From a virus, in IMG/VR virus record IMGVR_UViG_3300005265_000009, positions 1 to 46,439 of that record: 46,439 nucleotides of DNA. One strand, written 5' to 3'. Both the position numbers and the translations under genes were made by a program. Below, one piece after another: positions 1 to 46,439 of the stretch. Within the stretch, counting starts at the first letter, position 1. Every line of letters begins with the position of its first letter. The notes below the pieces were generated by a model. The model made no database searches. It was not told where the DNA came from and saw only the letters and a program-made list of their open reading frames with translations.

Positions 1-104
1 TGTTACTTCGCTCTTTTCATTTCCTTTTCCCCCAACAAAAATAAGGTCATTGTTGGCAAATCCAGCACTATCCTCAACCGTTAAAGAAGTTCCGCCTGTA
101 TATT
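1..104. repeat. Terminal direct repeat, left copy (assembly overlap)
   Basis: Bases 1-104 are identical to bases 46336-46439. The repeat lies inside the adaptor coding region, and the reading frame continues without a break from base 1 to base 46335. It is therefore best read as the overlap left by linearising a circular or circularly permuted genome, not as a true packaged end. Confidence 0.97.
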
Positions 105-168
105 GAGAGGCTACATAAGTATAAGGCGTATCTAATATTTCTGGATTCTTTATAGTTATTATTCTCAT
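1..168 (-). CDS. Phage adaptor (head-tail connector) protein, N-terminal part
   Basis: These are the first 56 codons of a 395-residue protein that crosses the circular join; the remainder is at 45316-46335. The ATG at 166-168 overlaps the stop of the upstream zinc-ribbon gene as ATGA, so the two are translationally coupled. The first residues read MRIITIKNPEILDTPYTYVA, followed by a beta-rich, Ig-like stretch (TSLTVEDSAGF). Joining the two pieces gives an open frame: residue 57 is the Asp codon at 46335-46333. Function is argued at the C-terminal entry. Confidence 0.85.
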   Translation of the reverse strand, partial: MRIITIKNPEILDTPYTYVASQYTGGTSLTVEDSAGFANNDLIFVGGKGNEKSEVT

Positions 169-341
169 TTCTTCTTATTCAATATTGATTTTAGTTTAGA
201 GCGACGATATTCTCTTACACTCTCTTCAATACTATTCCTGCACTTGGCACATAAATCCAAAACACCATCTTCAAATACAACCCTATCAAGTGGTTGCTTA
301 AATTCTTTTTTACATTTATCACAAATATATATTACTGCCAT
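165..341 (-). CDS. Small zinc-ribbon protein (58 aa)
   Basis: This 58-residue protein starts MAVIYICDKCKKEF and has two CxxC pairs, CDKC near residues 7-10 and CAKC near 31-34, so it should bind one zinc ion. The tail is basic (LKSILNKKK). The start follows a clear AGGAGG at about 347-352. Its ATG overlaps the TAA of the LamG-like gene (TAATG), and its TGA overlaps the adaptor ATG (ATGA). It therefore sits in a coupled late-gene string, but its role is unknown. Confidence 0.75.
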   Translation of the reverse strand: MAVIYICDKCKKEFKQPLDRVVFEDGVLDLCAKCRNSIEESVREYRRSKLKSILNKKK

Positions 342-1417
342 TATATCACTCCTCCTAATCCTAAAACACTAAAAACATTTTCCTCACTACCGACCGAAAC
401 AGTAGGAAGCGATGATCTCGCTCCATGAGGAAAACTACTTTCTACTGCCTTAGAAAACCGCAAACCGTATAAATAACCCTGGGTCTCATTCGTCATAGAG
501 CTTCCATCAAACAGGGCAAAAATAGTAGCTCTATTATTGCTGTTTGTCCCCTTAGGATAATAGGAAGCCGATACCGTTTGGTAGAGGCTTCCATCCCGAT
601 AAAACTTCATCTGACTGCCTGTCCACACAATCGCATAATGATGCCAGCCAGAATGAAGAATATAACTAGAGTCAGAAGAAGCGTTATATACATTATTATC
701 TGTATGTATCCACCAAACTTGCATCGTGTTATCATGATATTCCACAAAAAATTTATTCCACTCACCTGAAGCACCAGATCGCCAATAGTTCATTAGTTGT
801 CTTCCATTTCCAGTTTGCGGTAGCTTTCCCCAGAACTCAATTGTCCTTAGAGGATAAGTGCTACTGCCCCAATACCCCGCATCCTGAGACCAATCGTTTC
901 TATAGAGATAATGCTCATCTCCCCCATCAGCATAAATTGACTTGTAAAACGGAGCGTCTGACGAGTATGAACAACCAGCACTTGACAAATCGCAATCTGG
1001 CGTTAACTGCCCGCCCGCATAATCATTAAGAGTGCTGTCGAAATAATAAAGCGAAAGAGTGTTGCTATCCTTCCGTGGAACAAATATCTTCGTCCTGTCT
1101 GCTGGAGGAGAACCAGCACCAGAATAGCCATAATAAAGATAATAATTGCTATCAGAACTACCAGAAGAAATAGCATTATCAATAGCAAAATACCAAGCAG
1201 TATCTGAATAGATGTAACGATTCTTTTCCGTCCACGAAGTGCCGCCATTCCACCTAACAATTCTCACATCGTTTCTATTAGCAAGTTTTTCTGTAAGTGA
1301 GCCGAGATTAAAAGTCCCTTTTGCTAAAAATGTTGAGGGAACAGCACTAGAACCTGCACTAACAGTTAGTTTTCTTCGATACTTATATCTGGCATCCCAC
1401 CAAGTTCCAGCACTCAT
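341..1417 (-). CDS. LamG/concanavalin-like virion protein, putative receptor-binding
   Basis: A 358-residue protein rich in Trp, Tyr, Ser and Gly. The stretch around residues 190-310 (RTIEFWGKL, GWHHYAIVWTGSQMKFYRDG) matches the LamG-type jelly-roll fold (Laminin_G_3-like), in which a WHHYA-x-W-x-G-x-x-x-x-Y-x-D-G pattern is typical. Such domains bind sugars on tail spikes and fibres. The N-terminal part (TWWDARYKYRRKLTV) resembles the beta-sandwich domain often found before LamG. It lies among fibre-like genes, just upstream of the adaptor in transcription order. Adhesion to host surface glycans is an inference. Confidence 0.7.
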   Translation of the reverse strand: MSAGTWWDARYKYRRKLTVSAGSSAVPSTFLAKGTFNLGSLTEKLANRNDVRIVRWNGGTSWTEKNRYIYSDTAWYFAIDNAISSGSSDSNYYLYYGYSGAGSPPADRTKIFVPRKDSNTLSLYYFDSTLNDYAGGQLTPDCDLSSAGCSYSSDAPFYKSIYADGGDEHYLYRNDWSQDAGYWGSSTYPLRTIEFWGKLPQTGNGRQLMNYWRSGASGEWNKFFVEYHDNTMQVWWIHTDNNVYNASSDSSYILHSGWHHYAIVWTGSQMKFYRDGSLYQTVSASYYPKGTNSNNRATIFALFDGSSMTNETQGYLYGLRFSKAVESSFPHGARSSLPTVSVGSEENVFSVLGLGGVI

Positions 1418-1423
1418 TTTCTA

Positions 1424-2101
1424 TCATTGTTCACACTCAACAGTAACGAACAAATCAACAGCACTGCTTACGCTGGTAATATCAAGCGTAAGAACCTGAC
1501 CAGCAGTTAGACTAGCACTCGTAATGCTGGTAGTTGAACCAACACTACTGCCAGCAGTGAAAGTGTCGACTGTAGTCGTATTCTTTTGAATTCGCACTCC
1601 AGCAGAACCACTGCCAGTTTTATACCAAATTTTTTTAACAGTCATATTCTGGGGAACGATATATTTCATCCCTTGCTCATCGCCTGTTACCAGCGTTCCC
1701 TTTATTCCCCAAGTAAAAGCACGATTGACCTTCTTTGCATCAACATAAGCCTTAATTGATTGTTGAGTAGCCAACGCTGTAGCCGAATTAGAAGCCATAT
1801 CGTCTTCATCTTTAATGGCTGTACCCGAAACACTGCCGTTTATCTTTGGAGAATCAAGAGTTTTGTTTGTAAGAGTTTGGGTAGCTGTTTTACCAACAGC
1901 CTTATCAGAGCCAGTTACTTCACTTAACTTGTAGTCGTGAGAATCAGTGTCAGCAGACCCATCAATTCCCACCTTTGCTTCGATTTTTTCAATTGCGTCA
2001 TTTATATCCTGATGCTGGGTAATGTGATTTGGAGAGTTTAACTTATCACCGCTCTGGGGATCAGTAAAAGAATCTAATGCGGTCGGAAAACTTGATGCCA
2101 T
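1424..2101 (-). CDS. Fibre-like structural protein
   Basis: A 225-residue protein. The segment TATQTLTNKTLDSPKINGS (about residues 72-90) is the TLTNKTL motif common in trimeric phage fibre shafts, followed by an Ala/Ser-rich helical stretch ending AYVDAKK. The C-terminal part from about residue 128 is a compact beta domain rich in Thr and Ser (TVDTFTAGSSVGSTTSITSASL). An N-terminal helix with HITQHQDINDAIEKIEAKVG may attach or trimerise it. No catalytic motif is seen. A short tail fibre or fibre-attachment protein is the best reading. Confidence 0.6.
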   Translation of the reverse strand: MASSFPTALDSFTDPQSGDKLNSPNHITQHQDINDAIEKIEAKVGIDGSADTDSHDYKLSEVTGSDKAVGKTATQTLTNKTLDSPKINGSVSGTAIKDEDDMASNSATALATQQSIKAYVDAKKVNRAFTWGIKGTLVTGDEQGMKYIVPQNMTVKKIWYKTGSGSAGVRIQKNTTTVDTFTAGSSVGSTTSITSASLTAGQVLTLDITSVSSAVDLFVTVECEQ

Positions 2102-2154
2102 ATCAATAAATCTTAATAAACAAATAAACCATTAACTAATTATGGCACAACTAA

Positions 2155-3225
2155 TTACTGGATGTCAACAGATGGCTTATCTTCTTCTACAGAAACTGAT
2201 ATAGATTTTCTCTCAACACTAATAGCAAGAGCATTCCTTGAAGTTGCAATAGCTGGAGTAGAGGAATTTACATTTACTCTTGAGACGCTTCTTGAAACGC
2301 CCATCTTGGGAGCATAAGGATACAGCAAAGTTGTTGTCGTTGAACTAGACGTCGATGACGACGTACTAGTACTAGTAGTAGTCGTTGACGTACTTGTCGA
2401 TGTGCTCGTACTCGTCGATGTAGATGAAGATGTGCTCGTCGATGTAGATGAAGATGTAGATGTAGATGTGGTCGTCGTCGACGTCGACGAACTTGTACTA
2501 GTCGATGTACTAGTAGAACTGGATGTACTTGTACTGGTAGTAGTTGTAGAAGTTGACGTTGAAGTAGAAGTAGAGGTTGATGTCGAAGTAGAGGTTGATG
2601 TCGAAGTAGAAGTTGATGTTGAAGTAGAAGTTGATGTTGTCGTCGATGTACTAGTAGTTGTTATCTCAGTATAAACAACTTCTAGCTCAGGCTTATTAGT
2701 TGCACTATCCCCAGAAGCTATTCCCAAAATGTGGAGATCTGTTGGAGCAGTGTTATTCAAATCGTGTTCTGTAATAATAGCAATTTTCGTCTCACCAGTC
2801 GGATTTATAAACCCGATTCCATCACTGTTCAAGCTAATCGACATTTCTCCAGTGCTGGAAGAATACCCGCTAGAACCAGGAGTAGTAAAATCTACAGAGC
2901 TATAATCACTGGTGCTATACGGCGTATTAGCACTATGACTGACAACATAAATTACTGGAGCATTAGTTACATTCTTCCCATAGATCTTTAGAGTAGCAGA
3001 AGTAATTGAAATATTATCTGGCAAAGCAGAAGTATCAAAGTTAATAAAAACCCTTTTATTTGTATAGCCACTGTCAGAATCGTAACTTGACTCGATTGTT
3101 ACAGTTTCATACGGCGTCCAAACGAACTGTGAGCTCGAACTGTCTCTAGCACCACTCCAGGTTGACTCCTCTATCCTACCGAGTTCGGAATCTGAAGCTG
3201 GTGCAGTAAAAGTCATCGTCGCCAT
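2155..3225 (-). CDS. DNRLRE-like virion protein with 111-residue Ser/Thr tract
   Basis: A 356-residue protein in three parts. Residues 1 to about 185 form a beta-sandwich domain resembling DNRLRE/CBM-type modules (VFINFDTSALPDNISITSATLKIYG, then CHO-binding-like strands to LEVVYTEI). Next come about 111 residues made only of Ser and Thr. The last 57 residues (from LLYPYAPKMG) are a separate basic/acidic tail. The Ser/Thr tract is mucin-like and could be extended, glycosylated, or both. The next genes downstream in the same strand are the fibre-like proteins; the glycan island is immediately upstream. Probably a surface-exposed virion protein. Confidence 0.65.
   Translation of the reverse strand: MATMTFTAPASDSELGRIEESTWSGARDSSSSQFVWTPYETVTIESSYDSDSGYTNKRVFINFDTSALPDNISITSATLKIYGKNVTNAPVIYVVSHSANTPYSTSDYSSVDFTTPGSSGYSSSTGEMSISLNSDGIGFINPTGETKIAIITEHDLNNTAPTDLHILGIASGDSATNKPELEVVYTEITTTSTSTTTSTSTSTSTSTSTSTSTSTSTSTSTSTSTSTTTTSTSTSSSTSTSTSTSSSTSTTTTSTSTSSSTSTSTSSSTSTSTSTSTSTSTTTTSTSTSSSTSSSTTTTLLYPYAPKMGVSRSVSRVNVNSSTPAIATSRNALAISVERKSISVSVEEDKPSVDIQ
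2329..2661 (-). repeat. Ser/Thr-coding degenerate repeat tract
   Basis: Every one of about 111 minus-strand codons here specifies Thr or Ser, using mixed synonymous codons (ACA, ACG, ACT, TCG, TCT, AGT). The DNA is an imperfect array of GTCGA/GTTGA-type units, not a simple repeat. The complement encodes a Val/Asp/Glu-rich frame that is a mirror artefact. Similar tracts occur at 14934-15023 and 43493-43549. Confidence 0.9.
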
Positions 3226-3253
3226 ATTTCTCTAGTATAACATTAAACCATAT

Positions 3254-4141
3254 TCAAAGGTCGACACGCTCTACCCTTCCTCTTCTCCCTCTTGCTACAG
3301 TAGGATGATGACCAGGATTTTCCCATAAAGAAGCCCAATTATTCCACCTTAATTTATCATCAAAAACAATCCCTTGTTTTTCCACTTCTTCCATCTTCTT
3401 TTTAGTTGTGTCGGGAGAGCCAGAGCTTCCCCAAAAATGATAGACCCACGAGCGAGAAGTAGCAACCATTCTATATTTTCCTCCTCCCCAATCTGGATCA
3501 TAAGCCCTACCGTTGAGATCATAGTCTTCCCCACCACCAGGATAAAAGCGTTCATCAAAAAAGCCCACTTTCTTGAATAAGTCCATTCTGAAAGTAGTTC
3601 CCCAGGTTACAATTCCATCAATCCAGCCATGAACATTATTAAGCAACCAATTGTATCCTTCTTCTGTTTTTGCTCTTTCTAGGTCAATTGGCCTCCCGTT
3701 CTCATCTACATACAGCACTCCTCTTCCATCCTCCGTCAAAATCCTTCCCTCAGGAGCCTTTCCGCCATATCCCCAAGCTGCCTCACAAGGAGACATTGGA
3801 TTTACGGCCAAACAATTTTCTCCAACCATCTTAAATGTCTCTTCTATCCCCGACCACCATTTTTTATTCAGAAACAGGACGTCGTCATTGAAACAACTTA
3901 CATAAGGCGTGTCTACCAGCCTGATGCCAGTATTCATTGCCTTAGCAAAACCAAGATTTCTATAAACTCTGATATACAAATGAACCCATTTCTTTACCTT
4001 TTCGTATACCCCGCCTGGAGTCTGATCAATGAGAATTACTCTAAAGATCCCAGGGTCAGTATTCTCATACAACGACTCCAGGCAGGGCACGATGAAATCG
4101 TTTCTAATAATTGGTATTACAAACGTCGTCCTTAATTTCAT
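3254..4141 (-). CDS. GT2-like glycosyltransferase
   Basis: A 295-residue cytosolic protein with the GT-A fold signature of family 2. It opens TTFVIPIIRNDFIVPCLESL, has the nucleotide-binding region VILIDQ, then NLGFAKAMNTGIRLVDTPYVSCFNDDV, where NDD is the DxD-type metal and nucleotide-sugar site. WGTTFRMDLFKKVGFFDE and GGEDYDLNGR near residues 190-215 are the usual acceptor-side ED motif. It should transfer a sugar from an NDP-sugar; donor and acceptor are unknown. It is last in the glycan island, and its start overlaps the upstream epimerase stop by ATGA. Confidence 0.85.
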   Translation of the reverse strand: MKLRTTFVIPIIRNDFIVPCLESLYENTDPGIFRVILIDQTPGGVYEKVKKWVHLYIRVYRNLGFAKAMNTGIRLVDTPYVSCFNDDVLFLNKKWWSGIEETFKMVGENCLAVNPMSPCEAAWGYGGKAPEGRILTEDGRGVLYVDENGRPIDLERAKTEEGYNWLLNNVHGWIDGIVTWGTTFRMDLFKKVGFFDERFYPGGGEDYDLNGRAYDPDWGGGKYRMVATSRSWVYHFWGSSGSPDTTKKKMEEVEKQGIVFDDKLRWNNWASLWENPGHHPTVARGRRGRVERVDL

Positions 4142-5124
4142 TTCTCAAGTCTTTTCTTCCAGTAGGTAATAACTCGGTCAAGCCCCTCGTCAAGACTGAT
4201 TTTCGGCTCCCAGCCAGTGTATTTCTTAATTTTGTCGTTTTTAGAATTGAGGTAAAAAATCTCTCCAGGTCTAATTTCAAACTGATCCCAATGGACCGTT
4301 CCATGCCAATCCAGTTTCCTAGCTATTTTCTCGACAAGCTCCCTGATTGAGAGACCGTTAGCTGGACCAACATTGAACACTTCTCCATAAACAGCTTCGT
4401 TATCTGTTTCCATAAGCGTTTGATAAGCATCGACCATGTCATCGATGTAAATAAAGTTCCTTACTGGTTCGCCCCTTCCCATTTTGATTTCCTTTGGATT
4501 CTCTAGCATCCTGGTAACGATGGCCTCGACTACGAAATAACTATCGTGCTTCCTTCCATAGCAATTTGTTCCTCTAATAGCCGCAAATGGAAACTTATAC
4601 GAACGCCACATATACTGCAAATACAACTCTGCTGCCCTTTTGGCTACAGCATAGGGGCAATTCGGCTTTAGCTCAATATCTTCAGTAAAGGGAACTGGGT
4701 CTTGGACGCCATAGACCTCCATCGTCGAAGCAAAAACAAACCTCTTCAAGTTTGGCAGCGTTTCCCTTGCCGCCTCAGCCAAATTAATCGTTCCAAGATA
4801 GTTAACCTCAGTTACCTCTTGAGGATGATAAAAGCTATAGCTCACTGGTGTAATTGCTCCCAAATGGACAATATAGTCTGGTTCAAATTCCTCCAATGCC
4901 CAACGCAAAGTGTAATAATCACGCAAATCCCCCTTGAAAAGCATAGCCTTTCCCCTGATTGACTCAAGGGTTGGACCATATGTTGGATGGTGCCTAATTA
5001 GGCCACCAACTACATAGCCATCTTTGTGTAGCTTCTGAGCCAAATGCGACCCGATGAAGCCACCAATACCAGTAATAAAAACCTTCCCTTTTCTTGAGAA
5101 GGTCCGTCGCACTTCGTTTTTCAT
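4138..5124 (-). CDS. NAD-dependent nucleotide-sugar epimerase/dehydratase (SDR)
   Basis: A 328-residue extended short-chain dehydrogenase/reductase. GIGGFIGSHLAQ near residues 20-31 is the GxxGxxG NAD-binding loop, and YAVAK near 150-160 is the catalytic YxxxK, with a Ser/Thr-rich strand (FVFASTMEVYG) before it. The length and the RGTNCYGRKHDSY segment fit GDP-mannose 4,6-dehydratase or UDP-glucose 4-epimerase relatives. It would make an activated sugar for the neighbouring transferases. ATGA overlaps on both sides place it in one operon. The exact product sugar cannot be read from sequence. Confidence 0.88.
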   Translation of the reverse strand: MKNEVRRTFSRKGKVFITGIGGFIGSHLAQKLHKDGYVVGGLIRHHPTYGPTLESIRGKAMLFKGDLRDYYTLRWALEEFEPDYIVHLGAITPVSYSFYHPQEVTEVNYLGTINLAEAARETLPNLKRFVFASTMEVYGVQDPVPFTEDIELKPNCPYAVAKRAAELYLQYMWRSYKFPFAAIRGTNCYGRKHDSYFVVEAIVTRMLENPKEIKMGRGEPVRNFIYIDDMVDAYQTLMETDNEAVYGEVFNVGPANGLSIRELVEKIARKLDWHGTVHWDQFEIRPGEIFYLNSKNDKIKKYTGWEPKISLDEGLDRVITYWKKRLEK

Positions 5125-6086
5125 GCTGCCTCCTCTATTAATTTAACCCATAACGGCATAATTTTTTCTGCTGAATAGTTTTCCTCGATAAAGTGTCTAT
5201 ATTCCTCAGAATCATATGGCTCATTGAGGATTCTATCAATTAGCTCATCTAGAGACGTCCAGACATATTTTCCCCAAATATCTTTTGCTCCAACAAAGTT
5301 ATGAGGAAATGCCTTAATTCCCTTGGCCATAGCCTCAGCAACAGTCAGCGAAAATGCCGCCTTTTGTTCAAAGGTAATCAGAAAATTCTTATCTTCAAGC
5401 CACTCGTCAATACTTCTCACTCTGTCAGTATAAAAAATGAAATTATCTTCTAAACCAAGCTCTCTAACAATGTGGTACATATACCTCGGCTGCCAAGAAT
5501 GAACGCCCTTCAACATATCCCCACGCAAATGAACTTTCCATCCCCGATCGCCAGTTCTCTCAATAAGAAGGTGAAGAAATTGAGGAATCATTTCTGGTGA
5601 TTTGGCGTGCCACATCTTACCAATCACCGCAATATCTTTCCCCTTACCGTCTCGATAATCAAACTTCCATTTATTAAGATCGATTGTCAATGGAATGTGC
5701 CTAATTTTCAAATGAGGAAATCCAGAGAAATCAAATTCGTAGTCCATAAATTCCCAAATATGTTTTGCCATATATACCAAATGGGTTACATTACTCCAGT
5801 TAACATACCTATACTGGTTTGCATAAACTTCAATGTCAACTGGCCTTACGACAATCTTCTTGTTTTTCCAATTATATTTTTTCCCCTTCCATTCCCACTT
5901 GCTAAGCTGAATCGCATTATTAGCTGCCCACTCACAAATCACAACGTCAGCCCACTCAACTAGCTCTGGGTCAAAATAAACTGACCTTTTTACCTCGTAA
6001 TTGAGACTACACAACCAGTCATACAAAACCTGGGTTGTTGCCCACCCCCTACCAAGATCGTCGAAAATTACAACTTTCTTGCTCAT
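5121..6086 (-). CDS. GT4-like glycosyltransferase (GT-B fold)
   Basis: The start is taken at the ATG at 6084-6086 (MSKKVVIFDDLGRG), which overlaps the methyltransferase stop as ATGA; an upstream in-frame start at 6149 would overlap far more. The protein is about 321 residues. The C-terminal half has GKDIAVIGKMWHAKSPEMIPQ, the donor-domain opening of GT-B enzymes, and EQKAAFSLTVAEAMAKG, the E-x7-E motif of family 4. No signal peptide or membrane helix is seen. It should act in the cytosol on a nucleotide sugar; substrate unknown. Confidence 0.78.
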   Translation of the reverse strand: MSKKVVIFDDLGRGWATTQVLYDWLCSLNYEVKRSVYFDPELVEWADVVICEWAANNAIQLSKWEWKGKKYNWKNKKIVVRPVDIEVYANQYRYVNWSNVTHLVYMAKHIWEFMDYEFDFSGFPHLKIRHIPLTIDLNKWKFDYRDGKGKDIAVIGKMWHAKSPEMIPQFLHLLIERTGDRGWKVHLRGDMLKGVHSWQPRYMYHIVRELGLEDNFIFYTDRVRSIDEWLEDKNFLITFEQKAAFSLTVAEAMAKGIKAFPHNFVGAKDIWGKYVWTSLDELIDRILNEPYDSEEYRHFIEENYSAEKIMPLWVKLIEEAA

Positions 6087-6610
6087 TTTTGGGCCACTCC
6101 AATAAAATGGTTTCCCTGCATAAATGAATGAAACATCTTCCAACCACAATCTGTTACTAGTTTAACAATCGAGTCTCTAGTAAAAGTTGTGTTGTGGAAT
6201 GGGTTTGCTCCCGCCTCTTCATTAAGCGGGACGGAAAAGACAAATAGCCTGTTTGCCCTTCGGTAGAATTTCTTAACCAAGTTTTCTGGATTAACTAAAT
6301 GCTCCAGCGTCTCAATCGATACAGCAACATCACAACGCACTATATCTCCCCTCTCTAAATCAGTTACATGAAAAGCGGTATTATCCGTTTTTCTAGATAC
6401 AGCAACACTAACTGCTCTTCGATCAATATCGTATCCGTGGACAAATTTAGCCACCTCAGCCAAAAGTCTACTGCCGTAGCCAGTACCACAAGCTGCATCG
6501 ACAACTATCTCCCCAGGATTGACAAATCCCCTCGCCAGCAAATATCTAGCAATGTGAGCATTATCGGCCCCAGATGGATTTTTTAGATTAGGATCGTACC
6601 AGCCAGGCAT
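6083..6610 (-). CDS. SAM-dependent methyltransferase (class I)
   Basis: A 175-residue protein with the SAM-binding loop VVDAACGTGYGSRLL (about residues 36-50), acidic strand-2 end HGYDIDR, and strand 4 DVAVSIETLEHLVNP, matching small-molecule methyltransferases (Methyltransf_11/23 type). The lack of a target-recognition region argues against a DNA enzyme. Lying between glycosyltransferases, it probably methylates a sugar, for example as a glycan cap. It overlaps the next gene by ATGA and abuts the upstream transferase. Confidence 0.82.
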   Translation of the reverse strand: MPGWYDPNLKNPSGADNAHIARYLLARGFVNPGEIVVDAACGTGYGSRLLAEVAKFVHGYDIDRRAVSVAVSRKTDNTAFHVTDLERGDIVRCDVAVSIETLEHLVNPENLVKKFYRRANRLFVFSVPLNEEAGANPFHNTTFTRDSIVKLVTDCGWKMFHSFMQGNHFIGVAQK

Positions 6611-7326
6611 TAGAGAAACTCCTTTCTAATTAAATCCCAATCGTCCTTAGGCAAATTAGTTGGCGAATGGCCGTGGTCTTCGGGTTTCATGTTTTTGTCG
6701 TATCCCCAATTCTCGTCTCCAAAAACGTGGTAGCACCTAACATAACTTGCCCATCCGACTTTTTTGCCCTCTTTTCTAATTCTCTCAGAAATCCAGTACT
6801 CCTCATGTCCTCTTAATGGTCTTCTATCACACCACGCCCCCAGCTTCTTCACCAAAGCAGTACGCATAATTCTCATATAGCCAGGAACGTGAGAGAATTC
6901 AAGAACTTCTGGCGGCCCGTCTCCAAATATGTCTCCAGTTCCGACCAATACTTGTGGTCTCAAAGCTATTGCTCCGTATTCTGGGTATACCCTCATCAAC
7001 CTAATAAGCTCTCCTAACCAGTCTTCTGCCTCCCACAATTTATTTCTTGGTCTGGGAACCAAAATGTCGTTGTCTGTAGAAATGAATAAATCGCTTTCGA
7101 CAAAGTTCATTCCGATATTCTTAGCAGCCTCCAGGCCGTAGTTCTTATCCAACTTAACATAAATATCGGCCTGGTCGGTTAACCACCACTGAAACTCCCT
7201 CTTAGAACCATTGTCAATAACGATAAGCCTGAACGGCGTTTTTGTGTTCTTTTTTAGTGTCTTAATACAAAGCCGACAGATATCCTCACGCCTCCACGTA
7301 GTTAGAACGATATCAGTCGTTTCCAT
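6610..7326 (-). CDS. GT2-like glycosyltransferase
   Basis: A 238-residue GT-A protein: METTDIVLTTWRREDICRLCIKTL opens the nucleotide-binding domain, LIVIDNGS follows, and DKNYGLEAAKNIGMNFVESDLFISTDNDI carries the DxD-type TDNDI motif. GHEEYWISERIRKEGKK near residue 170 is the acceptor-side E motif. It belongs to the same broad family as the genes at 3254 and 7313 but is not a close copy. It overlaps the upstream transferase by 14 bases. Donor and acceptor sugars unknown. Confidence 0.83.
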   Translation of the reverse strand: METTDIVLTTWRREDICRLCIKTLKKNTKTPFRLIVIDNGSKREFQWWLTDQADIYVKLDKNYGLEAAKNIGMNFVESDLFISTDNDILVPRPRNKLWEAEDWLGELIRLMRVYPEYGAIALRPQVLVGTGDIFGDGPPEVLEFSHVPGYMRIMRTALVKKLGAWCDRRPLRGHEEYWISERIRKEGKKVGWASYVRCYHVFGDENWGYDKNMKPEDHGHSPTNLPKDDWDLIRKEFL

Positions 7327-8038
7327 AAGGCAACTCCTTTTGTCCCCTAATCATAACCACATAAGGAGCAATATTTAACTTCTTTGGTTCATAATGCCTA
7401 GTGAGCATATAGAAAAAAGCCCAGTCATCACCCCAAGGATTACCTAAATCTTCTCTTTCGCCATAGATTTCTACTAACTCTGGGAACATTTTTTTGATTT
7501 TTCTGCCAAAGGTATATGGATCTCTTGCTTCGGGCAAAAAACCCGTTTTTTCTAAGCAGGCACGCCTGAAAATAAAGCCTCCACTCATAATGTCTCCTGA
7601 CCCAAAAATCTCGTCTTTATGATGAACCAGCGGCATTCTTAGTGAAACGCCCCAATTGTTCCAAACCACAATACCACCAAAATAAAAAACGTCGTAATTA
7701 GGAAATCTTCTCATTGCCTGGTCCAAAACCTCCAAATAAAATGGCAGGTAAAAATCATCCGCATCAAGCCAGCAAATCCACTCTCCCGTCGCTCTATCCA
7801 TTCCTATGTTTCTAGATATAGCCTTATGTTGGTGCTCGGTGCTGTGTAGCAGAGTTATTCTCTTATCAATCAGCCTAAACGAATTAGCAATGCCACGACT
7901 TTCATCGGTTGAATTGTCATCAACAATAATATATTCCCAATCCTCAAACGACTGATTGATTACTGACTTAATTGTCCTTGAGATGGTTTTTTCGCCGTTA
8001 AACACTGGCGTGATTATGCTAAATTTTGGATTACTCAT
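7313..8038 (-). CDS. GT2 family glycosyltransferase
   Basis: A 241-residue protein with the textbook family-2 start FSIITPVFNGEKTISRTIKS, then YIIVDDNSTDES and the DxD region GEWICWLDADDFYLP. Arg/Asn in AISRNIGMDRATG is also conserved in this family. The C-terminal part (NPWGDDWAFFYML) provides the acceptor-side acidic motif. It is the most canonical transferase of the island. The start is the ATG at 8036-8038, coupled to the upstream YopX-like gene by ATGA. Confidence 0.9.
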   Translation of the reverse strand: MSNPKFSIITPVFNGEKTISRTIKSVINQSFEDWEYIIVDDNSTDESRGIANSFRLIDKRITLLHSTEHQHKAISRNIGMDRATGEWICWLDADDFYLPFYLEVLDQAMRRFPNYDVFYFGGIVVWNNWGVSLRMPLVHHKDEIFGSGDIMSGGFIFRRACLEKTGFLPEARDPYTFGRKIKKMFPELVEIYGEREDLGNPWGDDWAFFYMLTRHYEPKKLNIAPYVVMIRGQKELPYGND

Positions 8039-8292
8039 TTCGCTAGCTTTTTTGCTAAATTACTATTCTTGTAACGATTGCCTACAACAGTAAGAATTTT
8101 TCCCTTTTTTCCTCTCCATCTGCCAATATTCCAACCGACCCTCTTATCATCCCAAGCAACAACAATGTACTTAACATTACTCGCATCCAAAAGATCTCTA
8201 ATACAAACTATGTCGCCCTCCCTAATAGGAACACCAGTTATATCAAACATTCCAGTAAACTGCCTTGGTCTCCAGGGTTTTTCTAAAGCCAT
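8035..8292 (-). CDS. YopX-like small protein
   Basis: An 85-residue protein. RQFTGMFDITGVPIREGDIVCI resembles the YopX/DUF1653-like opening (typically TGLxDxNGxxIYEGDIV), and YIVVAWDDKRVGWNI supplies the following beta strands. YopX-like proteins are common in phages with no firm function. It is odd in a glycan operon, yet its overlaps on both sides (ATGA downstream, 10 bases upstream) show it is part of the transcript. The basic tail SNLAKKLAK suggests nucleic-acid contact, but this is weak. Confidence 0.55.
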   Translation of the reverse strand: MALEKPWRPRQFTGMFDITGVPIREGDIVCIRDLLDASNVKYIVVAWDDKRVGWNIGRWRGKKGKILTVVGNRYKNSNLAKKLAK

Positions 8293-9041
8293 TTTCTATT
8301 TAGTTCTTCCGCAACTAGCAATAACTTTGATTCAAACGCTTTATTAAATGCCTTGAGGTCTTTCGGCAAACATTTCCCCCTAACTCCTCGCCTTCCGTTA
8401 AATACTACTCTAAGATGATTTTTTCCAATCCACTTTCTGGCATACATTGCCTCTCTGACAGTGTCGTAATCACAACCAACTTTCTGACAGATATCGTAGA
8501 TTTCGTTAGCAAAAACTACTTTTAGAGCATAAAACGTATTTATGGCACACTTAATCATTTCTGAAGTTTTTGTGTCGGTATGAAAAATCGGGTAGCCCCT
8601 ATACCTCGCCTGATATAAAGCAACTACTTCCTCGCCATATTGCTTTTTTTCTGAGCCAACAACAATAATATCAGGATGCTCTATGTCCTCCTCCCAAGTC
8701 GATTGGGTCAAAAACTCTGGATTGTGAACAACACAATCAATACCAAGAGTATTCATTATGTGTTGGCACTGCCCAGGCGTCGTCGTCGATCGAATTATAT
8801 AAATCTTTTGCCCTCCAGGATATTGCTCTATCTGCCTAATAATAGCCAGAATATCATCTATCTTATGCCCGCTTTGGCTTGGAGGCGTCGGTAAACAAAT
8901 AAAAACATATCTCTTTTTTTTAGCGATTTCTTCAAGGGTAATCGTACTACCACGCAGATCGAAATAATCTTTAATCCCAAAAGCCTTCCTGGTAGCATTG
9001 CCAACTATTCCCAGCCCACCGACAACTACTGCATTATCCAT
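8283..9041 (-). CDS. Short UDP-glucose/GDP-mannose dehydrogenase-like protein
   Basis: A 252-residue protein of the UDPG/MGDP dehydrogenase family, in which full enzymes have about 400-450 residues. VVVGGLGIVGNATRKAFG is the Rossmann loop, FICLPTPPS and STTTPGQCQ follow the family, and VVHNPEFLTQSTWEEDIEHPDIIVVG is the classic NPEFL segment. RGVRGKCLPKDLKAF retains the catalytic Cys of the GGxCxPKD motif. The C-terminal nucleotide-binding domain is missing because the frame stops soon after. It could work as a dimer with host help, or oxidise a different sugar nucleotide. Confidence 0.82.
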   Translation of the reverse strand: MDNAVVVGGLGIVGNATRKAFGIKDYFDLRGSTITLEEIAKKKRYVFICLPTPPSQSGHKIDDILAIIRQIEQYPGGQKIYIIRSTTTPGQCQHIMNTLGIDCVVHNPEFLTQSTWEEDIEHPDIIVVGSEKKQYGEEVVALYQARYRGYPIFHTDTKTSEMIKCAINTFYALKVVFANEIYDICQKVGCDYDTVREAMYARKWIGKNHLRVVFNGRRGVRGKCLPKDLKAFNKAFESKLLLVAEELNRKWL

Positions 9042-9080
9042 TTGTCTTTTTTTTCTTAACTAGTAATTATTTGTGCAAAA

Positions 9081-10376
9081 CTAAACGAATAACAGAGGCT
9101 TTAGATAGCGGTTAAATACTGCCTCTAAATTTCTTTCCTTTCTCAGCTTTATCTGCATAGCACTAACAAAATCATTCCGCAAATGGTAAGCTATCATTCC
9201 CGCTGTCTCTAGATGATAAGCCTCCTCCGAGGCATATCTCGTCTCTGTCCTCGTTCCTTCTTTATAGGCGAACCTATTGTCAGCCAATACATCCCAATTA
9301 GAGGAAAACTTCCTGTAGATGGCATTCGGTCCATAAATGTTCCTCATAGGTGGAAAATCTTGATTGAGAACTAAAACTGCTCCAGCAACACCAGCTTCTT
9401 GAGTTGTTAGAGAATATGTTTCCGACACTGATGGATGAACGTAAACATTGCTAATCATTTGCAGTTTTGCAACCGTCTCCCAAGGAACTCTAACCCTCCA
9501 TTTCTCATCAAACTCAGAAGTAAAAGTAATTTCCATCGGAGTTAAACCCCAGTCTGCCGCCAGCCTTTTCAACTCATCACGATAAACAACCTTATCACCA
9601 CCAGTAGAATGAAAGTCGACAATTATTACTCTTACCTCCATATCGAAATCTTTCAGCTTCGCCATTGTCTTAATCACATATTCAACCTGCTTTCCCCGAT
9701 CAAGCCTTACTGGATAAGTACAAATGGCATCGGCAAAAAGAACTTTCTTCTCTCTAACCAGCTTTTCCAAAATTTCATCAAAGCCAAAAAATCTTGGCAC
9801 ATCAATTGGATGAGGAACAACTTTTACGTTGCTTATATGGACGCCAAAATTTTCTGGAATAGTCTCTTTCATCAGATCGTTAAAGGCAATATAGAAAGAG
9901 TTAGGAAATGGCTCTTTAACAAGGTTTATATATTCGTCCTTAAAGAATGGTCGCAAATTAGCAAGCGTGTATGGCGGAGTAGCAGAATGAATCCAATGAA
10001 GCCACCTAATATTTTCGTATTTCTTCGCCACTTTTCTACAAGCAATATTATGTTTGAGGGCTGAGGGTTGATAAACAAAATCGTGGGTTAAAACCACATC
10101 AATGTCCTTCAAATGTTTCTCAAAGGCTTCTGTCAGTTTTTTTACATCTTCGTCAAAAGTAGGATCTTTTTTGACTTCATTATGGCAAGGGACAATCGGT
10201 ATTTTCCTAACCTCAGCATTCTTATATTCTTCAATCGGCTCGAAGGACTCAGAGACAATCACCACGGGCCTAAAACTACCAAGACGAAGCATTTTAATTT
10301 GATCTTGGACAACCCTATTAAGAGAATAAGCAGGGTCAGCAGAATTAAAATTAGTAGCAATACATACTTTCCTCAT
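9081..10376 (-). CDS. GT4-like glycosyltransferase (GT-B fold)
   Basis: The start is placed at the ATG at 10374-10376 (MRKVCIATNF), because the alternative start at 10397 would overlap the -10 box of the promoter at 10388-10416. About 431 residues. The N-terminal domain has SLNRVVQDQIKML and HDFVYQPSALKHN; the C-terminal domain has SVSETYSLTTQEAGVAG, the E-x7-E motif of GT4, followed by an NQDFPP loop. It is the first gene of the glycan operon. The very short predicted leader would make it nearly leaderless. Acceptor and donor unknown. Confidence 0.78.
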   Translation of the reverse strand: MRKVCIATNFNSADPAYSLNRVVQDQIKMLRLGSFRPVVIVSESFEPIEEYKNAEVRKIPIVPCHNEVKKDPTFDEDVKKLTEAFEKHLKDIDVVLTHDFVYQPSALKHNIACRKVAKKYENIRWLHWIHSATPPYTLANLRPFFKDEYINLVKEPFPNSFYIAFNDLMKETIPENFGVHISNVKVVPHPIDVPRFFGFDEILEKLVREKKVLFADAICTYPVRLDRGKQVEYVIKTMAKLKDFDMEVRVIIVDFHSTGGDKVVYRDELKRLAADWGLTPMEITFTSEFDEKWRVRVPWETVAKLQMISNVYVHPSVSETYSLTTQEAGVAGAVLVLNQDFPPMRNIYGPNAIYRKFSSNWDVLADNRFAYKEGTRTETRYASEEAYHLETAGMIAYHLRNDFVSAMQIKLRKERNLEAVFNRYLKPLLFV

Positions 10377-10387
10377 CTTGCAAGAAA

Positions 10388-10416
10388 ATAGTAGCATACA
10401 AGGTATAAGTTGTCAA
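10388..10416 (-). promoter_or_regulatory. sigma70-type promoter of the glycan island
   Basis: On the minus strand TTGACA (10411-10416) is followed after exactly 17 bases by TACTAT (10388-10393). It lies 12 bases before the first glycosyltransferase ATG, so the predicted transcript has a leader of only a few bases. It would allow the nine-gene island to be expressed independently of the structural genes. Confidence 0.7.
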
Positions 10417-10448
10417 TAACCAATTATACTACAACAATACCATATTAT

Positions 10449-10634
10449 CTATTTCTGCTTACTAGTAAGCCCATCAATCATTCTCGCTAGCTTATTTATT
10501 AGTGGCGTTATTCTATTCTGCCACTCTTGCCCAGTCCAACGGGAATTGAATAGAACTTGACTAATAAGAACTAACTCTTCTCTAGTGAGCCTTGGTTCCA
10601 GTCTAGGTTGTTTTTCTTTCTTGCTTTTAGCCAT
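10449..10634 (-). CDS. Small basic protein downstream of tail fibre
   Basis: A 61-residue protein, MAKSKKEKQPRLEPRL then a helical remainder (LTREELVLISQVLFNSRWTGQEWQNRITPLINKLARMID). It has a strong SD, AGGAGGTGA, eight bases or fewer before the ATG, and overlaps the stop of the S74 fibre gene. No family recognised. It is the last gene before the glycan promoter. A fibre-assembly or capping role is possible only from position. Confidence 0.55.
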   Translation of the reverse strand: MAKSKKEKQPRLEPRLTREELVLISQVLFNSRWTGQEWQNRITPLINKLARMIDGLTSKQK

Positions 10635-13101
10635 TATTCACCTCCTTTTTTAATTCAGTAATTTCGTTTTCCAGTTTTTCAACCTTAGAACTCAATTCTT
10701 GTATTGCGGCAATGTTGTACGGAATTAGAGCCGTATAATTTATATCCCACAAATCAGTATTTTCGTCTTCGGGAACGCCTACAATGTCTGGCAACACCCT
10801 GTACAGCTCCTGAGCACACAGGCCATAAGACCATTTTGCATGGGGTTTATCAGCAAAAACTAATGAAACCTTACCTAACTTCTCGTCTTTTTTCTTCTCA
10901 ACATCTATTGCGTGATATTGGATTGGATTGAGCTGATTGATAATATCCAACGCTCCTGTAAGCCTTGTTGTATCTGCTTTAGCTCTTTCATCAGAATAGG
11001 TAACCCACTGATTGGCTCTTCCCCGACCAGCTGTACTTGCAATGTTGGGAAGTTCGAGCCTATATCCAGGACTCGTCGTTCCGATGCCGACGTTGCCACT
11101 TTCCGTAGCCAGATTAACACCCGCAAATACTGTCCCTCCAGTTAGGCGGTGTAAATGCCAAGGGTCCCAAGTATGAGTACCGTGGTATAGAATCATTCTC
11201 TGTAGTCTCAAAACAGCGGGTAACGGATTTGTGCCGTAGAGGGTAAGCTTCAATTTGTAAATGTTGTAACTTGACCCAGAAGGAGCAGAGAACCGTGGTA
11301 AGAGAACAACGTGGTCTTTAATCGTAATATCGTCATCAAACACAGTCGTATAACTCGATGCCGAATTATCCCAGACCTCTATCTTGGCAGAAGTGGGATA
11401 AGCCGAGGTTTCCCCTCTGAAAGTAAGAGCAAGTCTATAAAATCCTGAGGCCCTGTTAGGAATTGGATTCGAGGCACAGTCAACCTCGATGACAATCGGG
11501 TACGGTGATGTTCCTGAAGCCCAGTCGAGATACGATGAAGTATCTTCAAAAATAACGCCGTGGTCCCCTCCAGGGTCAGGAGTTATGGTTACGCTTCGAT
11601 TAGGTTCATGCGTCAACAAAGCAAACTCATCTTGCTGGTCTAGTGCAATAATACTGTCGATATTGGGTTCCCGTGCAATATAGACATTATCAAGCCTCTT
11701 GTCCGCCGAGTTGGTTAAACCCAACTCGAAATCATCTGAGAAATGGCCTGTCCCAGCTACATCTAACTTATACTCTGGACTCGCCGTCCCGATGCCAACT
11801 TTACCATCCTCGTCTATCACCATTTGGTCGGACAAACTCCCTGAGTTGCTCGTTTGGAACACCAACCTACCATGCTGATAGTCATCATCACCACGCTCAC
11901 CATATATTTTTGCTGCTACATGGTCGAAAGTCGAAAATTCATTATAAAATTCTATCGCCCCTAAATCCTCCCTGTTAGTAAAAGCAGAACCAGTTAATCT
12001 AATATCACCATTTACATCTAATTTTTGTCCTGGACTCGTCGTCCCGATGCCGACGTTATCGGATGTATCAATAACCAACGGGAAAGTATGGGAAGTATGG
12101 TTTCTTATCGTGAAATTAGGTGAACCATATTGCCCAGCTAACCACTTTTGTAATACCCCGCTATGTTTAGCTGTCCACGTAAACGCAGCATACGCACCCT
12201 CACTCGACATATTACCATAAGCTCCTTTCCCAGCCGCAGCATTCTCAAAAAACACATTAAGGTCCTTGTTCGCAATATTTTGATAAACGTGTAACTTATA
12301 CTCTGGACTCGCCGTCCCGATGCCAACGTTGTCGCCAACATATAAAGAATTAGAACCTAAATCCACATCTTGGTTCGCTCCAGAATACGGCACATACTGG
12401 TTTGCCAAAACCTCAGTCGTTGTCGGCATTGACCAGCGGGTCATCGAGTCATCCTCGTAGTAGATAGTTAAAGACGGAGCGTTTCCTGTTCCTGTTACGT
12501 GAGCGTAAATCTTGCCCACAATCCTGCTCCCTGAGGCGGGGATATGGTCTTCGTCCAAAATCAGAGGGACAATGTATTGTTGACTGGTTTCCCCAATGAC
12601 ATCGCTGTAGGCTGAGGTCGCTAGCACCACCTCTGAGTTATCGCTCTTTCTCTCAACTAACTGCCAGTAAACCTGAATGTCTTTATTGCCCCCCGTCTTT
12701 TCAGCAAAGATTGAAAGGTCATAAACTCCTAAAGGCAGAACTGGTGGTGTGTCTCCGTCAGCATTTATCCAGCCAGCAATGTAGTCTCCGTCGGCAAGGT
12801 TGTTTCCTGAAATCGATTGTTGGGTGCTTCCTAAATCAGCAATCTTGGTGGTTGTTAGCTTATAGTTTTCTGTCCCAGAATCGGTATCTGTCGCATACCA
12901 GTCAACTATCAGAGACGAGACAATGTAGTCCACATACCGCTTGTTGACAAATTGGTCTAGGTCATTGAAGTCGGAGATTTGAGCATCTAACTTAGGAATT
13001 CCGCCCGATACTGTTTGGGGAGTTGATTGGTCAAGTTTGATGTAGCGAGTATCGAGCTCAGAAATTGGACGCCTAGAAAACCGAACACTGCCACTGATCA
13101 T
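10627..13101 (-). CDS. Tail fibre with C-terminal intramolecular chaperone (Peptidase_S74)
   Basis: An 824-residue protein. The C-terminal 122 residues (from SDERAKADTT near 703) form the S74/endosialidase-type chaperone: the SDERAK motif carries the autocleavage Ser-Asp, then LNPIQYHAIDV, YGLCAQELYRVLPDIV and a closing coiled coil (IAAIQELSSKVEKLENEITELKKEV). The shaft holds four repeats of VGIGT(A/T)SP followed by KL-type strands, typical of trimeric fibres with this chaperone. The N-terminal KLDQSTPQTVSGGIPKLDAQISDFNDLDQFVNKRYVD is a usual fibre attachment region. A host-recognition fibre, trimeric and trimmed after folding. Confidence 0.9.
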   Translation of the reverse strand: MISGSVRFSRRPISELDTRYIKLDQSTPQTVSGGIPKLDAQISDFNDLDQFVNKRYVDYIVSSLIVDWYATDTDSGTENYKLTTTKIADLGSTQQSISGNNLADGDYIAGWINADGDTPPVLPLGVYDLSIFAEKTGGNKDIQVYWQLVERKSDNSEVVLATSAYSDVIGETSQQYIVPLILDEDHIPASGSRIVGKIYAHVTGTGNAPSLTIYYEDDSMTRWSMPTTTEVLANQYVPYSGANQDVDLGSNSLYVGDNVGIGTASPEYKLHVYQNIANKDLNVFFENAAAGKGAYGNMSSEGAYAAFTWTAKHSGVLQKWLAGQYGSPNFTIRNHTSHTFPLVIDTSDNVGIGTTSPGQKLDVNGDIRLTGSAFTNREDLGAIEFYNEFSTFDHVAAKIYGERGDDDYQHGRLVFQTSNSGSLSDQMVIDEDGKVGIGTASPEYKLDVAGTGHFSDDFELGLTNSADKRLDNVYIAREPNIDSIIALDQQDEFALLTHEPNRSVTITPDPGGDHGVIFEDTSSYLDWASGTSPYPIVIEVDCASNPIPNRASGFYRLALTFRGETSAYPTSAKIEVWDNSASSYTTVFDDDITIKDHVVLLPRFSAPSGSSYNIYKLKLTLYGTNPLPAVLRLQRMILYHGTHTWDPWHLHRLTGGTVFAGVNLATESGNVGIGTTSPGYRLELPNIASTAGRGRANQWVTYSDERAKADTTRLTGALDIINQLNPIQYHAIDVEKKKDEKLGKVSLVFADKPHAKWSYGLCAQELYRVLPDIVGVPEDENTDLWDINYTALIPYNIAAIQELSSKVEKLENEITELKKEVNNG

Positions 13102-13481
13102 TCGACCTCCTTATAACTAAACACAATTGTTTTCCCTGCCGAAGAACAGTAACAATAAACTTGTTGGTTAGCACCCAAATCTAGTGCCACCTTTTCCCCA
13201 GACTCAAGAATTACACCATTAGAAGCAGAGTTCTCATAGCCCCAGTAAATATCAGTGTCAGAATTATTGTAAACAACTAGAATATACTTTTTTGTAGGAG
13301 CAGTAGGTGGAACAGCATAAGCCGTATCAGCATTAGTCAGAGTAACCGATCCATTGGAGCCCGTACCAGCGGGGTATTGGTCGTCAATATAAAACTGGTC
13401 AATAACATTACCAGAAGAATCAACTATTTTCGCCGAAATCGGCTCCTCGCTTAACCTTCTTCTTGCTACTCCCTGCTCCAT
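13098..13481 (-). CDS. Small beta-rich virion protein
   Basis: A 127-residue protein with alternating hydrophobic strands (AKIVDSSGNVIDQFYIDDQY, KYILVVYNNSDTDIYWGYENSASNGVILESGEKVALDLG) and no catalytic motif. The pattern is like small head- or tail-decorating beta-sandwich proteins. Its stop overlaps the S74 fibre start by ATGA, so it may be a fibre partner. The first about 20 codons overlap the upstream gene, so the start is uncertain. Confidence 0.55.
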   Translation of the reverse strand: MEQGVARRRLSEEPISAKIVDSSGNVIDQFYIDDQYPAGTGSNGSVTLTNADTAYAVPPTAPTKKYILVVYNNSDTDIYWGYENSASNGVILESGEKVALDLGANQQVYCYCSSAGKTIVFSYKEVE

Positions 13482-13728
13482 ACTTATAATTATACCATTC
13501 TAATAGCATCGACTTAATAACGCTTATCTGCCCATCAATAAAATCTGTATTCTCGTTTCTTCTAAACAGCTCTGACCGTATCTCTTCCAACTGCTTTAAT
13601 CTCTCAATTAGTCGCTCAAGAGCTGGAAAATACCAGCCATAATAAAGGCGAAATAGTTTTAGCCGCCTAAATAGTCTAGATCTCGTGAGCAATGAGTTGA
13701 ACGGTAAAATTTTCATCTTTACTAGCAT
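13420..13728 (-). CDS. Hypothetical basic helical protein
   Basis: A protein of about 102 residues, strongly basic and helical (SRLFRRLKLFRLYYGWYFPALERLIERLKQLEEIRSELFRRN), with a Lys-rich tail. It overlaps genes on both sides (53 bases upstream, 62 downstream). No family recognised. The ATG at 13726-13728 or the internal Met at 13716 could be the start; neither has a strong SD. Low certainty that the full frame is used. Confidence 0.45.
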   Translation of the reverse strand: MLVKMKILPFNSLLTRSRLFRRLKLFRLYYGWYFPALERLIERLKQLEEIRSELFRRNENTDFIDGQISVIKSMLLEWYNYKYGAGSSKKKVKRGADFGENS

Positions 13729-13981
13729 TTCTGATTTGTAATGTATAATTGCCGTGCATTGGAAGCTCTATTAACTCGTTTAGAACGCCGCTTTCATTAT
13801 CACGGTAATAAATGGTATCGCCGTCAACATCAACTATAGAAACGTCAAATGTCGTATCGGAAGAAGCAAACTTAACGATTATTTGTCGCAAGAAAGCACC
13901 AAGCGAGAAAGAAAAGTCTATGTTCGCAGAACCAGAAATAGTCGTATCAGTTTTTCTGATACGATTTATGATTTTTGCCAT
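13676..13981 (-). CDS. Small beta-rich virion protein
   Basis: A 101-residue protein with FSFSLGAFLRQIIVKFASSDTTFDVSIVDVDGDTIYYRD and LPMHGNYTLQIRNASKDENFTVQLIAHEI. The last segment closely follows the beta-sandwich edge pattern of small phage decoration or tail-accessory proteins. It is part of a run of four such genes between capsid and fibre genes. Function inferred from position only. Confidence 0.55.
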   Translation of the reverse strand: MAKIINRIRKTDTTISGSANIDFSFSLGAFLRQIIVKFASSDTTFDVSIVDVDGDTIYYRDNESGVLNELIELPMHGNYTLQIRNASKDENFTVQLIAHEI

Positions 13982-13988
13982 CGCAAGA

Positions 13989-14273
13989 TTATCGATATGA
14001 TACTGTTACTTCCGCTCCCGTACCAGAAATAGTAGCGTAAGCCCCATTAGCAAGCTGGATTGGATGTGAGAACGAAACAGCTTCTGTAGAGCTTGCTACA
14101 GCAGCCAACTTTAATACTTCTGTTCCGCTATTATCTTCACTATTGTGGATTACCACAGTAGCATTAGCACTTCCAGCGGCTAAAACTACAGCATAAATTT
14201 CACAGCCCGCATCAGCAACTTTGCCACTACCAGTTAGTTTTTTAACATTCGTAGTAGTCAGCTTATGAATCAT
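13989..14273 (-). CDS. Small beta-rich virion protein
   Basis: The ATG at 14271-14273 is chosen because GGAGGAGG stands just before it; a longer frame opens at 14291. About 94 residues: HKLTTTNVKKLTGSGKVADAGCEIYAVVLAAGSANATVVIHN, then repeated short strands ending GTGAEVTVSYR. This resembles phage proteins with a single beta-sandwich domain, often virion accessories. No enzyme motif. Confidence 0.55.
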   Translation of the reverse strand: MIHKLTTTNVKKLTGSGKVADAGCEIYAVVLAAGSANATVVIHNSEDNSGTEVLKLAAVASSTEAVSFSHPIQLANGAYATISGTGAEVTVSYR

Positions 14274-14294
14274 GTCCTCCTCCACAATCAACCA

Positions 14295-14864
14295 TTAAAA
14301 TCTTCCATGTTTTTTAGTAGGACCGAAACTTGGTACGAAATCCCTTTGAATGCCTGGGCCATACCAGCCAACTCCGTCTTTATCATACACAACTTCCTGC
14401 ACTCTGCCCCCAATTACCTCTTTAACCGCTTTTCCTCTAGCTAATTGTGGCATATCGACAAAGCCTTCATCCTCAGCAGCAGATCGATCAATTTTCTTTG
14501 GTGCAACAAGAACTTTCTTCGGTTTTGCCTCAGCAACATTCTCAATCCCTCCTTCTTCCTCGACAACCTCTTCTTTCTTCTTCTGGTGCCTTCTTTCACA
14601 GGCCTTTACATGAGCATTATATCCCAATTGTGATTTGCATTCCCTACCACAAATCGGGCAAATCAACTTGCCTACTTTTTTCTTCGCCACTTTCTTTTGA
14701 TCAAGCTCTTTCAAAAAACCATAGGTATTTAAGAAATAATCAGCAAGGTCATACTGGTCCTCAGTAAATGCTAGCGTTTGACCTGGCTTCATCTCATAAA
14801 TTGCCCCATCATAAACTGTCTTAATAGGAGCATTTGCTTCTTTTGGATTGTGTATGTATCTCAT
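14295..14864 (-). CDS. Virion-region protein with C2H2 zinc finger
   Basis: About 189 residues if it starts at the ATG at 14862-14864 (MRYIHNPKEANAPIKTVYDG). LICPICGRECKSQLGYNAHVKACERRH is a C2H2-type zinc finger (CxxC-x12-HxxxC or H), followed by an acidic linker and YGPGIQRDFVPSFGP at the end. The first about 60 residues resemble small head-completion proteins with an NPKxA motif, but this is weak. No SD is visible; a perfect 9-bp hairpin ends 12 bases before the start. Confidence 0.5.
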   Translation of the reverse strand: MRYIHNPKEANAPIKTVYDGAIYEMKPGQTLAFTEDQYDLADYFLNTYGFLKELDQKKVAKKKVGKLICPICGRECKSQLGYNAHVKACERRHQKKKEEVVEEEGGIENVAEAKPKKVLVAPKKIDRSAAEDEGFVDMPQLARGKAVKEVIGGRVQEVVYDKDGVGWYGPGIQRDFVPSFGPTKKHGRF

Positions 14865-14875
14865 ATTATTTCTTT

Positions 14876-14910
14876 GCTGGAGCGAGGGCCTGCCCTTCCC
14901 CCGCTCCAGC
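14876..14910 (-). promoter_or_regulatory. GC-rich intergenic hairpin
   Basis: Bases 14876-14884 and 14902-14910 are perfect 9-bp arms (GCTGGAGCG and its complement), with an inner AGGGC/GCCCT pairing that nearly closes the loop. No U-run follows on the minus strand, so it is not an ordinary terminator. It sits between a Ser/Thr-tract gene and the start of the next gene. A 17-base part (14895-14911) recurs with one insertion at 33602-33619. Confidence 0.65.
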
Positions 14911-14930
14911 CACAACTAACCTGTAACTAA

Positions 14931-15170
14931 TTAGGTCGTTGATGTCGACGTTGTCGTTGTCGACGTCGATGTTGTTGTCGTTGATGTCGACGTCGATGTC
15001 GTTGTTGTCGACGTCGACGTTGTCAACACAATTCCTCTCCAAACAGTCCCATCGTATACCATGTACGCATTGTTAGTGGCATCATAGTACACTTCATAGG
15101 ACTTCGGATTTGACGGACGGCTAGTACGTACCCTTCCAGCAAATTTCTGAAAATGAGTTCCTTCGGCCAT
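14931..15170 (-). CDS. Small virion protein with C-terminal Ser/Thr tract
   Basis: A 79-residue protein with a strong SD (AAGGAGG). The first about 49 residues end YEVYYDATNNAYMVYDGTVWRG, a strand-turn motif common in phage surface proteins. The last 30 residues are only Ser and Thr. The gene at 43490-43789 has the same layout (VYFDKTNKKVKIYIDETGKWG plus tract), so the two are paralogues in plan. Located next to the major capsid gene; may be a head fibre or decoration protein. Confidence 0.65.
   Translation of the reverse strand: MAEGTHFQKFAGRVRTSRPSNPKSYEVYYDATNNAYMVYDGTVWRGIVLTTSTSTTTTSTSTSTTTTSTSTTTTSTSTT
14934..15023 (-). repeat. Ser/Thr-coding repeat tract (30 codons)
   Basis: All 30 codons specify Thr or Ser. 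The DNA is built of near-repeats of GTCGACGTT and GTCGATGTT. Compare 2329-2661 and 43493-43549. Confidence 0.9.
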
Positions 15171-15197
15171 CTTTGCCTCCTTCTAACGTACTAACCA

Positions 15198-16115
15198 TTA
15201 ACTTGAATATGCTGCTCCATCACCCTTGGAGCCCCATACTCCTCTCCAGTCAGACCATCCCTTACTAAACCTCATTCTAGCCTTGAACAAGGCCATCCCA
15301 GTATCGAAGGCGTTATCCTGCTTAAATTCAGGCTTAACCCTCCAGAACCAGGTTAAGAGATGGTTGTTGGAATCAAGTAAGAACCAAGCAGTATTGCTGG
15401 TTAAGTAGTGCCAAGCAATGACCTTTAGACCAAGACCACGATAATAGTTAATATCGTTGTCAGCAGTCTCTGGCCTTCCAGCTGATTCGGTCAAAATGCT
15501 GGCCGTTTTCCTCAAGGTGCGAGGAACTAAAAGAATATCCGCTTCAGCGGCAATCTTCATACCCTTGTCATCCAGCTGTGATTCAAGGGCTAAGATTCCA
15601 GTATTCAAGTTGTCCTCATTAAGAACAACTCCAGTAGATGAGGCATTGCTTTGAGCAGTGCCACCATCAGCCCTAGGATGAGCAGTTGAGCACAAAGGCT
15701 TACTATCTCCACCCTTATAACTGGAATCAAACGCATTATTGAAGACTGTAGCAGCATAATACTCAGCTGTCCTGCGAGCAGCAACAGCGAGCTGTGCTGG
15801 TTTTCTATTCATAATCCTGTACAAATCATCCTCGTACATTTCTTCAGAAATTTTGAATCCCTTAGTGTACTTTTTGTGAGTATAAGTCACATCATACATC
15901 TGTACAGGATCCTCGTAGACAATAGAGCCTCCTTCGTCGGTTTCGTTGAAGTATCCGAAACCAGAAATAGCAGAATCGCTTTCACTCTGCTTATCGGAGG
16001 TATCTACCTTAAAGATTTGCGGGAAAACCTCAGGCAATTTTTCATACCTGTCATCAAAGATTTCCCGAAATCCTGGCTCCAGTAGGTCGCCAAATGAGCT
16101 TCTGTACGCTGGCAT
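15198..16115 (-). CDS. Major capsid protein
   Basis: A 305-residue protein resembling Mu gpT-like major head subunits of the HK97-fold group: FGDLLEPGFREIFDDRYEKLPEVFPQIFKV at the start, then VTYTHKKYTKGFKISEEMYEDDLY, LCSTAHPRADGGTAQSN and ILALESQLDDKGMKIAAEADILLVPRTLRKTA. The last part (NAFDTGMALFKARMRFSKGWSDWRGVWGSKG) also fits that family. A strong GGAGGG precedes the ATG. Order scaffold, decoration, capsid is standard. No obvious prohead protease cleavage site is seen. Confidence 0.85.
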   Translation of the reverse strand: MPAYRSSFGDLLEPGFREIFDDRYEKLPEVFPQIFKVDTSDKQSESDSAISGFGYFNETDEGGSIVYEDPVQMYDVTYTHKKYTKGFKISEEMYEDDLYRIMNRKPAQLAVAARRTAEYYAATVFNNAFDSSYKGGDSKPLCSTAHPRADGGTAQSNASSTGVVLNEDNLNTGILALESQLDDKGMKIAAEADILLVPRTLRKTASILTESAGRPETADNDINYYRGLGLKVIAWHYLTSNTAWFLLDSNNHLLTWFWRVKPEFKQDNAFDTGMALFKARMRFSKGWSDWRGVWGSKGDGAAYSS

Positions 16116-16152
16116 TTTCCCTCCTACAACCTATTAACTAATAATATTCAGC

Positions 16153-16698
16153 TTATTGCTGAGCATAAGGATCTAACTGGCTCTCAGCGATTCTCCAGAT
16201 CCCTTTGGAAGCATCGCCATCACCATCTGGATCAAGACGAATAAGCTGGAACGCACCAGCAGAATCACTTCCGTCTTGATCAGCAATTTGATCTTGATCT
16301 GTCAAGTCAAAGAACTTGAGCAGGTCTGCAGCAGCTAAATCACCAGCAGCATCGTTATACCAAAGAGCGTACTTGTCGGTAACGACAATAGCTTTAATCT
16401 GCTTGTCGCTCATATTGTCAGATGCAGCGGTATAGGTCTTGTTGTCAGAATCCCAAGTACCATCATAGGTACTGGCTGGAGCATTATCTAGATCAATACC
16501 ATCTTTATTCACAATACCAACAACAATGCCCAAAACCTTGCTCCCAGCAGTTGCTCTCATGCAGCCACCGCCGCTAGCAAAAGTTTGCAGCTTAACGGCA
16601 TCGCCAACCTTAACGGTTTGGCTGTTGGCAATAGGAACATGGATGGCTACTGGATTCTCAGCTCCATTCAGCTGTCCACGATATTCAAATCCTGCCAT
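16153..16698 (-). CDS. Capsid decoration/stabilisation protein (putative)
   Basis: A 181-residue acidic protein. MAGFEYRGQLNGAENPVAIHVPIANSQTVKVGDAVKLQTFASGGG is like phage proteins that coat the capsid surface (beta-tulip or DUF2190-like), and VLGIVVGIVNKDGIDLD follows the same scheme. It lies between scaffold and major capsid genes and has a strong AGGAGG. Family assignment is by pattern and position. Confidence 0.6.
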   Translation of the reverse strand: MAGFEYRGQLNGAENPVAIHVPIANSQTVKVGDAVKLQTFASGGGCMRATAGSKVLGIVVGIVNKDGIDLDNAPASTYDGTWDSDNKTYTAASDNMSDKQIKAIVVTDKYALWYNDAAGDLAAADLLKFFDLTDQDQIADQDGSDSAGAFQLIRLDPDGDGDASKGIWRIAESQLDPYAQQ

Positions 16699-16710
16699 TT
16701 TAACCTCCTA

Positions 16711-17520
16711 TCAACTTGTAACACCATAACCTTTTAACTTTTTAAGCCCTCTAATATATGCCTCAACTCCACCAGGCATTCTTTCTGCGACCTTCCGCTG
16801 TTCGGGCGTAAGCTGAATTTCCCCTTCGCTACTACCAGCAGAGGAAGTTGAGGGCATTGCCGCCCGATCAGTTTTCTCTTGTCGATCAGAAATTTCAGAC
16901 AACATCTTTTTCAAAGAGTCATCCTTATTAGCGGCAACAATAAATGCATCTTCTAAAAGGGCTGGTAATCTGTCGAGTGGAATATTTTTTGGATCATCCA
17001 CCCATTTTGCCATTTCCCTGCCAATTTTTCTTCTAATTTCTTTTTTGCTTTCCTCGTCAAGACTCACAATTCCTTTTTCTCGCTCAAACTCTTCAATAAT
17101 TTTCTGAGCAAGTACTTTGCGAGCCTCAGGATCGACAGCAGGTCCACCCTCTTTTTTGTTGCCAGACTCTTTGTTTTCAAGGTTCTGGACAGGATTTTGT
17201 CCTGAGAGTTTTGCTTTCACCTTGTTAAGCAGTTCTTCGTCGCCCCAGATGGCTTCTAATACTGGAGCAACATCCTGCTCAAACTTGCGGTAAGTTTTCA
17301 ACTCTTCTCCCATCTCAGTAATCTTCTTCTCCGCCTCTCGGTAAGATTTCCAAACATCCTCTTCTTTCTTAAAGCCACGCTCCTGTGCTTCTTTCCACCA
17401 GTCTTGAAGTCTCTGTTGCTCCTCTTTTTCCTCCTGACTGGTATTGGAGGAAGAGGTTTCCTCTGAGGTTTGCTCCCCCTGTCGCTGGAGCTCCTCATCT
17501 CTTGGAGTTTCATCGGCCAT
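16711..17520 (-). CDS. Scaffolding protein
   Basis: A 269-residue, highly charged, mainly helical protein rich in Glu, Lys, Gln and Ser (TSEETSSSNTSQEEKEEQQRLQDWWKEAQERGFKKEEDVWKSYREAEKKI). Coiled-coil predictions would cover most of it. A short C-terminal motif (LTPEQRKVAERMPGGVEAYIRGLKKLKGYG) is likely to contact the capsid protein. Placement immediately before the decoration and capsid genes and low complexity are typical of head scaffolds. No protease motif is present. Confidence 0.75.
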   Translation of the reverse strand: MADETPRDEELQRQGEQTSEETSSSNTSQEEKEEQQRLQDWWKEAQERGFKKEEDVWKSYREAEKKITEMGEELKTYRKFEQDVAPVLEAIWGDEELLNKVKAKLSGQNPVQNLENKESGNKKEGGPAVDPEARKVLAQKIIEEFEREKGIVSLDEESKKEIRRKIGREMAKWVDDPKNIPLDRLPALLEDAFIVAANKDDSLKKMLSEISDRQEKTDRAAMPSTSSAGSSEGEIQLTPEQRKVAERMPGGVEAYIRGLKKLKGYGVTS

Positions 17521-17537
17521 AATTACTCCTTTCTGGG

Positions 17538-17604
17538 CCCCGACAATCGGGGTTCCCCATACTTCAGAGCGAGACCCGTGCCAATAGGGTTGCCTCTAAA
17601 GTAT
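17538..17604 (-). promoter_or_regulatory. Structured RNA leader before scaffold/capsid genes
   Basis: On the minus strand an 11-position helix joins 17594-17604 to 17559-17569 (ATACTTTAGAG with CTCTGAAGTAT; one pair is U-G). Inside it ACCC/GGGT (17087-type arms at 17087 are not involved; the arms are 17587-17590 with 17574-17577) forms a small stem. A second hairpin (17538-17543 with 17547-17552, CCCCGA arms) follows, 10 bases before the scaffold SD. No U-run follows, so this looks like a leader or processing element, not a terminator. Confidence 0.6.
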
Positions 17605-17630
17605 CTTAATTTTTAATTACCTGATGTTAA
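17603..17630 (-). promoter_or_regulatory. Possible promoter for the head operon
   Basis: Minus-strand TTAACA (17625-17630), 16 bases, then TAAGAT (17603-17608). The match to sigma70 is moderate (5/6 and 4/6). It would begin a transcript exactly at the structured leader above. Weak without expression data. Confidence 0.35.
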
Positions 17631-17653
17631 CACACAAAAAACTGGCATGTCAA

Positions 17654-17812
17654 CTATTTCTTCTTTTTCTTCTTTCTCTTCCGTCTCTTTCGAGGTCGCC
17701 AACCCAACTTTATCATTGTTCCATAAATGTACCGCCTTGCACGCCTACTCTTAGTCGTGCCGAATTTTTTCCTTGCCTGTTTTTTTAATTTTCTCTCTAA
17801 CCTCTTAGGCAT
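17654..17812 (-). CDS. Small very basic protein (52 aa)
   Basis: A 52-residue Lys/Arg-rich protein: MPKRLERKLKKQARKKFGTT, then RRARRYIYGTMIKLGWRPRK and a poly-basic tail. It must bind nucleic acid or an acidic protein surface. The block IYGT followed by RPRKRRKRK is shared with the early peptide at 34061-34177, suggesting paralogues. It is encoded between scaffold and another basic protein, so it may be packaged with DNA. Overlooked by length filters. Confidence 0.65.
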   Translation of the reverse strand: MPKRLERKLKKQARKKFGTTKSRRARRYIYGTMIKLGWRPRKRRKRKKKKKK

Positions 17813-17814
17813 TA

Positions 17815-18042
17815 TTACCTCCTCCTTCTTTTTCTCCTTCTTGCTAACTTTCTCAATGTTATTGCCAATCTTGCCCGTCTTCCAATCTTGCCTTTTTTCT
17901 TCGCAGCCGCTTTTAACTTACTAGAGGGAATCTTCTTTCCCTTTTTGATGCCTAATTGACGTCTCAAGGCACCCTTCTTCTTAATAGCTCTCTGTATCCA
18001 TTTCCCACTTTTCCTTTTTCTTGTAGCTCTTTTTCTCGCCAT
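17815..18042 (-). CDS. Basic virion-associated protein (75 aa)
   Basis: The start at 18040-18042 (MARKRATRKRK) has GGAGG eight bases before it; a GTG nine bases further up is less likely. WIQRAIKKKGALRRQLGIKKGKKIP followed by KLKAAAKKKGKIGRRARLAITLRKL is a recurring pattern in podovirus head regions (a GALRxxLGxxxGxxIP then GxxGRRARLAxTLRKL arrangement), where such proteins are presumed to be DNA-condensing or internal. Extremely basic tail (RRRKRRRR). Confidence 0.7.
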   Translation of the reverse strand: MARKRATRKRKSGKWIQRAIKKKGALRRQLGIKKGKKIPSSKLKAAAKKKGKIGRRARLAITLRKLARRRKRRRR

Positions 18043-18047
18043 TCTAT

Positions 18048-18689
18048 TCACCTCCTTTTCTCGCTTTCCGAAATATACTCAAGAATTTGGGTAATAAGCG
18101 GGCTTTTTGTATGTTTAAGAATAACATCAGCATAAGACCTATTTGGCCCGTAAGCACCAAGAGCAGTTTTTGGATTGCCATAGTAATCAGTTAATCTTCT
18201 ATAGTGTCTGGCGGCGAATCTAGCAGACTTTTCTAAATCAAGCCTATCCTCTGGCTCTATATATAAATCTGGAAAGGCAGGATACTGTGGCGTTGCCCAA
18301 TTCCTCTTTATCTGAAACGGTCCTAGAGCAGTAGCCTCGTTCTCTCTAAACACCGCTGGGTTTGTCCCAAGCGAAGACTCCTGTAAATATTGAGCAAGCA
18401 AAATATCAACAGGAGCACTTTCTTCTTCAGCGACTCGCTCAATAATAGGAAGTTGTTCGGAAAGAAACTTTCTTGCTAGTGTCTCGCCGAGATAGTCCTT
18501 TAACACTGGAGGAATTGTCGGCGTTGGAGTTGGCGATGGAGTGGTCTGCGGAGCAACAGTAGCAGTAGAAGGAATATTCCTCGACATTTCCTCTACCGAG
18601 GTCGCCAAAGGAGAAACCCATTCGGCTGGGCTAGAAATATCCTCGACGAAATCAGAAACAGCCTTCTTAATTCTTTCCCACCAATGCAT
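18048..18689 (-). CDS. Lytic transglycosylase-like virion protein
   Basis: A 213-residue protein. A Pro/Thr-rich linker (TVAPQTTPSPTPTPTIPPV) separates a short head from a lysozyme-like domain: LLAQYLQESSLGTN carries the ES catalytic-Glu motif, then ATALGPFQIKRNW (the GxxQ motif) and NPKTALGAYGPN (AYN/G motif). It should cleave peptidoglycan during DNA entry. Encoded in the head region, so likely virion-borne, separate from the amidase endolysin. TAATG overlap with the upstream gene. Confidence 0.8.
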   Translation of the reverse strand: MHWWERIKKAVSDFVEDISSPAEWVSPLATSVEEMSRNIPSTATVAPQTTPSPTPTPTIPPVLKDYLGETLARKFLSEQLPIIERVAEEESAPVDILLAQYLQESSLGTNPAVFRENEATALGPFQIKRNWATPQYPAFPDLYIEPEDRLDLEKSARFAARHYRRLTDYYGNPKTALGAYGPNRSYADVILKHTKSPLITQILEYISESEKRR

Positions 18690-18994
18690 TATTTTTTCTT
18701 CCTCCCTTTCTTACTATTCTCTTCCTCAATCTCTTCCAGCTTTTTACTAGCCCCATTTACCTCCCTTCTAATGAGGTATAAGGCAGAAATTCTTCCTCGG
18801 TAAAAAGCCTTCTTTGTAGCCAATCGAACTGGATCATATTCTGGATAAGTGAGAATAGAATTCTTGTCCCTAATGATCCGATTTTCAAACAAATAATTCA
18901 AAGTTTCCCAATACTTCGTCTGAGCAAACTCGGCTAAAACAGCTAAATGTTCTGGAGACAATAATTCTCTAGCTTTTCTCACTTTCGTTGCCAT
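18689..18994 (-). CDS. Hypothetical protein between portal and transglycosylase
   Basis: About 101 residues from the ATG at 18992-18994, placed eight bases after a G-rich SD (AAGGGGGGTGAG). Helical: ARELLSPEHLAVLAEFAQTKYWETLNYLFENRIIRDKNSIL, then RGRISALYLIRREV and a Lys/Glu tail. The pattern resembles short phage proteins encoded directly after portals, sometimes head-completion or ejection partners. No motif decides function. Confidence 0.55.
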   Translation of the reverse strand: MATKVRKARELLSPEHLAVLAEFAQTKYWETLNYLFENRIIRDKNSILTYPEYDPVRLATKKAFYRGRISALYLIRREVNGASKKLEEIEEENSKKGRKKK

Positions 18995-19010
18995 ATTACT
19001 CACCCCCCTT

Positions 19011-21221
19011 CTATTTAATCATTTCACCCATTATGTTCGCTATCTGTTCTCGCTCTCCAATCGCTGGTACTGCAGAATTGCCACGAGGTTTTTTAACGGC
19101 ACTCGGACCGCTTGGCGGTCTATATTCTTCTGCCCCGCCAGCCATTTCCACTGGCTGAGCGGCTTGTGCCCGTTGTTGTTGAGCCTGCAACTCACCAACG
19201 ATATGCCTAACTATATTTGCCAAAATAGGTGAATCTGGAGGAAGATCCATTACCTGGGGGCTTTCGATTAAAGCAATATGAACCTCTGTATGCGGTTCAG
19301 TAGCCATCGGTGTCGGTGGAATTTCTTTACCACTTAGAAGCTCTTCATTTTCAACAGTAGCCAGATCCACCGACTTAGATACTATCGAACTTTCAAATCT
19401 CTCAGCAAGGCTACTTTCTCTCTTCAAACTATCTGGGTCAATATCATGTTCTTCCGCCAACCAGTCGCCGAGTTTTTCTGGGTCATAAATATCAGGAAAC
19501 TGTGCTAACCTATCAAACATCATACTTGCTCTCTCTTGCTGTAATGGCTTTGAAATCGGTACAGTTGGAGTTGGCTCGATCTTAACATCAAAACTACCAT
19601 AGTAGGGAGTAATTAGCTCTGGAGCAACCTCGAAATATGTCGGTCCACGGTGCTTCTGCACTTCTATATTCCCTTCATCTGTTACAATCAACTTTTTATT
19701 TTCTAATCTAATTGTTCGGTATTTTTCAACATACGGCTCGCCACCCTTCATCCTCAACCTACCGAGCCTGTACGCCCTCCTAATTTCAGCCCGATATTCC
19801 CTGCTAGTTTTATCGCCGACAACTTTTTCTATTTTGGGAACAGTATAAAATTGCCTGATATTACTTTCTCTAAGAGCCCCAACTTGATACAGACAAAGAT
19901 TTCTTAATAGCCACAATTTTGCCCTTAGTCTTTTCAGTGTTGCTTCTTTCAGAATGGCCGCCTCAGTAGCACTGCCAGGCTTTTGAACAGACAACATCCT
20001 ATCGTCATATCCCGTTATCCTAATAGCATCATCACGCAACATTTCGAGTGAGATGAAGACAGACCTAGGAACATCACCATATTCCAAAGGAGTAACATTG
20101 CTCGGATCTTCAACTGGGATCATCATATGAGGACGGGAAATTAAATCTTCTTCATCCAATTCTGTTTCTCTATTAGAAACTAAAAAGCCTTTGTCTATAT
20201 CAAGATGGTTTCTATCGATAACCATTCGGCGAAGAGTTGTTTGCTCTTCTTGGATCGATTCAAGAAGCTCTGCTTCTCCTTTGCCATAAAACTGGTGAGA
20301 ACGAAGAATATCAACTGCCCGAACAAAGGGCAATCTTTTATGGTCATACGGCATCGGTCCACGGCGGATACAAACATCGTTAGCAACAATAATCAGATTG
20401 TCTTGAATATCTGGGTTGCCTGGAGTCGAAGCTACCGACCAATACCAAAGAACCTCAACAAGATTATCTTTCTCTTTTCCCTCTGGCGGCTTATAGAATT
20501 CATAGTAATCAGTATCGCCACCAGGCTTAACCAGCTTCGCTCTTCCCATCGGATCCCAAATTGGGCCCTTAAAGAAATTCCTAAATTCATCATATCTCAT
20601 TACATATCTTCTAATACAATCCTTTGCTGGGTAAGATCCATTGAATGATCGGGCTTTCTCGTCAATGTAAAAATCTTGAAGTTTAACAGCCTCTAAATAA
20701 ACATCGTCAAAATCTTTAATTTCTTCTTCCTTCCAGATTTCCCCCTTCTTCGGGTCAACCTCGACAAGCCGCTTTACCATCCTTTTTTCTCTTCTATAAT
20801 ATTCTTGGGCAATGCCAGTTCCAAAAACCAATGCATCTTTAACCAGCTTATAAACTTCGACATCAGCTCTGCCAACTTCCCAGGTATAATCGATTACCGC
20901 ATTCATAACAACGGCTTTTGGTTTATCCTCAACCCCACGAGCCACAACTCTTGGTCTCATATTCTGGTCAATTATCTCAGAAAGCTGTGCCTCAACAATT
21001 GCAGCAGTTGTTGGAATTACGATATTCGATCGCCAATCATCTTCGTCTTTAGGAGTACGATATGCCTCATACTGCTTTTCCCACTTGTCCCACTGCCTTT
21101 CGAACTTAGCTCTTGCCTCAGCCATATGTTGCTTGCGGGTATAGACATGTTTCAAATCAAGGTACTCTCTCTCTGGAGGCTTATAGACCGAGCGAATTTC
21201 TGGTTTTTTCTTTCTTGCCAT
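19011..21221 (-). CDS. Portal protein
   Basis: A 736-residue protein following TerL. EYLDLKHVYTRKQHMAEARAKFERQWDKWEKQYEAYRTPKDEDDWRSNIVIPTTAAIVEAQLSEI is a clear podovirus/N4-P22 type portal N-terminus, with FGTGIAQEYYRREKR, a YWSVASTPGNPD segment, PFVRAVDILRSHQFYGKGEAELLESIQEEQTTLRRMVIDRNHLD (portal clip/stem) and LSVQKPGSATEAAILKEATLKRLRAKLW. It forms the dodecameric gate for DNA packaging and ejection. The C-terminal tail is Gln/Pro rich. Confidence 0.88.
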   Translation of the reverse strand: MARKKKPEIRSVYKPPEREYLDLKHVYTRKQHMAEARAKFERQWDKWEKQYEAYRTPKDEDDWRSNIVIPTTAAIVEAQLSEIIDQNMRPRVVARGVEDKPKAVVMNAVIDYTWEVGRADVEVYKLVKDALVFGTGIAQEYYRREKRMVKRLVEVDPKKGEIWKEEEIKDFDDVYLEAVKLQDFYIDEKARSFNGSYPAKDCIRRYVMRYDEFRNFFKGPIWDPMGRAKLVKPGGDTDYYEFYKPPEGKEKDNLVEVLWYWSVASTPGNPDIQDNLIIVANDVCIRRGPMPYDHKRLPFVRAVDILRSHQFYGKGEAELLESIQEEQTTLRRMVIDRNHLDIDKGFLVSNRETELDEEDLISRPHMMIPVEDPSNVTPLEYGDVPRSVFISLEMLRDDAIRITGYDDRMLSVQKPGSATEAAILKEATLKRLRAKLWLLRNLCLYQVGALRESNIRQFYTVPKIEKVVGDKTSREYRAEIRRAYRLGRLRMKGGEPYVEKYRTIRLENKKLIVTDEGNIEVQKHRGPTYFEVAPELITPYYGSFDVKIEPTPTVPISKPLQQERASMMFDRLAQFPDIYDPEKLGDWLAEEHDIDPDSLKRESSLAERFESSIVSKSVDLATVENEELLSGKEIPPTPMATEPHTEVHIALIESPQVMDLPPDSPILANIVRHIVGELQAQQQRAQAAQPVEMAGGAEEYRPPSGPSAVKKPRGNSAVPAIGEREQIANIMGEMIK

Positions 21222-21229
21222 AATTTAAG

Positions 21230-23752
21230 CTAGTATAACCATCTATATTTTCTTTCTTCCTTACGCCGCTTTCTTGGCGGAAAACTCTTAGCGACAGCGT
21301 ATGCCAAAGCATCTGCTATATCATCATTTTTCCCTTTAGGAAACCTGAGCAATTCATCTTCTAGATAGTCAATATACGCCACACCCTTGCTATGATAAAT
21401 GTTACCACGCATATAATACGGTTGTAAAGATCTGATGCGTTTCTCCTTCGTCTCGGAACTTTCTGGAATTACTTCTTCTATCGGCAATCTAACACCACGA
21501 TTTCTCATCTCGCTCTCAATAAAATGCTGAAGAACCTTCTGAAATGCCACAGTTTCCATAATAATCGAAATCGGTCGCCATTTCTGATAGGTCAAAAATA
21601 GTTCATCGGCTATCCTTTTTTCGCTAAAATGTCCCCGCTTAATCTCAAGAATATAAATATTTTCAAACTGATCTACCCCAATAGTAACAATTGCCGTATA
21701 ATCAGCTCGTTCCTTCAACGAAATAGCTGGATCGACAGCAGTAAATCTAGTCATTTTCCTTCCTTTAATCTCAGTCGGATCGTATTCCTTAAACCAAGCC
21801 CGCTTAAAAACGGCCAACTCATCATCTACTGGCTCGTTTTGGTATTGGCAGTGCCACTCGTAACTTCCTTTCTCATTAAGTAATTTTTCAAGGTCTTTGC
21901 GAGAGTATTTACCTGGCCACAAAATTTTTCCTCCCAGAATTCTATAACCACCCTTTGGATTTCTCTCTATAACACCATCATCAATGGCTCTCTTAACAAA
22001 CACATCAAAATCCCTACCTGCTGGATTATCCTTATCCATCAGCCAGCCGTAAAGATCGTCGTAATGCCAACGAGTATTATGCACAACAAAACCATTAGCA
22101 ATAAACGTATGACTTCCCTCAACCGATAAATCGTATACTTCCTCTTCCCCAAATTCTATGATGCTTTCAATTCTCTCCCATCGCCAATTATATTGATTCA
22201 AACCAAAAGCCTGCCTGGTATTATAAGTTAAACAAAGAGAATAGAATTTAGAAACAATCTTCTTCGGTGAATTGGGTGCTTTAATTTTTCTTTTTCTAAC
22301 CAATATACGACCAGGTCTATAACCACAAGTTAAAGCAATCCAATAAATATCCTCTACTAAGCCTTTATTGGCCAACTCCAAACGGTAACCATCGCCCTTC
22401 ATCTTCGCTCCATCTGCTGCCAAAATGCCGTCAATAAATGCTTTTTTATAACAAGCCCTTATTCTAAAAAGCCATTCTGGCAGCCTCTTCGTCCTGGCTT
22501 TTCCTCTAAATCCTATAGACCACAACCAGCGAGCAGCTGTTCTATCATCAACTCTGTAATATCCCTCTTTTCTTTCCCTTGGTTCTCTGCCAAACCATTT
22601 TCTAATAGCCACTACAACCTTCTCATTTTTTTCGGGATAAGCCGATTTAGCAACGGCAAAACCGACTAATCCCCTTTTTCTCGATTTGATTAACCATCCA
22701 TCACCAAACATATACCCAAGCAAATAAAAGAAATCAGACCTTAAAAATCTACCATCATAATGCCTTTTACTGGTTTCATGATTAGCGTGGGCAATAGTGA
22801 CAACCCTATCATCTACTTCAAGTTCATCTGCTCTTTTCCACTTTGTTTTATTGCCATCAATTACCAAAAATGGATGACGCCCATTAGCCTTAATTAAATG
22901 TCTCTTCGTTTTTATCTCATAAATCTTATCCTTACCCTGAGGTATCATTGCCAAAACACGACGCTTAACCAATCTTTTATTTTCGTAAGAGAAAACATAT
23001 TCACCGGGTTTAACATCAACAATATTTTTCCAGCTGGTATCAGCCATCAGCACCTTCGTATCTTTTGTTAAACACCCAATTACAATCATTTCTCCGCCTG
23101 GTTCCAATAAGTCCAAAATGTCTCTAAAGACTGTTTTTACCTTCTCAATCTGATCCTTAGTCGAAATGTTGTCGCGATTGTGCAAGTCATCAAGAATAAT
23201 CAAGTCGTAGTGTTGAGAGACCAAGTTTCCACCAACACCGTAGGCAGTTACCGTTGCCTCCTTAGTCAAATATGACAGGTCGTCTCCGCCCTTTTTCTTC
23301 AGCGTAATCATGTCGTCTCGCCACTTATCTGCTCCTTCAGCTAGATTACCAAAGTATTGAATGAAGGTTTTGTTAAACTGAAGATGTTTCTTGATTTGAC
23401 CGAGAAATGCTTGAGCCATCGCCGAAGTAGCATTGCCAATTAAGATACGAATATTAGGATTTTTAGCTATTCGCTGGAGGGAATAACCGATTGTAATTAG
23501 CGTACTTTTCAAATGCCCCCTAGGCATTAGAATCAACTTTTTTTTCTTTTTCCCATGCTGAACAAAATCGCACAACTCTTCATGAAAATCAGCTAGAGGA
23601 GCCCGCTTATGGCCTAATTCATCTTTTCCCTCTTCAACCTTCAAAACAACTTTATTAAAAGCAAAAAGATTGTTAAGAGCTACCTGTTTAGCCAGCTCAT
23701 TCACCTTGCGATATTTTTCCAGATAAAGATCAACCAGCTCATCCTTCCTCAT
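21230..23752 (-). CDS. terL: Terminase large subunit (intein-containing)
   Basis: Start at the ATG 23750-23752 (MRKDELVDLY), 840 residues; a TTG at 23815 would overlap the upstream gene by 77 bases. ATPase: LILMPRGHLKST (Walker A), LIILDD (Walker B), and TRWHYDDLYGW after the intein (coupling motif). Nuclease: FTAVDPAISLKERADYTAI and NDDIADALAYA supply the RNase H-like acidic residues. A 333-residue intein interrupts it at Gly/Cys between VIG and TRWH. After splicing TerL would be about 507 residues, normal for the family. It drives genome packaging with TerS and portal. Confidence 0.92.
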   Translation of the reverse strand: MRKDELVDLYLEKYRKVNELAKQVALNNLFAFNKVVLKVEEGKDELGHKRAPLADFHEELCDFVQHGKKKKKLILMPRGHLKSTLITIGYSLQRIAKNPNIRILIGNATSAMAQAFLGQIKKHLQFNKTFIQYFGNLAEGADKWRDDMITLKKKGGDDLSYLTKEATVTAYGVGGNLVSQHYDLIILDDLHNRDNISTKDQIEKVKTVFRDILDLLEPGGEMIVIGCLTKDTKVLMADTSWKNIVDVKPGEYVFSYENKRLVKRRVLAMIPQGKDKIYEIKTKRHLIKANGRHPFLVIDGNKTKWKRADELEVDDRVVTIAHANHETSKRHYDGRFLRSDFFYLLGYMFGDGWLIKSRKRGLVGFAVAKSAYPEKNEKVVVAIRKWFGREPRERKEGYYRVDDRTAARWLWSIGFRGKARTKRLPEWLFRIRACYKKAFIDGILAADGAKMKGDGYRLELANKGLVEDIYWIALTCGYRPGRILVRKRKIKAPNSPKKIVSKFYSLCLTYNTRQAFGLNQYNWRWERIESIIEFGEEEVYDLSVEGSHTFIANGFVVHNTRWHYDDLYGWLMDKDNPAGRDFDVFVKRAIDDGVIERNPKGGYRILGGKILWPGKYSRKDLEKLLNEKGSYEWHCQYQNEPVDDELAVFKRAWFKEYDPTEIKGRKMTRFTAVDPAISLKERADYTAIVTIGVDQFENIYILEIKRGHFSEKRIADELFLTYQKWRPISIIMETVAFQKVLQHFIESEMRNRGVRLPIEEVIPESSETKEKRIRSLQPYYMRGNIYHSKGVAYIDYLEDELLRFPKGKNDDIADALAYAVAKSFPPRKRRKEERKYRWLY
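22076..23074 (-). mobile_element. Intein with LAGLIDADG homing endonuclease in terL
   Basis: 333 in-frame codons, starting with Cys (CLTKDTKVLMADTSWKNIVD, block A) and ending VVHN before Thr+1 (block G HN). Block B is ANGRHPFLVI, block F is VYDLSVEGSHTFIANG. Two LAGLIDADG helices are visible: LLGYMFGDGW and FIDGILAADGA. Cys1, the His of block B, C-terminal HN and Thr+1 are all present, so splicing should be active. The insertion point is the conserved TRWH strand of the ATPase, where loss would be lethal. Confidence 0.93.
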
Positions 23753-24353
23753 TTTCCTTATCACTATCACTAACCTGGTAATAAAGTCCGTTTGGAAGAT
23801 AAAATCCTGATCCAAAATGCTTTTTCTCTTTCTGCCACGCCAATTTTCCCTCTAAAAAGTCAACCGTATTCTCGCATTGGGTAACCAACTGTTGGACAGC
23901 ATATAGGTCAAACATTGGAATTGATGTCGGTTTAATTCCCTTACCATACCATCTGCCAGAGGGATGGCGAAAAATCAAAGCAATCTTGTGATCAGAGTAT
24001 CTGACTCGCCACTTATATCCTTTCGGCCAGTCAACAAACATTGCTCGGCGATATAACTCTTTAGCCAGCTGAAAAACATAACCCTCCTTCTTTCCCCTTC
24101 TCGATTGCTTTAATTTGTCCTTAGCAATTTCTTCAGCCTCTTTTTCCTGCTTCTCGGCCTGGGATTGAAATTCAATTGTCCACTTTGCCCCCTTTTCCTC
24201 ATTCTCCTGCCCCACTAAATTCAAGTATTCCTCAGCCATCGCTTTTTTCTTCTGCCTCAGCTTTTCCTCTTCCAACCTCGTCCTCGACCGACGCTTTTTC
24301 TTTTCCTCCTCCTTAACCGATTCAGCAACAGCTTTATGAAATTCATCAGCCAT
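23739..24353 (-). CDS. Hypothetical protein upstream of terL
   Basis: A 204-residue protein with a long charged helical N-terminal half (KKRRSRTRLEEEKLRQKKKAMAEEYLNLV) and a C-terminal domain (GYKWRVRYSDHKIALIFRHPSGRWYGKGIKPTSIPMFDLYAVQQLVTQCENTVDFLEGKLAW) with aromatic strands. No recognised family. It overlaps terL by about 14 bases and the zinc-ribbon gene by 8, between TerS and TerL. A packaging accessory role is plausible but unproven. Confidence 0.5.
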   Translation of the reverse strand: MADEFHKAVAESVKEEEKKKRRSRTRLEEEKLRQKKKAMAEEYLNLVGQENEEKGAKWTIEFQSQAEKQEKEAEEIAKDKLKQSRRGKKEGYVFQLAKELYRRAMFVDWPKGYKWRVRYSDHKIALIFRHPSGRWYGKGIKPTSIPMFDLYAVQQLVTQCENTVDFLEGKLAWQKEKKHFGSGFYLPNGLYYQVSDSDKENEEG

Positions 24354-24549
24354 GGAAAGTTGATTGGTCAGAAAGGTTTGAAAAATCTGACTTTGAGTTA
24401 ACTTTTAACCTGCCAGAGAGGCATAAAGTGCAGAAACCATGCTTATCCAAAACATCCTGATTGCCACAACGGCGACAAAAGCCTACCCTAGTAGACTTTA
24501 TTGCTGTGTTTTTAATTGACCCAACGGGCTTCATTCTTGTGCTTGACAC
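24346..24549 (-). CDS. Small zinc-ribbon protein (67 aa)
   Basis: A GTG start at 24549 is preferred because AAGGAGGTGG lies seven to nine bases before it; an ATG five codons later has no SD. FCRRCGNQDVLDKHGFCTLCLSG has two CxxC pairs for one zinc ion. It is followed by a short basic tail. Such single-ribbon proteins are frequent here (also 165-341, 28479, 29296, 35466), and may bind nucleic acid or protein. Overlaps the upstream Phd-like gene by 38 bases. Confidence 0.6.
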   Translation of the reverse strand: MSSTRMKPVGSIKNTAIKSTRVGFCRRCGNQDVLDKHGFCTLCLSGRLKVNSKSDFSNLSDQSTFHG

Positions 24550-24715
24550 AATTTACCACCTCCTTCATTAAATTATCGAATAATGTTTTTGGCAGCATTA
24601 CCACCTTCGACCTGCCCCGATGGGTAAGATAGATAACTTCCTTGCCATCCCTAACCATCCGAATATATTTCGAGATATTGGTGTTAAATTTAGTAATTGA
24701 AATTTTCCTAATCAC
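24512..24715 (-). CDS. Phd/YefM-like DNA-binding protein, orphan antitoxin type
   Basis: A 67-residue protein. MIRKISITKFNTNISKYIRMVRDGKEVIYLTHRGRSKVVMLPKTLFDNL follows the Phd/YefM fold (typically IxxxxFrxNlxxYixxVxxGxxvxIThRGxpvAvLxP). Family members bind DNA as dimers and neutralise a toxin. No partner toxin is adjacent, so it may serve as a regulator, or counter a host toxin. GTG start overlapping the TerS stop (GTGA). Confidence 0.7.
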   Translation of the reverse strand: MIRKISITKFNTNISKYIRMVRDGKEVIYLTHRGRSKVVMLPKTLFDNLMKEVVNCVKHKNEARWVN

Positions 24716-25398
24716 TTTGCTGCCTCCTCATCAACAATTTCTCCTTCCTCTGCCCCATCCTTAATAAACTCTAATAGCATTTTCTGACTTTCATCAAGCC
24801 TCTTCAGCTCAGCCATCAACTCTTTAACCGTCATCTTTTTAGCCTTCTCTTCCTGCGGAAGCTGCATTTCCTTCCTCTCTTTCCCCAAATATCCTTTCAG
24901 ACGGAAAAACATTTCTAGGGCCCTTAACAAATCGCTGGGCTTAATGTCCTCCAACGAAGTTTCGCCGTAGTCAATCACTTTTTTTAACTTCTTAACAGCA
25001 TAAGATTCATTCAATTCCTCTTCTTCCAGAGCTTTTTCCAGAGCATTTTTTATTTTCTCGTTTTTGTGAAGCAAAAGATAGCCCAAATTGGCTGCATTCC
25101 TTTTAGAAACATTATATGCCGCTAGAGCCGCCTGAGTAGCATTTCCAGTTCTAAGATACTCCCGAATAAATTTTCTCTGTCTAATTGTCAGCCTTGTCTT
25201 CTTCTTCCTGGCCGCCAACATCTTCTTCCACGCCTCCTGCCTCTTTTCCTTTATCTTATCCTTCGGCCAAACATTACCTTTTTTCGCCTTTTTCGCCTTT
25301 TTCGCCTTTTTCTTACTCACTTTCCTTTCCCTTTTTTCCTCTTTCACCGACCCCAAAATTTTTCTGCCAACCAATTTACCTACTGCCCCTTTTTTCAT
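24712..25398 (-). CDS. terS: Terminase small subunit
   Basis: A 228-residue protein. KTRLTIRQRKFIREYLRTGNATQAALAAYNVSKRNAANLGYLLLHKNEKIKNALEKAL is the LTxxQxxFvxxYlxtgNATqAAxxAGyS HTH pattern of Terminase_2-like small subunits. A Lys-rich N-terminal tail (about 70 residues) and an acidic C-terminal tail (EEGEIVDEEAAK), possibly docking TerL, flank it. It recognises phage DNA for packaging. First major gene of the late unit; its ATG overlaps the upstream stop as ATGA. Confidence 0.85.
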   Translation of the reverse strand: MKKGAVGKLVGRKILGSVKEEKRERKVSKKKAKKAKKAKKGNVWPKDKIKEKRQEAWKKMLAARKKKTRLTIRQRKFIREYLRTGNATQAALAAYNVSKRNAANLGYLLLHKNEKIKNALEKALEEEELNESYAVKKLKKVIDYGETSLEDIKPSDLLRALEMFFRLKGYLGKERKEMQLPQEEKAKKMTVKELMAELKRLDESQKMLLEFIKDGAEEGEIVDEEAAK

Positions 25399-25547
25399 AT
25401 TATTGACAACAATTCGAAAAATTTTAAGTAAAGCCAGACTGCCGCTACAGCCAATAGTAAAGAGCCAACAATTTCTTCAAGCTCCTTCCGCTCGAAGCCA
25501 GCAGCAACAAGAAGAATGAAAATAATCAAAGTAACTAGGTATAGCAT
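25395..25547 (-). CDS. Two-helix membrane peptide (50 aa)
   Basis: The frame reads MLYLVTLIIFILLVAAGFERKELEE, then IVGSLLLAVAAVWLYLKFFELLSII: two hydrophobic helices with a charged turn, ending four bases into terS (ATGA). It is the first gene of the late transcript. It could be an antiholin, a superinfection factor or a membrane anchor. Only a weak GGA-type site precedes the ATG, so its translation may depend on the leader fold. Confidence 0.6.
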   Translation of the reverse strand: MLYLVTLIIFILLVAAGFERKELEEIVGSLLLAVAAVWLYLKFFELLSII

Positions 25548-25697
25548 AATCCAAATTTAACATAAATATGAAGTTTTTGCAAGAAAAGCAAAGGGCCCCG
25601 ACTAAGCAGGGCCCAAGCACCAGGGTCAAGATGCAGCCTAGTCCAGATAAAATCACCTTTCCGAGAGAAATGGGAGGCGAACTCTCGGACCAAGCCG
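25548..25697 (-). promoter_or_regulatory. Structured late-operon leader with possible attenuator
   Basis: The about 150-nt leader from the promoter at 25703-25731 has (i) an 8-bp hairpin near the 5' end, 25682-25689 with 25660-25667 (TCCGAGAG arms); (ii) GACTAGG (25637-25643) able to pair with CTTAGTC (25600-25606), one G-U; and (iii) GGGCCC (25609-25614) pairing GGGCCC (25593-25598), followed on the minus strand by TTTGCTTTTCTT. Element (iii) resembles a terminator whose loop contains the partner in (ii), so the two form either a pseudoknot or a switch. Confidence 0.55.
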
Positions 25698-25702
25698 ATT
25701 GT

Positions 25703-25731
25703 AATATACCACAAATTAGTCTAAATTTCAA
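25703..25731 (-). promoter_or_regulatory. Late-unit promoter (extended -10)
   Basis: Minus-strand TTGAAA (25726-25731), 17 bases, then TATATT (25703-25708), with TG one base before the -10 (TGGTATATT). The start should fall near 25696. It follows directly after the terminator at 25737-25761, so the late unit is insulated from opposing or upstream transcription. Confidence 0.7.
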
Positions 25732-25736
25732 CCAGT

Positions 25737-25761
25737 AAAAACCCCCCGACGTTTCGGGGGG
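25737..25761 (-). terminator. Intrinsic terminator, minus strand
   Basis: An 8-bp stem of CCCCCCGA (25742-25749) and TCGGGGGG (25754-25761) with a four-base loop. On the minus strand it is followed by five T residues (25737-25741). On the plus strand no T-run follows. It would stop minus-strand read-through just before the late promoter. Confidence 0.75.
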
Positions 25762-25800
25762 CTCTTACTAAGAAAAAGAGGTGAAAAACCTTTTTCTCTC

Positions 25801-25836
25801 TTGACAATTTGTCAAAATGGTGTTATAAACACCATT
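25801..25836 (+). promoter_or_regulatory. Early promoter overlapped by two operators
   Basis: TTGACA (25801-25806), 17 bases, TATAAA (25824-25829) is a near-perfect sigma70 promoter. The -35 lies in an inverted repeat TTGACA-ATT-TGTCAA (25801-25815). The -10 is centred in a second perfect repeat: arm AATGGTGTT (25816-25824), spacer ATA, arm AACACCATT (25828-25836). A dimeric repressor bound to either would block the promoter. No obvious repressor gene is next to it. Confidence 0.8.
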
Positions 25837-26460
25837 AAGGGGCTGACGGAATAGTCAGCTTAAAACACCAGATCTGGCAATGATCCTAGGATCAAACAAA
25901 TTTTCAAGCCCGTTTTTTAAGCTACGGGGAGCCTTCTAGTGTAATAGTACCACTTCTACAAGCCTTTGTCAAGTCCCCCCTCTCTAGAACTCTCCCCCCT
26001 AGCTTATAAGGGGCTTCTGGAATAGTCTCTAAGAGACTAACCTTAGAGTAATTATCCAAAAACCGAAGCTAATATCTAATAACCAAGGGTAATAACAGAG
26101 AATAAATATATAATTAAAAAAAAATAAAAAAATAAAATAATAATTGCAAGGTTTTTCAGAAAATTGTTAGAGATTTGAGAGATGTATATCTCACCAACAA
26201 GAGCTGGGACCCTCCAGAGGGGGTAGGGGGGGTCAAACTGATAGCAGAGAATAATAACATTTTTTCTCTTAAGAGTTCAATAAAAAAAAATAAAATAATT
26301 TAGAAAAATCGAGCAAAAAAAAGAAAAAAGAGAGAGGGTGGTAGTTATACCTTTCGAACCTCAACCATTCCTTAATCCTCTTTTTCCTCTTTTTTCTTAT
26401 CAAGATATTTTCTTTAATCGGGCTTTAGTCTTTTAGAGGATTGGTTTTTTAGACATAAAT
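25837..26460 (+). other. Early untranslated region with palindromes and AT-rich DNA
   Basis: No gene is seen between the promoter at 25801 and 26533. The first part holds a hairpin GCTGAC/GTCAGC (25842-25859), a CCAGATCTGG palindrome (25868-25877), and a 14-base palindrome TGATCCTAGGATCA (25881-25894). The block AAGGGGCT-nnn-GGAATAGTC occurs at 25837 and again at 26008, where it runs into the repeat TAGTCTCT-A-AGAGACTA (26023-26039). From about 26100 to 26310 the DNA is A-rich with two similar A8TAAAATAATT-like stretches. Bases 26321-26332 and 26387-26398 are perfect 12-base purine/pyrimidine inverted arms. Confidence 0.6.
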
Positions 26461-26466
26461 TACTAC

Positions 26467-26495
26467 TTGACAGAATACAACAAATGTGTTATAAA
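26467..26495 (+). promoter_or_regulatory. Early promoter for the small-gene operon
   Basis: TTGACA (26467-26472), 17 bases, TATAAA (26490-26495), consensus spacing. The sequence around the -10 (ATGTGTTATAAATA) echoes one side of the operator at 25816-25836. The start site would be near 26502, giving a leader of about 30 bases to the first gene. Confidence 0.8.
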
Positions 26496-26532
26496 TAAAG
26501 TGAACAATTAAAAGTTAAATAAGGGGGTCAAG

Positions 26533-26700
26533 ATGCTGGAAGCACCTATCAACAAACCTCAGCCGCTGGATGTTAAAGCGGCTTTAGCTTTTGATTATTT
26601 ATTTCCTCAACAAGAGAACCAAGAAGATCAAGCATTGCTTGAATTGGTCGAGGAATGGGAGCAAGAGCAAGAATTAACTGTTAAAACTAAAAGGGGGTAA
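26533..26700 (+). CDS. Small acidic protein (55 aa)
   Basis: The frame reads MLEAPINKPQPLDVKAALAFDYLF, then a Glu/Gln-rich helix (ENQEDQALLELVEEWEQEQEL). It starts five bases after AAGGGGGT, the G-rich SD used by several early genes. Its last codons (AAA AGG GGG TAA) themselves form the SD of the next gene. No family recognised; the acidic helix suggests a protein-binding role. Confidence 0.6.
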   Translation: MLEAPINKPQPLDVKAALAFDYLFPQQENQEDQALLELVEEWEQEQELTVKTKRG

Positions 26701-26706
26701 ACAATT

Positions 26707-26910
26707 ATGAACTGCACCTACAAGGTTACAAACTACATTCATAAAATTGAAAATTTTATGTTAAAGCATCCCTGGCAATGGATGAAAATCGAAGATATTA
26801 GAACTGGTATATCTGCAACAAGGTCAAAAGCATTTAGTCGAGCTTGCCAGGAGCTCGTCATCTGTGGCAGGTTAGAGTTGCGAGGTAATAAGTTTAGAAT
26901 CAATCAATAA
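26707..26910 (+). CDS. Small winged-helix-like protein
   Basis: A 67-residue protein: IENFMLKHPWQWMKIEDIRTGISATRSKAFSRACQELVICGRLELRGNKFRINQ. The order helix, helix-turn-helix (IEDIRTGISATRSKAFSRACQELV), then a wing of two strands (GRLELRGNKFRIN) fits a minimal winged helix. It is a candidate early regulator. The SD is the 3' end of the previous gene. Confidence 0.6.
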   Translation: MNCTYKVTNYIHKIENFMLKHPWQWMKIEDIRTGISATRSKAFSRACQELVICGRLELRGNKFRINQ

Positions 26911-26939
26911 TTAAAAATTAAAACAGAAAGGGGGTCAAG

Positions 26940-27209
26940 ATGAAAATTAAAAAAAGAACGAACAAAAAGATTGTTTTAGAATTCAAAAAGAATGAGGATA
27001 TTCAAGAGGCACTATTTTGGCACGACTTAAGTCTTGAAGTTATCGAGGGCCATATTTACCTCTTGGACCAACGAGCAGGCAAACTGTTTTATCCGCTAGA
27101 TGACGATAGGGTTTTACCAGCACTGATTAAAGAGGGTGGGGTTTTTGGATTTGAAAGAGAATGGGAGAAAAAGATAGAAAAAGAATTATTAACTATTATT
27201 GGTTATTAA
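26940..27209 (+). CDS. Hypothetical early protein (89 aa)
   Basis: MKIKKRTNKKIVLEFKKNEDIQEALFWHDLSLEVIEGHIYLLDQ then a basic/acidic C-terminal helix (FEREWEKKIEKELLTII). Preceded by the repeated cassette TTAAAAATTAAAACAG and AAGGGGGTCAAG before the ATG. No family recognised. Mixed alpha/beta in appearance. Confidence 0.6.
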   Translation: MKIKKRTNKKIVLEFKKNEDIQEALFWHDLSLEVIEGHIYLLDQRAGKLFYPLDDDRVLPALIKEGGVFGFEREWEKKIEKELLTIIGY

Positions 27210-27222
27210 AAAGGGGGTAAAA

Positions 27223-27561
27223 ATGGATAGGACCAGCAGGCAATACGCCTATAAAATGTTACAAAACGAAATCAAGCGGTTAAAAGCGATTAAAAAGATG
27301 AAAGAGAGTGGCAAAAGTGAAGAAGAGATAGAAGCAAGCGAAAACTACAGGGATATATTAGCAGTTACAGAGTTGAAAGAGATCACAATACAACTATCAA
27401 CGGGCGGACCAGCTGATGGGTTCAAGCTATATGTAAACGATAATAACGAAATAGTTAGGGCTGTTTATTTTTGGGCCTGGGGCTGTTACCACGAAATTGA
27501 ACTAAATCAAGAAGAAATTGACTTGTTGGCATCTGAATACGAGCATCTTATTTATTGTTAA
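27223..27561 (+). CDS. Hypothetical early protein (112 aa)
   Basis: The ATG at 27223 is chosen because AAGGGGGT stands five bases before it. MDRTSRQYAYKMLQNEIKRLKAIKKMKESGKSEEEIEA is a charged helical region; TIQLSTGGPADGFKLYVNDNNEIVRAVYFWAWGCYHEIELNQEEIDLLASEY is a compact alpha/beta part. The segment STGGPADGFKLYVNDNNEIVRAVY recalls small phage proteins of unknown function (a GGPxxGF pattern). No enzymatic motif. Confidence 0.6.
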   Translation: MDRTSRQYAYKMLQNEIKRLKAIKKMKESGKSEEEIEASENYRDILAVTELKEITIQLSTGGPADGFKLYVNDNNEIVRAVYFWAWGCYHEIELNQEEIDLLASEYEHLIYC

Positions 27562-27585
27562 AAGTTAACACAAAAGGGGGTCAAG

Positions 27586-28170
27586 ATGAAAACAATCAAG
27601 ATAAAAGCATACACTTTTGACGAACTATCTAAGGAGGCGAAGGAGCGAGCAGTTGAAGAACATAGAGAAATTAATGTTAATTATGAGTGGTGGGGCTTTA
27701 TCTTGGATGAGTGGAAGCAAAAATTAGAAAGCTTGGGCTACCAGAAGCCAGAAATTTATTTCTCAGGCTTTTGGTCTCAGGGGGGTGGTGCTTGTTTTAC
27801 CGCTAGCGTAAATATTCTAAAATGGATAGAGAAACACAAGGCTAAAACTAGGTTTAGAAAGCTATATCAGGAAATAGAAAGCGGAGCGTGGGCTGAAATT
27901 AAAATTATTCATCAGAGCCACTATTACTATTCAACAAGTACGGTAATTGAATGCGGGGGACACGAAGAACTATCAGAGAAAGCCTATAAACAATTAGAGG
28001 AAATAGCCGACTGGATTGGAGAGGAAAGGGAGAGATTGGGAAACAAAATATATAAAGAGCTGGAAAAAGTATATAACTATTTGTTGTCTGATGAAGCAGT
28101 TATTGATACTATCAGGGTTAACGACTACTTATTTCTAGAGAACGGGTCAAGATCCTTTTGCCTAAATTAA
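27586..28170 (+). CDS. Phage protein of the YTFDELSxEAKxxA type
   Basis: A 194-residue protein starting MKTIKIKAYTFDELSKEAKERAVEEHREINVNYEWW. This opening followed by FSGFWSQGGGACFTASV is a widespread phage pattern (FSLSYSQGDGASF), of unknown function, sometimes labelled antitoxin without proof. The remaining part is helical and acidic. Strong G-rich SD cassette (AAGGGGGTCAAG). Confidence 0.65.
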   Translation: MKTIKIKAYTFDELSKEAKERAVEEHREINVNYEWWGFILDEWKQKLESLGYQKPEIYFSGFWSQGGGACFTASVNILKWIEKHKAKTRFRKLYQEIESGAWAEIKIIHQSHYYYSTSTVIECGGHEELSEKAYKQLEEIADWIGEERERLGNKIYKELEKVYNYLLSDEAVIDTIRVNDYLFLENGSRSFCLN

Positions 28171-28195
28171 AAGTTAAAACAAAAAAGGGGTAAAG

Positions 28196-28369
28196 ATGAA
28201 AGCACGACGAAAAGACAAAACTACGGTACATATTTATCTTAAAGGCAAATTCCATAAAAAAGAACGCTACTATATCAAAATTGACAAATTTAATCCTAAC
28301 AGGGCGGTATTTAACGGCGGGCTTGAGCTAAAAAGAGTAAATGGTAAATGGTGTTATTTTGCCAGCTAA
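28196..28369 (+). CDS. Small basic protein (57 aa)
   Basis: The frame reads MKARRKDKTTVHIYLKGKFHKKERYYIKI, then NPNRAVFNGGLELKRVNGKWCYFAS. It is beta-rich and basic, which would suit a single-domain nucleic-acid binder. It uses the same intergenic cassette (TTAAAAGTTAAAAC, AAGGGGT). No family recognised. Confidence 0.6.
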   Translation: MKARRKDKTTVHIYLKGKFHKKERYYIKIDKFNPNRAVFNGGLELKRVNGKWCYFAS

Positions 28370-28385
28370 AAGTTAAAAAGGGCAA

Positions 28386-28407
28386 AAAGTCTACGACGGT
28401 AGAGTTT
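28386..28407. promoter_or_regulatory. 22-bp dyad upstream of the 28.4-kb promoter
   Basis: The dyad is AAAgTCTAC, spacer GACG, then GTAGAgTTT: symmetric but for the two G positions. It ends 15 bases before the -35 box at 28423. A near-copy in opposite orientation lies at 35744-35765, matching 16 of the first 17 bases. A candidate site for a phage-encoded regulator. Confidence 0.55.
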
Positions 28408-28422
28408 CACTAAAAGCAACAC

Positions 28423-28451
28423 TTGACAAAATTAAACTTTTATGCTATATT
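28423..28451 (+). promoter_or_regulatory. Second early operon promoter
   Basis: TTGACA (28423-28428), 17 bases, TATATT (28446-28451). It would drive the run from the zinc-ribbon gene at 28479 onward, which uses the canonical AAAGGAGGAAAC SD instead of the G-rich type used upstream. This marks a boundary between two early operons. Confidence 0.75.
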
Positions 28452-28478
28452 AATAACCAAGAAAAGGAGGAAACAAAA

Positions 28479-28715
28479 ATGGACCAAGCCGTAAAAAAGT
28501 TAAATCAGGACTTCAAGAACTTATCCCAAGGAGAACACTCGCTGGAAGAGGTAGCTAGATTGGCAGGACTTGTGGCAGAAAAAACTTCCAATCGAAACAT
28601 TTGCCCAGTTTGCGGGATTGAGGGCGAGGTGGTGGAAGAAGAAGATTATGACCCTGTTAATGGTTTTCAAGTTTGGAGAAAGATGGTATGTCCGAAGTGC
28701 GGAATGACAATTTAA
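28479..28715 (+). CDS. Zinc-ribbon protein (78 aa)
   Basis: A 78-residue protein with a helical first half (DQAVKKLNQDFKNLSQGEHSLEEVARLAG) and a zinc ribbon CPVC ... CPKC spaced by about 26 residues (ICPVCGIEGEVVEEEDYD and MVCPKCGMTI). First gene after the promoter at 28423; strong AGGAGG. The two-part plan suggests an adaptor or regulator; no family assigned. Confidence 0.65.
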   Translation: MDQAVKKLNQDFKNLSQGEHSLEEVARLAGLVAEKTSNRNICPVCGIEGEVVEEEDYDPVNGFQVWRKMVCPKCGMTI

Positions 28716-29011
28716 TTGTCAGAGAACTAAAAAACCATCGCTGGACTTTCGACCTTGAAAAAAGGGAACTAACTATTGAAGCAATGAACATAACAGATGG
28801 AACAACCGAGCCGTGGGTAGATAGAGCAACTATCGATAAGGTAAGAATGTTTAGCTTATTTAGATTTTTGATTAGGGTAAGCCAGCGGCTTGAAATTGAA
28901 GAAAGGAAAAAGAGACGAGAAGCGATTAGAGCGGAAAAGGAAAAAGCAAAAAAGAAAATTAACCAGTTAAAATTAAAAATTAAAAAAATAAGAGGGAGAA
29001 AAAATGAGTGA
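28688..29011 (+). CDS. Hypothetical early protein with basic coiled coil
   Basis: About 107 residues from the ATG at 28688, overlapping the previous gene by 28 bases. The N-terminal half (LIVRELKNHRWTFDLEKRELTIEAMNITDG) is mixed; the rest is a charged coil (VSQRLEIEERKKRREAIRAEKEKAKKKINQLKLKIKKIRGRKNE). It overlaps the membrane-protein gene that follows. No family recognised. Confidence 0.55.
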   Translation: MSEVRNDNLIVRELKNHRWTFDLEKRELTIEAMNITDGTTEPWVDRATIDKVRMFSLFRFLIRVSQRLEIEERKKRREAIRAEKEKAKKKINQLKLKIKKIRGRKNE

Positions 29012-29240
29012 TTGGCTAATAGCAACTATTCTTCTTGTCTTTGCTTATATATTAGGAGCTTTTGTAGCTTCTAAACGAGCAGAAAAAGAAATCAATTACT
29101 GGAAAAGGATGGCTAATGAAATGACGAAAATAGGTAATGAATATTCGAACAAACTTAAGAAGCTGGAGCAGAGGCTTGATAAAGCAGGGAAAAACATTAT
29201 TAGTTTGATGGAACTGGCAAGGGAGCTATCAAGAAAATGA
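29004..29240 (+). CDS. Membrane protein with coiled coil
   Basis: A 78-residue protein. MSDWLIATILLVFAYILGAFVAS is one transmembrane helix with a short N-terminal outside or inside tail, followed by a heptad-rich coil (EKEINYWKRMANEMTKIGNEYSNKLKKLEQRLDKAG). The layout is that of a spanin- or anchor-like protein, but the early position argues against lysis. ATGA overlap with a tiny peptide gene. Confidence 0.6.
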   Translation: MSDWLIATILLVFAYILGAFVASKRAEKEINYWKRMANEMTKIGNEYSNKLKKLEQRLDKAGKNIISLMELARELSRK

Positions 29241-29299
29241 TTTTGGAATTCCTATTGATTGTCCTAACAGTTATTATTTTTTCTCAGATTGGAGAATGA
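29237..29299 (+). CDS. Twenty-residue membrane peptide
   Basis: A frame of 20 codons (MILEFLLIVLTVIIFSQIGE) in an ATGA overlap with the previous gene and overlapping the next start by four bases. One hydrophobic helix. Kept because overlaps on both sides fit a coupled operon; it could also be a spacer with no product. Confidence 0.4.
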   Translation: MILEFLLIVLTVIIFSQIGE

Positions 29300-29472
29300 T
29301 GATTAAGAAAATTCTTAAACGGCTCGGATTTGAACAATGTTATCTTTGCGGCAAATGGACTTTTAGGCCAGAGCAATTACGGATTGTTGAGGACTCAAAG
29401 GACAGCATTGGTTTTTTAGCACCAGTGTGTCCTGGCTGTTATTACTATTATACCGAAAAAACATTTTACTAA
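29296..29472 (+). CDS. Zinc-ribbon protein (58 aa)
   Basis: MMIKKILKRLGFEQCYLCGKW then FRPEQLRIVEDSKDSIGFLAPVCPGCYYYY. Two CxxC pairs (CYLC and CPGC) separated by about 33 residues should hold one zinc. Too short to assign. It is the third small Cys-pair protein in this operon. Confidence 0.6.
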   Translation: MMIKKILKRLGFEQCYLCGKWTFRPEQLRIVEDSKDSIGFLAPVCPGCYYYYTEKTFY

Positions 29473-29473
29473 A

Positions 29474-29761
29474 ATGAAAGTAAAGGAAATTAGAATTGGC
29501 AAGTCTCTTAAGCTGGGATTACCAGACTTTGGTAGTGTTGGAGGGGAAATGTCTTTGACCCTTGATGTAAATGATGAAAAACTAAACACCAAGAAGAAGA
29601 TAAAAGAGTTTCTAAAACCGCTGTGGCAGTTTGTTTCTGATGAGGTAGAGATTGAAGTTAGAAGACACCGCCAAGAACTAGTTAATGAAATTTGGAGGAA
29701 AAGGGCGTCTGCTCGAAGGAGACAAAAAAACGAATTACAGATTAAAAAAGAGGAGGAATAA
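29474..29761 (+). CDS. Hypothetical early protein (95 aa)
   Basis: MKVKEIRIGKSLKLGLPDFGSVGGEMSLTLDVNDEKLNTKKKIKEFLKPLWQFVSDEVEIEVRRHRQ. The first half reads as one short beta domain, the rest as charged helix. A similar layout (IxxGxTxxLGxxxFxxvkxxvsltv) occurs in small phage proteins encoded next to single-strand binding proteins. Function unknown. Confidence 0.6.
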   Translation: MKVKEIRIGKSLKLGLPDFGSVGGEMSLTLDVNDEKLNTKKKIKEFLKPLWQFVSDEVEIEVRRHRQELVNEIWRKRASARRRQKNELQIKKEEE

Positions 29762-29762
29762 A

Positions 29763-30488
29763 ATGCCAGTAGTAGACTTTGGAGAAAAAATTCCAGCCAT
29801 TGACGGCAGCAGCTCGAAAATTTTTAGGCTGAAAAGGGAAGGAGAGAAAGTAACAATCAGAATTATTGACAGACCTCATTATATCAGTCGCCATTTTCTA
29901 GAAAAAGATAGTGGTGGATGGAATATCTTTTTCTGTCCCCGTGTTATGAAGGGAAGCAAGTGTATCTACTGCGAAAAATACTTTGATTTGATGAAGCAAG
30001 TCAAGGAGGCAAAGAATAGTGGCGACAAAAAAGCGGCTGAGGCCTTGGCTAAAGAAGCAAAAAGGTACAAAGAGACTACTCGATTTTATTACCCAGCCCT
30101 AATTAGGGAAAGGGAAGAGGCAGTTTTACTTGAAGTTCCTCTGTCTGTTAGGCTAAAAATTGATGCCTATGTTGAAGCGGGAATAGACATTCTTGGCTCA
30201 GACTTTGTTTACACCAGAACCGAGAAGCCAGGCAGTGATTACTACACTCTAATTAGGCTTGATAGCAGGGATACCAAGCCGCTAACAGAAAAGGAAAAAG
30301 AAGAAGCAGATTCGGTCAAAGAGTGGGACATTGATAAAATGCTGGGATTTTCTAAAGAATCGAGCCAGGAGCTAGGGACAGAAGAAAACAAAACGGGCGA
30401 GCCAGTGGAACAAAATGATGAAGGGCTATACGAAAAGGCGAAAGAGATCTTTGGCAACGGGCAAGAGAAAAAGGCAGGGAGTAAATGA
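29763..30488 (+). CDS. gp32-like single-stranded DNA-binding protein
   Basis: A 241-residue protein. GEKVTIRIIDRPHYISRHFL and GGWNIFFCPRVMKGSKCIYCEKYFDLMKQVKEA resemble the OB-fold core and zinc subdomain of T4 gp32-like proteins (FCP... CIYC), followed by YYPALIREREEAVLLEVPLSVRLKIDAYVEAG (OB strands) and DYYTLIRLD. The C-terminal about 60 residues are acidic, as in SSBs that recruit partners. It would coat ssDNA during replication or recombination. The only clear replication-type protein here. Confidence 0.78.
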   Translation: MPVVDFGEKIPAIDGSSSKIFRLKREGEKVTIRIIDRPHYISRHFLEKDSGGWNIFFCPRVMKGSKCIYCEKYFDLMKQVKEAKNSGDKKAAEALAKEAKRYKETTRFYYPALIREREEAVLLEVPLSVRLKIDAYVEAGIDILGSDFVYTRTEKPGSDYYTLIRLDSRDTKPLTEKEKEEADSVKEWDIDKMLGFSKESSQELGTEENKTGEPVEQNDEGLYEKAKEIFGNGQEKKAGSK

Positions 30489-30493
30489 CCCCC

Positions 30494-30555
30494 TTCTCCC
30501 TGCCAAGACAGCTCGGTTAAGGGCAACCGATACTGAGCTGCCTTGGGAGGGAGAA
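30494..30555 (+). promoter_or_regulatory. Long hairpin that buries the next SD
   Basis: Bases 30494-30514 pair with 30535-30555 over 21 positions with only two mismatches. An inner CGGTT/AACCG hairpin occupies the loop. The 3' arm carries GGGAGGGAG, the SD of the gene at 30558, which lies three bases beyond. No U-run follows. If it folds, translation of the next gene would need stem opening by a ribosome, protein or RNA. Confidence 0.75.
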
Positions 30556-30557
30556 AG

Positions 30558-30836
30558 ATGAAATACGCTAGCTTAATAAAGGCAACAATAACCAGTATGC
30601 AGTTAAATTACCAGCCGAAAGGCAGGCGAATAGTATATACCTACTGCACCAAGTCGAAACGCCGATTTTTGTCAAAGCTCCGTACCTACAAAAAAGGAAA
30701 ATATATGGTTTTAGTCCGCTATCGAGGAAAAGGTAATTATCGAAATGAATCTGTTTGGTATTCAAGCAAAAGAGAATTAGTCAGAGCCCTTAATGCTTTT
30801 ACTGAAAGACCATTGTTAGAAGAGTTTCTAGCATGA
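30558..30836 (+). CDS. Hypothetical basic early protein (92 aa)
   Basis: The ATG at 30558 is chosen over a TTG at 30543 because GGAGG precedes it. MKYASLIKATITSMQLNYQPKGRRIVYTYCTKSKRRFLSKLRTYKKGKYMVLVRYRGKGNYRNESVWYSSKREL is basic and beta-rich. It lies directly after the ssDNA-binding protein and under a possible SD-hiding stem. No family recognised. Confidence 0.6.
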   Translation: MKYASLIKATITSMQLNYQPKGRRIVYTYCTKSKRRFLSKLRTYKKGKYMVLVRYRGKGNYRNESVWYSSKRELVRALNAFTERPLLEEFLA

Positions 30837-30856
30837 AGCTAGCGGGAGGAGAAGGA

Positions 30857-30961
30857 ATGGAAAAACTCGCTGAAGCAATTATTGTTCTAACAATTTTGTT
30901 TCTCTTTTTCTGCTTTCTGATTTGGGCAGAAGAGAAATGGTTGAAAAAGGAGCAAAAATGA
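30857..30961 (+). CDS. Small membrane peptide (34 aa)
   Basis: The frame reads MEKLAEAIIVLTILFLFFCFLI, then WAEEKWLKKEQK. One hydrophobic helix of about 20 residues and a charged end. Strong GGGAGGAGAAGG before the ATG; its TGA overlaps the next ATG (ATGA). Probably a real coupled gene; role unknown. Confidence 0.6.
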   Translation: MEKLAEAIIVLTILFLFFCFLIWAEEKWLKKEQK

Positions 30962-31203
30962 GAATTCTAGAATTCGATGTCGGGGCGAGAAATAACCACA
31001 AAACAATCAAACAGCTCTTACTGGAGAGAGAACACGGGACCGTAATTCCTGGGACTCTTAGAGTGAAACTGGATAGCGGAGCAGTGGTTGAAACCACCAG
31101 GGAAGGGCTAAGGAAATTAGTGAACGGCAGACCTAGGGTGAGGACGACAGAGACAGACTATGAATTTGAGGATATTATTACTAATTCTTTACTAGGAAGT
31201 TAG
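30958..31203 (+). CDS. Hypothetical early protein (81 aa)
   Basis: From the ATG overlapping the previous stop: MRILEFDVGARNNHKTIKQLLLEREHGTVIPGTLRVKLDSGAVVETTREGLRKLVNGRPRVRTTETDYEFEDII. Compact alpha/beta, no motif. The choice of this start is supported by the ATGA coupling. Confidence 0.55.
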   Translation: MRILEFDVGARNNHKTIKQLLLEREHGTVIPGTLRVKLDSGAVVETTREGLRKLVNGRPRVRTTETDYEFEDIITNSLLGS

Positions 31204-31215
31204 AAAGAAGGGAAA

Positions 31216-31392
31216 ATGAAGAAATTGTTGTTCGGATTATTGCTGGCGGTAGCTCTTTATGCTTGGTTAAATCCTAGAATAGATGAGGTGCAACCATTTG
31301 ACTTGACCGATTGTTATTCAGGCGGGGCAGTTAAGTATTACACTTTTAGTTTCGGGCATAAGCCGTTATTACAGTTTGGGATTTGGAAGTAA
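31216..31392 (+). CDS. Small exported or membrane-anchored protein (58 aa)
   Basis: MKKLLFGLLLAVALYAWLNPR resembles a signal peptide or anchor (Lys pair, Leu/Ala core), followed by DEVQPFDLTDCYSGGAVKYYTFSFGHKPLLQFGIWK, with one Cys. No lipobox is clear. It could act at the envelope, for example in superinfection control. Confidence 0.5.
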   Translation: MKKLLFGLLLAVALYAWLNPRIDEVQPFDLTDCYSGGAVKYYTFSFGHKPLLQFGIWK

Positions 31393-31402
31393 AGGAGGGA
31401 AA

Positions 31403-32332
31403 ATGAAAGTCTATTTTATCATTAACCAAAGAGTAAAAGAGGGAGAAGTAGCTGGCATTAACTTATCGGCCTATTGGAATAAAAAAATAACCGTGAGAGT
31501 TGGCAAGAGAACTTATGCTCTTACCCAAGATGATTATTTTTGGAGGAAAAGAGGAACAGCCGAAAAATATCTCAAAATTAAGAGAAGGATAGAGAACGGG
31601 AAAAAGTTCTTGCAACGGGTAGAAAAGATTAAACACCTAGCAGAACACAAAATAGACTCATTAAAAGAGCTTTTGCGAGATACGCTTGAAACAATTACTT
31701 ATAGCGATAGAGACTACATTTTCAAATGGGCAAGAGAAAACCTATTGGAAAACAAAAAAGAAGTCTTTGGAGTGTTTACTGACAATATTGAGGGCAAAAC
31801 AAAGGTGTTGGTAGAGAAAGGGAAACTGGTTAGCACTGACCCATTAGTTATTCAAACCAACACATTATCAAACATAACTGTAGATAGAATTTACGATACA
31901 GAAGCCGAAGCAAAAGCATATGCTAAAAGACTGGAGTTGCTTATTTTAAGGAGGGAAAAAAGGAAGGCACGAAAACGACTTGAGGGGTTGGACAAGGAGC
32001 TAGAAGAAATAAAAAGAGAGATAAGAAATGCGAAGCGAAGACTCAACAGAATGTTAAAAAAACAAGGAGAAAAAATGACCAAGCTCAAAAACCAAAAAAC
32101 GATTGAAAAGAAAATCTCTCAAATCATTGATGATGCAGTTGAGTGTTGCGACAATGAGTCGTTCATCTCTTGGCTCAAAGACGAGATGAAACGAACAATT
32201 GAAGACATCCTCCGTGAGGTGATTGGGAAGGATGATGAGATTGATAGAAAGGCAGTTTTCAAGTGTGTTGCCAGAAACGAGCTAAGGGCAGAGCAACGCC
32301 AGCGAGCTAAAAAGTTAGGAATTAAAATTTGA
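31403..32332 (+). CDS. Hypothetical basic coiled-coil protein (309 aa)
   Basis: The ATG at 31403 has GGAGGG before it. MKVYFIINQRVKEGEVAGINLSAYWNKKITVRVGKR is beta; most of the rest is charged helix, including LILRREKRKARKRLEGLDKELEEIKREIRNAKRRLNRMLKKQG (coiled coil). A segment IYDTEAEAKAYAKRLELL near the middle is helical. It ends ELRAEQRQRAKKLGIKI. Size and composition fit a structural early protein; no catalytic motif. Confidence 0.6.
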   Translation: MKVYFIINQRVKEGEVAGINLSAYWNKKITVRVGKRTYALTQDDYFWRKRGTAEKYLKIKRRIENGKKFLQRVEKIKHLAEHKIDSLKELLRDTLETITYSDRDYIFKWARENLLENKKEVFGVFTDNIEGKTKVLVEKGKLVSTDPLVIQTNTLSNITVDRIYDTEAEAKAYAKRLELLILRREKRKARKRLEGLDKELEEIKREIRNAKRRLNRMLKKQGEKMTKLKNQKTIEKKISQIIDDAVECCDNESFISWLKDEMKRTIEDILREVIGKDDEIDRKAVFKCVARNELRAEQRQRAKKLGIKI

Positions 32333-32344
32333 AAGGAGGAGAAG

Positions 32345-32851
32345 ATGTTGCCGCTAAAAAAACACAACCAAAATGATTTTCAAACGCCACCAGAAGCATT
32401 AGATTGGCTTGTGCCCTACCTAAAAAGAGATTGGATAATTTGGGAGTGTGCGGCGGGCGACGGTTATCTGGTTAAAGGCTTGTTGGAGAGGGGCTTTACC
32501 GTTGTTCATACTGATATAAGGGAAGATTTACCTTATGGCGGAGTAGATTTTTTAAAAGATGATTGTGAAAGGAATTGGCGTTGTATTGTTACCAATCCTC
32601 CTTATTCTTTGAAAAACGAGTTTTTGGAGAGATGCTATCAGCTGGGTAAGCCGTTTGCCTTGCTTTTGCCCCTAACTACCCTCGAAACGCAGAGACGCCA
32701 GCGACTGTTTAAAAAATATGGCGTTGAAATTATCTTATTGCCTAAACGAATTAACTTTATTACGCCATCAGGCAGAGGAAGCGGAGCTTGGTTTGCAGTT
32801 GCTTGGTTCACTTGGGGTTTAAATATAGGCAAGCAGTTAATTTTTCCATAG
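32345..32851 (+). CDS. Adenine-methyltransferase-like protein
   Basis: A 168-residue protein. QNDFQTPPEALDWLVPYL is the typical start of phage adenine methylases, WECAAGDGYLVKGLLERGF is the SAM-binding loop (AxxGxG), and IVTNPPYSLKNEFLERCYQLGK contains NPPY, the catalytic motif of N6-adenine/N4-cytosine enzymes. No target-recognition domain is seen, as is often the case for short phage members. It may protect phage DNA from host restriction. Confidence 0.8.
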   Translation: MLPLKKHNQNDFQTPPEALDWLVPYLKRDWIIWECAAGDGYLVKGLLERGFTVVHTDIREDLPYGGVDFLKDDCERNWRCIVTNPPYSLKNEFLERCYQLGKPFALLLPLTTLETQRRQRLFKKYGVEIILLPKRINFITPSGRGSGAWFAVAWFTWGLNIGKQLIFP

Positions 32852-32866
32852 GTTTGAAGGTGTGAA

Positions 32867-33097
32867 ATGAGATATACAACAACAGACGGCAAGGCTTATG
32901 TTTTCGTAGATGATTGTCCGTGCCACAAAACGACGGTAGCCCATCCGCCCATTAAATATGAGGTCAAAAAGAATATAACTTGTTCGCCTTGGACATTTCG
33001 GGGCTGGCGTAAACCAAAGATAGAAATACACCCATACAATATCCACCTTTGGGCTATTTGGTTGAGGGTTGCACAAGGTTGGGCAGTTAGGAATTAA
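32867..33097 (+). CDS. Hypothetical early protein (76 aa)
   Basis: MRYTTTDGKAYVFVDDCPCHKTTVAHPPIKYEVKKNITCSPWTFRGWRKPKIEIHPYNIHLWAIWLRVAQGWAVRN. Trp-rich with CPC and a third Cys, perhaps a metal site. Weak SD (AAGGTG). It follows the methylase closely. No family recognised. Confidence 0.5.
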   Translation: MRYTTTDGKAYVFVDDCPCHKTTVAHPPIKYEVKKNITCSPWTFRGWRKPKIEIHPYNIHLWAIWLRVAQGWAVRN

Positions 33098-33116
33098 AAT
33101 TTGAGAGGAGGAGAAG

Positions 33117-33449
33117 ATGGGAAAGATAAAATGCAAAACTTGTAAGATGTTATATAGAGAATGTTTGGAAAAGGCTACCGCCGAAGTAGAAGAGGGGTGG
33201 AAGAGAAACGAGAGGGTAGTCTCAGTATATAAGTTCCACTGTCCAGACTGTGGAAAGACAGGGTCTGTAAGGCTTGGGGACAGGTATACTGGAATGACAG
33301 GAGAGGAAAGATGGAATCAACAATTTTTAACAGATATGGCTTCGGGGAAGTTTGGTAAAAAAATTCAAGACATAATTCTTGACAGAATAGGAAGGAATAT
33401 CAAGAAAGGAAATTTTGCTCGGGATGGAAAACTGAAACTTGACAAATAG
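33117..33449 (+). CDS. Zinc-ribbon early protein (110 aa)
   Basis: MGKIKCKTCKMLYRECLEKA with a CKTC pair and FHCPDCGKTGSVRLGDRYTG with CPDC, likely one zinc site, then a basic helical tail. Good GAGGAGG before the ATG. It stands immediately before the structured RNA region. No assignment. Confidence 0.6.
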   Translation: MGKIKCKTCKMLYRECLEKATAEVEEGWKRNERVVSVYKFHCPDCGKTGSVRLGDRYTGMTGEERWNQQFLTDMASGKFGKKIQDIILDRIGRNIKKGNFARDGKLKLDK

Positions 33450-33452
33450 CTT

Positions 33453-33566
33453 GCCCTCTGTCTGGAGCGGTGGAGATGGGCGAAAGGGCATTGCCCGTGG
33501 CTGTGTAAAATCAGTCATCCGTGCAAGGCTTATGCCAACGAGCCTTGCCCGCTCCAGAGAGGGAGC
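33453..33566 (+). ncRNA. Multi-branch structured RNA (RNA-B)
   Basis: A closing helix joins 33453-33470 and 33549-33566 over 18 positions with two mismatches and one G-U. Inside are GGGC/GCCC, GGCUG/CAGUC (one G-U) and CAAGGCU/AGCCUUG hairpins, so the fold is a four-helix junction. No reading frame of its own is plausible. The sequence blocks GG(A/G)GCGG, UUGCCC-RY-GGCU, GCUUAUGC-like and CCGC(U/C)CC appear in the same order in the RNA at 35780-35842. Confidence 0.7.
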
Positions 33567-33576
33567 AAATTGGTAA

Positions 33577-33702
33577 TTTGTCTTTTCTCTGGGAGCAGCA
33601 GGGCTGGAGTCGGGGGAAGCGGACTAAACCCGAGCGATGGGTTTGGCCAGCTCATCGTGGCACGGACCCTGGTCCGCCTGCTCCTCACAGAGAGGAGACA
33701 AA
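33577..33702 (+). promoter_or_regulatory. Structured leader that buries the SD of the HExxH gene
   Basis: Bases 33577-33591 pair with 33688-33702 over 15 of 15 positions (two G-U), continuing as 33592-33598 with 33678-33684 (7 bp) after a three-base bulge. Inner stems include GCGGAC/GTCCGC, AAACCC/GGGTTT and GGACC/GGTCC. The AGGAG of the next gene is inside the 3' arm and its ATG follows immediately. G-U pairs are on the plus strand only. Looks like a translational switch. Confidence 0.75.
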
Positions 33703-34116
33703 ATGAAAAAGAAATTTATTCAAGAGCCAGTTTTCGAAACATACTGTTGGTTTGTTTGGGATTGTAGTGAAGAGGAGTTAGCGAAGTGGATTAAAAGAGG
33801 GTGGGGAATTGAGATAGAAGTAAGAGGAGTGCTTGGGAAAACAGTGCATTTAAGAGATGAGAAAAACGATACCGACGACTGGATTGTATGGGTAAAAGAA
33901 ACATATTTCCGAGAGATAGTTCACGAAACATCACACTTAGTTTTTAGCTTAATGCGGATGAAGGGAATTGAAGTGTGCTTTGATACAGAAGACGTGTTTG
34001 CTCATCTGCAATGTTTTTATGTTAAAAAAATGATAGACGCTATAGAAAGGAGGGATAAAGATGCCAGCAAGAAGAGGCAGACCAAGAACATTGGCAGAAC
34101 GCAAAAGAAGGCATAA
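33703..34116 (+). CDS. HExxH zinc-protein, phage peptidase-like family
   Basis: A 137-residue protein from the ATG at 33703. VKETYFREIVHETSHLVFSLMRMKGIEV contains HETSH, a possible HExxH zinc site, and DTEDVFAHLQCFYVKKM provides an acidic/His partner after about 24 residues, as in small phage zinc proteins of unknown substrate. The start lies at the foot of the 22-bp stem above. The longer frames beginning at 33521-33637 fall inside that RNA fold and are not used. Confidence 0.6.
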   Translation: MKKKFIQEPVFETYCWFVWDCSEEELAKWIKRGWGIEIEVRGVLGKTVHLRDEKNDTDDWIVWVKETYFREIVHETSHLVFSLMRMKGIEVCFDTEDVFAHLQCFYVKKMIDAIERRDKDASKKRQTKNIGRTQKKA

Positions 34117-34177
34117 AAGGATTTATGGAACGCTGAAAAATTTTCCTAGAAGACCAAGAAGAAAGAGGAGAAAATGA
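34061..34177 (+). CDS. Tiny very basic protein (38 aa)
   Basis: The frame reads MPARRGRPRTLAERKRRHKR then IYGTLKNFPRRPRRKRRK. Preceded by AAAGGAGGGATAAAG. It overlaps the end of the HExxH gene by 56 bases and the next small frame by ATGA. The IYGT-(x)-RPRxxRxRK block matches the late basic protein at 17654-17812. Likely nucleic-acid binding. Confidence 0.6.
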   Translation: MPARRGRPRTLAERKRRHKRIYGTLKNFPRRPRRKRRK

Positions 34178-34224
34178 GCAAGAAAAATAAATGGCTAAAG
34201 ACGAAAGGGGGTGACAGAGAATGA
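34174..34224 (+). CDS. Possible 16-residue peptide
   Basis: MSKKNKWLKTKGGDRE, linked by ATGA overlaps to genes on both sides; its AAAGGGGGT codons also form the SD of the next gene. It may serve only to carry ribosomes across. Weak. Confidence 0.35.
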   Translation: MSKKNKWLKTKGGDRE

Positions 34225-34376
34225 AAAAGACCATTAGATGGATTGTTTTGATTTGGTCAGTTTTGGCAATTCCTTATGCGTTTACCGAGGTTGATTTTGA
34301 AACGGGATTTTTCTCTTTGCTTTACGCCGCATTGATTATTTGGTTGATGGTCTCTGATTTGAAGGAGGAAAAATGA
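34221..34376 (+). CDS. Two-helix membrane protein (51 aa)
   Basis: MKKTIRWIVLIWSVLAIPYAF, charged turn (TEVDFETGF), then FSLLYAALIIWLMVS and a charged end. Clear SD of the G-rich type, ATGA overlap with the next gene. No family. Could be an inner-membrane early factor. Confidence 0.6.
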   Translation: MKKTIRWIVLIWSVLAIPYAFTEVDFETGFFSLLYAALIIWLMVSDLKEEK

Positions 34377-34684
34377 CAGGCAACAAAATTGGAATCAAGA
34401 TCAGAGAACCTTGGTGGGGAGCGTGGAAAAAGTTTGGCTGGAAAAAAGGTGTGCCAGGAGTAGGAATTAGAAAAGATATTATTGTAAAAGCACATCAAGA
34501 AGGGAAAGGCTTGCTAATAACGGTCGGCAAGAAAGAGGATCAATACTTTATTTCCCCGAACAAGGCCTTAGACTATGTAGCAAAGAGAAAGAGTATCTTT
34601 CTCGCTAGAAAAGGAACGGTGTTATATGTTATTCCATTAGACCTATGCGATCCCGTTACGAAATTAGAGCCCAAAAAGAACTAG
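34373..34684 (+). CDS. Hypothetical early protein (103 aa)
   Basis: MTGNKIGIKIREPWWGAWKKFGWKKGVPGVGIRKDIIVKAHQEGKGLLITVGKKEDQYFISPNKALDYVAKRKSIFLARKGTVLYVIPL. Beta-rich and basic, with a domain that recalls small nucleic-acid-binding barrels. GGAGGAAAAATG start. Overlaps the next gene by 40 bases. Confidence 0.55.
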   Translation: MTGNKIGIKIREPWWGAWKKFGWKKGVPGVGIRKDIIVKAHQEGKGLLITVGKKEDQYFISPNKALDYVAKRKSIFLARKGTVLYVIPLDLCDPVTKLEPKKN

Positions 34685-34971
34685 AAGCCGATGGATGGGT
34701 GGTTGACTGGAAAGTTAGACCATATAGACCACCAAAAGGCTACTCAGTAGACTTTTTCGGCCTATTCGATTTAATTGCAACTAAGTCATCTACCTGGCGT
34801 TTTATCAGCATTAAAGGAACAAAGGGAATTCTAAAGAAGCACTTAGAGAAAGTAAAACAGTTTCCAGTTCCACTTGGGTGCACAAAGGAAATATGGTCAA
34901 GAAGCAAAGGCAAAACAAAATATTGGCATAAGATAATTATTACCAGCGATGGGGAGGTAATCAGTGAGTAA
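34645..34971 (+). CDS. PD-(D/E)XK-like protein
   Basis: A 108-residue protein: MRSRYEIRAQKELEADGWVVDWKVRP opens a restriction-fold-like domain, and FFGLFDLIATKSSTWRFISIKGTKG follows the D...x-K arrangement (FDLIA then ISIKG), but the expected acidic residue before the Lys is Ser. Similar phage proteins with the GLFDLIA motif exist. Probably nuclease-like, activity doubtful. Overlaps the neighbouring genes at both ends. Confidence 0.55.
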   Translation: MRSRYEIRAQKELEADGWVVDWKVRPYRPPKGYSVDFFGLFDLIATKSSTWRFISIKGTKGILKKHLEKVKQFPVPLGCTKEIWSRSKGKTKYWHKIIITSDGEVISE

Positions 34972-35488
34972 GATATTTTTTCCACGAGTTCAATACGTAC
35001 AGATAGAAGAGCAACAAATCCCGTGGGAAGAGGCCGTTTCTATCGGGATCGAATTAAGAGCAATGAAAGATAAATCTCAGTGGGAGCTGGGGGATTTAGC
35101 TCTTAAAGTAGAAAAATGCTATGGCACAGATGCTTTGGGAAAGTTTGCTAATGAAATTGGAATTAACAAGAAAAGTCTGCAACAATACCGCCGAGTGTCA
35201 GCCGCTTTTCCAAAAGAAAAAAGGGTTCCCCATCTTTCCCACCGCCACCATTTAATCTTAGCGGCAAAAGAAAATCGGTTTGAGTGGCTAGAAAAGGCAG
35301 CTGTCAATAACTGGTCGACCACTCAACTACAGCTAGAGCTTAAGAAAGCAGAGGGAAAGTTTGAAGAGAAAGAGCCAACTCCGCAGGTTTTCAAGTGTCC
35401 GAAATGTGGTGGATGGAGGATAGAAACAGATAATGTTTGCACTTGTCCAGAAGAAAGGAGGAAGTATGACCAGAAAAACAAAATATAG
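34964..35488 (+). CDS. HTH DNA-binding protein with zinc ribbon
   Basis: A 174-residue protein. QWELGDLALKVEKCYGTDALGKFANEIGINKKSLQQYRRVSAAFPKEKRVPHLSHRHHLILAAK is a ParB/KorB-type HTH region seen in some phage replication and regulatory proteins (W-x-LG-D ... tL-x-xY-x-Va). VFKCPKCGGWRIETDNVCTCPEER gives a zinc ribbon. It is a strong candidate for the regulator of the early dyads or for replication-origin binding. Confidence 0.65.
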   Translation: MSKIFFPRVQYVQIEEQQIPWEEAVSIGIELRAMKDKSQWELGDLALKVEKCYGTDALGKFANEIGINKKSLQQYRRVSAAFPKEKRVPHLSHRHHLILAAKENRFEWLEKAAVNNWSTTQLQLELKKAEGKFEEKEPTPQVFKCPKCGGWRIETDNVCTCPEERRKYDQKNKI

Positions 35489-35738
35489 GCAAGACCGAGC
35501 CAAATTTATTTATATCCTCCACCAGCGTGGATACACTTTTGAACATCTTGCCAAGGTTTTCAATATTTCAAAACAATATGCATTTCAAACTTATTGGCAA
35601 TATTGGGACAAGATAAAGGAGGAAGACCTGAAAACGTGTGATTTATGCAACAAAAAAAGTGAGGCGGTTCGGTGGTGGAAAAAAATTAAACTATGCCCAG
35701 TCTGCATAAGAAAAATTAGAAAGACCAAGAAGAAATAG
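35466..35738 (+). CDS. HTH/zinc-ribbon protein, end of early operon
   Basis: The ATG at 35466 has GAAAGGAGGAAG before it. 90 residues: RAKFIYILHQRGYTFEHLAKVFNISKQYAFQTYWQYWDKI reads as helix-turn-helix (FEHLAKVFNISKQYAFQT), followed by KTCDLCNKKSEAVRWWKKIKLCPVCIRKI, a CxxC...CxxC ribbon. Such a layout fits a small transcription factor, perhaps one that turns on the late unit. It overlaps the previous gene by 23 bases. Confidence 0.6.
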   Translation: MTRKTKYRQDRAKFIYILHQRGYTFEHLAKVFNISKQYAFQTYWQYWDKIKEEDLKTCDLCNKKSEAVRWWKKIKLCPVCIRKIRKTKKK

Positions 35739-35743
35739 ACCAA

Positions 35744-35774
35744 TTTGACTACCATCGTAGACTTTTGTTACAAT
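35744..35774 (+). promoter_or_regulatory. Promoter of RNA-A, with overlapping dyad
   Basis: TTGACT (35745-35750), 18 bases, TACAAT (35769-35774). A copy of the 22-bp dyad (35744-35765, inverse orientation to 28386-28407) covers the -35 and most of the spacer, so a bound regulator should repress it. The predicted start is at 35780-35782, exactly at the 5' arm of the RNA fold. Confidence 0.65.
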
Positions 35775-35779
35775 ATAGT

Positions 35780-35842
35780 GGGGGCGGGATAAACCGTTGC
35801 CCACGGCTCACTCAGCTTTATGCTGAAGTCAATACCGCCCCT
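35780..35842 (+). ncRNA. Three-way-junction RNA at the convergence point (RNA-A)
   Basis: The closing helix is GGGGCGG (35781-35787) with CCGCCCC (35835-35841), plus a G-U at its end. Hairpin 2 is CCGU (35794-35797) with ACGG (35803-35806). Hairpin 3 is UCAGC (35812-35816) with GCUGA (35822-35826), extended by AC/GU past a bulged A. No protein frame fits. It lies at the 3' ends of both transcription units. No clear terminator follows, so its 3' end is unknown. Confidence 0.65.
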
Positions 35843-35863
35843 TATTCCATTATACCAGTAACA

Positions 35864-36796
35864 TTAACCTGCCAAAAAGACCTCAGCATCCTCTAAATTA
35901 TCCACAACCTGCATTCTTTTTTCCACAGTGTTAAAGAGAATGATTGGGTAACCCAACTGCGGTCTTCCCAGCATTCCCTGCTTTGCTCCCCAAGGGTCTT
36001 CAGTCTTCAGTGTTCCGCATTGGACCAAAACAACCTCGTGTCCGTTTCGGTAAGCTTTTTCAAAAGATGATTTATGTATGTGTGCTGCTAAGACACAGTC
36101 GCCGTCCCGATGCAATTCCAGAACTCTTTTATGGGCGTGGGTTAAGTTGAAGCTCGATTTGAATTTGTTGATTTTGTGGAATGGGATAATGTCGTAGCTC
36201 ACCGCTCCGAAGTTTAATCTAATCAGCCCGCCCTGATAAACTAAGGGAATGTTTAAATCTTCTACCAGTAATCGGTAAGTATCTATTCCAGAAGACTGAT
36301 ATACCCAGTCATTATGGGATGGGTCATTGGTAACCGCTAGGATTTTATCCTGATACTCAACAAAGAACTTTCTCAAAGCAAATAACTGCTCCTGCGGGGT
36401 AATTACATCTCCCAAAAAGCCGTCTGTTGGTGAAGCACGAGGAGTAAAAAAGTCTCCTAAGTCTCCCAGCATTATCGTGGCTAAATTCTCGTTTAAGAGA
36501 AAACCTGCTAGGATTTCTTCTAAGGCATCATAATCCACTCCCCAGTGTCCGATATGCAAATCAGAAAGAGGTCTAACTCCAAACCATTCCCTATCAGTCT
36601 GGATTTTGATTTCAACTTCTTCTCTCCACAAATTTTCTGCTCTTCTTTCTTTCGCTCTTCTTCGAAGCTTAGTCAGATGGTCAGCAAATGTGGTTAGTCC
36701 TAATCGGTGAGGCGGTTTTTCGATAACAACAGTAGCAAGTGGTCTAACTTCTTTTTCTGTCCCTTTAGCATCGATAATAAGTCTCGGTCTTTCCAT
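35864..36796 (-). CDS. Calcineurin-like metallophosphoesterase
   Basis: A 310-residue protein. RPLSDLHIGHWGVD supplies D-x-H, TIMLGDLGDFF the GD motif, AVTNDPSHNDW the N-x-x-H site, and CVLAAHIHKSSFEKAYRNGHEVVLVQCG the final H-x-H. These residues bind two metal ions; substrates may be nucleotides, DNA or a phosphodiester signal. Last gene of the late unit. Length matches phage members of the family, whose roles are mostly unknown. Confidence 0.82.
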   Translation of the reverse strand: MERPRLIIDAKGTEKEVRPLATVVIEKPPHRLGLTTFADHLTKLRRRAKERRAENLWREEVEIKIQTDREWFGVRPLSDLHIGHWGVDYDALEEILAGFLLNENLATIMLGDLGDFFTPRASPTDGFLGDVITPQEQLFALRKFFVEYQDKILAVTNDPSHNDWVYQSSGIDTYRLLVEDLNIPLVYQGGLIRLNFGAVSYDIIPFHKINKFKSSFNLTHAHKRVLELHRDGDCVLAAHIHKSSFEKAYRNGHEVVLVQCGTLKTEDPWGAKQGMLGRPQLGYPIILFNTVEKRMQVVDNLEDAEVFLAG

Positions 36797-36829
36797 TTCT
36801 ACCCTCTCTCAACTTATTAGAGTCACGGA

Positions 36830-36880
36830 GAGCGGAGTTTTGGGGTCAAGCAGTATATCCCTACTACTCCACTCCCAAAA
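36830..36880 (-). promoter_or_regulatory. Structured RNA between holin and phosphoesterase (RNA-D)
   Basis: On the minus strand UUUUGGG (36874-36880) can pair CCCAAAA (36838-36844); GAGUGGAG (36867-36874) can pair CUCCGCUC (36830-36837) with one G-U; and AGUAGUA (36862-36868) pairs UACUGCU (36849-36855) with one G-U. The first two pairings cross, so they are either a pseudoknot or alternatives. G-U pairs form only in the minus-strand transcript. It ends 34 bases before the phosphoesterase ATG. Confidence 0.5.
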
Positions 36881-36887
36881 ATGGCTC

Positions 36888-37082
36888 TTATCCCTTTATT
36901 CTGCTAACAAGGTCAGCTCCGCCTTCAACAAAAATGTATGAGACTAGAGCCGTAACAATCTTGTTGATATCCGCTTCAGTCAATCCTAATTCAAAAAACC
37001 TGTTCAAAGCAACCACCAGACCAGCAAGGATTGCTGCCCAGAGCTTTCTGCTCTTTAGCTTGTCAGGAATTCTCATTGCCAC
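36888..37082 (-). CDS. Holin-like protein (64 aa)
   Basis: KLKSRKLWAAILAGLVVALNRFFELGLTEADINKIVTALVSYIFVEGGADLVSRIKG: a helix (WAAILAGLVVALNRFF), a Pro/Asp turn, a second helix (INKIVTALVSYIFVEGGA) and basic ends. This resembles small phage holins with the SRKLxxAIxAxxxxxLNxxxxLGL pattern. A good GGGAGGTGG precedes the ATG. With the XhlA-like gene and amidase it forms the lysis cassette. Could be an antiholin instead. Confidence 0.7.
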   Translation of the reverse strand: MAMRIPDKLKSRKLWAAILAGLVVALNRFFELGLTEADINKIVTALVSYIFVEGGADLVSRIKG

Positions 37083-37092
37083 CTCCCTTCTA

Positions 37093-37281
37093 TTAAAACC
37101 CTTAATGCTGGGGAGGAAGGAAAGCTCTCACCTAGGATGACCTTCCTCAAGTCGGGGGGACAGTAGCTTTTGACTCTGTCAAACTTACCCGACTACCTCC
37201 GCCCCTTCCCTTAGAAGGATTGGAGTGCCTTACCGCCCTGCCCCAAGCGGTTATTCAGCCACCCAGCATAAAAGATTTTAA
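37093..37281 (-). ncRNA. 189-nt structured RNA inside the lysis cassette (RNA-C)
   Basis: Bases 37262-37281 pair with 37093-37112 over 20 positions with a single U-U mismatch and two G-U. Inside are GAGGAAGG/CCTTCCTC (37113-37120 with 37141-37148), GTCGGG/CCCGAC (37151-37156 with 37088-type arm at 37188-37193), TTTGAC/GTCAAA (37169-37174 with 37178-37183), CCTTC/GAAGG and ACCGC/GCGGT (37232-37236 with 37247-37251). The closing-helix G-U pairs form only on the minus strand. It ends 10 bases before the holin ATG, with the SD free outside. Confidence 0.75.
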
Positions 37282-37286
37282 TGTGC

Positions 37287-37553
37287 TTATCTAGCGTAAA
37301 CGCTGATAACTTTCTCTAATAAGTTATAAGCAATTGACGCTATTGCTCCAGCCGCTGTTGCCCAGCCAAGAACTCTGTTTTTCCAATCCCAAAGCTGGCT
37401 GACTCTATCCTTCATTTCTTCGTAGTCTTCATCGAGGTCAACTTTTTTTAAAAGAGATTCTTTTATTTCCTTGATTTCCCGACAGATTTGCTGTTGTCTT
37501 TCGTCAATTCTAATTAGCAGTTCCCGGCTGGTGAAGCTACTTCCTTTTGCCAT
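37287..37553 (-). CDS. XhlA-like coiled-coil membrane protein
   Basis: 88 residues from the ATG at 37551-37553, which has AGGAGG before it. RIDERQQQICREIKEIKESLLKKVDLDEDYEEMKDRVSQLWDWKNRVLGWATAAGAIASIAYNLL: an N-terminal coiled coil, then one membrane helix, the layout of XhlA/haemolysin-type lysis partners. Works with the holin to time lysis. The stop is just before RNA-C. Confidence 0.7.
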   Translation of the reverse strand: MAKGSSFTSRELLIRIDERQQQICREIKEIKESLLKKVDLDEDYEEMKDRVSQLWDWKNRVLGWATAAGAIASIAYNLLEKVISVYAR

Positions 37554-38148
37554 AACCAATCCTCCTAGCTAATGCAAATAAGTCTCTTTTATTATAACCC
37601 AATGTCATAAAATGTGCTCTACGATGACAGCTTTTGCAAAGAGCAATGATGTTCTCGAGTCGGTTATCCCTAGGATTTCCATTTATGTGATGTATCTCTA
37701 GAGAGTCTGGCGGGATAGGCCGCTTACCGCAGATAGAGCATTTGTTGTCCGTGGCGACAAGAACGGTCTCCCTCATTTGTTTAGACACTCTTAATGGTTT
37801 GCCGCCGTTATTTTTCCGCATATCTTTCAGAAAACATTTATAGGAGCAAAAATGCCTCTTGCTGTTTTCTAGTTGACGTGCCGTTCTGGTTATTTTCTTG
37901 CCGCAGTATTCACAGTAAACCACAATAGATGTTGTCCTATTCTTAGCAACACACTTTTGTGAGCAAAACTTTTGTCTTGAACTCTTTGGCAAGAACATTT
38001 TTCCACACACAGGGCACTGTTTTGCCTTTCGCTGGATTCGCTCTTTCTCCACCTCCTTCTTACAATATGAGCATAGCTTTGGTTGCCTATTCTTAGAAAT
38101 AATCTCTCTGCCGCATCGTTTACAGTTTATTCTATAGCTGACCGTCAT
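37537..38148 (-). CDS. HNH endonuclease with zinc-ribbon array
   Basis: A 203-residue protein. Three or four CxxC-type ribbons in the first 110 residues (NCKRCGRE, KLCSYCKKE, KQCPVCGKMF, KFCSQKC, VVYCEYCGKK, HFCSYKC), then NKCSICGKRPIPPDSLEIHHINGNPRDNRLENIIALCKSCHRRAHF, a complete HNH motif with zinc Cys pairs. Free-standing HNH proteins in phages are usually homing endonucleases. ATGA overlap with the amidase. It lies inside the lysis cassette. Confidence 0.85.
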   Translation of the reverse strand: MTVSYRINCKRCGREIISKNRQPKLCSYCKKEVEKERIQRKAKQCPVCGKMFLPKSSRQKFCSQKCVAKNRTTSIVVYCEYCGKKITRTARQLENSKRHFCSYKCFLKDMRKNNGGKPLRVSKQMRETVLVATDNKCSICGKRPIPPDSLEIHHINGNPRDNRLENIIALCKSCHRRAHFMTLGYNKRDLFALARRIGYGKRK

Positions 38149-39176
38149 TTTCTTTTAACAAAAAACCTTCTAATAAGCTCTCTAATAAGTTCTTTTATCG
38201 TTGCCTTAGTAATTTGCTTCTCTAATGCTTTTTCATAATACCGCTTGAATGAAGCCGCCCTCTTTTCCGCTACCACAATCTTCTGCGACAACTTCTTGTT
38301 TTTGCTCTCTAGCCTTGAAATTTCTCTTTCTCGCTCATCAATCACCGACTGCCAATCTGTTAACTGCTCCTTCATTTCTCGGTTTTCTTGGACTAATTCT
38401 TTATTTTTCCTTTCCAAATTCTCGGAGTAGATTTTCAAATCAGAAAGCTGTTTCCCAGCTGTTTCCTTTTCTATTCTAAGTTTTTCTAATTCCCCTTGGA
38501 GCTTCTCCTTCTCCGCCTTCTCTTTGTTGGCCCAATCCATTGCCTGTTTGTGGGCTTCCCAGCACCTTTCAAGCTCCGACTTTTCTTCACCTAAAAACCT
38601 CATTATAGCTTCAAAGTCTGCTTGTGCCACAAGCTCGGGGTTTTTCTTTAGCTCCTTGCCTTTCTGGCTAGTGTGGTTAAAGTGTTCGATTATGACAGCG
38701 GGGGTATTCAACGGCACATAATCAAAAGCGTAGTATTGCTTCATTCCTAAAGTAATGCGGTTATCCCGATTAATTGCTCCAGTCTTGACTGGGTAAATCT
38801 CTCTCCAAATACGACAGAATTCTTCGGCTTTCTTTTGGGCTTCGGGGTTAAGAAATGCTGGCTTGACTGTTGGGTCGGGAGCTGAAATCATACAGCGGTT
38901 TTCTGTCCCGCCGCCATCGTAGTGGCCGCTAATCCAAAGGTCGTAGTCTTGGTTGTAAATCTCATCGTGCCAGATAGCGTCGGTGATAAAAACTTGGACT
39001 CCAGCCGCAATCAATTTGTCTCTTAATCGTGGCATCCACTCATTCCAGTGCCAGTCTCTTTCTCCAGAAGCCCCAGTAGAGCGACGGAGTTTGGCTGTTG
39101 AACGCCATCTCCTTAGCCCTTTTCGGGTTATGTTTTCGATATTCCAGTGGCCGACTTGGATACAGACTTTTTTCAT
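38145..39176 (-). CDS. N-acetylmuramoyl-L-alanine amidase endolysin (putative)
   Basis: A 343-residue protein. VCIQVGHWNIE (zinc His), ERDWHWNEW (zinc Glu region), LWISGHYDGGGTENRC (second zinc His) and PAVIIEHFNHTSQKGKELKKNPELVAQADFEAIMRFLG (the catalytic Glu segment) follow the Amidase_3 pattern. From about residue 200 there is a long coiled coil (KEKLQGELEKLRIEKETAGKQLSDLK) and a basic tail (RFFVKRK) that may bind cell-wall polymer. It should cut the glycan-peptide bond at lysis. Confidence 0.8.
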   Translation of the reverse strand: MKKVCIQVGHWNIENITRKGLRRWRSTAKLRRSTGASGERDWHWNEWMPRLRDKLIAAGVQVFITDAIWHDEIYNQDYDLWISGHYDGGGTENRCMISAPDPTVKPAFLNPEAQKKAEEFCRIWREIYPVKTGAINRDNRITLGMKQYYAFDYVPLNTPAVIIEHFNHTSQKGKELKKNPELVAQADFEAIMRFLGEEKSELERCWEAHKQAMDWANKEKAEKEKLQGELEKLRIEKETAGKQLSDLKIYSENLERKNKELVQENREMKEQLTDWQSVIDEREREISRLESKNKKLSQKIVVAEKRAASFKRYYEKALEKQITKATIKELIRELIRRFFVKRK

Positions 39177-41797
39177 CTTCTTGCAGGCTGGATAAGCCCC
39201 CTCCTTAGAAGGTAATTGATAACATTTTGTAATTGTGCCTCTCTGCCCTTAGCTTCCCAATACTTTGTTTCTGCTGGCGAATAAGTATAGGTCCTCACTG
39301 GCCAGAACCAGGGCAATATTTCTGCCATAATTCGCTGAGTCTTCGTTCCCTCTTTCCCTAATGCCTCTACTTCTCGCTGAGAAGCGGCGGAGGTATAATA
39401 CCAGCGACTAAGTGGCCCAATTAAGTTTAGCAACAGATACAGGCGTTTTGCATCGGCCTCATATCTCTTTTCAAATTTCCCAGTATATCTATTTTTGTAT
39501 TCAACCTCTTTGAGTCTCAACCATTTTTGAAGCGGCTTTGGAAGAAGAGTTAGTGCTTCATACGCCTTGCTTGTCTGATATTCTCTCGGTAATTCCTCGT
39601 CAACAATTGGCTTACCCGTATAAATGCTTTTATTAAAAACAAGCTCTAAAGGAACACGCATAAGAGGATTAAGAACCGAGCTAAAGAATTTTCTTGGTGT
39701 CATCTTGAAAATATCGGCAATTGGCAAGTCAAGCGTTTTAATTGCTTTCTTGCCCAGCCCCACATCTTTTGCTGCAACAACAATTTTGTCTCTCAGCCAC
39801 TCTGGCATCTCTTCTCTCTTCGGAGATACTTGTCTCTCAGCTCTCGCTAACATTGCGTATCGACCTGTTTTTTTATAAAGATTTTCGAGCTGGAAGGGTA
39901 AGTTTGTCTTAAGCCAAGTATAGAATGGTATAATCCTTTTTAAGTAGTTTCTCTCAAAAGCAGTAAGAGCCTCAGGGGCATAATTGCCGTGAACTTTCCA
40001 CACCGCCCTTATGGCTTTATCGATACTACCAGTTCTCTCAAAAGTATCAAGAGCTAGTTGTGTTCTTACAAATCGCTCAATTCCGCCAGCGTATTTTGTT
40101 GTTAGTTGAGATAACCGTTTCCCGATAGTTTTGACCCCCAATTTTGGAGGAGTAATATCGAAACCAGCATAAGTCAGCAGTGCTCCACGCTTATATAATT
40201 CTTCAAGAAACTCTTTGCTCGTCATACTCTTGCCATTCTTGGCAACAATCTTCATTGGCTTCCCAGCTAAAATATCAAAAACCTTCTTTGTCTTTTTCAA
40301 GGATGTCGGACTCTCAATAAAGTTGTTAAACTCCGCCCCAATTAAGTTGCTGATATTGAACGATGGCCAAGGGATAGTTACACTCGTTTTCCAGTATCTC
40401 ATCAACTTATCAAAATAGCGAGCAAACTTGTTCATAAAAACGTCAGAAGACAAAACGCCGACTACTTTATTTATTTCCTTAGCTACCTCTGGTGTAGTTA
40501 CAAATTCGCCATTAAACGGCAACCCTGTTAGCTTTACCATTCCCTTCGGAACTTTTCCAATATCGGAAATATGCCTAATCAACTGTTCGCCTGCCTCACT
40601 CTTGATTTTAGTTAAGTCCATAGCCAAATCATATAAAGCTGTATTCTTAGAATAGGAATAAAGATATTTGGGAATTATCTTCTTGATGTCTTCCTCAAAC
40701 ATCTTGACACCATATTTCTTCTCCGACCACTTATTCAGCTGATAAATAGTTCTTAAAACATTCCTGCTTTTTTCTCTTCTCGGTAGTCCTTTCCTGATTA
40801 GACCACGCAAGAGTTCGATTGCTTCTTCTGGTCTTGCTGTGGGACGCTGTTTGATGACTTTATCATAGAACTCTTGGGTTACCATATGGGGCAAATAATC
40901 TATTGTCTCTTTCTCTGTTAATTCCTTAAACAAGCCAAGTTGTTTTGGCATTCCTGTCGTTTCTCTGCCAATAAGCTCCTTAACAATTCCTTTCTTTAGC
41001 TTTTTTTCTCCTGTCTCTTTCAACATCTTATCAATCAAAGACAGGGTTTCACGAGCAGACTTACTTAGCTTCCCACGTAGACTTTTTGATTCCCTGGCAA
41101 AAGTTACTAGCCTTGCTTCTTCATCGCTAAGCCTTCCAAGAGCTTTTAATAACGGCTCATACTTCTTGCCGACATCTGTAACTCGGTGGCTAATCCGCCC
41201 AGAAATTCCTTTAAGAAGATCGTCTATTTGCCTCACTCCTTCATCGGCATACTTCTTTACTCCCACCGCCCTCTTCCCCCATTTAGCTAGTTCTTCCCCA
41301 GCCTCTAGGGCTGGACCAACCATTGGCAGTCTTTTTCCAATCCTAAGACCAAACTTACCAATCGGCTTAGCCAATCGTCCAATTGGTCTCGCTATGGCTG
41401 ATAACGGAATGTAAGTAAGGGGGTCGAGAACAGTTCCTAATCCGAATGCCAACACCGATCTGCCAATTCCCTTTTTCATTCCCAGCTCTTCAAGCAACTG
41501 GTCGTATGTATACTTCTTTTTACCAGTAACAGCTTCTTTGAGTTCCTGGAGTGAGGGAAGAGTTCCGTATTTCAGAATATCTCCAACCGTTGTAGCCGAA
41601 GCATACTCCCCACGAGACAGAAGGTCTAGAAGCCCTTGTAGACTAAACCTTGATGGTTTCTCTTCTTCAGGAATAGGAATGCCAGCTGTAAGAAGCCGAG
41701 CTTGTTTTCGCAAAACGGACCTATTTATACGCCCGAGCTGGGGAGAAAACTTTGACTCTTCCAGTTGCCCAGTAAATGGGTTGTAGAACTTCGCCAT
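39173..41797 (-). CDS. Large internal virion/ejection protein (putative)
   Basis: An 874-residue protein, largely helical and basic. Amphipathic stretches (LKYGTLPSLQELKEAV, IGRLAKPIGKFGLRIGKRLP, SVLAFGLGTVLDPLTYIPLSAI) and a C-terminal Pro/aromatic part (ETKYWEAKGREAQLQNVINYLL). No protease or nuclease motif recognised. Its place after the adaptor/nozzle genes and before the amidase is where podovirus ejection proteins sit. Probably threads across the cell envelope with DNA. Confidence 0.6.
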   Translation of the reverse strand: MAKFYNPFTGQLEESKFSPQLGRINRSVLRKQARLLTAGIPIPEEEKPSRFSLQGLLDLLSRGEYASATTVGDILKYGTLPSLQELKEAVTGKKKYTYDQLLEELGMKKGIGRSVLAFGLGTVLDPLTYIPLSAIARPIGRLAKPIGKFGLRIGKRLPMVGPALEAGEELAKWGKRAVGVKKYADEGVRQIDDLLKGISGRISHRVTDVGKKYEPLLKALGRLSDEEARLVTFARESKSLRGKLSKSARETLSLIDKMLKETGEKKLKKGIVKELIGRETTGMPKQLGLFKELTEKETIDYLPHMVTQEFYDKVIKQRPTARPEEAIELLRGLIRKGLPRREKSRNVLRTIYQLNKWSEKKYGVKMFEEDIKKIIPKYLYSYSKNTALYDLAMDLTKIKSEAGEQLIRHISDIGKVPKGMVKLTGLPFNGEFVTTPEVAKEINKVVGVLSSDVFMNKFARYFDKLMRYWKTSVTIPWPSFNISNLIGAEFNNFIESPTSLKKTKKVFDILAGKPMKIVAKNGKSMTSKEFLEELYKRGALLTYAGFDITPPKLGVKTIGKRLSQLTTKYAGGIERFVRTQLALDTFERTGSIDKAIRAVWKVHGNYAPEALTAFERNYLKRIIPFYTWLKTNLPFQLENLYKKTGRYAMLARAERQVSPKREEMPEWLRDKIVVAAKDVGLGKKAIKTLDLPIADIFKMTPRKFFSSVLNPLMRVPLELVFNKSIYTGKPIVDEELPREYQTSKAYEALTLLPKPLQKWLRLKEVEYKNRYTGKFEKRYEADAKRLYLLLNLIGPLSRWYYTSAASQREVEALGKEGTKTQRIMAEILPWFWPVRTYTYSPAETKYWEAKGREAQLQNVINYLLRRGLIQPARR

Positions 41798-41803
41798 TTT
41801 TCA

Positions 41804-42727
41804 TTACAGCCAATGTGGACGGGTTAATTCTCCACTTTCTTTAATCCACCTGCCGACTTTTCTAAGGAACTTTTTGTACCAAGCGTTTTGTGCCACTTTT
41901 CTCTTTTCTTCTTCCTGCCGCCTTTTCTCTTCTTTCTCTCTCTGTTCAGCCTCTGCTTGTAACTGTAAGGCCCTGTTGAGCACGGCCCCTCGAATTTTCT
42001 GGGGGACACTAGACACATCCATTAGCCCTTGGTTTAACATCGTAGCATAGGCATCAAGTTGCTCGGACTCTGTTCCTCCACCAGAAGTATAGAAATAATC
42101 TGAACCGCCTCCGCCACCAGCCATAGAAGCATAGTATGGTTTACCAAGTTGATATTCCCACAACTTTTCCTGCCACGGCTTTTCCCATTCCCACCGCTCT
42201 TTTTGGAAAGCGAATTGTTGTTCTGCAAGTCTTCTTCTTTCAGCAGCATCTTCAAGTTGGGCCGCTTGAAGATATTCATTTAATGCATTAGTATATTTTT
42301 TCTGAGCGAGATCTGCCAAAGCTCCAGCTGTTTGGACCATTCCCTGCCATCCAGCCACTCCCTGTCCAACAATATCTGCTACCTGCCCCATTCTCTGCTC
42401 AAGAACATCAGATAATACCCCGTATGGCTGCAAAGCTTGAGCCTTTGCCTCTTGAACTAATCTTTCTCTAACAAATGGATTCCAAATATTTTGGTATTTC
42501 TCTCTTGCCCTTGCAGGAGCAGTAAAGTAGTCAGCCATTACCTGCTCTCTTTGCTGGATTATATCTTTGTTATAATCGAGTTTTTTCTGAAGAGCTTCTT
42601 TCAGTTTATATGGCAGTGTGGAACTTCCACCAAGAAGCTCGGCATATTTTTTTCCTGCCTGCTCCATCTCAGCTTTAGGAACAGCTGTTCTCTTTTCGAT
42701 TTCGGTAAGATAATCTTCAACTGCCAT
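41804..42727 (-). CDS. Putative ejection protein
   Basis: A 307-residue helical protein with long Ala/Gln/Glu repeats (KAQALQPYGVLSDVLEQRMGQVADIVGQGVAGWQGMVQTAGALADLAQKKY) and a Gly-rich hinge (SMAGGGGGSDYFYTSGGG), then a charged coil (REKEEKRRQEEEKRKVAQNAWYKKFL). Resembles internal virion proteins of podoviruses in composition and place. TAATG overlap with its upstream neighbour. Confidence 0.55.
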   Translation of the reverse strand: MAVEDYLTEIEKRTAVPKAEMEQAGKKYAELLGGSSTLPYKLKEALQKKLDYNKDIIQQREQVMADYFTAPARAREKYQNIWNPFVRERLVQEAKAQALQPYGVLSDVLEQRMGQVADIVGQGVAGWQGMVQTAGALADLAQKKYTNALNEYLQAAQLEDAAERRRLAEQQFAFQKERWEWEKPWQEKLWEYQLGKPYYASMAGGGGGSDYFYTSGGGTESEQLDAYATMLNQGLMDVSSVPQKIRGAVLNRALQLQAEAEQREKEEKRRQEEEKRKVAQNAWYKKFLRKVGRWIKESGELTRPHWL

Positions 42728-43485
42728 TATAGAACGCTACCCCAATTAGGAACCTGATAATATTTTCCCATACCATACAGGTACTGTTCAAGTGCTTCTC
42801 CCCTCAGTTTCTGTACTTGACCAGCAATTGCCGCTTCCTTTTCACGCTCAATATCGCGTCTCTTTCTCCCTGCCTCTTTTCTCAAGTCAAAGATGCTTCT
42901 TCCCGCTTCTTTCTCCACACCAGTAGTTTTATAACGATACCTTCTTAAATAATCTTGGATTCCCTTTTCATAATCTGTTTGAGCCTCAATTTCACTTAAC
43001 TTCCTTCTTCCAGAGAAGTAAAGTCCTCTACCAGAATAACCCTCCTTGATTCCTCTGACAAGGCGGTCAAGATTTGTTTTTTCTCGCTCAAGGAAGTAGT
43101 CTTTTTGGGCAGTGAGCTCTTTTAACAATTCAGTTTTATCCTCGCCAACCCGCCGTTTTTGTTCTTCAATATCTGATAAATAGTCTGATAGGATTTCCTC
43201 GTAATATGGAGAGAATTCCGCCTCTGCCAACTCCCTCGCCGCTGCTTCGTCAAAAGTAAATGGATTCTCTTCCATATATTTTGCTGGCGGTTTTGGCAAA
43301 GTTTCAACAATACTATTTATATATTCTTCCGCAGACGGATAATCAGGAAGGTTTACCTGAGAGTTAATATAATCCTGCCATTTTTTTGCTCCCTGTTCAC
43401 GCCAATCTGCCTCAGCTTCTACCCTACCCCAAGCTGGGTAAATTGTTCTATATACTTCCTCGTTAAAGGGAAAAGGTGGTGCCAT
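42727..43485 (-). CDS. Putative ejection or tail-associated protein
   Basis: A 252-residue protein, mostly charged helix (AEAEFSPYYEEILSDYLSDIEEQKRRVGEDKTELLKELTAQKDYFLEREKTNLDRLVRG), with YSGRGLYFSGRRKLSEIEAQTDYEKGIQDYLRRY near 170-200. The GYSGRGLxxSGxR motif is common in a family of podovirus internal proteins. Upstream of it is a Ser/Thr-tract gene. Function by position. Confidence 0.55.
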   Translation of the reverse strand: MAPPFPFNEEVYRTIYPAWGRVEAEADWREQGAKKWQDYINSQVNLPDYPSAEEYINSIVETLPKPPAKYMEENPFTFDEAAARELAEAEFSPYYEEILSDYLSDIEEQKRRVGEDKTELLKELTAQKDYFLEREKTNLDRLVRGIKEGYSGRGLYFSGRRKLSEIEAQTDYEKGIQDYLRRYRYKTTGVEKEAGRSIFDLRKEAGRKRRDIEREKEAAIAGQVQKLRGEALEQYLYGMGKYYQVPNWGSVL

Positions 43486-43489
43486 ATTA

Positions 43490-43789
43490 CTATGTCGTTG
43501 TACTTGTACTAGTTGACGTGGTAGTTGAGGTGCTTGTGCTAGTTGTTGTATAGCTCAAGTCCCCCCACTTGCCAGTCTCATCTATATAAATTTTAACCTT
43601 TTTATTTGTTTTGTCAAAATATACTAGCCCCTGTTCTCCGAGAGGAACATGCCTATCGTCATATCCCTTAAGCCTTAACGGTCTACCCATAGTCGTATCG
43701 TCGATGAAATCTTCCAGCTCTCTAATTTTATCACCTCTCTGACGAGAAGGCTTTCTTAAAAAATTGTCAAACTTCTTTCTCCAACTCAT
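43490..43789 (-). CDS. Small virion protein with C-terminal Ser/Thr tract
   Basis: The ATG at 43787-43789 has GGAGGTG before it and overlaps the upstream nozzle gene stop as ATGA. 99 residues: SWRKKFDNFLRKPSRQRGDKIREL, a compact middle, then GLVYFDKTNKKVKIYIDETGKWGDLSY and 19 Ser/Thr residues. Same layout as 14931-15170. May be a head/tail surface protein that the phage can modify. Confidence 0.65.
   Translation of the reverse strand: MSWRKKFDNFLRKPSRQRGDKIRELEDFIDDTTMGRPLRLKGYDDRHVPLGEQGLVYFDKTNKKVKIYIDETGKWGDLSYTTTSTSTSTTTSTSTSTTT
43493..43549 (-). repeat. Ser/Thr-coding repeat tract (19 codons)
   Basis: Nineteen consecutive Thr or Ser codons ending the gene at 43490. It shares design, not exact sequence, with the tracts at 2329 and 14934. 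Confidence 0.85.
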
Positions 43790-45309
43790 ATCACCTCCGT
43801 TGTCGGGGTATAGAAAATATCCCACCCCAAAACTTTAGCGTTTTTCCCTGTTCCATTATCAATTCCCTTAAACCTAATTCTGTTTGCTATGGTGCCACGC
43901 TTGAAATTATAAATAATATTTTCGCCATCAACTCTATATGGAACAGCTGGCATCCACGGCTTATCGTCAATGCTGTAATATAATCTTATTCTTCTAGCAT
44001 TCCTCAGATAGAATTTAACTGCCTGCAATTCCCCCTTCAAATGAATGCCAGCAAAGTAATAGTTGGGCGACTCGAACATTGCTGTAATCGCTGATCCGTC
44101 TTGAGTTGTCGTGCTTTTATCTAACATAAACACTTTTCCAGTGTTATCTCCAAAGAAAATCATGTCTTCGGCAGATGCCAAACCATCATAGAAGGTATCG
44201 GCATCATCGTAAGTAACTGAAGAATCATCATAGTCAACTTCGGAACGGTCGTAGCGATAAGTAGCAAATACAAGAGGACTTTTGTTTAGGGATCTCTCAG
44301 CCCATCTCATTTTCGCAACGTCAAGGTCAAGAACACAATTCTCAACCTTTAGTCCAGTTCTAGTGTTATTAATGTCGCCGAGATAAATGATGTAGTGATC
44401 ATTGTCGGTATAAGCACAAACCCTATCAAGATTTACTGCCGACACCCCCTCAATAAATTCATCAACAGGACGGGATAATTTAACCACCTCGTTATATCTA
44501 ACTCCATATATTCCTGTCTTATGGAAATAGATTGTCCAGTCTAGAACATTCTGAATGCTCCTGTGAGAGTTTGTCCCAACTGCACCAGGAAACTGGTAAA
44601 GAGTATTGGTGTCGTATCTCCAGAGAGTATTTTCTTTGAAGATAAGCAATCGGTCGAAATTTTTGCCTACTCCCATAATCTGGTCTCCGTCCTTGGGAGA
44701 AACATCGAACCACTGACCATCCGAGGACATATCCCAAGTAATATGGTAACTATCATCGGGAAGAGAAGAGTAAGCCACTCTTGACTGATGAGCAGTTCCA
44801 GAAACATCAAGGTTAAGCAAATAAAGCCTGTCTCTATACGACATTATATATTTTGACTTTGGAGCTCCCGTTACATTCGTTGTTGTATACCAAGTGCTTC
44901 CATCATAAAATCTGGTAGCGTCGGAGTAGTTAACCATAAATAAACCATCAAGAAAGTTAGCAAATTCTGCCTCTGCTCCAGAAGAGAGAGAAAGCCCTTC
45001 GGCATTCCAGGAGTTACTTCCCGAATCATAGACATATACATCAGAGCTTCCTGTACTCAAATCAACTACAGCTAGTTGCTTCTTATTTGAGCCATAATAA
45101 AATGGAGTTAGTCCGAGAATAGAAGTAGCATTAGTAATATTGCTTCCTCTTTGAACATAACCGTACGTTTTTTTTAATCCTCCAATATCATCAAGACACC
45201 AATTAGCAAGACGCCGAAACTCGTCTTTTGCTTGAAGGAATTCGGAGACAGCCCTATTCAAGCCGCCCGATAGATCACGAACAGAATATATTTTCCAATT
45301 GACTACCAT
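43786..45309 (-). CDS. Tail nozzle protein (gp10/gp12-like)
   Basis: A 507-residue beta-propeller-like protein. VRDLSGGLNRAVSEFLQAKDEFRRLANWCLDDIGGLKKTYGY is the typical start of podovirus nozzle/stabilisation proteins (P22 gp10 group: a GGL-N ... pxxEfxxLxN-w-x-x-xG-xxKrxGy pattern), with SYRDRLYLLN, FDRLLIFKENTLWRYD and WTIYFHKTGIYGVRYNEVVKLSRPVDEFI repeated later, as in the blades. It forms the end of the short tail. Follows the adaptor gene, in the usual order. Confidence 0.8.
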   Translation of the reverse strand: MVVNWKIYSVRDLSGGLNRAVSEFLQAKDEFRRLANWCLDDIGGLKKTYGYVQRGSNITNATSILGLTPFYYGSNKKQLAVVDLSTGSSDVYVYDSGSNSWNAEGLSLSSGAEAEFANFLDGLFMVNYSDATRFYDGSTWYTTTNVTGAPKSKYIMSYRDRLYLLNLDVSGTAHQSRVAYSSLPDDSYHITWDMSSDGQWFDVSPKDGDQIMGVGKNFDRLLIFKENTLWRYDTNTLYQFPGAVGTNSHRSIQNVLDWTIYFHKTGIYGVRYNEVVKLSRPVDEFIEGVSAVNLDRVCAYTDNDHYIIYLGDINNTRTGLKVENCVLDLDVAKMRWAERSLNKSPLVFATYRYDRSEVDYDDSSVTYDDADTFYDGLASAEDMIFFGDNTGKVFMLDKSTTTQDGSAITAMFESPNYYFAGIHLKGELQAVKFYLRNARRIRLYYSIDDKPWMPAVPYRVDGENIIYNFKRGTIANRIRFKGIDNGTGKNAKVLGWDIFYTPTTEVI

Positions 45310-45315
45310 TGTTTT

Positions 45316-46439
45316 TTACCAATATTTTTCACGCTCACTGTCTGAATAAACCCTTCTACTGCCAAACATTCTCTCCATTGCTCGCCTTCCCTGCCAAACC
45401 TTCAGGGAACGGGGATGAGACACTTTTGGTCTCATTTGTTCAAGAACCTTCAAAGAGTTAGCAAATTCTGTTAACCATTCTTGTGCCTTATTCAAATCAT
45501 CTTTCGTCCTCCACGCCTGGGCTACAGCATAATTTATGTATAAATCTGGCAAGGGAACAGGAACAGTATCGCTGTAACTGTCAACATCACTTGGTTTCTT
45601 AAAGTAGACAAGAGTTAAAGTATAACCAGCAGTTTCTGGAGTTGGACCAACCTTTATTTTATTGTTTACCCAGTCAACAGTATAATGAACTAAATCATCA
45701 TCATTCTCTGCATTTTTATCCCGATATTCGTAATTAAATCTCGTTTCATTGAGATATTTCAAGTAATATTCAACGTCTGAAGAGCCATCATCATAGCGGT
45801 ATTTTAATCGATGCACCCTCTCGCAGTCAGAGGGAAGGTCATACTCACTAACCCCTGCTTCCGTATCGAATTGGTATTCCGTTTTAAGAAACCACCATCT
45901 TCTATTCAGTCCCTTAACAATATCAGTTACCGAGTTAAAGTCTCTGATTATGTCTTCATCAGAAACTGCCTGGGCATTCTCGTCTTTAGCAAATCTTCTC
46001 ACCTGACTGATTAGCGAACCAACCTGGAGCCTGTTTAATCCTGTTCCTTCTACAGTATCAGACCAGGCAGAGTATGTTCCTGTAGCAGAATTATAGTAGC
46101 GGCTACGATAGTAGTATGTTGACTCTCCTGCCTCGTGAATGTAAGTCGTTTCATCTTGTCGCCAATCAAAGTCTACTTGAGTAGCCAAATTTTGCCAGCT
46201 GCCCTCCTCAGAAGTCTTATACTGAATATCGAATTTATCCCACAAAACCTTTTGAACAGATTCCCCTGCCTCGTGGTTAAAATTCAATGCCGTTATTGTT
46301 AGAGTTGTGCTATTAGAAGGAGTAGCTGTTAAGTCTGTTACTTCGCTCTTTTCATTTCCTTTTCCCCCAACAAAAATAAGGTCATTGTTGGCAAATCCAG
46401 CACTATCCTCAACCGTTAAAGAAGTTCCGCCTGTATATT
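45316..46439 (-). CDS. Phage adaptor (head-tail connector) protein, main part
   Basis: The rest of the 395-residue protein that starts at 168 and crosses the join; bases 46336-46439 are the repeated overlap. After the beta-rich first about 120 residues, LQVGSLISQVRRFAKDENAQAVSDEDIIRDFNSVTDIVKGLNRRWWFLKTEYQFDTEAGVSEYDLPSDCERVHRL follows the gp4/gp11-like adaptor pattern (SDxxIxxxxNxxxxxi... Y-DLPsDcxRV). KWIKVGPTPET-like strands and YINYAVAQAWRTKDDLNKAQEWLTEFANSL complete it. It links portal to nozzle. A TTG inside (46287) is not the start. Confidence 0.8.
   Translation of the reverse strand, partial: YTGGTSLTVEDSAGFANNDLIFVGGKGNEKSEVTDLTATPSNSTTLTITALNFNHEAGESVQKVLWDKFDIQYKTSEEGSWQNLATQVDFDWRQDETTYIHEAGESTYYYRSRYYNSATGTYSAWSDTVEGTGLNRLQVGSLISQVRRFAKDENAQAVSDEDIIRDFNSVTDIVKGLNRRWWFLKTEYQFDTEAGVSEYDLPSDCERVHRLKYRYDDGSSDVEYYLKYLNETRFNYEYRDKNAENDDDLVHYTVDWVNNKIKVGPTPETAGYTLTLVYFKKPSDVDSYSDTVPVPLPDLYINYAVAQAWRTKDDLNKAQEWLTEFANSLKVLEQMRPKVSHPRSLKVWQGRRAMERMFGSRRVYSDSEREKYW
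46336..46439. repeat. Terminal direct repeat, right copy (assembly overlap)
   Basis: Identical to bases 1-104. Joining base 46335 to base 1 gives one continuous adaptor reading frame, which shows the molecule is circular or circularly permuted with 46,335 unique bases. Confidence 0.97.

Follow-up and report, generated by a model that had tools for sequence, protein, structure and literature searches.

The gap between the XhlA-like and holin genes of this phage contains a genuine conserved folded RNA, as confirmed by comparison with relatives, and this RNA is, judging from its core sequence and predicted helix order, a divergent relative of the manA class (RF01745), lying outside the range described for the class and not one of its curated members. 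It has a putative tRNA-like core and would be transcribed within the lysis/late operon, where it is most likely a free-standing RNA gene riding there, a reading that we hold with slightly better than even confidence. The manA class was first described from marine metagenomes and cyanophages; its discoverers annotated it as cis-regulatory and as a candidate riboswitch (PMC2864571), and since 2010 it has counted as a structured RNA of high confidence to which no function is assigned. Our literature search on manA function, which was not exhaustive, returned nothing except Weinberg 2010, the structure update of Rfam 14 (PMC7779021) and a paper on a cyanophage genome (PMC9964418). With the copy analyzed here and its relatives, the class now reaches phages other than cyanophages, and the relatives yield a well-covarying minimal tRNA-like core.

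The window, i.e., the whole stretch of 46,439 nt of the IMG/VR record IMGVR_UViG_3300005265_000009, carries the RNA in its − strand lysis cassette. The element (37092–37282, −) consists of the tRNA-like core and an extended closing helix, and it spans the gap, beginning 4 nt past the stop of the XhlA-like gene (37287–37559, −), whose name comes from the first-pass annotation and which has no notable family match, and ending 2 nt before the holin Shine–Dalgarno sequence (AAGGGAGG, about 37082–37089, −; read directly and outside the RNA). The holin gene (36888–37082, −) matches the holin family phrog_9987 (E 3e-8), with a probable start ATG at 37074–37076. Upstream in the cassette lie an amidase-like gene and an HNH endonuclease gene (37537–38148, −; phrog_1271, E 3.9e-29), the latter adjoining the RNA-bearing gap.

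The first-pass annotation had read a multi-helix RNA in this gap, and the predicted fold bears it out: the 189 nt of the − strand fold at −79.8 kcal/mol versus a shuffle mean of −61.9 (z −4.30), with none of 200 shuffles as good. The + strand of the gap also beats its shuffles (z −4.07); the strand is therefore decided by homology, since energy is good on both, and the covariance models RF01745 and R1 (described below) match the − strand only, which agrees with the earlier assignment of the fold to the lysis-gene transcript. Folded with a little flank, the closing helix is as had been described, 20 positions with one mismatch: 12 + 8 pairs around a single U-U, with both G-U pairs present on the − strand. 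Its outer extension pairs 37271–37282 with 37092–37103 (both −) and occupies the place of the 5′ hairpin of the Rfam manA model. Its inner part is the acceptor-like helix, with the 5′ strand AUGCUGGG (37262–37269, −; pair probabilities 0.63–1.0) predicted to pair with the 3′ strand CCCAGCAU (37105–37112, −).

The five inner helices proposed as a minimum form as well; in the 165-nt core, their ensemble pair probabilities range from about 0.67 for the D-stem up to 1.0. Reading 5′ to 3′ along the − strand, the acceptor-like strand is followed by the dinucleotide UG (37260–37261), a U8-G9-like acceptor/D-arm junction that our search patterns required, and by the D-arm, GCUG-AAUAA ... UAAGGC (37227–37259), with a hairpin (37232–37251) inserted in the D-loop. 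P3, at the anticodon-arm position, comprises CUCC...GGAG and an inner 7-bp hairpin (37197–37225; 0.98–1.0); its counterparts in relatives are helices 4–6, and its interior is unlike that of the CAAAU-loop subfamily. P4, at the variable-arm position, is formed by AGUCGGG...CCCGACU (37150–37194; 0.99–1.0). The hairpin at the T-arm position (stem GAGGAAGG/CCUUCCUC, 37113–37148; 0.87–0.89) abuts the acceptor 3′ strand without a gap, and its loop is not a canonical T-loop. The holin Shine–Dalgarno is unpaired in the predicted fold, 2 nt past the 3′ arm of the closing helix, and was thus rightly said to be left free. No terminator-like site was found on the gene strand within the XhlA-like/holin gap, and a terminator pair was rejected on that ground as the identity of the element.

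At the gathering cut-off, an Rfam search of the window gives no match, so the first-pass statement that no phage RNA class has this outline is understandable; it is nevertheless wrong. In e-value mode, RF01745 matches 37104–37283 (−) over all 192 model positions at 33.1 bits, in one place and with E 1.5e-8 over the whole window, while it matches 0 of 14 control genomes. The strongest positions of this match are conserved unpaired letters, namely GUGgCUGAAUAA, UAAGG, GGUAG and the CCC..CUUG junction that precedes the final hairpin. The 5′ hairpin of manA (model positions 1–16) is aligned, but the bases concerned pair within the extended closing helix instead, and opening that helix by force costs 11.6 kcal/mol. 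Because its score lies below the curated gathering cut-off of 55.2 bits and the 5′ hairpin is absent, we do not file the element as a curated member.

We also built a covariance model, R1, from five phage contigs (L196, L145, L180, L175 and L166), with the structure set by hand and the window left out. In the 46-kb window, it has a single match, at 37104–37270 (−), with E 1.3e-6, and it recovers the manA RNAs of the named cyanophages S-SSM7, P-TIM40, P-RSM1 and S-SSM4, two of which score 141.7 bits (P-TIM40) and 121.8 bits (S-SSM4) with RF01745. With regard to the window/manA core, RF01745 is independent but R1 is not, since the relatives used to train R1 were gathered with a pattern taken from it. 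By R1, from which the window was excluded, core sequence and helix order are common to the window and accepted manA members: they share the core GUGrCUGAAUAA ... UAArGy ... GGUAG, the arm order, and the P4 and T-position helices. The window RNA differs in having a 20-pair closing helix instead of a stable 5′ hairpin, in lying in a lysis operon rather than in the potential 5′ UTR of metabolic genes, and in belonging to a phage that is neither a cyanophage nor, as far as can be read from its DNA, marine.

Relatives were gathered by core patterns from viral contigs and a few genome contigs. The loose pattern CTGAATAA-N-GGTAAGG gave mostly chance matches, and patterns preceded by GTGR took its place. 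RF01745 matches 32 of the 42 records hit by pattern (16 of 42 above its cut-off), and R1 yields 68 matches at E 0.01 or better among the 80 sources searched. With 34 matches aligned by fitting to R1, 93.9% of cells are paired versus 37–49% in slid controls, and two-sided changes, found in 31 of 34 pairs, total 316 versus at most 69 in slid controls. They occur at 8 of 9 pairs of helix 1 and at 5 of 5 pairs of helix 7, the counterpart of P4. The covariation score is 0.561 versus 0.05–0.10 for structures slid by 1–3 columns. At the D-stem pair 10–25, the 45 non-redundant elements have GC 29 times, AU 11, GU 3 and AC 2. When distant members were aligned jointly with MAFFT (A4), the middle came out misaligned, and this alignment was kept out of the pair counts.

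Two tests are independent of the fitting. The boundaries of the D-loop insert hairpin were set from conserved letters alone and not chosen by pairing; its pairs 2, 3 and 4 are present in 37, 35 and 32 of the 39 non-redundant elements, versus shuffle means of 20, 23 and 23, and none of 2000 shuffles reached as high. A hairpin of at least 5 Watson–Crick pairs abutting the acceptor partner strand with zero gap was found in 23 of 41 elements, versus a mean of 5.0 and a maximum of 12 when acceptors were swapped between elements; the loop of the window element exceeds the length that this test allows. Taken singly, the relatives have unremarkable MFE energies (z −1.9 to −2.3), and for that reason the case rests on covariation rather than energy. 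The covariance check on related phages that the first-pass annotation had suggested thus came out in favor of a structured RNA, the helices covarying in both the two-sided changes and the insert-hairpin test.

The arm order in relatives is an acceptor-like helix, U-G, a D-arm, A26, P3, P4, the T-position hairpin and the acceptor 3′ strand. The D-arm of the core consists of R10-Y25, C11-G24 and U12-R23, then AAUAA, the inserted hairpin and UAA. The smallest member (L132, 134 nt) is without P4 and comes near to a plain cloverleaf. This layout resembles tRNA (RF00005), in particular the class II type with its long variable arm: the acceptor-like helix is continuous with the T-position hairpin, and there are U8, A14- and A21-like conserved bases and a D-stem with G10-C25 and C11-G24. 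Real tRNAs adjoining the elements have comparable D-arms, e.g., the T4 tRNA-Gln UAGCCAAGUUGGUAAGGCA. In manA-class RNAs, on the other hand, a hairpin is inserted into the D-loop, the anticodon arm is not of normal size, the acceptor helix has 5 to 24 pairs (20 in the window), and there is neither a conserved 3′ CCA nor a canonical T-loop. The window element encodes no CCA. ARAGORN called no tRNA in the window, RF00005 likewise did not recognize the element, and a tmRNA identity was rejected since ARAGORN calls nothing there. The link between manA and tRNA is already noted in the literature and is not new here: a model comparison gave 13 bits with a cloverleaf consensus and was judged presumably false yet worth investigating (PMC3692125), and the same paper cites Rfam for manA often adjoining tRNAs.

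The RNAs rnaC and rnaD of phage T4 are likewise stable RNAs in a phage tRNA cluster, and rnaC, as read from its sequence, has a tRNA-like T-arm and acceptor end. Neither R1 nor RF01745 matches them, and we treat them as analogues, not members. The T4 locus itself (L199 1409–1672, rnaC + rnaD) has no Rfam family at the cut-off, the best hit being tRNA-Sec with 17.5 bits at the T-arm end of rnaC; an Rfam family model for rnaC/rnaD seems to be missing.

The relatives stand beside portal-like, prohead, terminase, capsid, single-strand-binding-like, metabolic, tRNA and hypothetical genes, some of these protein names being our own reading of the sequences; no lysis gene was seen beside those examined. 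Four cyanophage copies, 72–95% identical to L195, occupy four unrelated places (pstS|hypothetical; hypothetical|tRNA-Gly|gp43; hypothetical|talC; gp23|hypothetical). Of the 14 loci that have a tRNA or tmRNA, 12 place it no more than 500 nt from the element, and in all of these it is on the same strand; setting aside the near-duplicates L189/L190 and L193/L198, about 10 of 12 distinct loci remain. In L006 (3700–4398), a phage tmRNA gene predicted to encode a long tag lies 314 nt upstream of a same-strand manA-class RNA. The class is thus shown to be indifferent to neighboring genes and associated with same-strand tRNA genes, a context that is evidence against the cis-regulatory label of manA.

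Several copies have no gene to lead. In L094, the RNA stands alone on the + strand, with both neighbors on the opposite strand; a terminator and then a convergent gene follow it. In L167, a short terminator-like hairpin with six U (CCCUUCGGGGUUUUUU) lies directly behind the RNA, and no same-strand ORF was found in the 1.8 kb downstream; neither L131 nor L124 has a same-strand ORF of at least 60 aa for at least 500 nt. Terminator-like sites occur no more than 90 nt behind 5 of 42 elements versus 1.2% of control positions, and U-runs behind 20 of 42 versus 16% of controls.

From the fold, the homology and the indifference to neighbors, we infer a free-standing tRNA-like RNA. In the window, it would be made as part of the phage lysis/late operon transcript and would then be cut from, or survive out of, the polycistronic RNA, with tRNA-processing enzymes, or RNase III acting on the long closing helix, as the putative cutters. 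It would accumulate late in infection and might act in trans on something that recognizes tRNAs, be it as a decoy or at the ribosome or the processing machinery; if holin expression were affected at all, this would follow incidentally from where the RNA lies. Some features speak against this reading. The next start codon lies 20–60 nt behind the RNA in the window and in many relatives, a spacing that would suit a 5′ UTR element but that phage gene packing would equally produce. The discoverers chose a cis-regulatory and riboswitch-candidate label (PMC2864571). A closing helix of 5–24 bp with no conserved CCA does not resemble the usual substrate of tRNA processing, nor is the T-loop canonical, and a terminator behind the RNA can equally be the expression platform of a riboswitch.

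The first alternative is that the RNA is a cis-regulatory leader (a riboswitch, a thermosensor or a protein-binding element) that controls holin translation or stability and so times lysis, which we regard as rather unlikely. It would agree with the position between the XhlA-like and holin genes with the Shine–Dalgarno just outside, with the annotation of the class as cis-regulatory and a riboswitch candidate (PMC2864571), and with the terminators behind some relatives, which could be expression platforms. However, the relatives examined have no lysis gene beside them, near-identical RNAs precede unrelated genes or tRNAs, and some copies have no downstream gene; since near-identical copies precede different genes, the RNA is not tied to the holin. 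A switch would moreover have to work without a visible platform, because the gap has no terminator-like site and the predicted fold leaves the Shine–Dalgarno uncovered. The role in lysis timing suggested in the first-pass annotation is therefore not supported, and for the window, a family with a comparative record replaces that one-off idea; the RNA may still have a cis effect on the window's own holin.

The second alternative, which we consider improbable, is a punctuation of processing, where a tRNA-like block leads host nucleases to cut between the XhlA-like and holin cistrons and the holin mRNA gains its own 5′ end. A tRNA-like fold in intergenic gaps, the copies adjoining tRNAs and the almost exact filling of the window's gap would suit it. 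On the other hand, the conserved unpaired and inner letters (CUGAAUAA, UAARGYA, GGUAG and the inner CAAAU loops of one subfamily) exceed what a cleavage signal needs, and a 20-bp closing helix without a single-stranded acceptor end would be a poor RNase P or RNase Z substrate. Finally, an inverted repeat or small mobile element with ends TTAAAA...TTTTAA that folds by accident would explain the long near-perfect terminal repeat and positions that differ between genomes as if mobile, but it is scarcely credible and, as a full explanation, refuted by covariation, the inner helices covarying across diverse phages; the curated RNA model RF01745 also matches, the record has one copy, and the outer TTAAAA arm lies outside the conserved core.

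Returning to the free-standing RNA gene, we put forward tentatively, at somewhat short of even confidence, a reading for the whole class: manA-class RNAs would be widespread free-standing phage tRNA-like RNAs with a D-loop insert, not cis-regulatory riboswitches, that reach beyond cyanophages (including a Pacearchaeota-binned contig) and move between tRNA clusters and late operons; here, the RNA would be produced together with the lysis genes and might mimic a tRNA to counter the defence or tRNA-handling machinery of the host. The indifference to neighbors and the proximity to tRNAs make the choice between a leader and an independent tRNA-like RNA directly open to test in isolated cyanophages whose hosts are known.

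Searches for relatives of the phage itself and of the element gave the following: blastn of the element against named phages gave no match, the 874-aa protein of the window had no relative in viral contigs and the exonuclease-like protein none in named phages, the portal had one weak match (vir526 of Methanomicrobiales), and the terminase matched only at about 30% identity. Three of these distant phages gave no manA-class RNA, which is uninformative at such distance.

Other arrangements were seen along the way. Tandem manA-class RNAs lie upstream of a portal-like gene in the viral contig L142 (3292–3445 and 3493–3664), one of them with a 24-pair closing helix, and L184, a contig binned as Candidatus Pacearchaeota, has nearly the same sequence as L142. 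The core GTGGCTGAATAA occurs twice in L162 (2021–2319) and in L169 (681–975), as though a single RNA of about 300 nt contained a second, nested D-arm. An HNH-like ORF lies shortly behind the manA-class RNA of locus L193, and the HNH genes beside the RNAs of L193 and the window could bear on how the RNA moves. The terminase large subunit gene of the window (21230–23815, −) carries an intein (Intein_splicing, E 3.8e-20) with a Hint homing-endonuclease-associated domain (E 2.6e-6).
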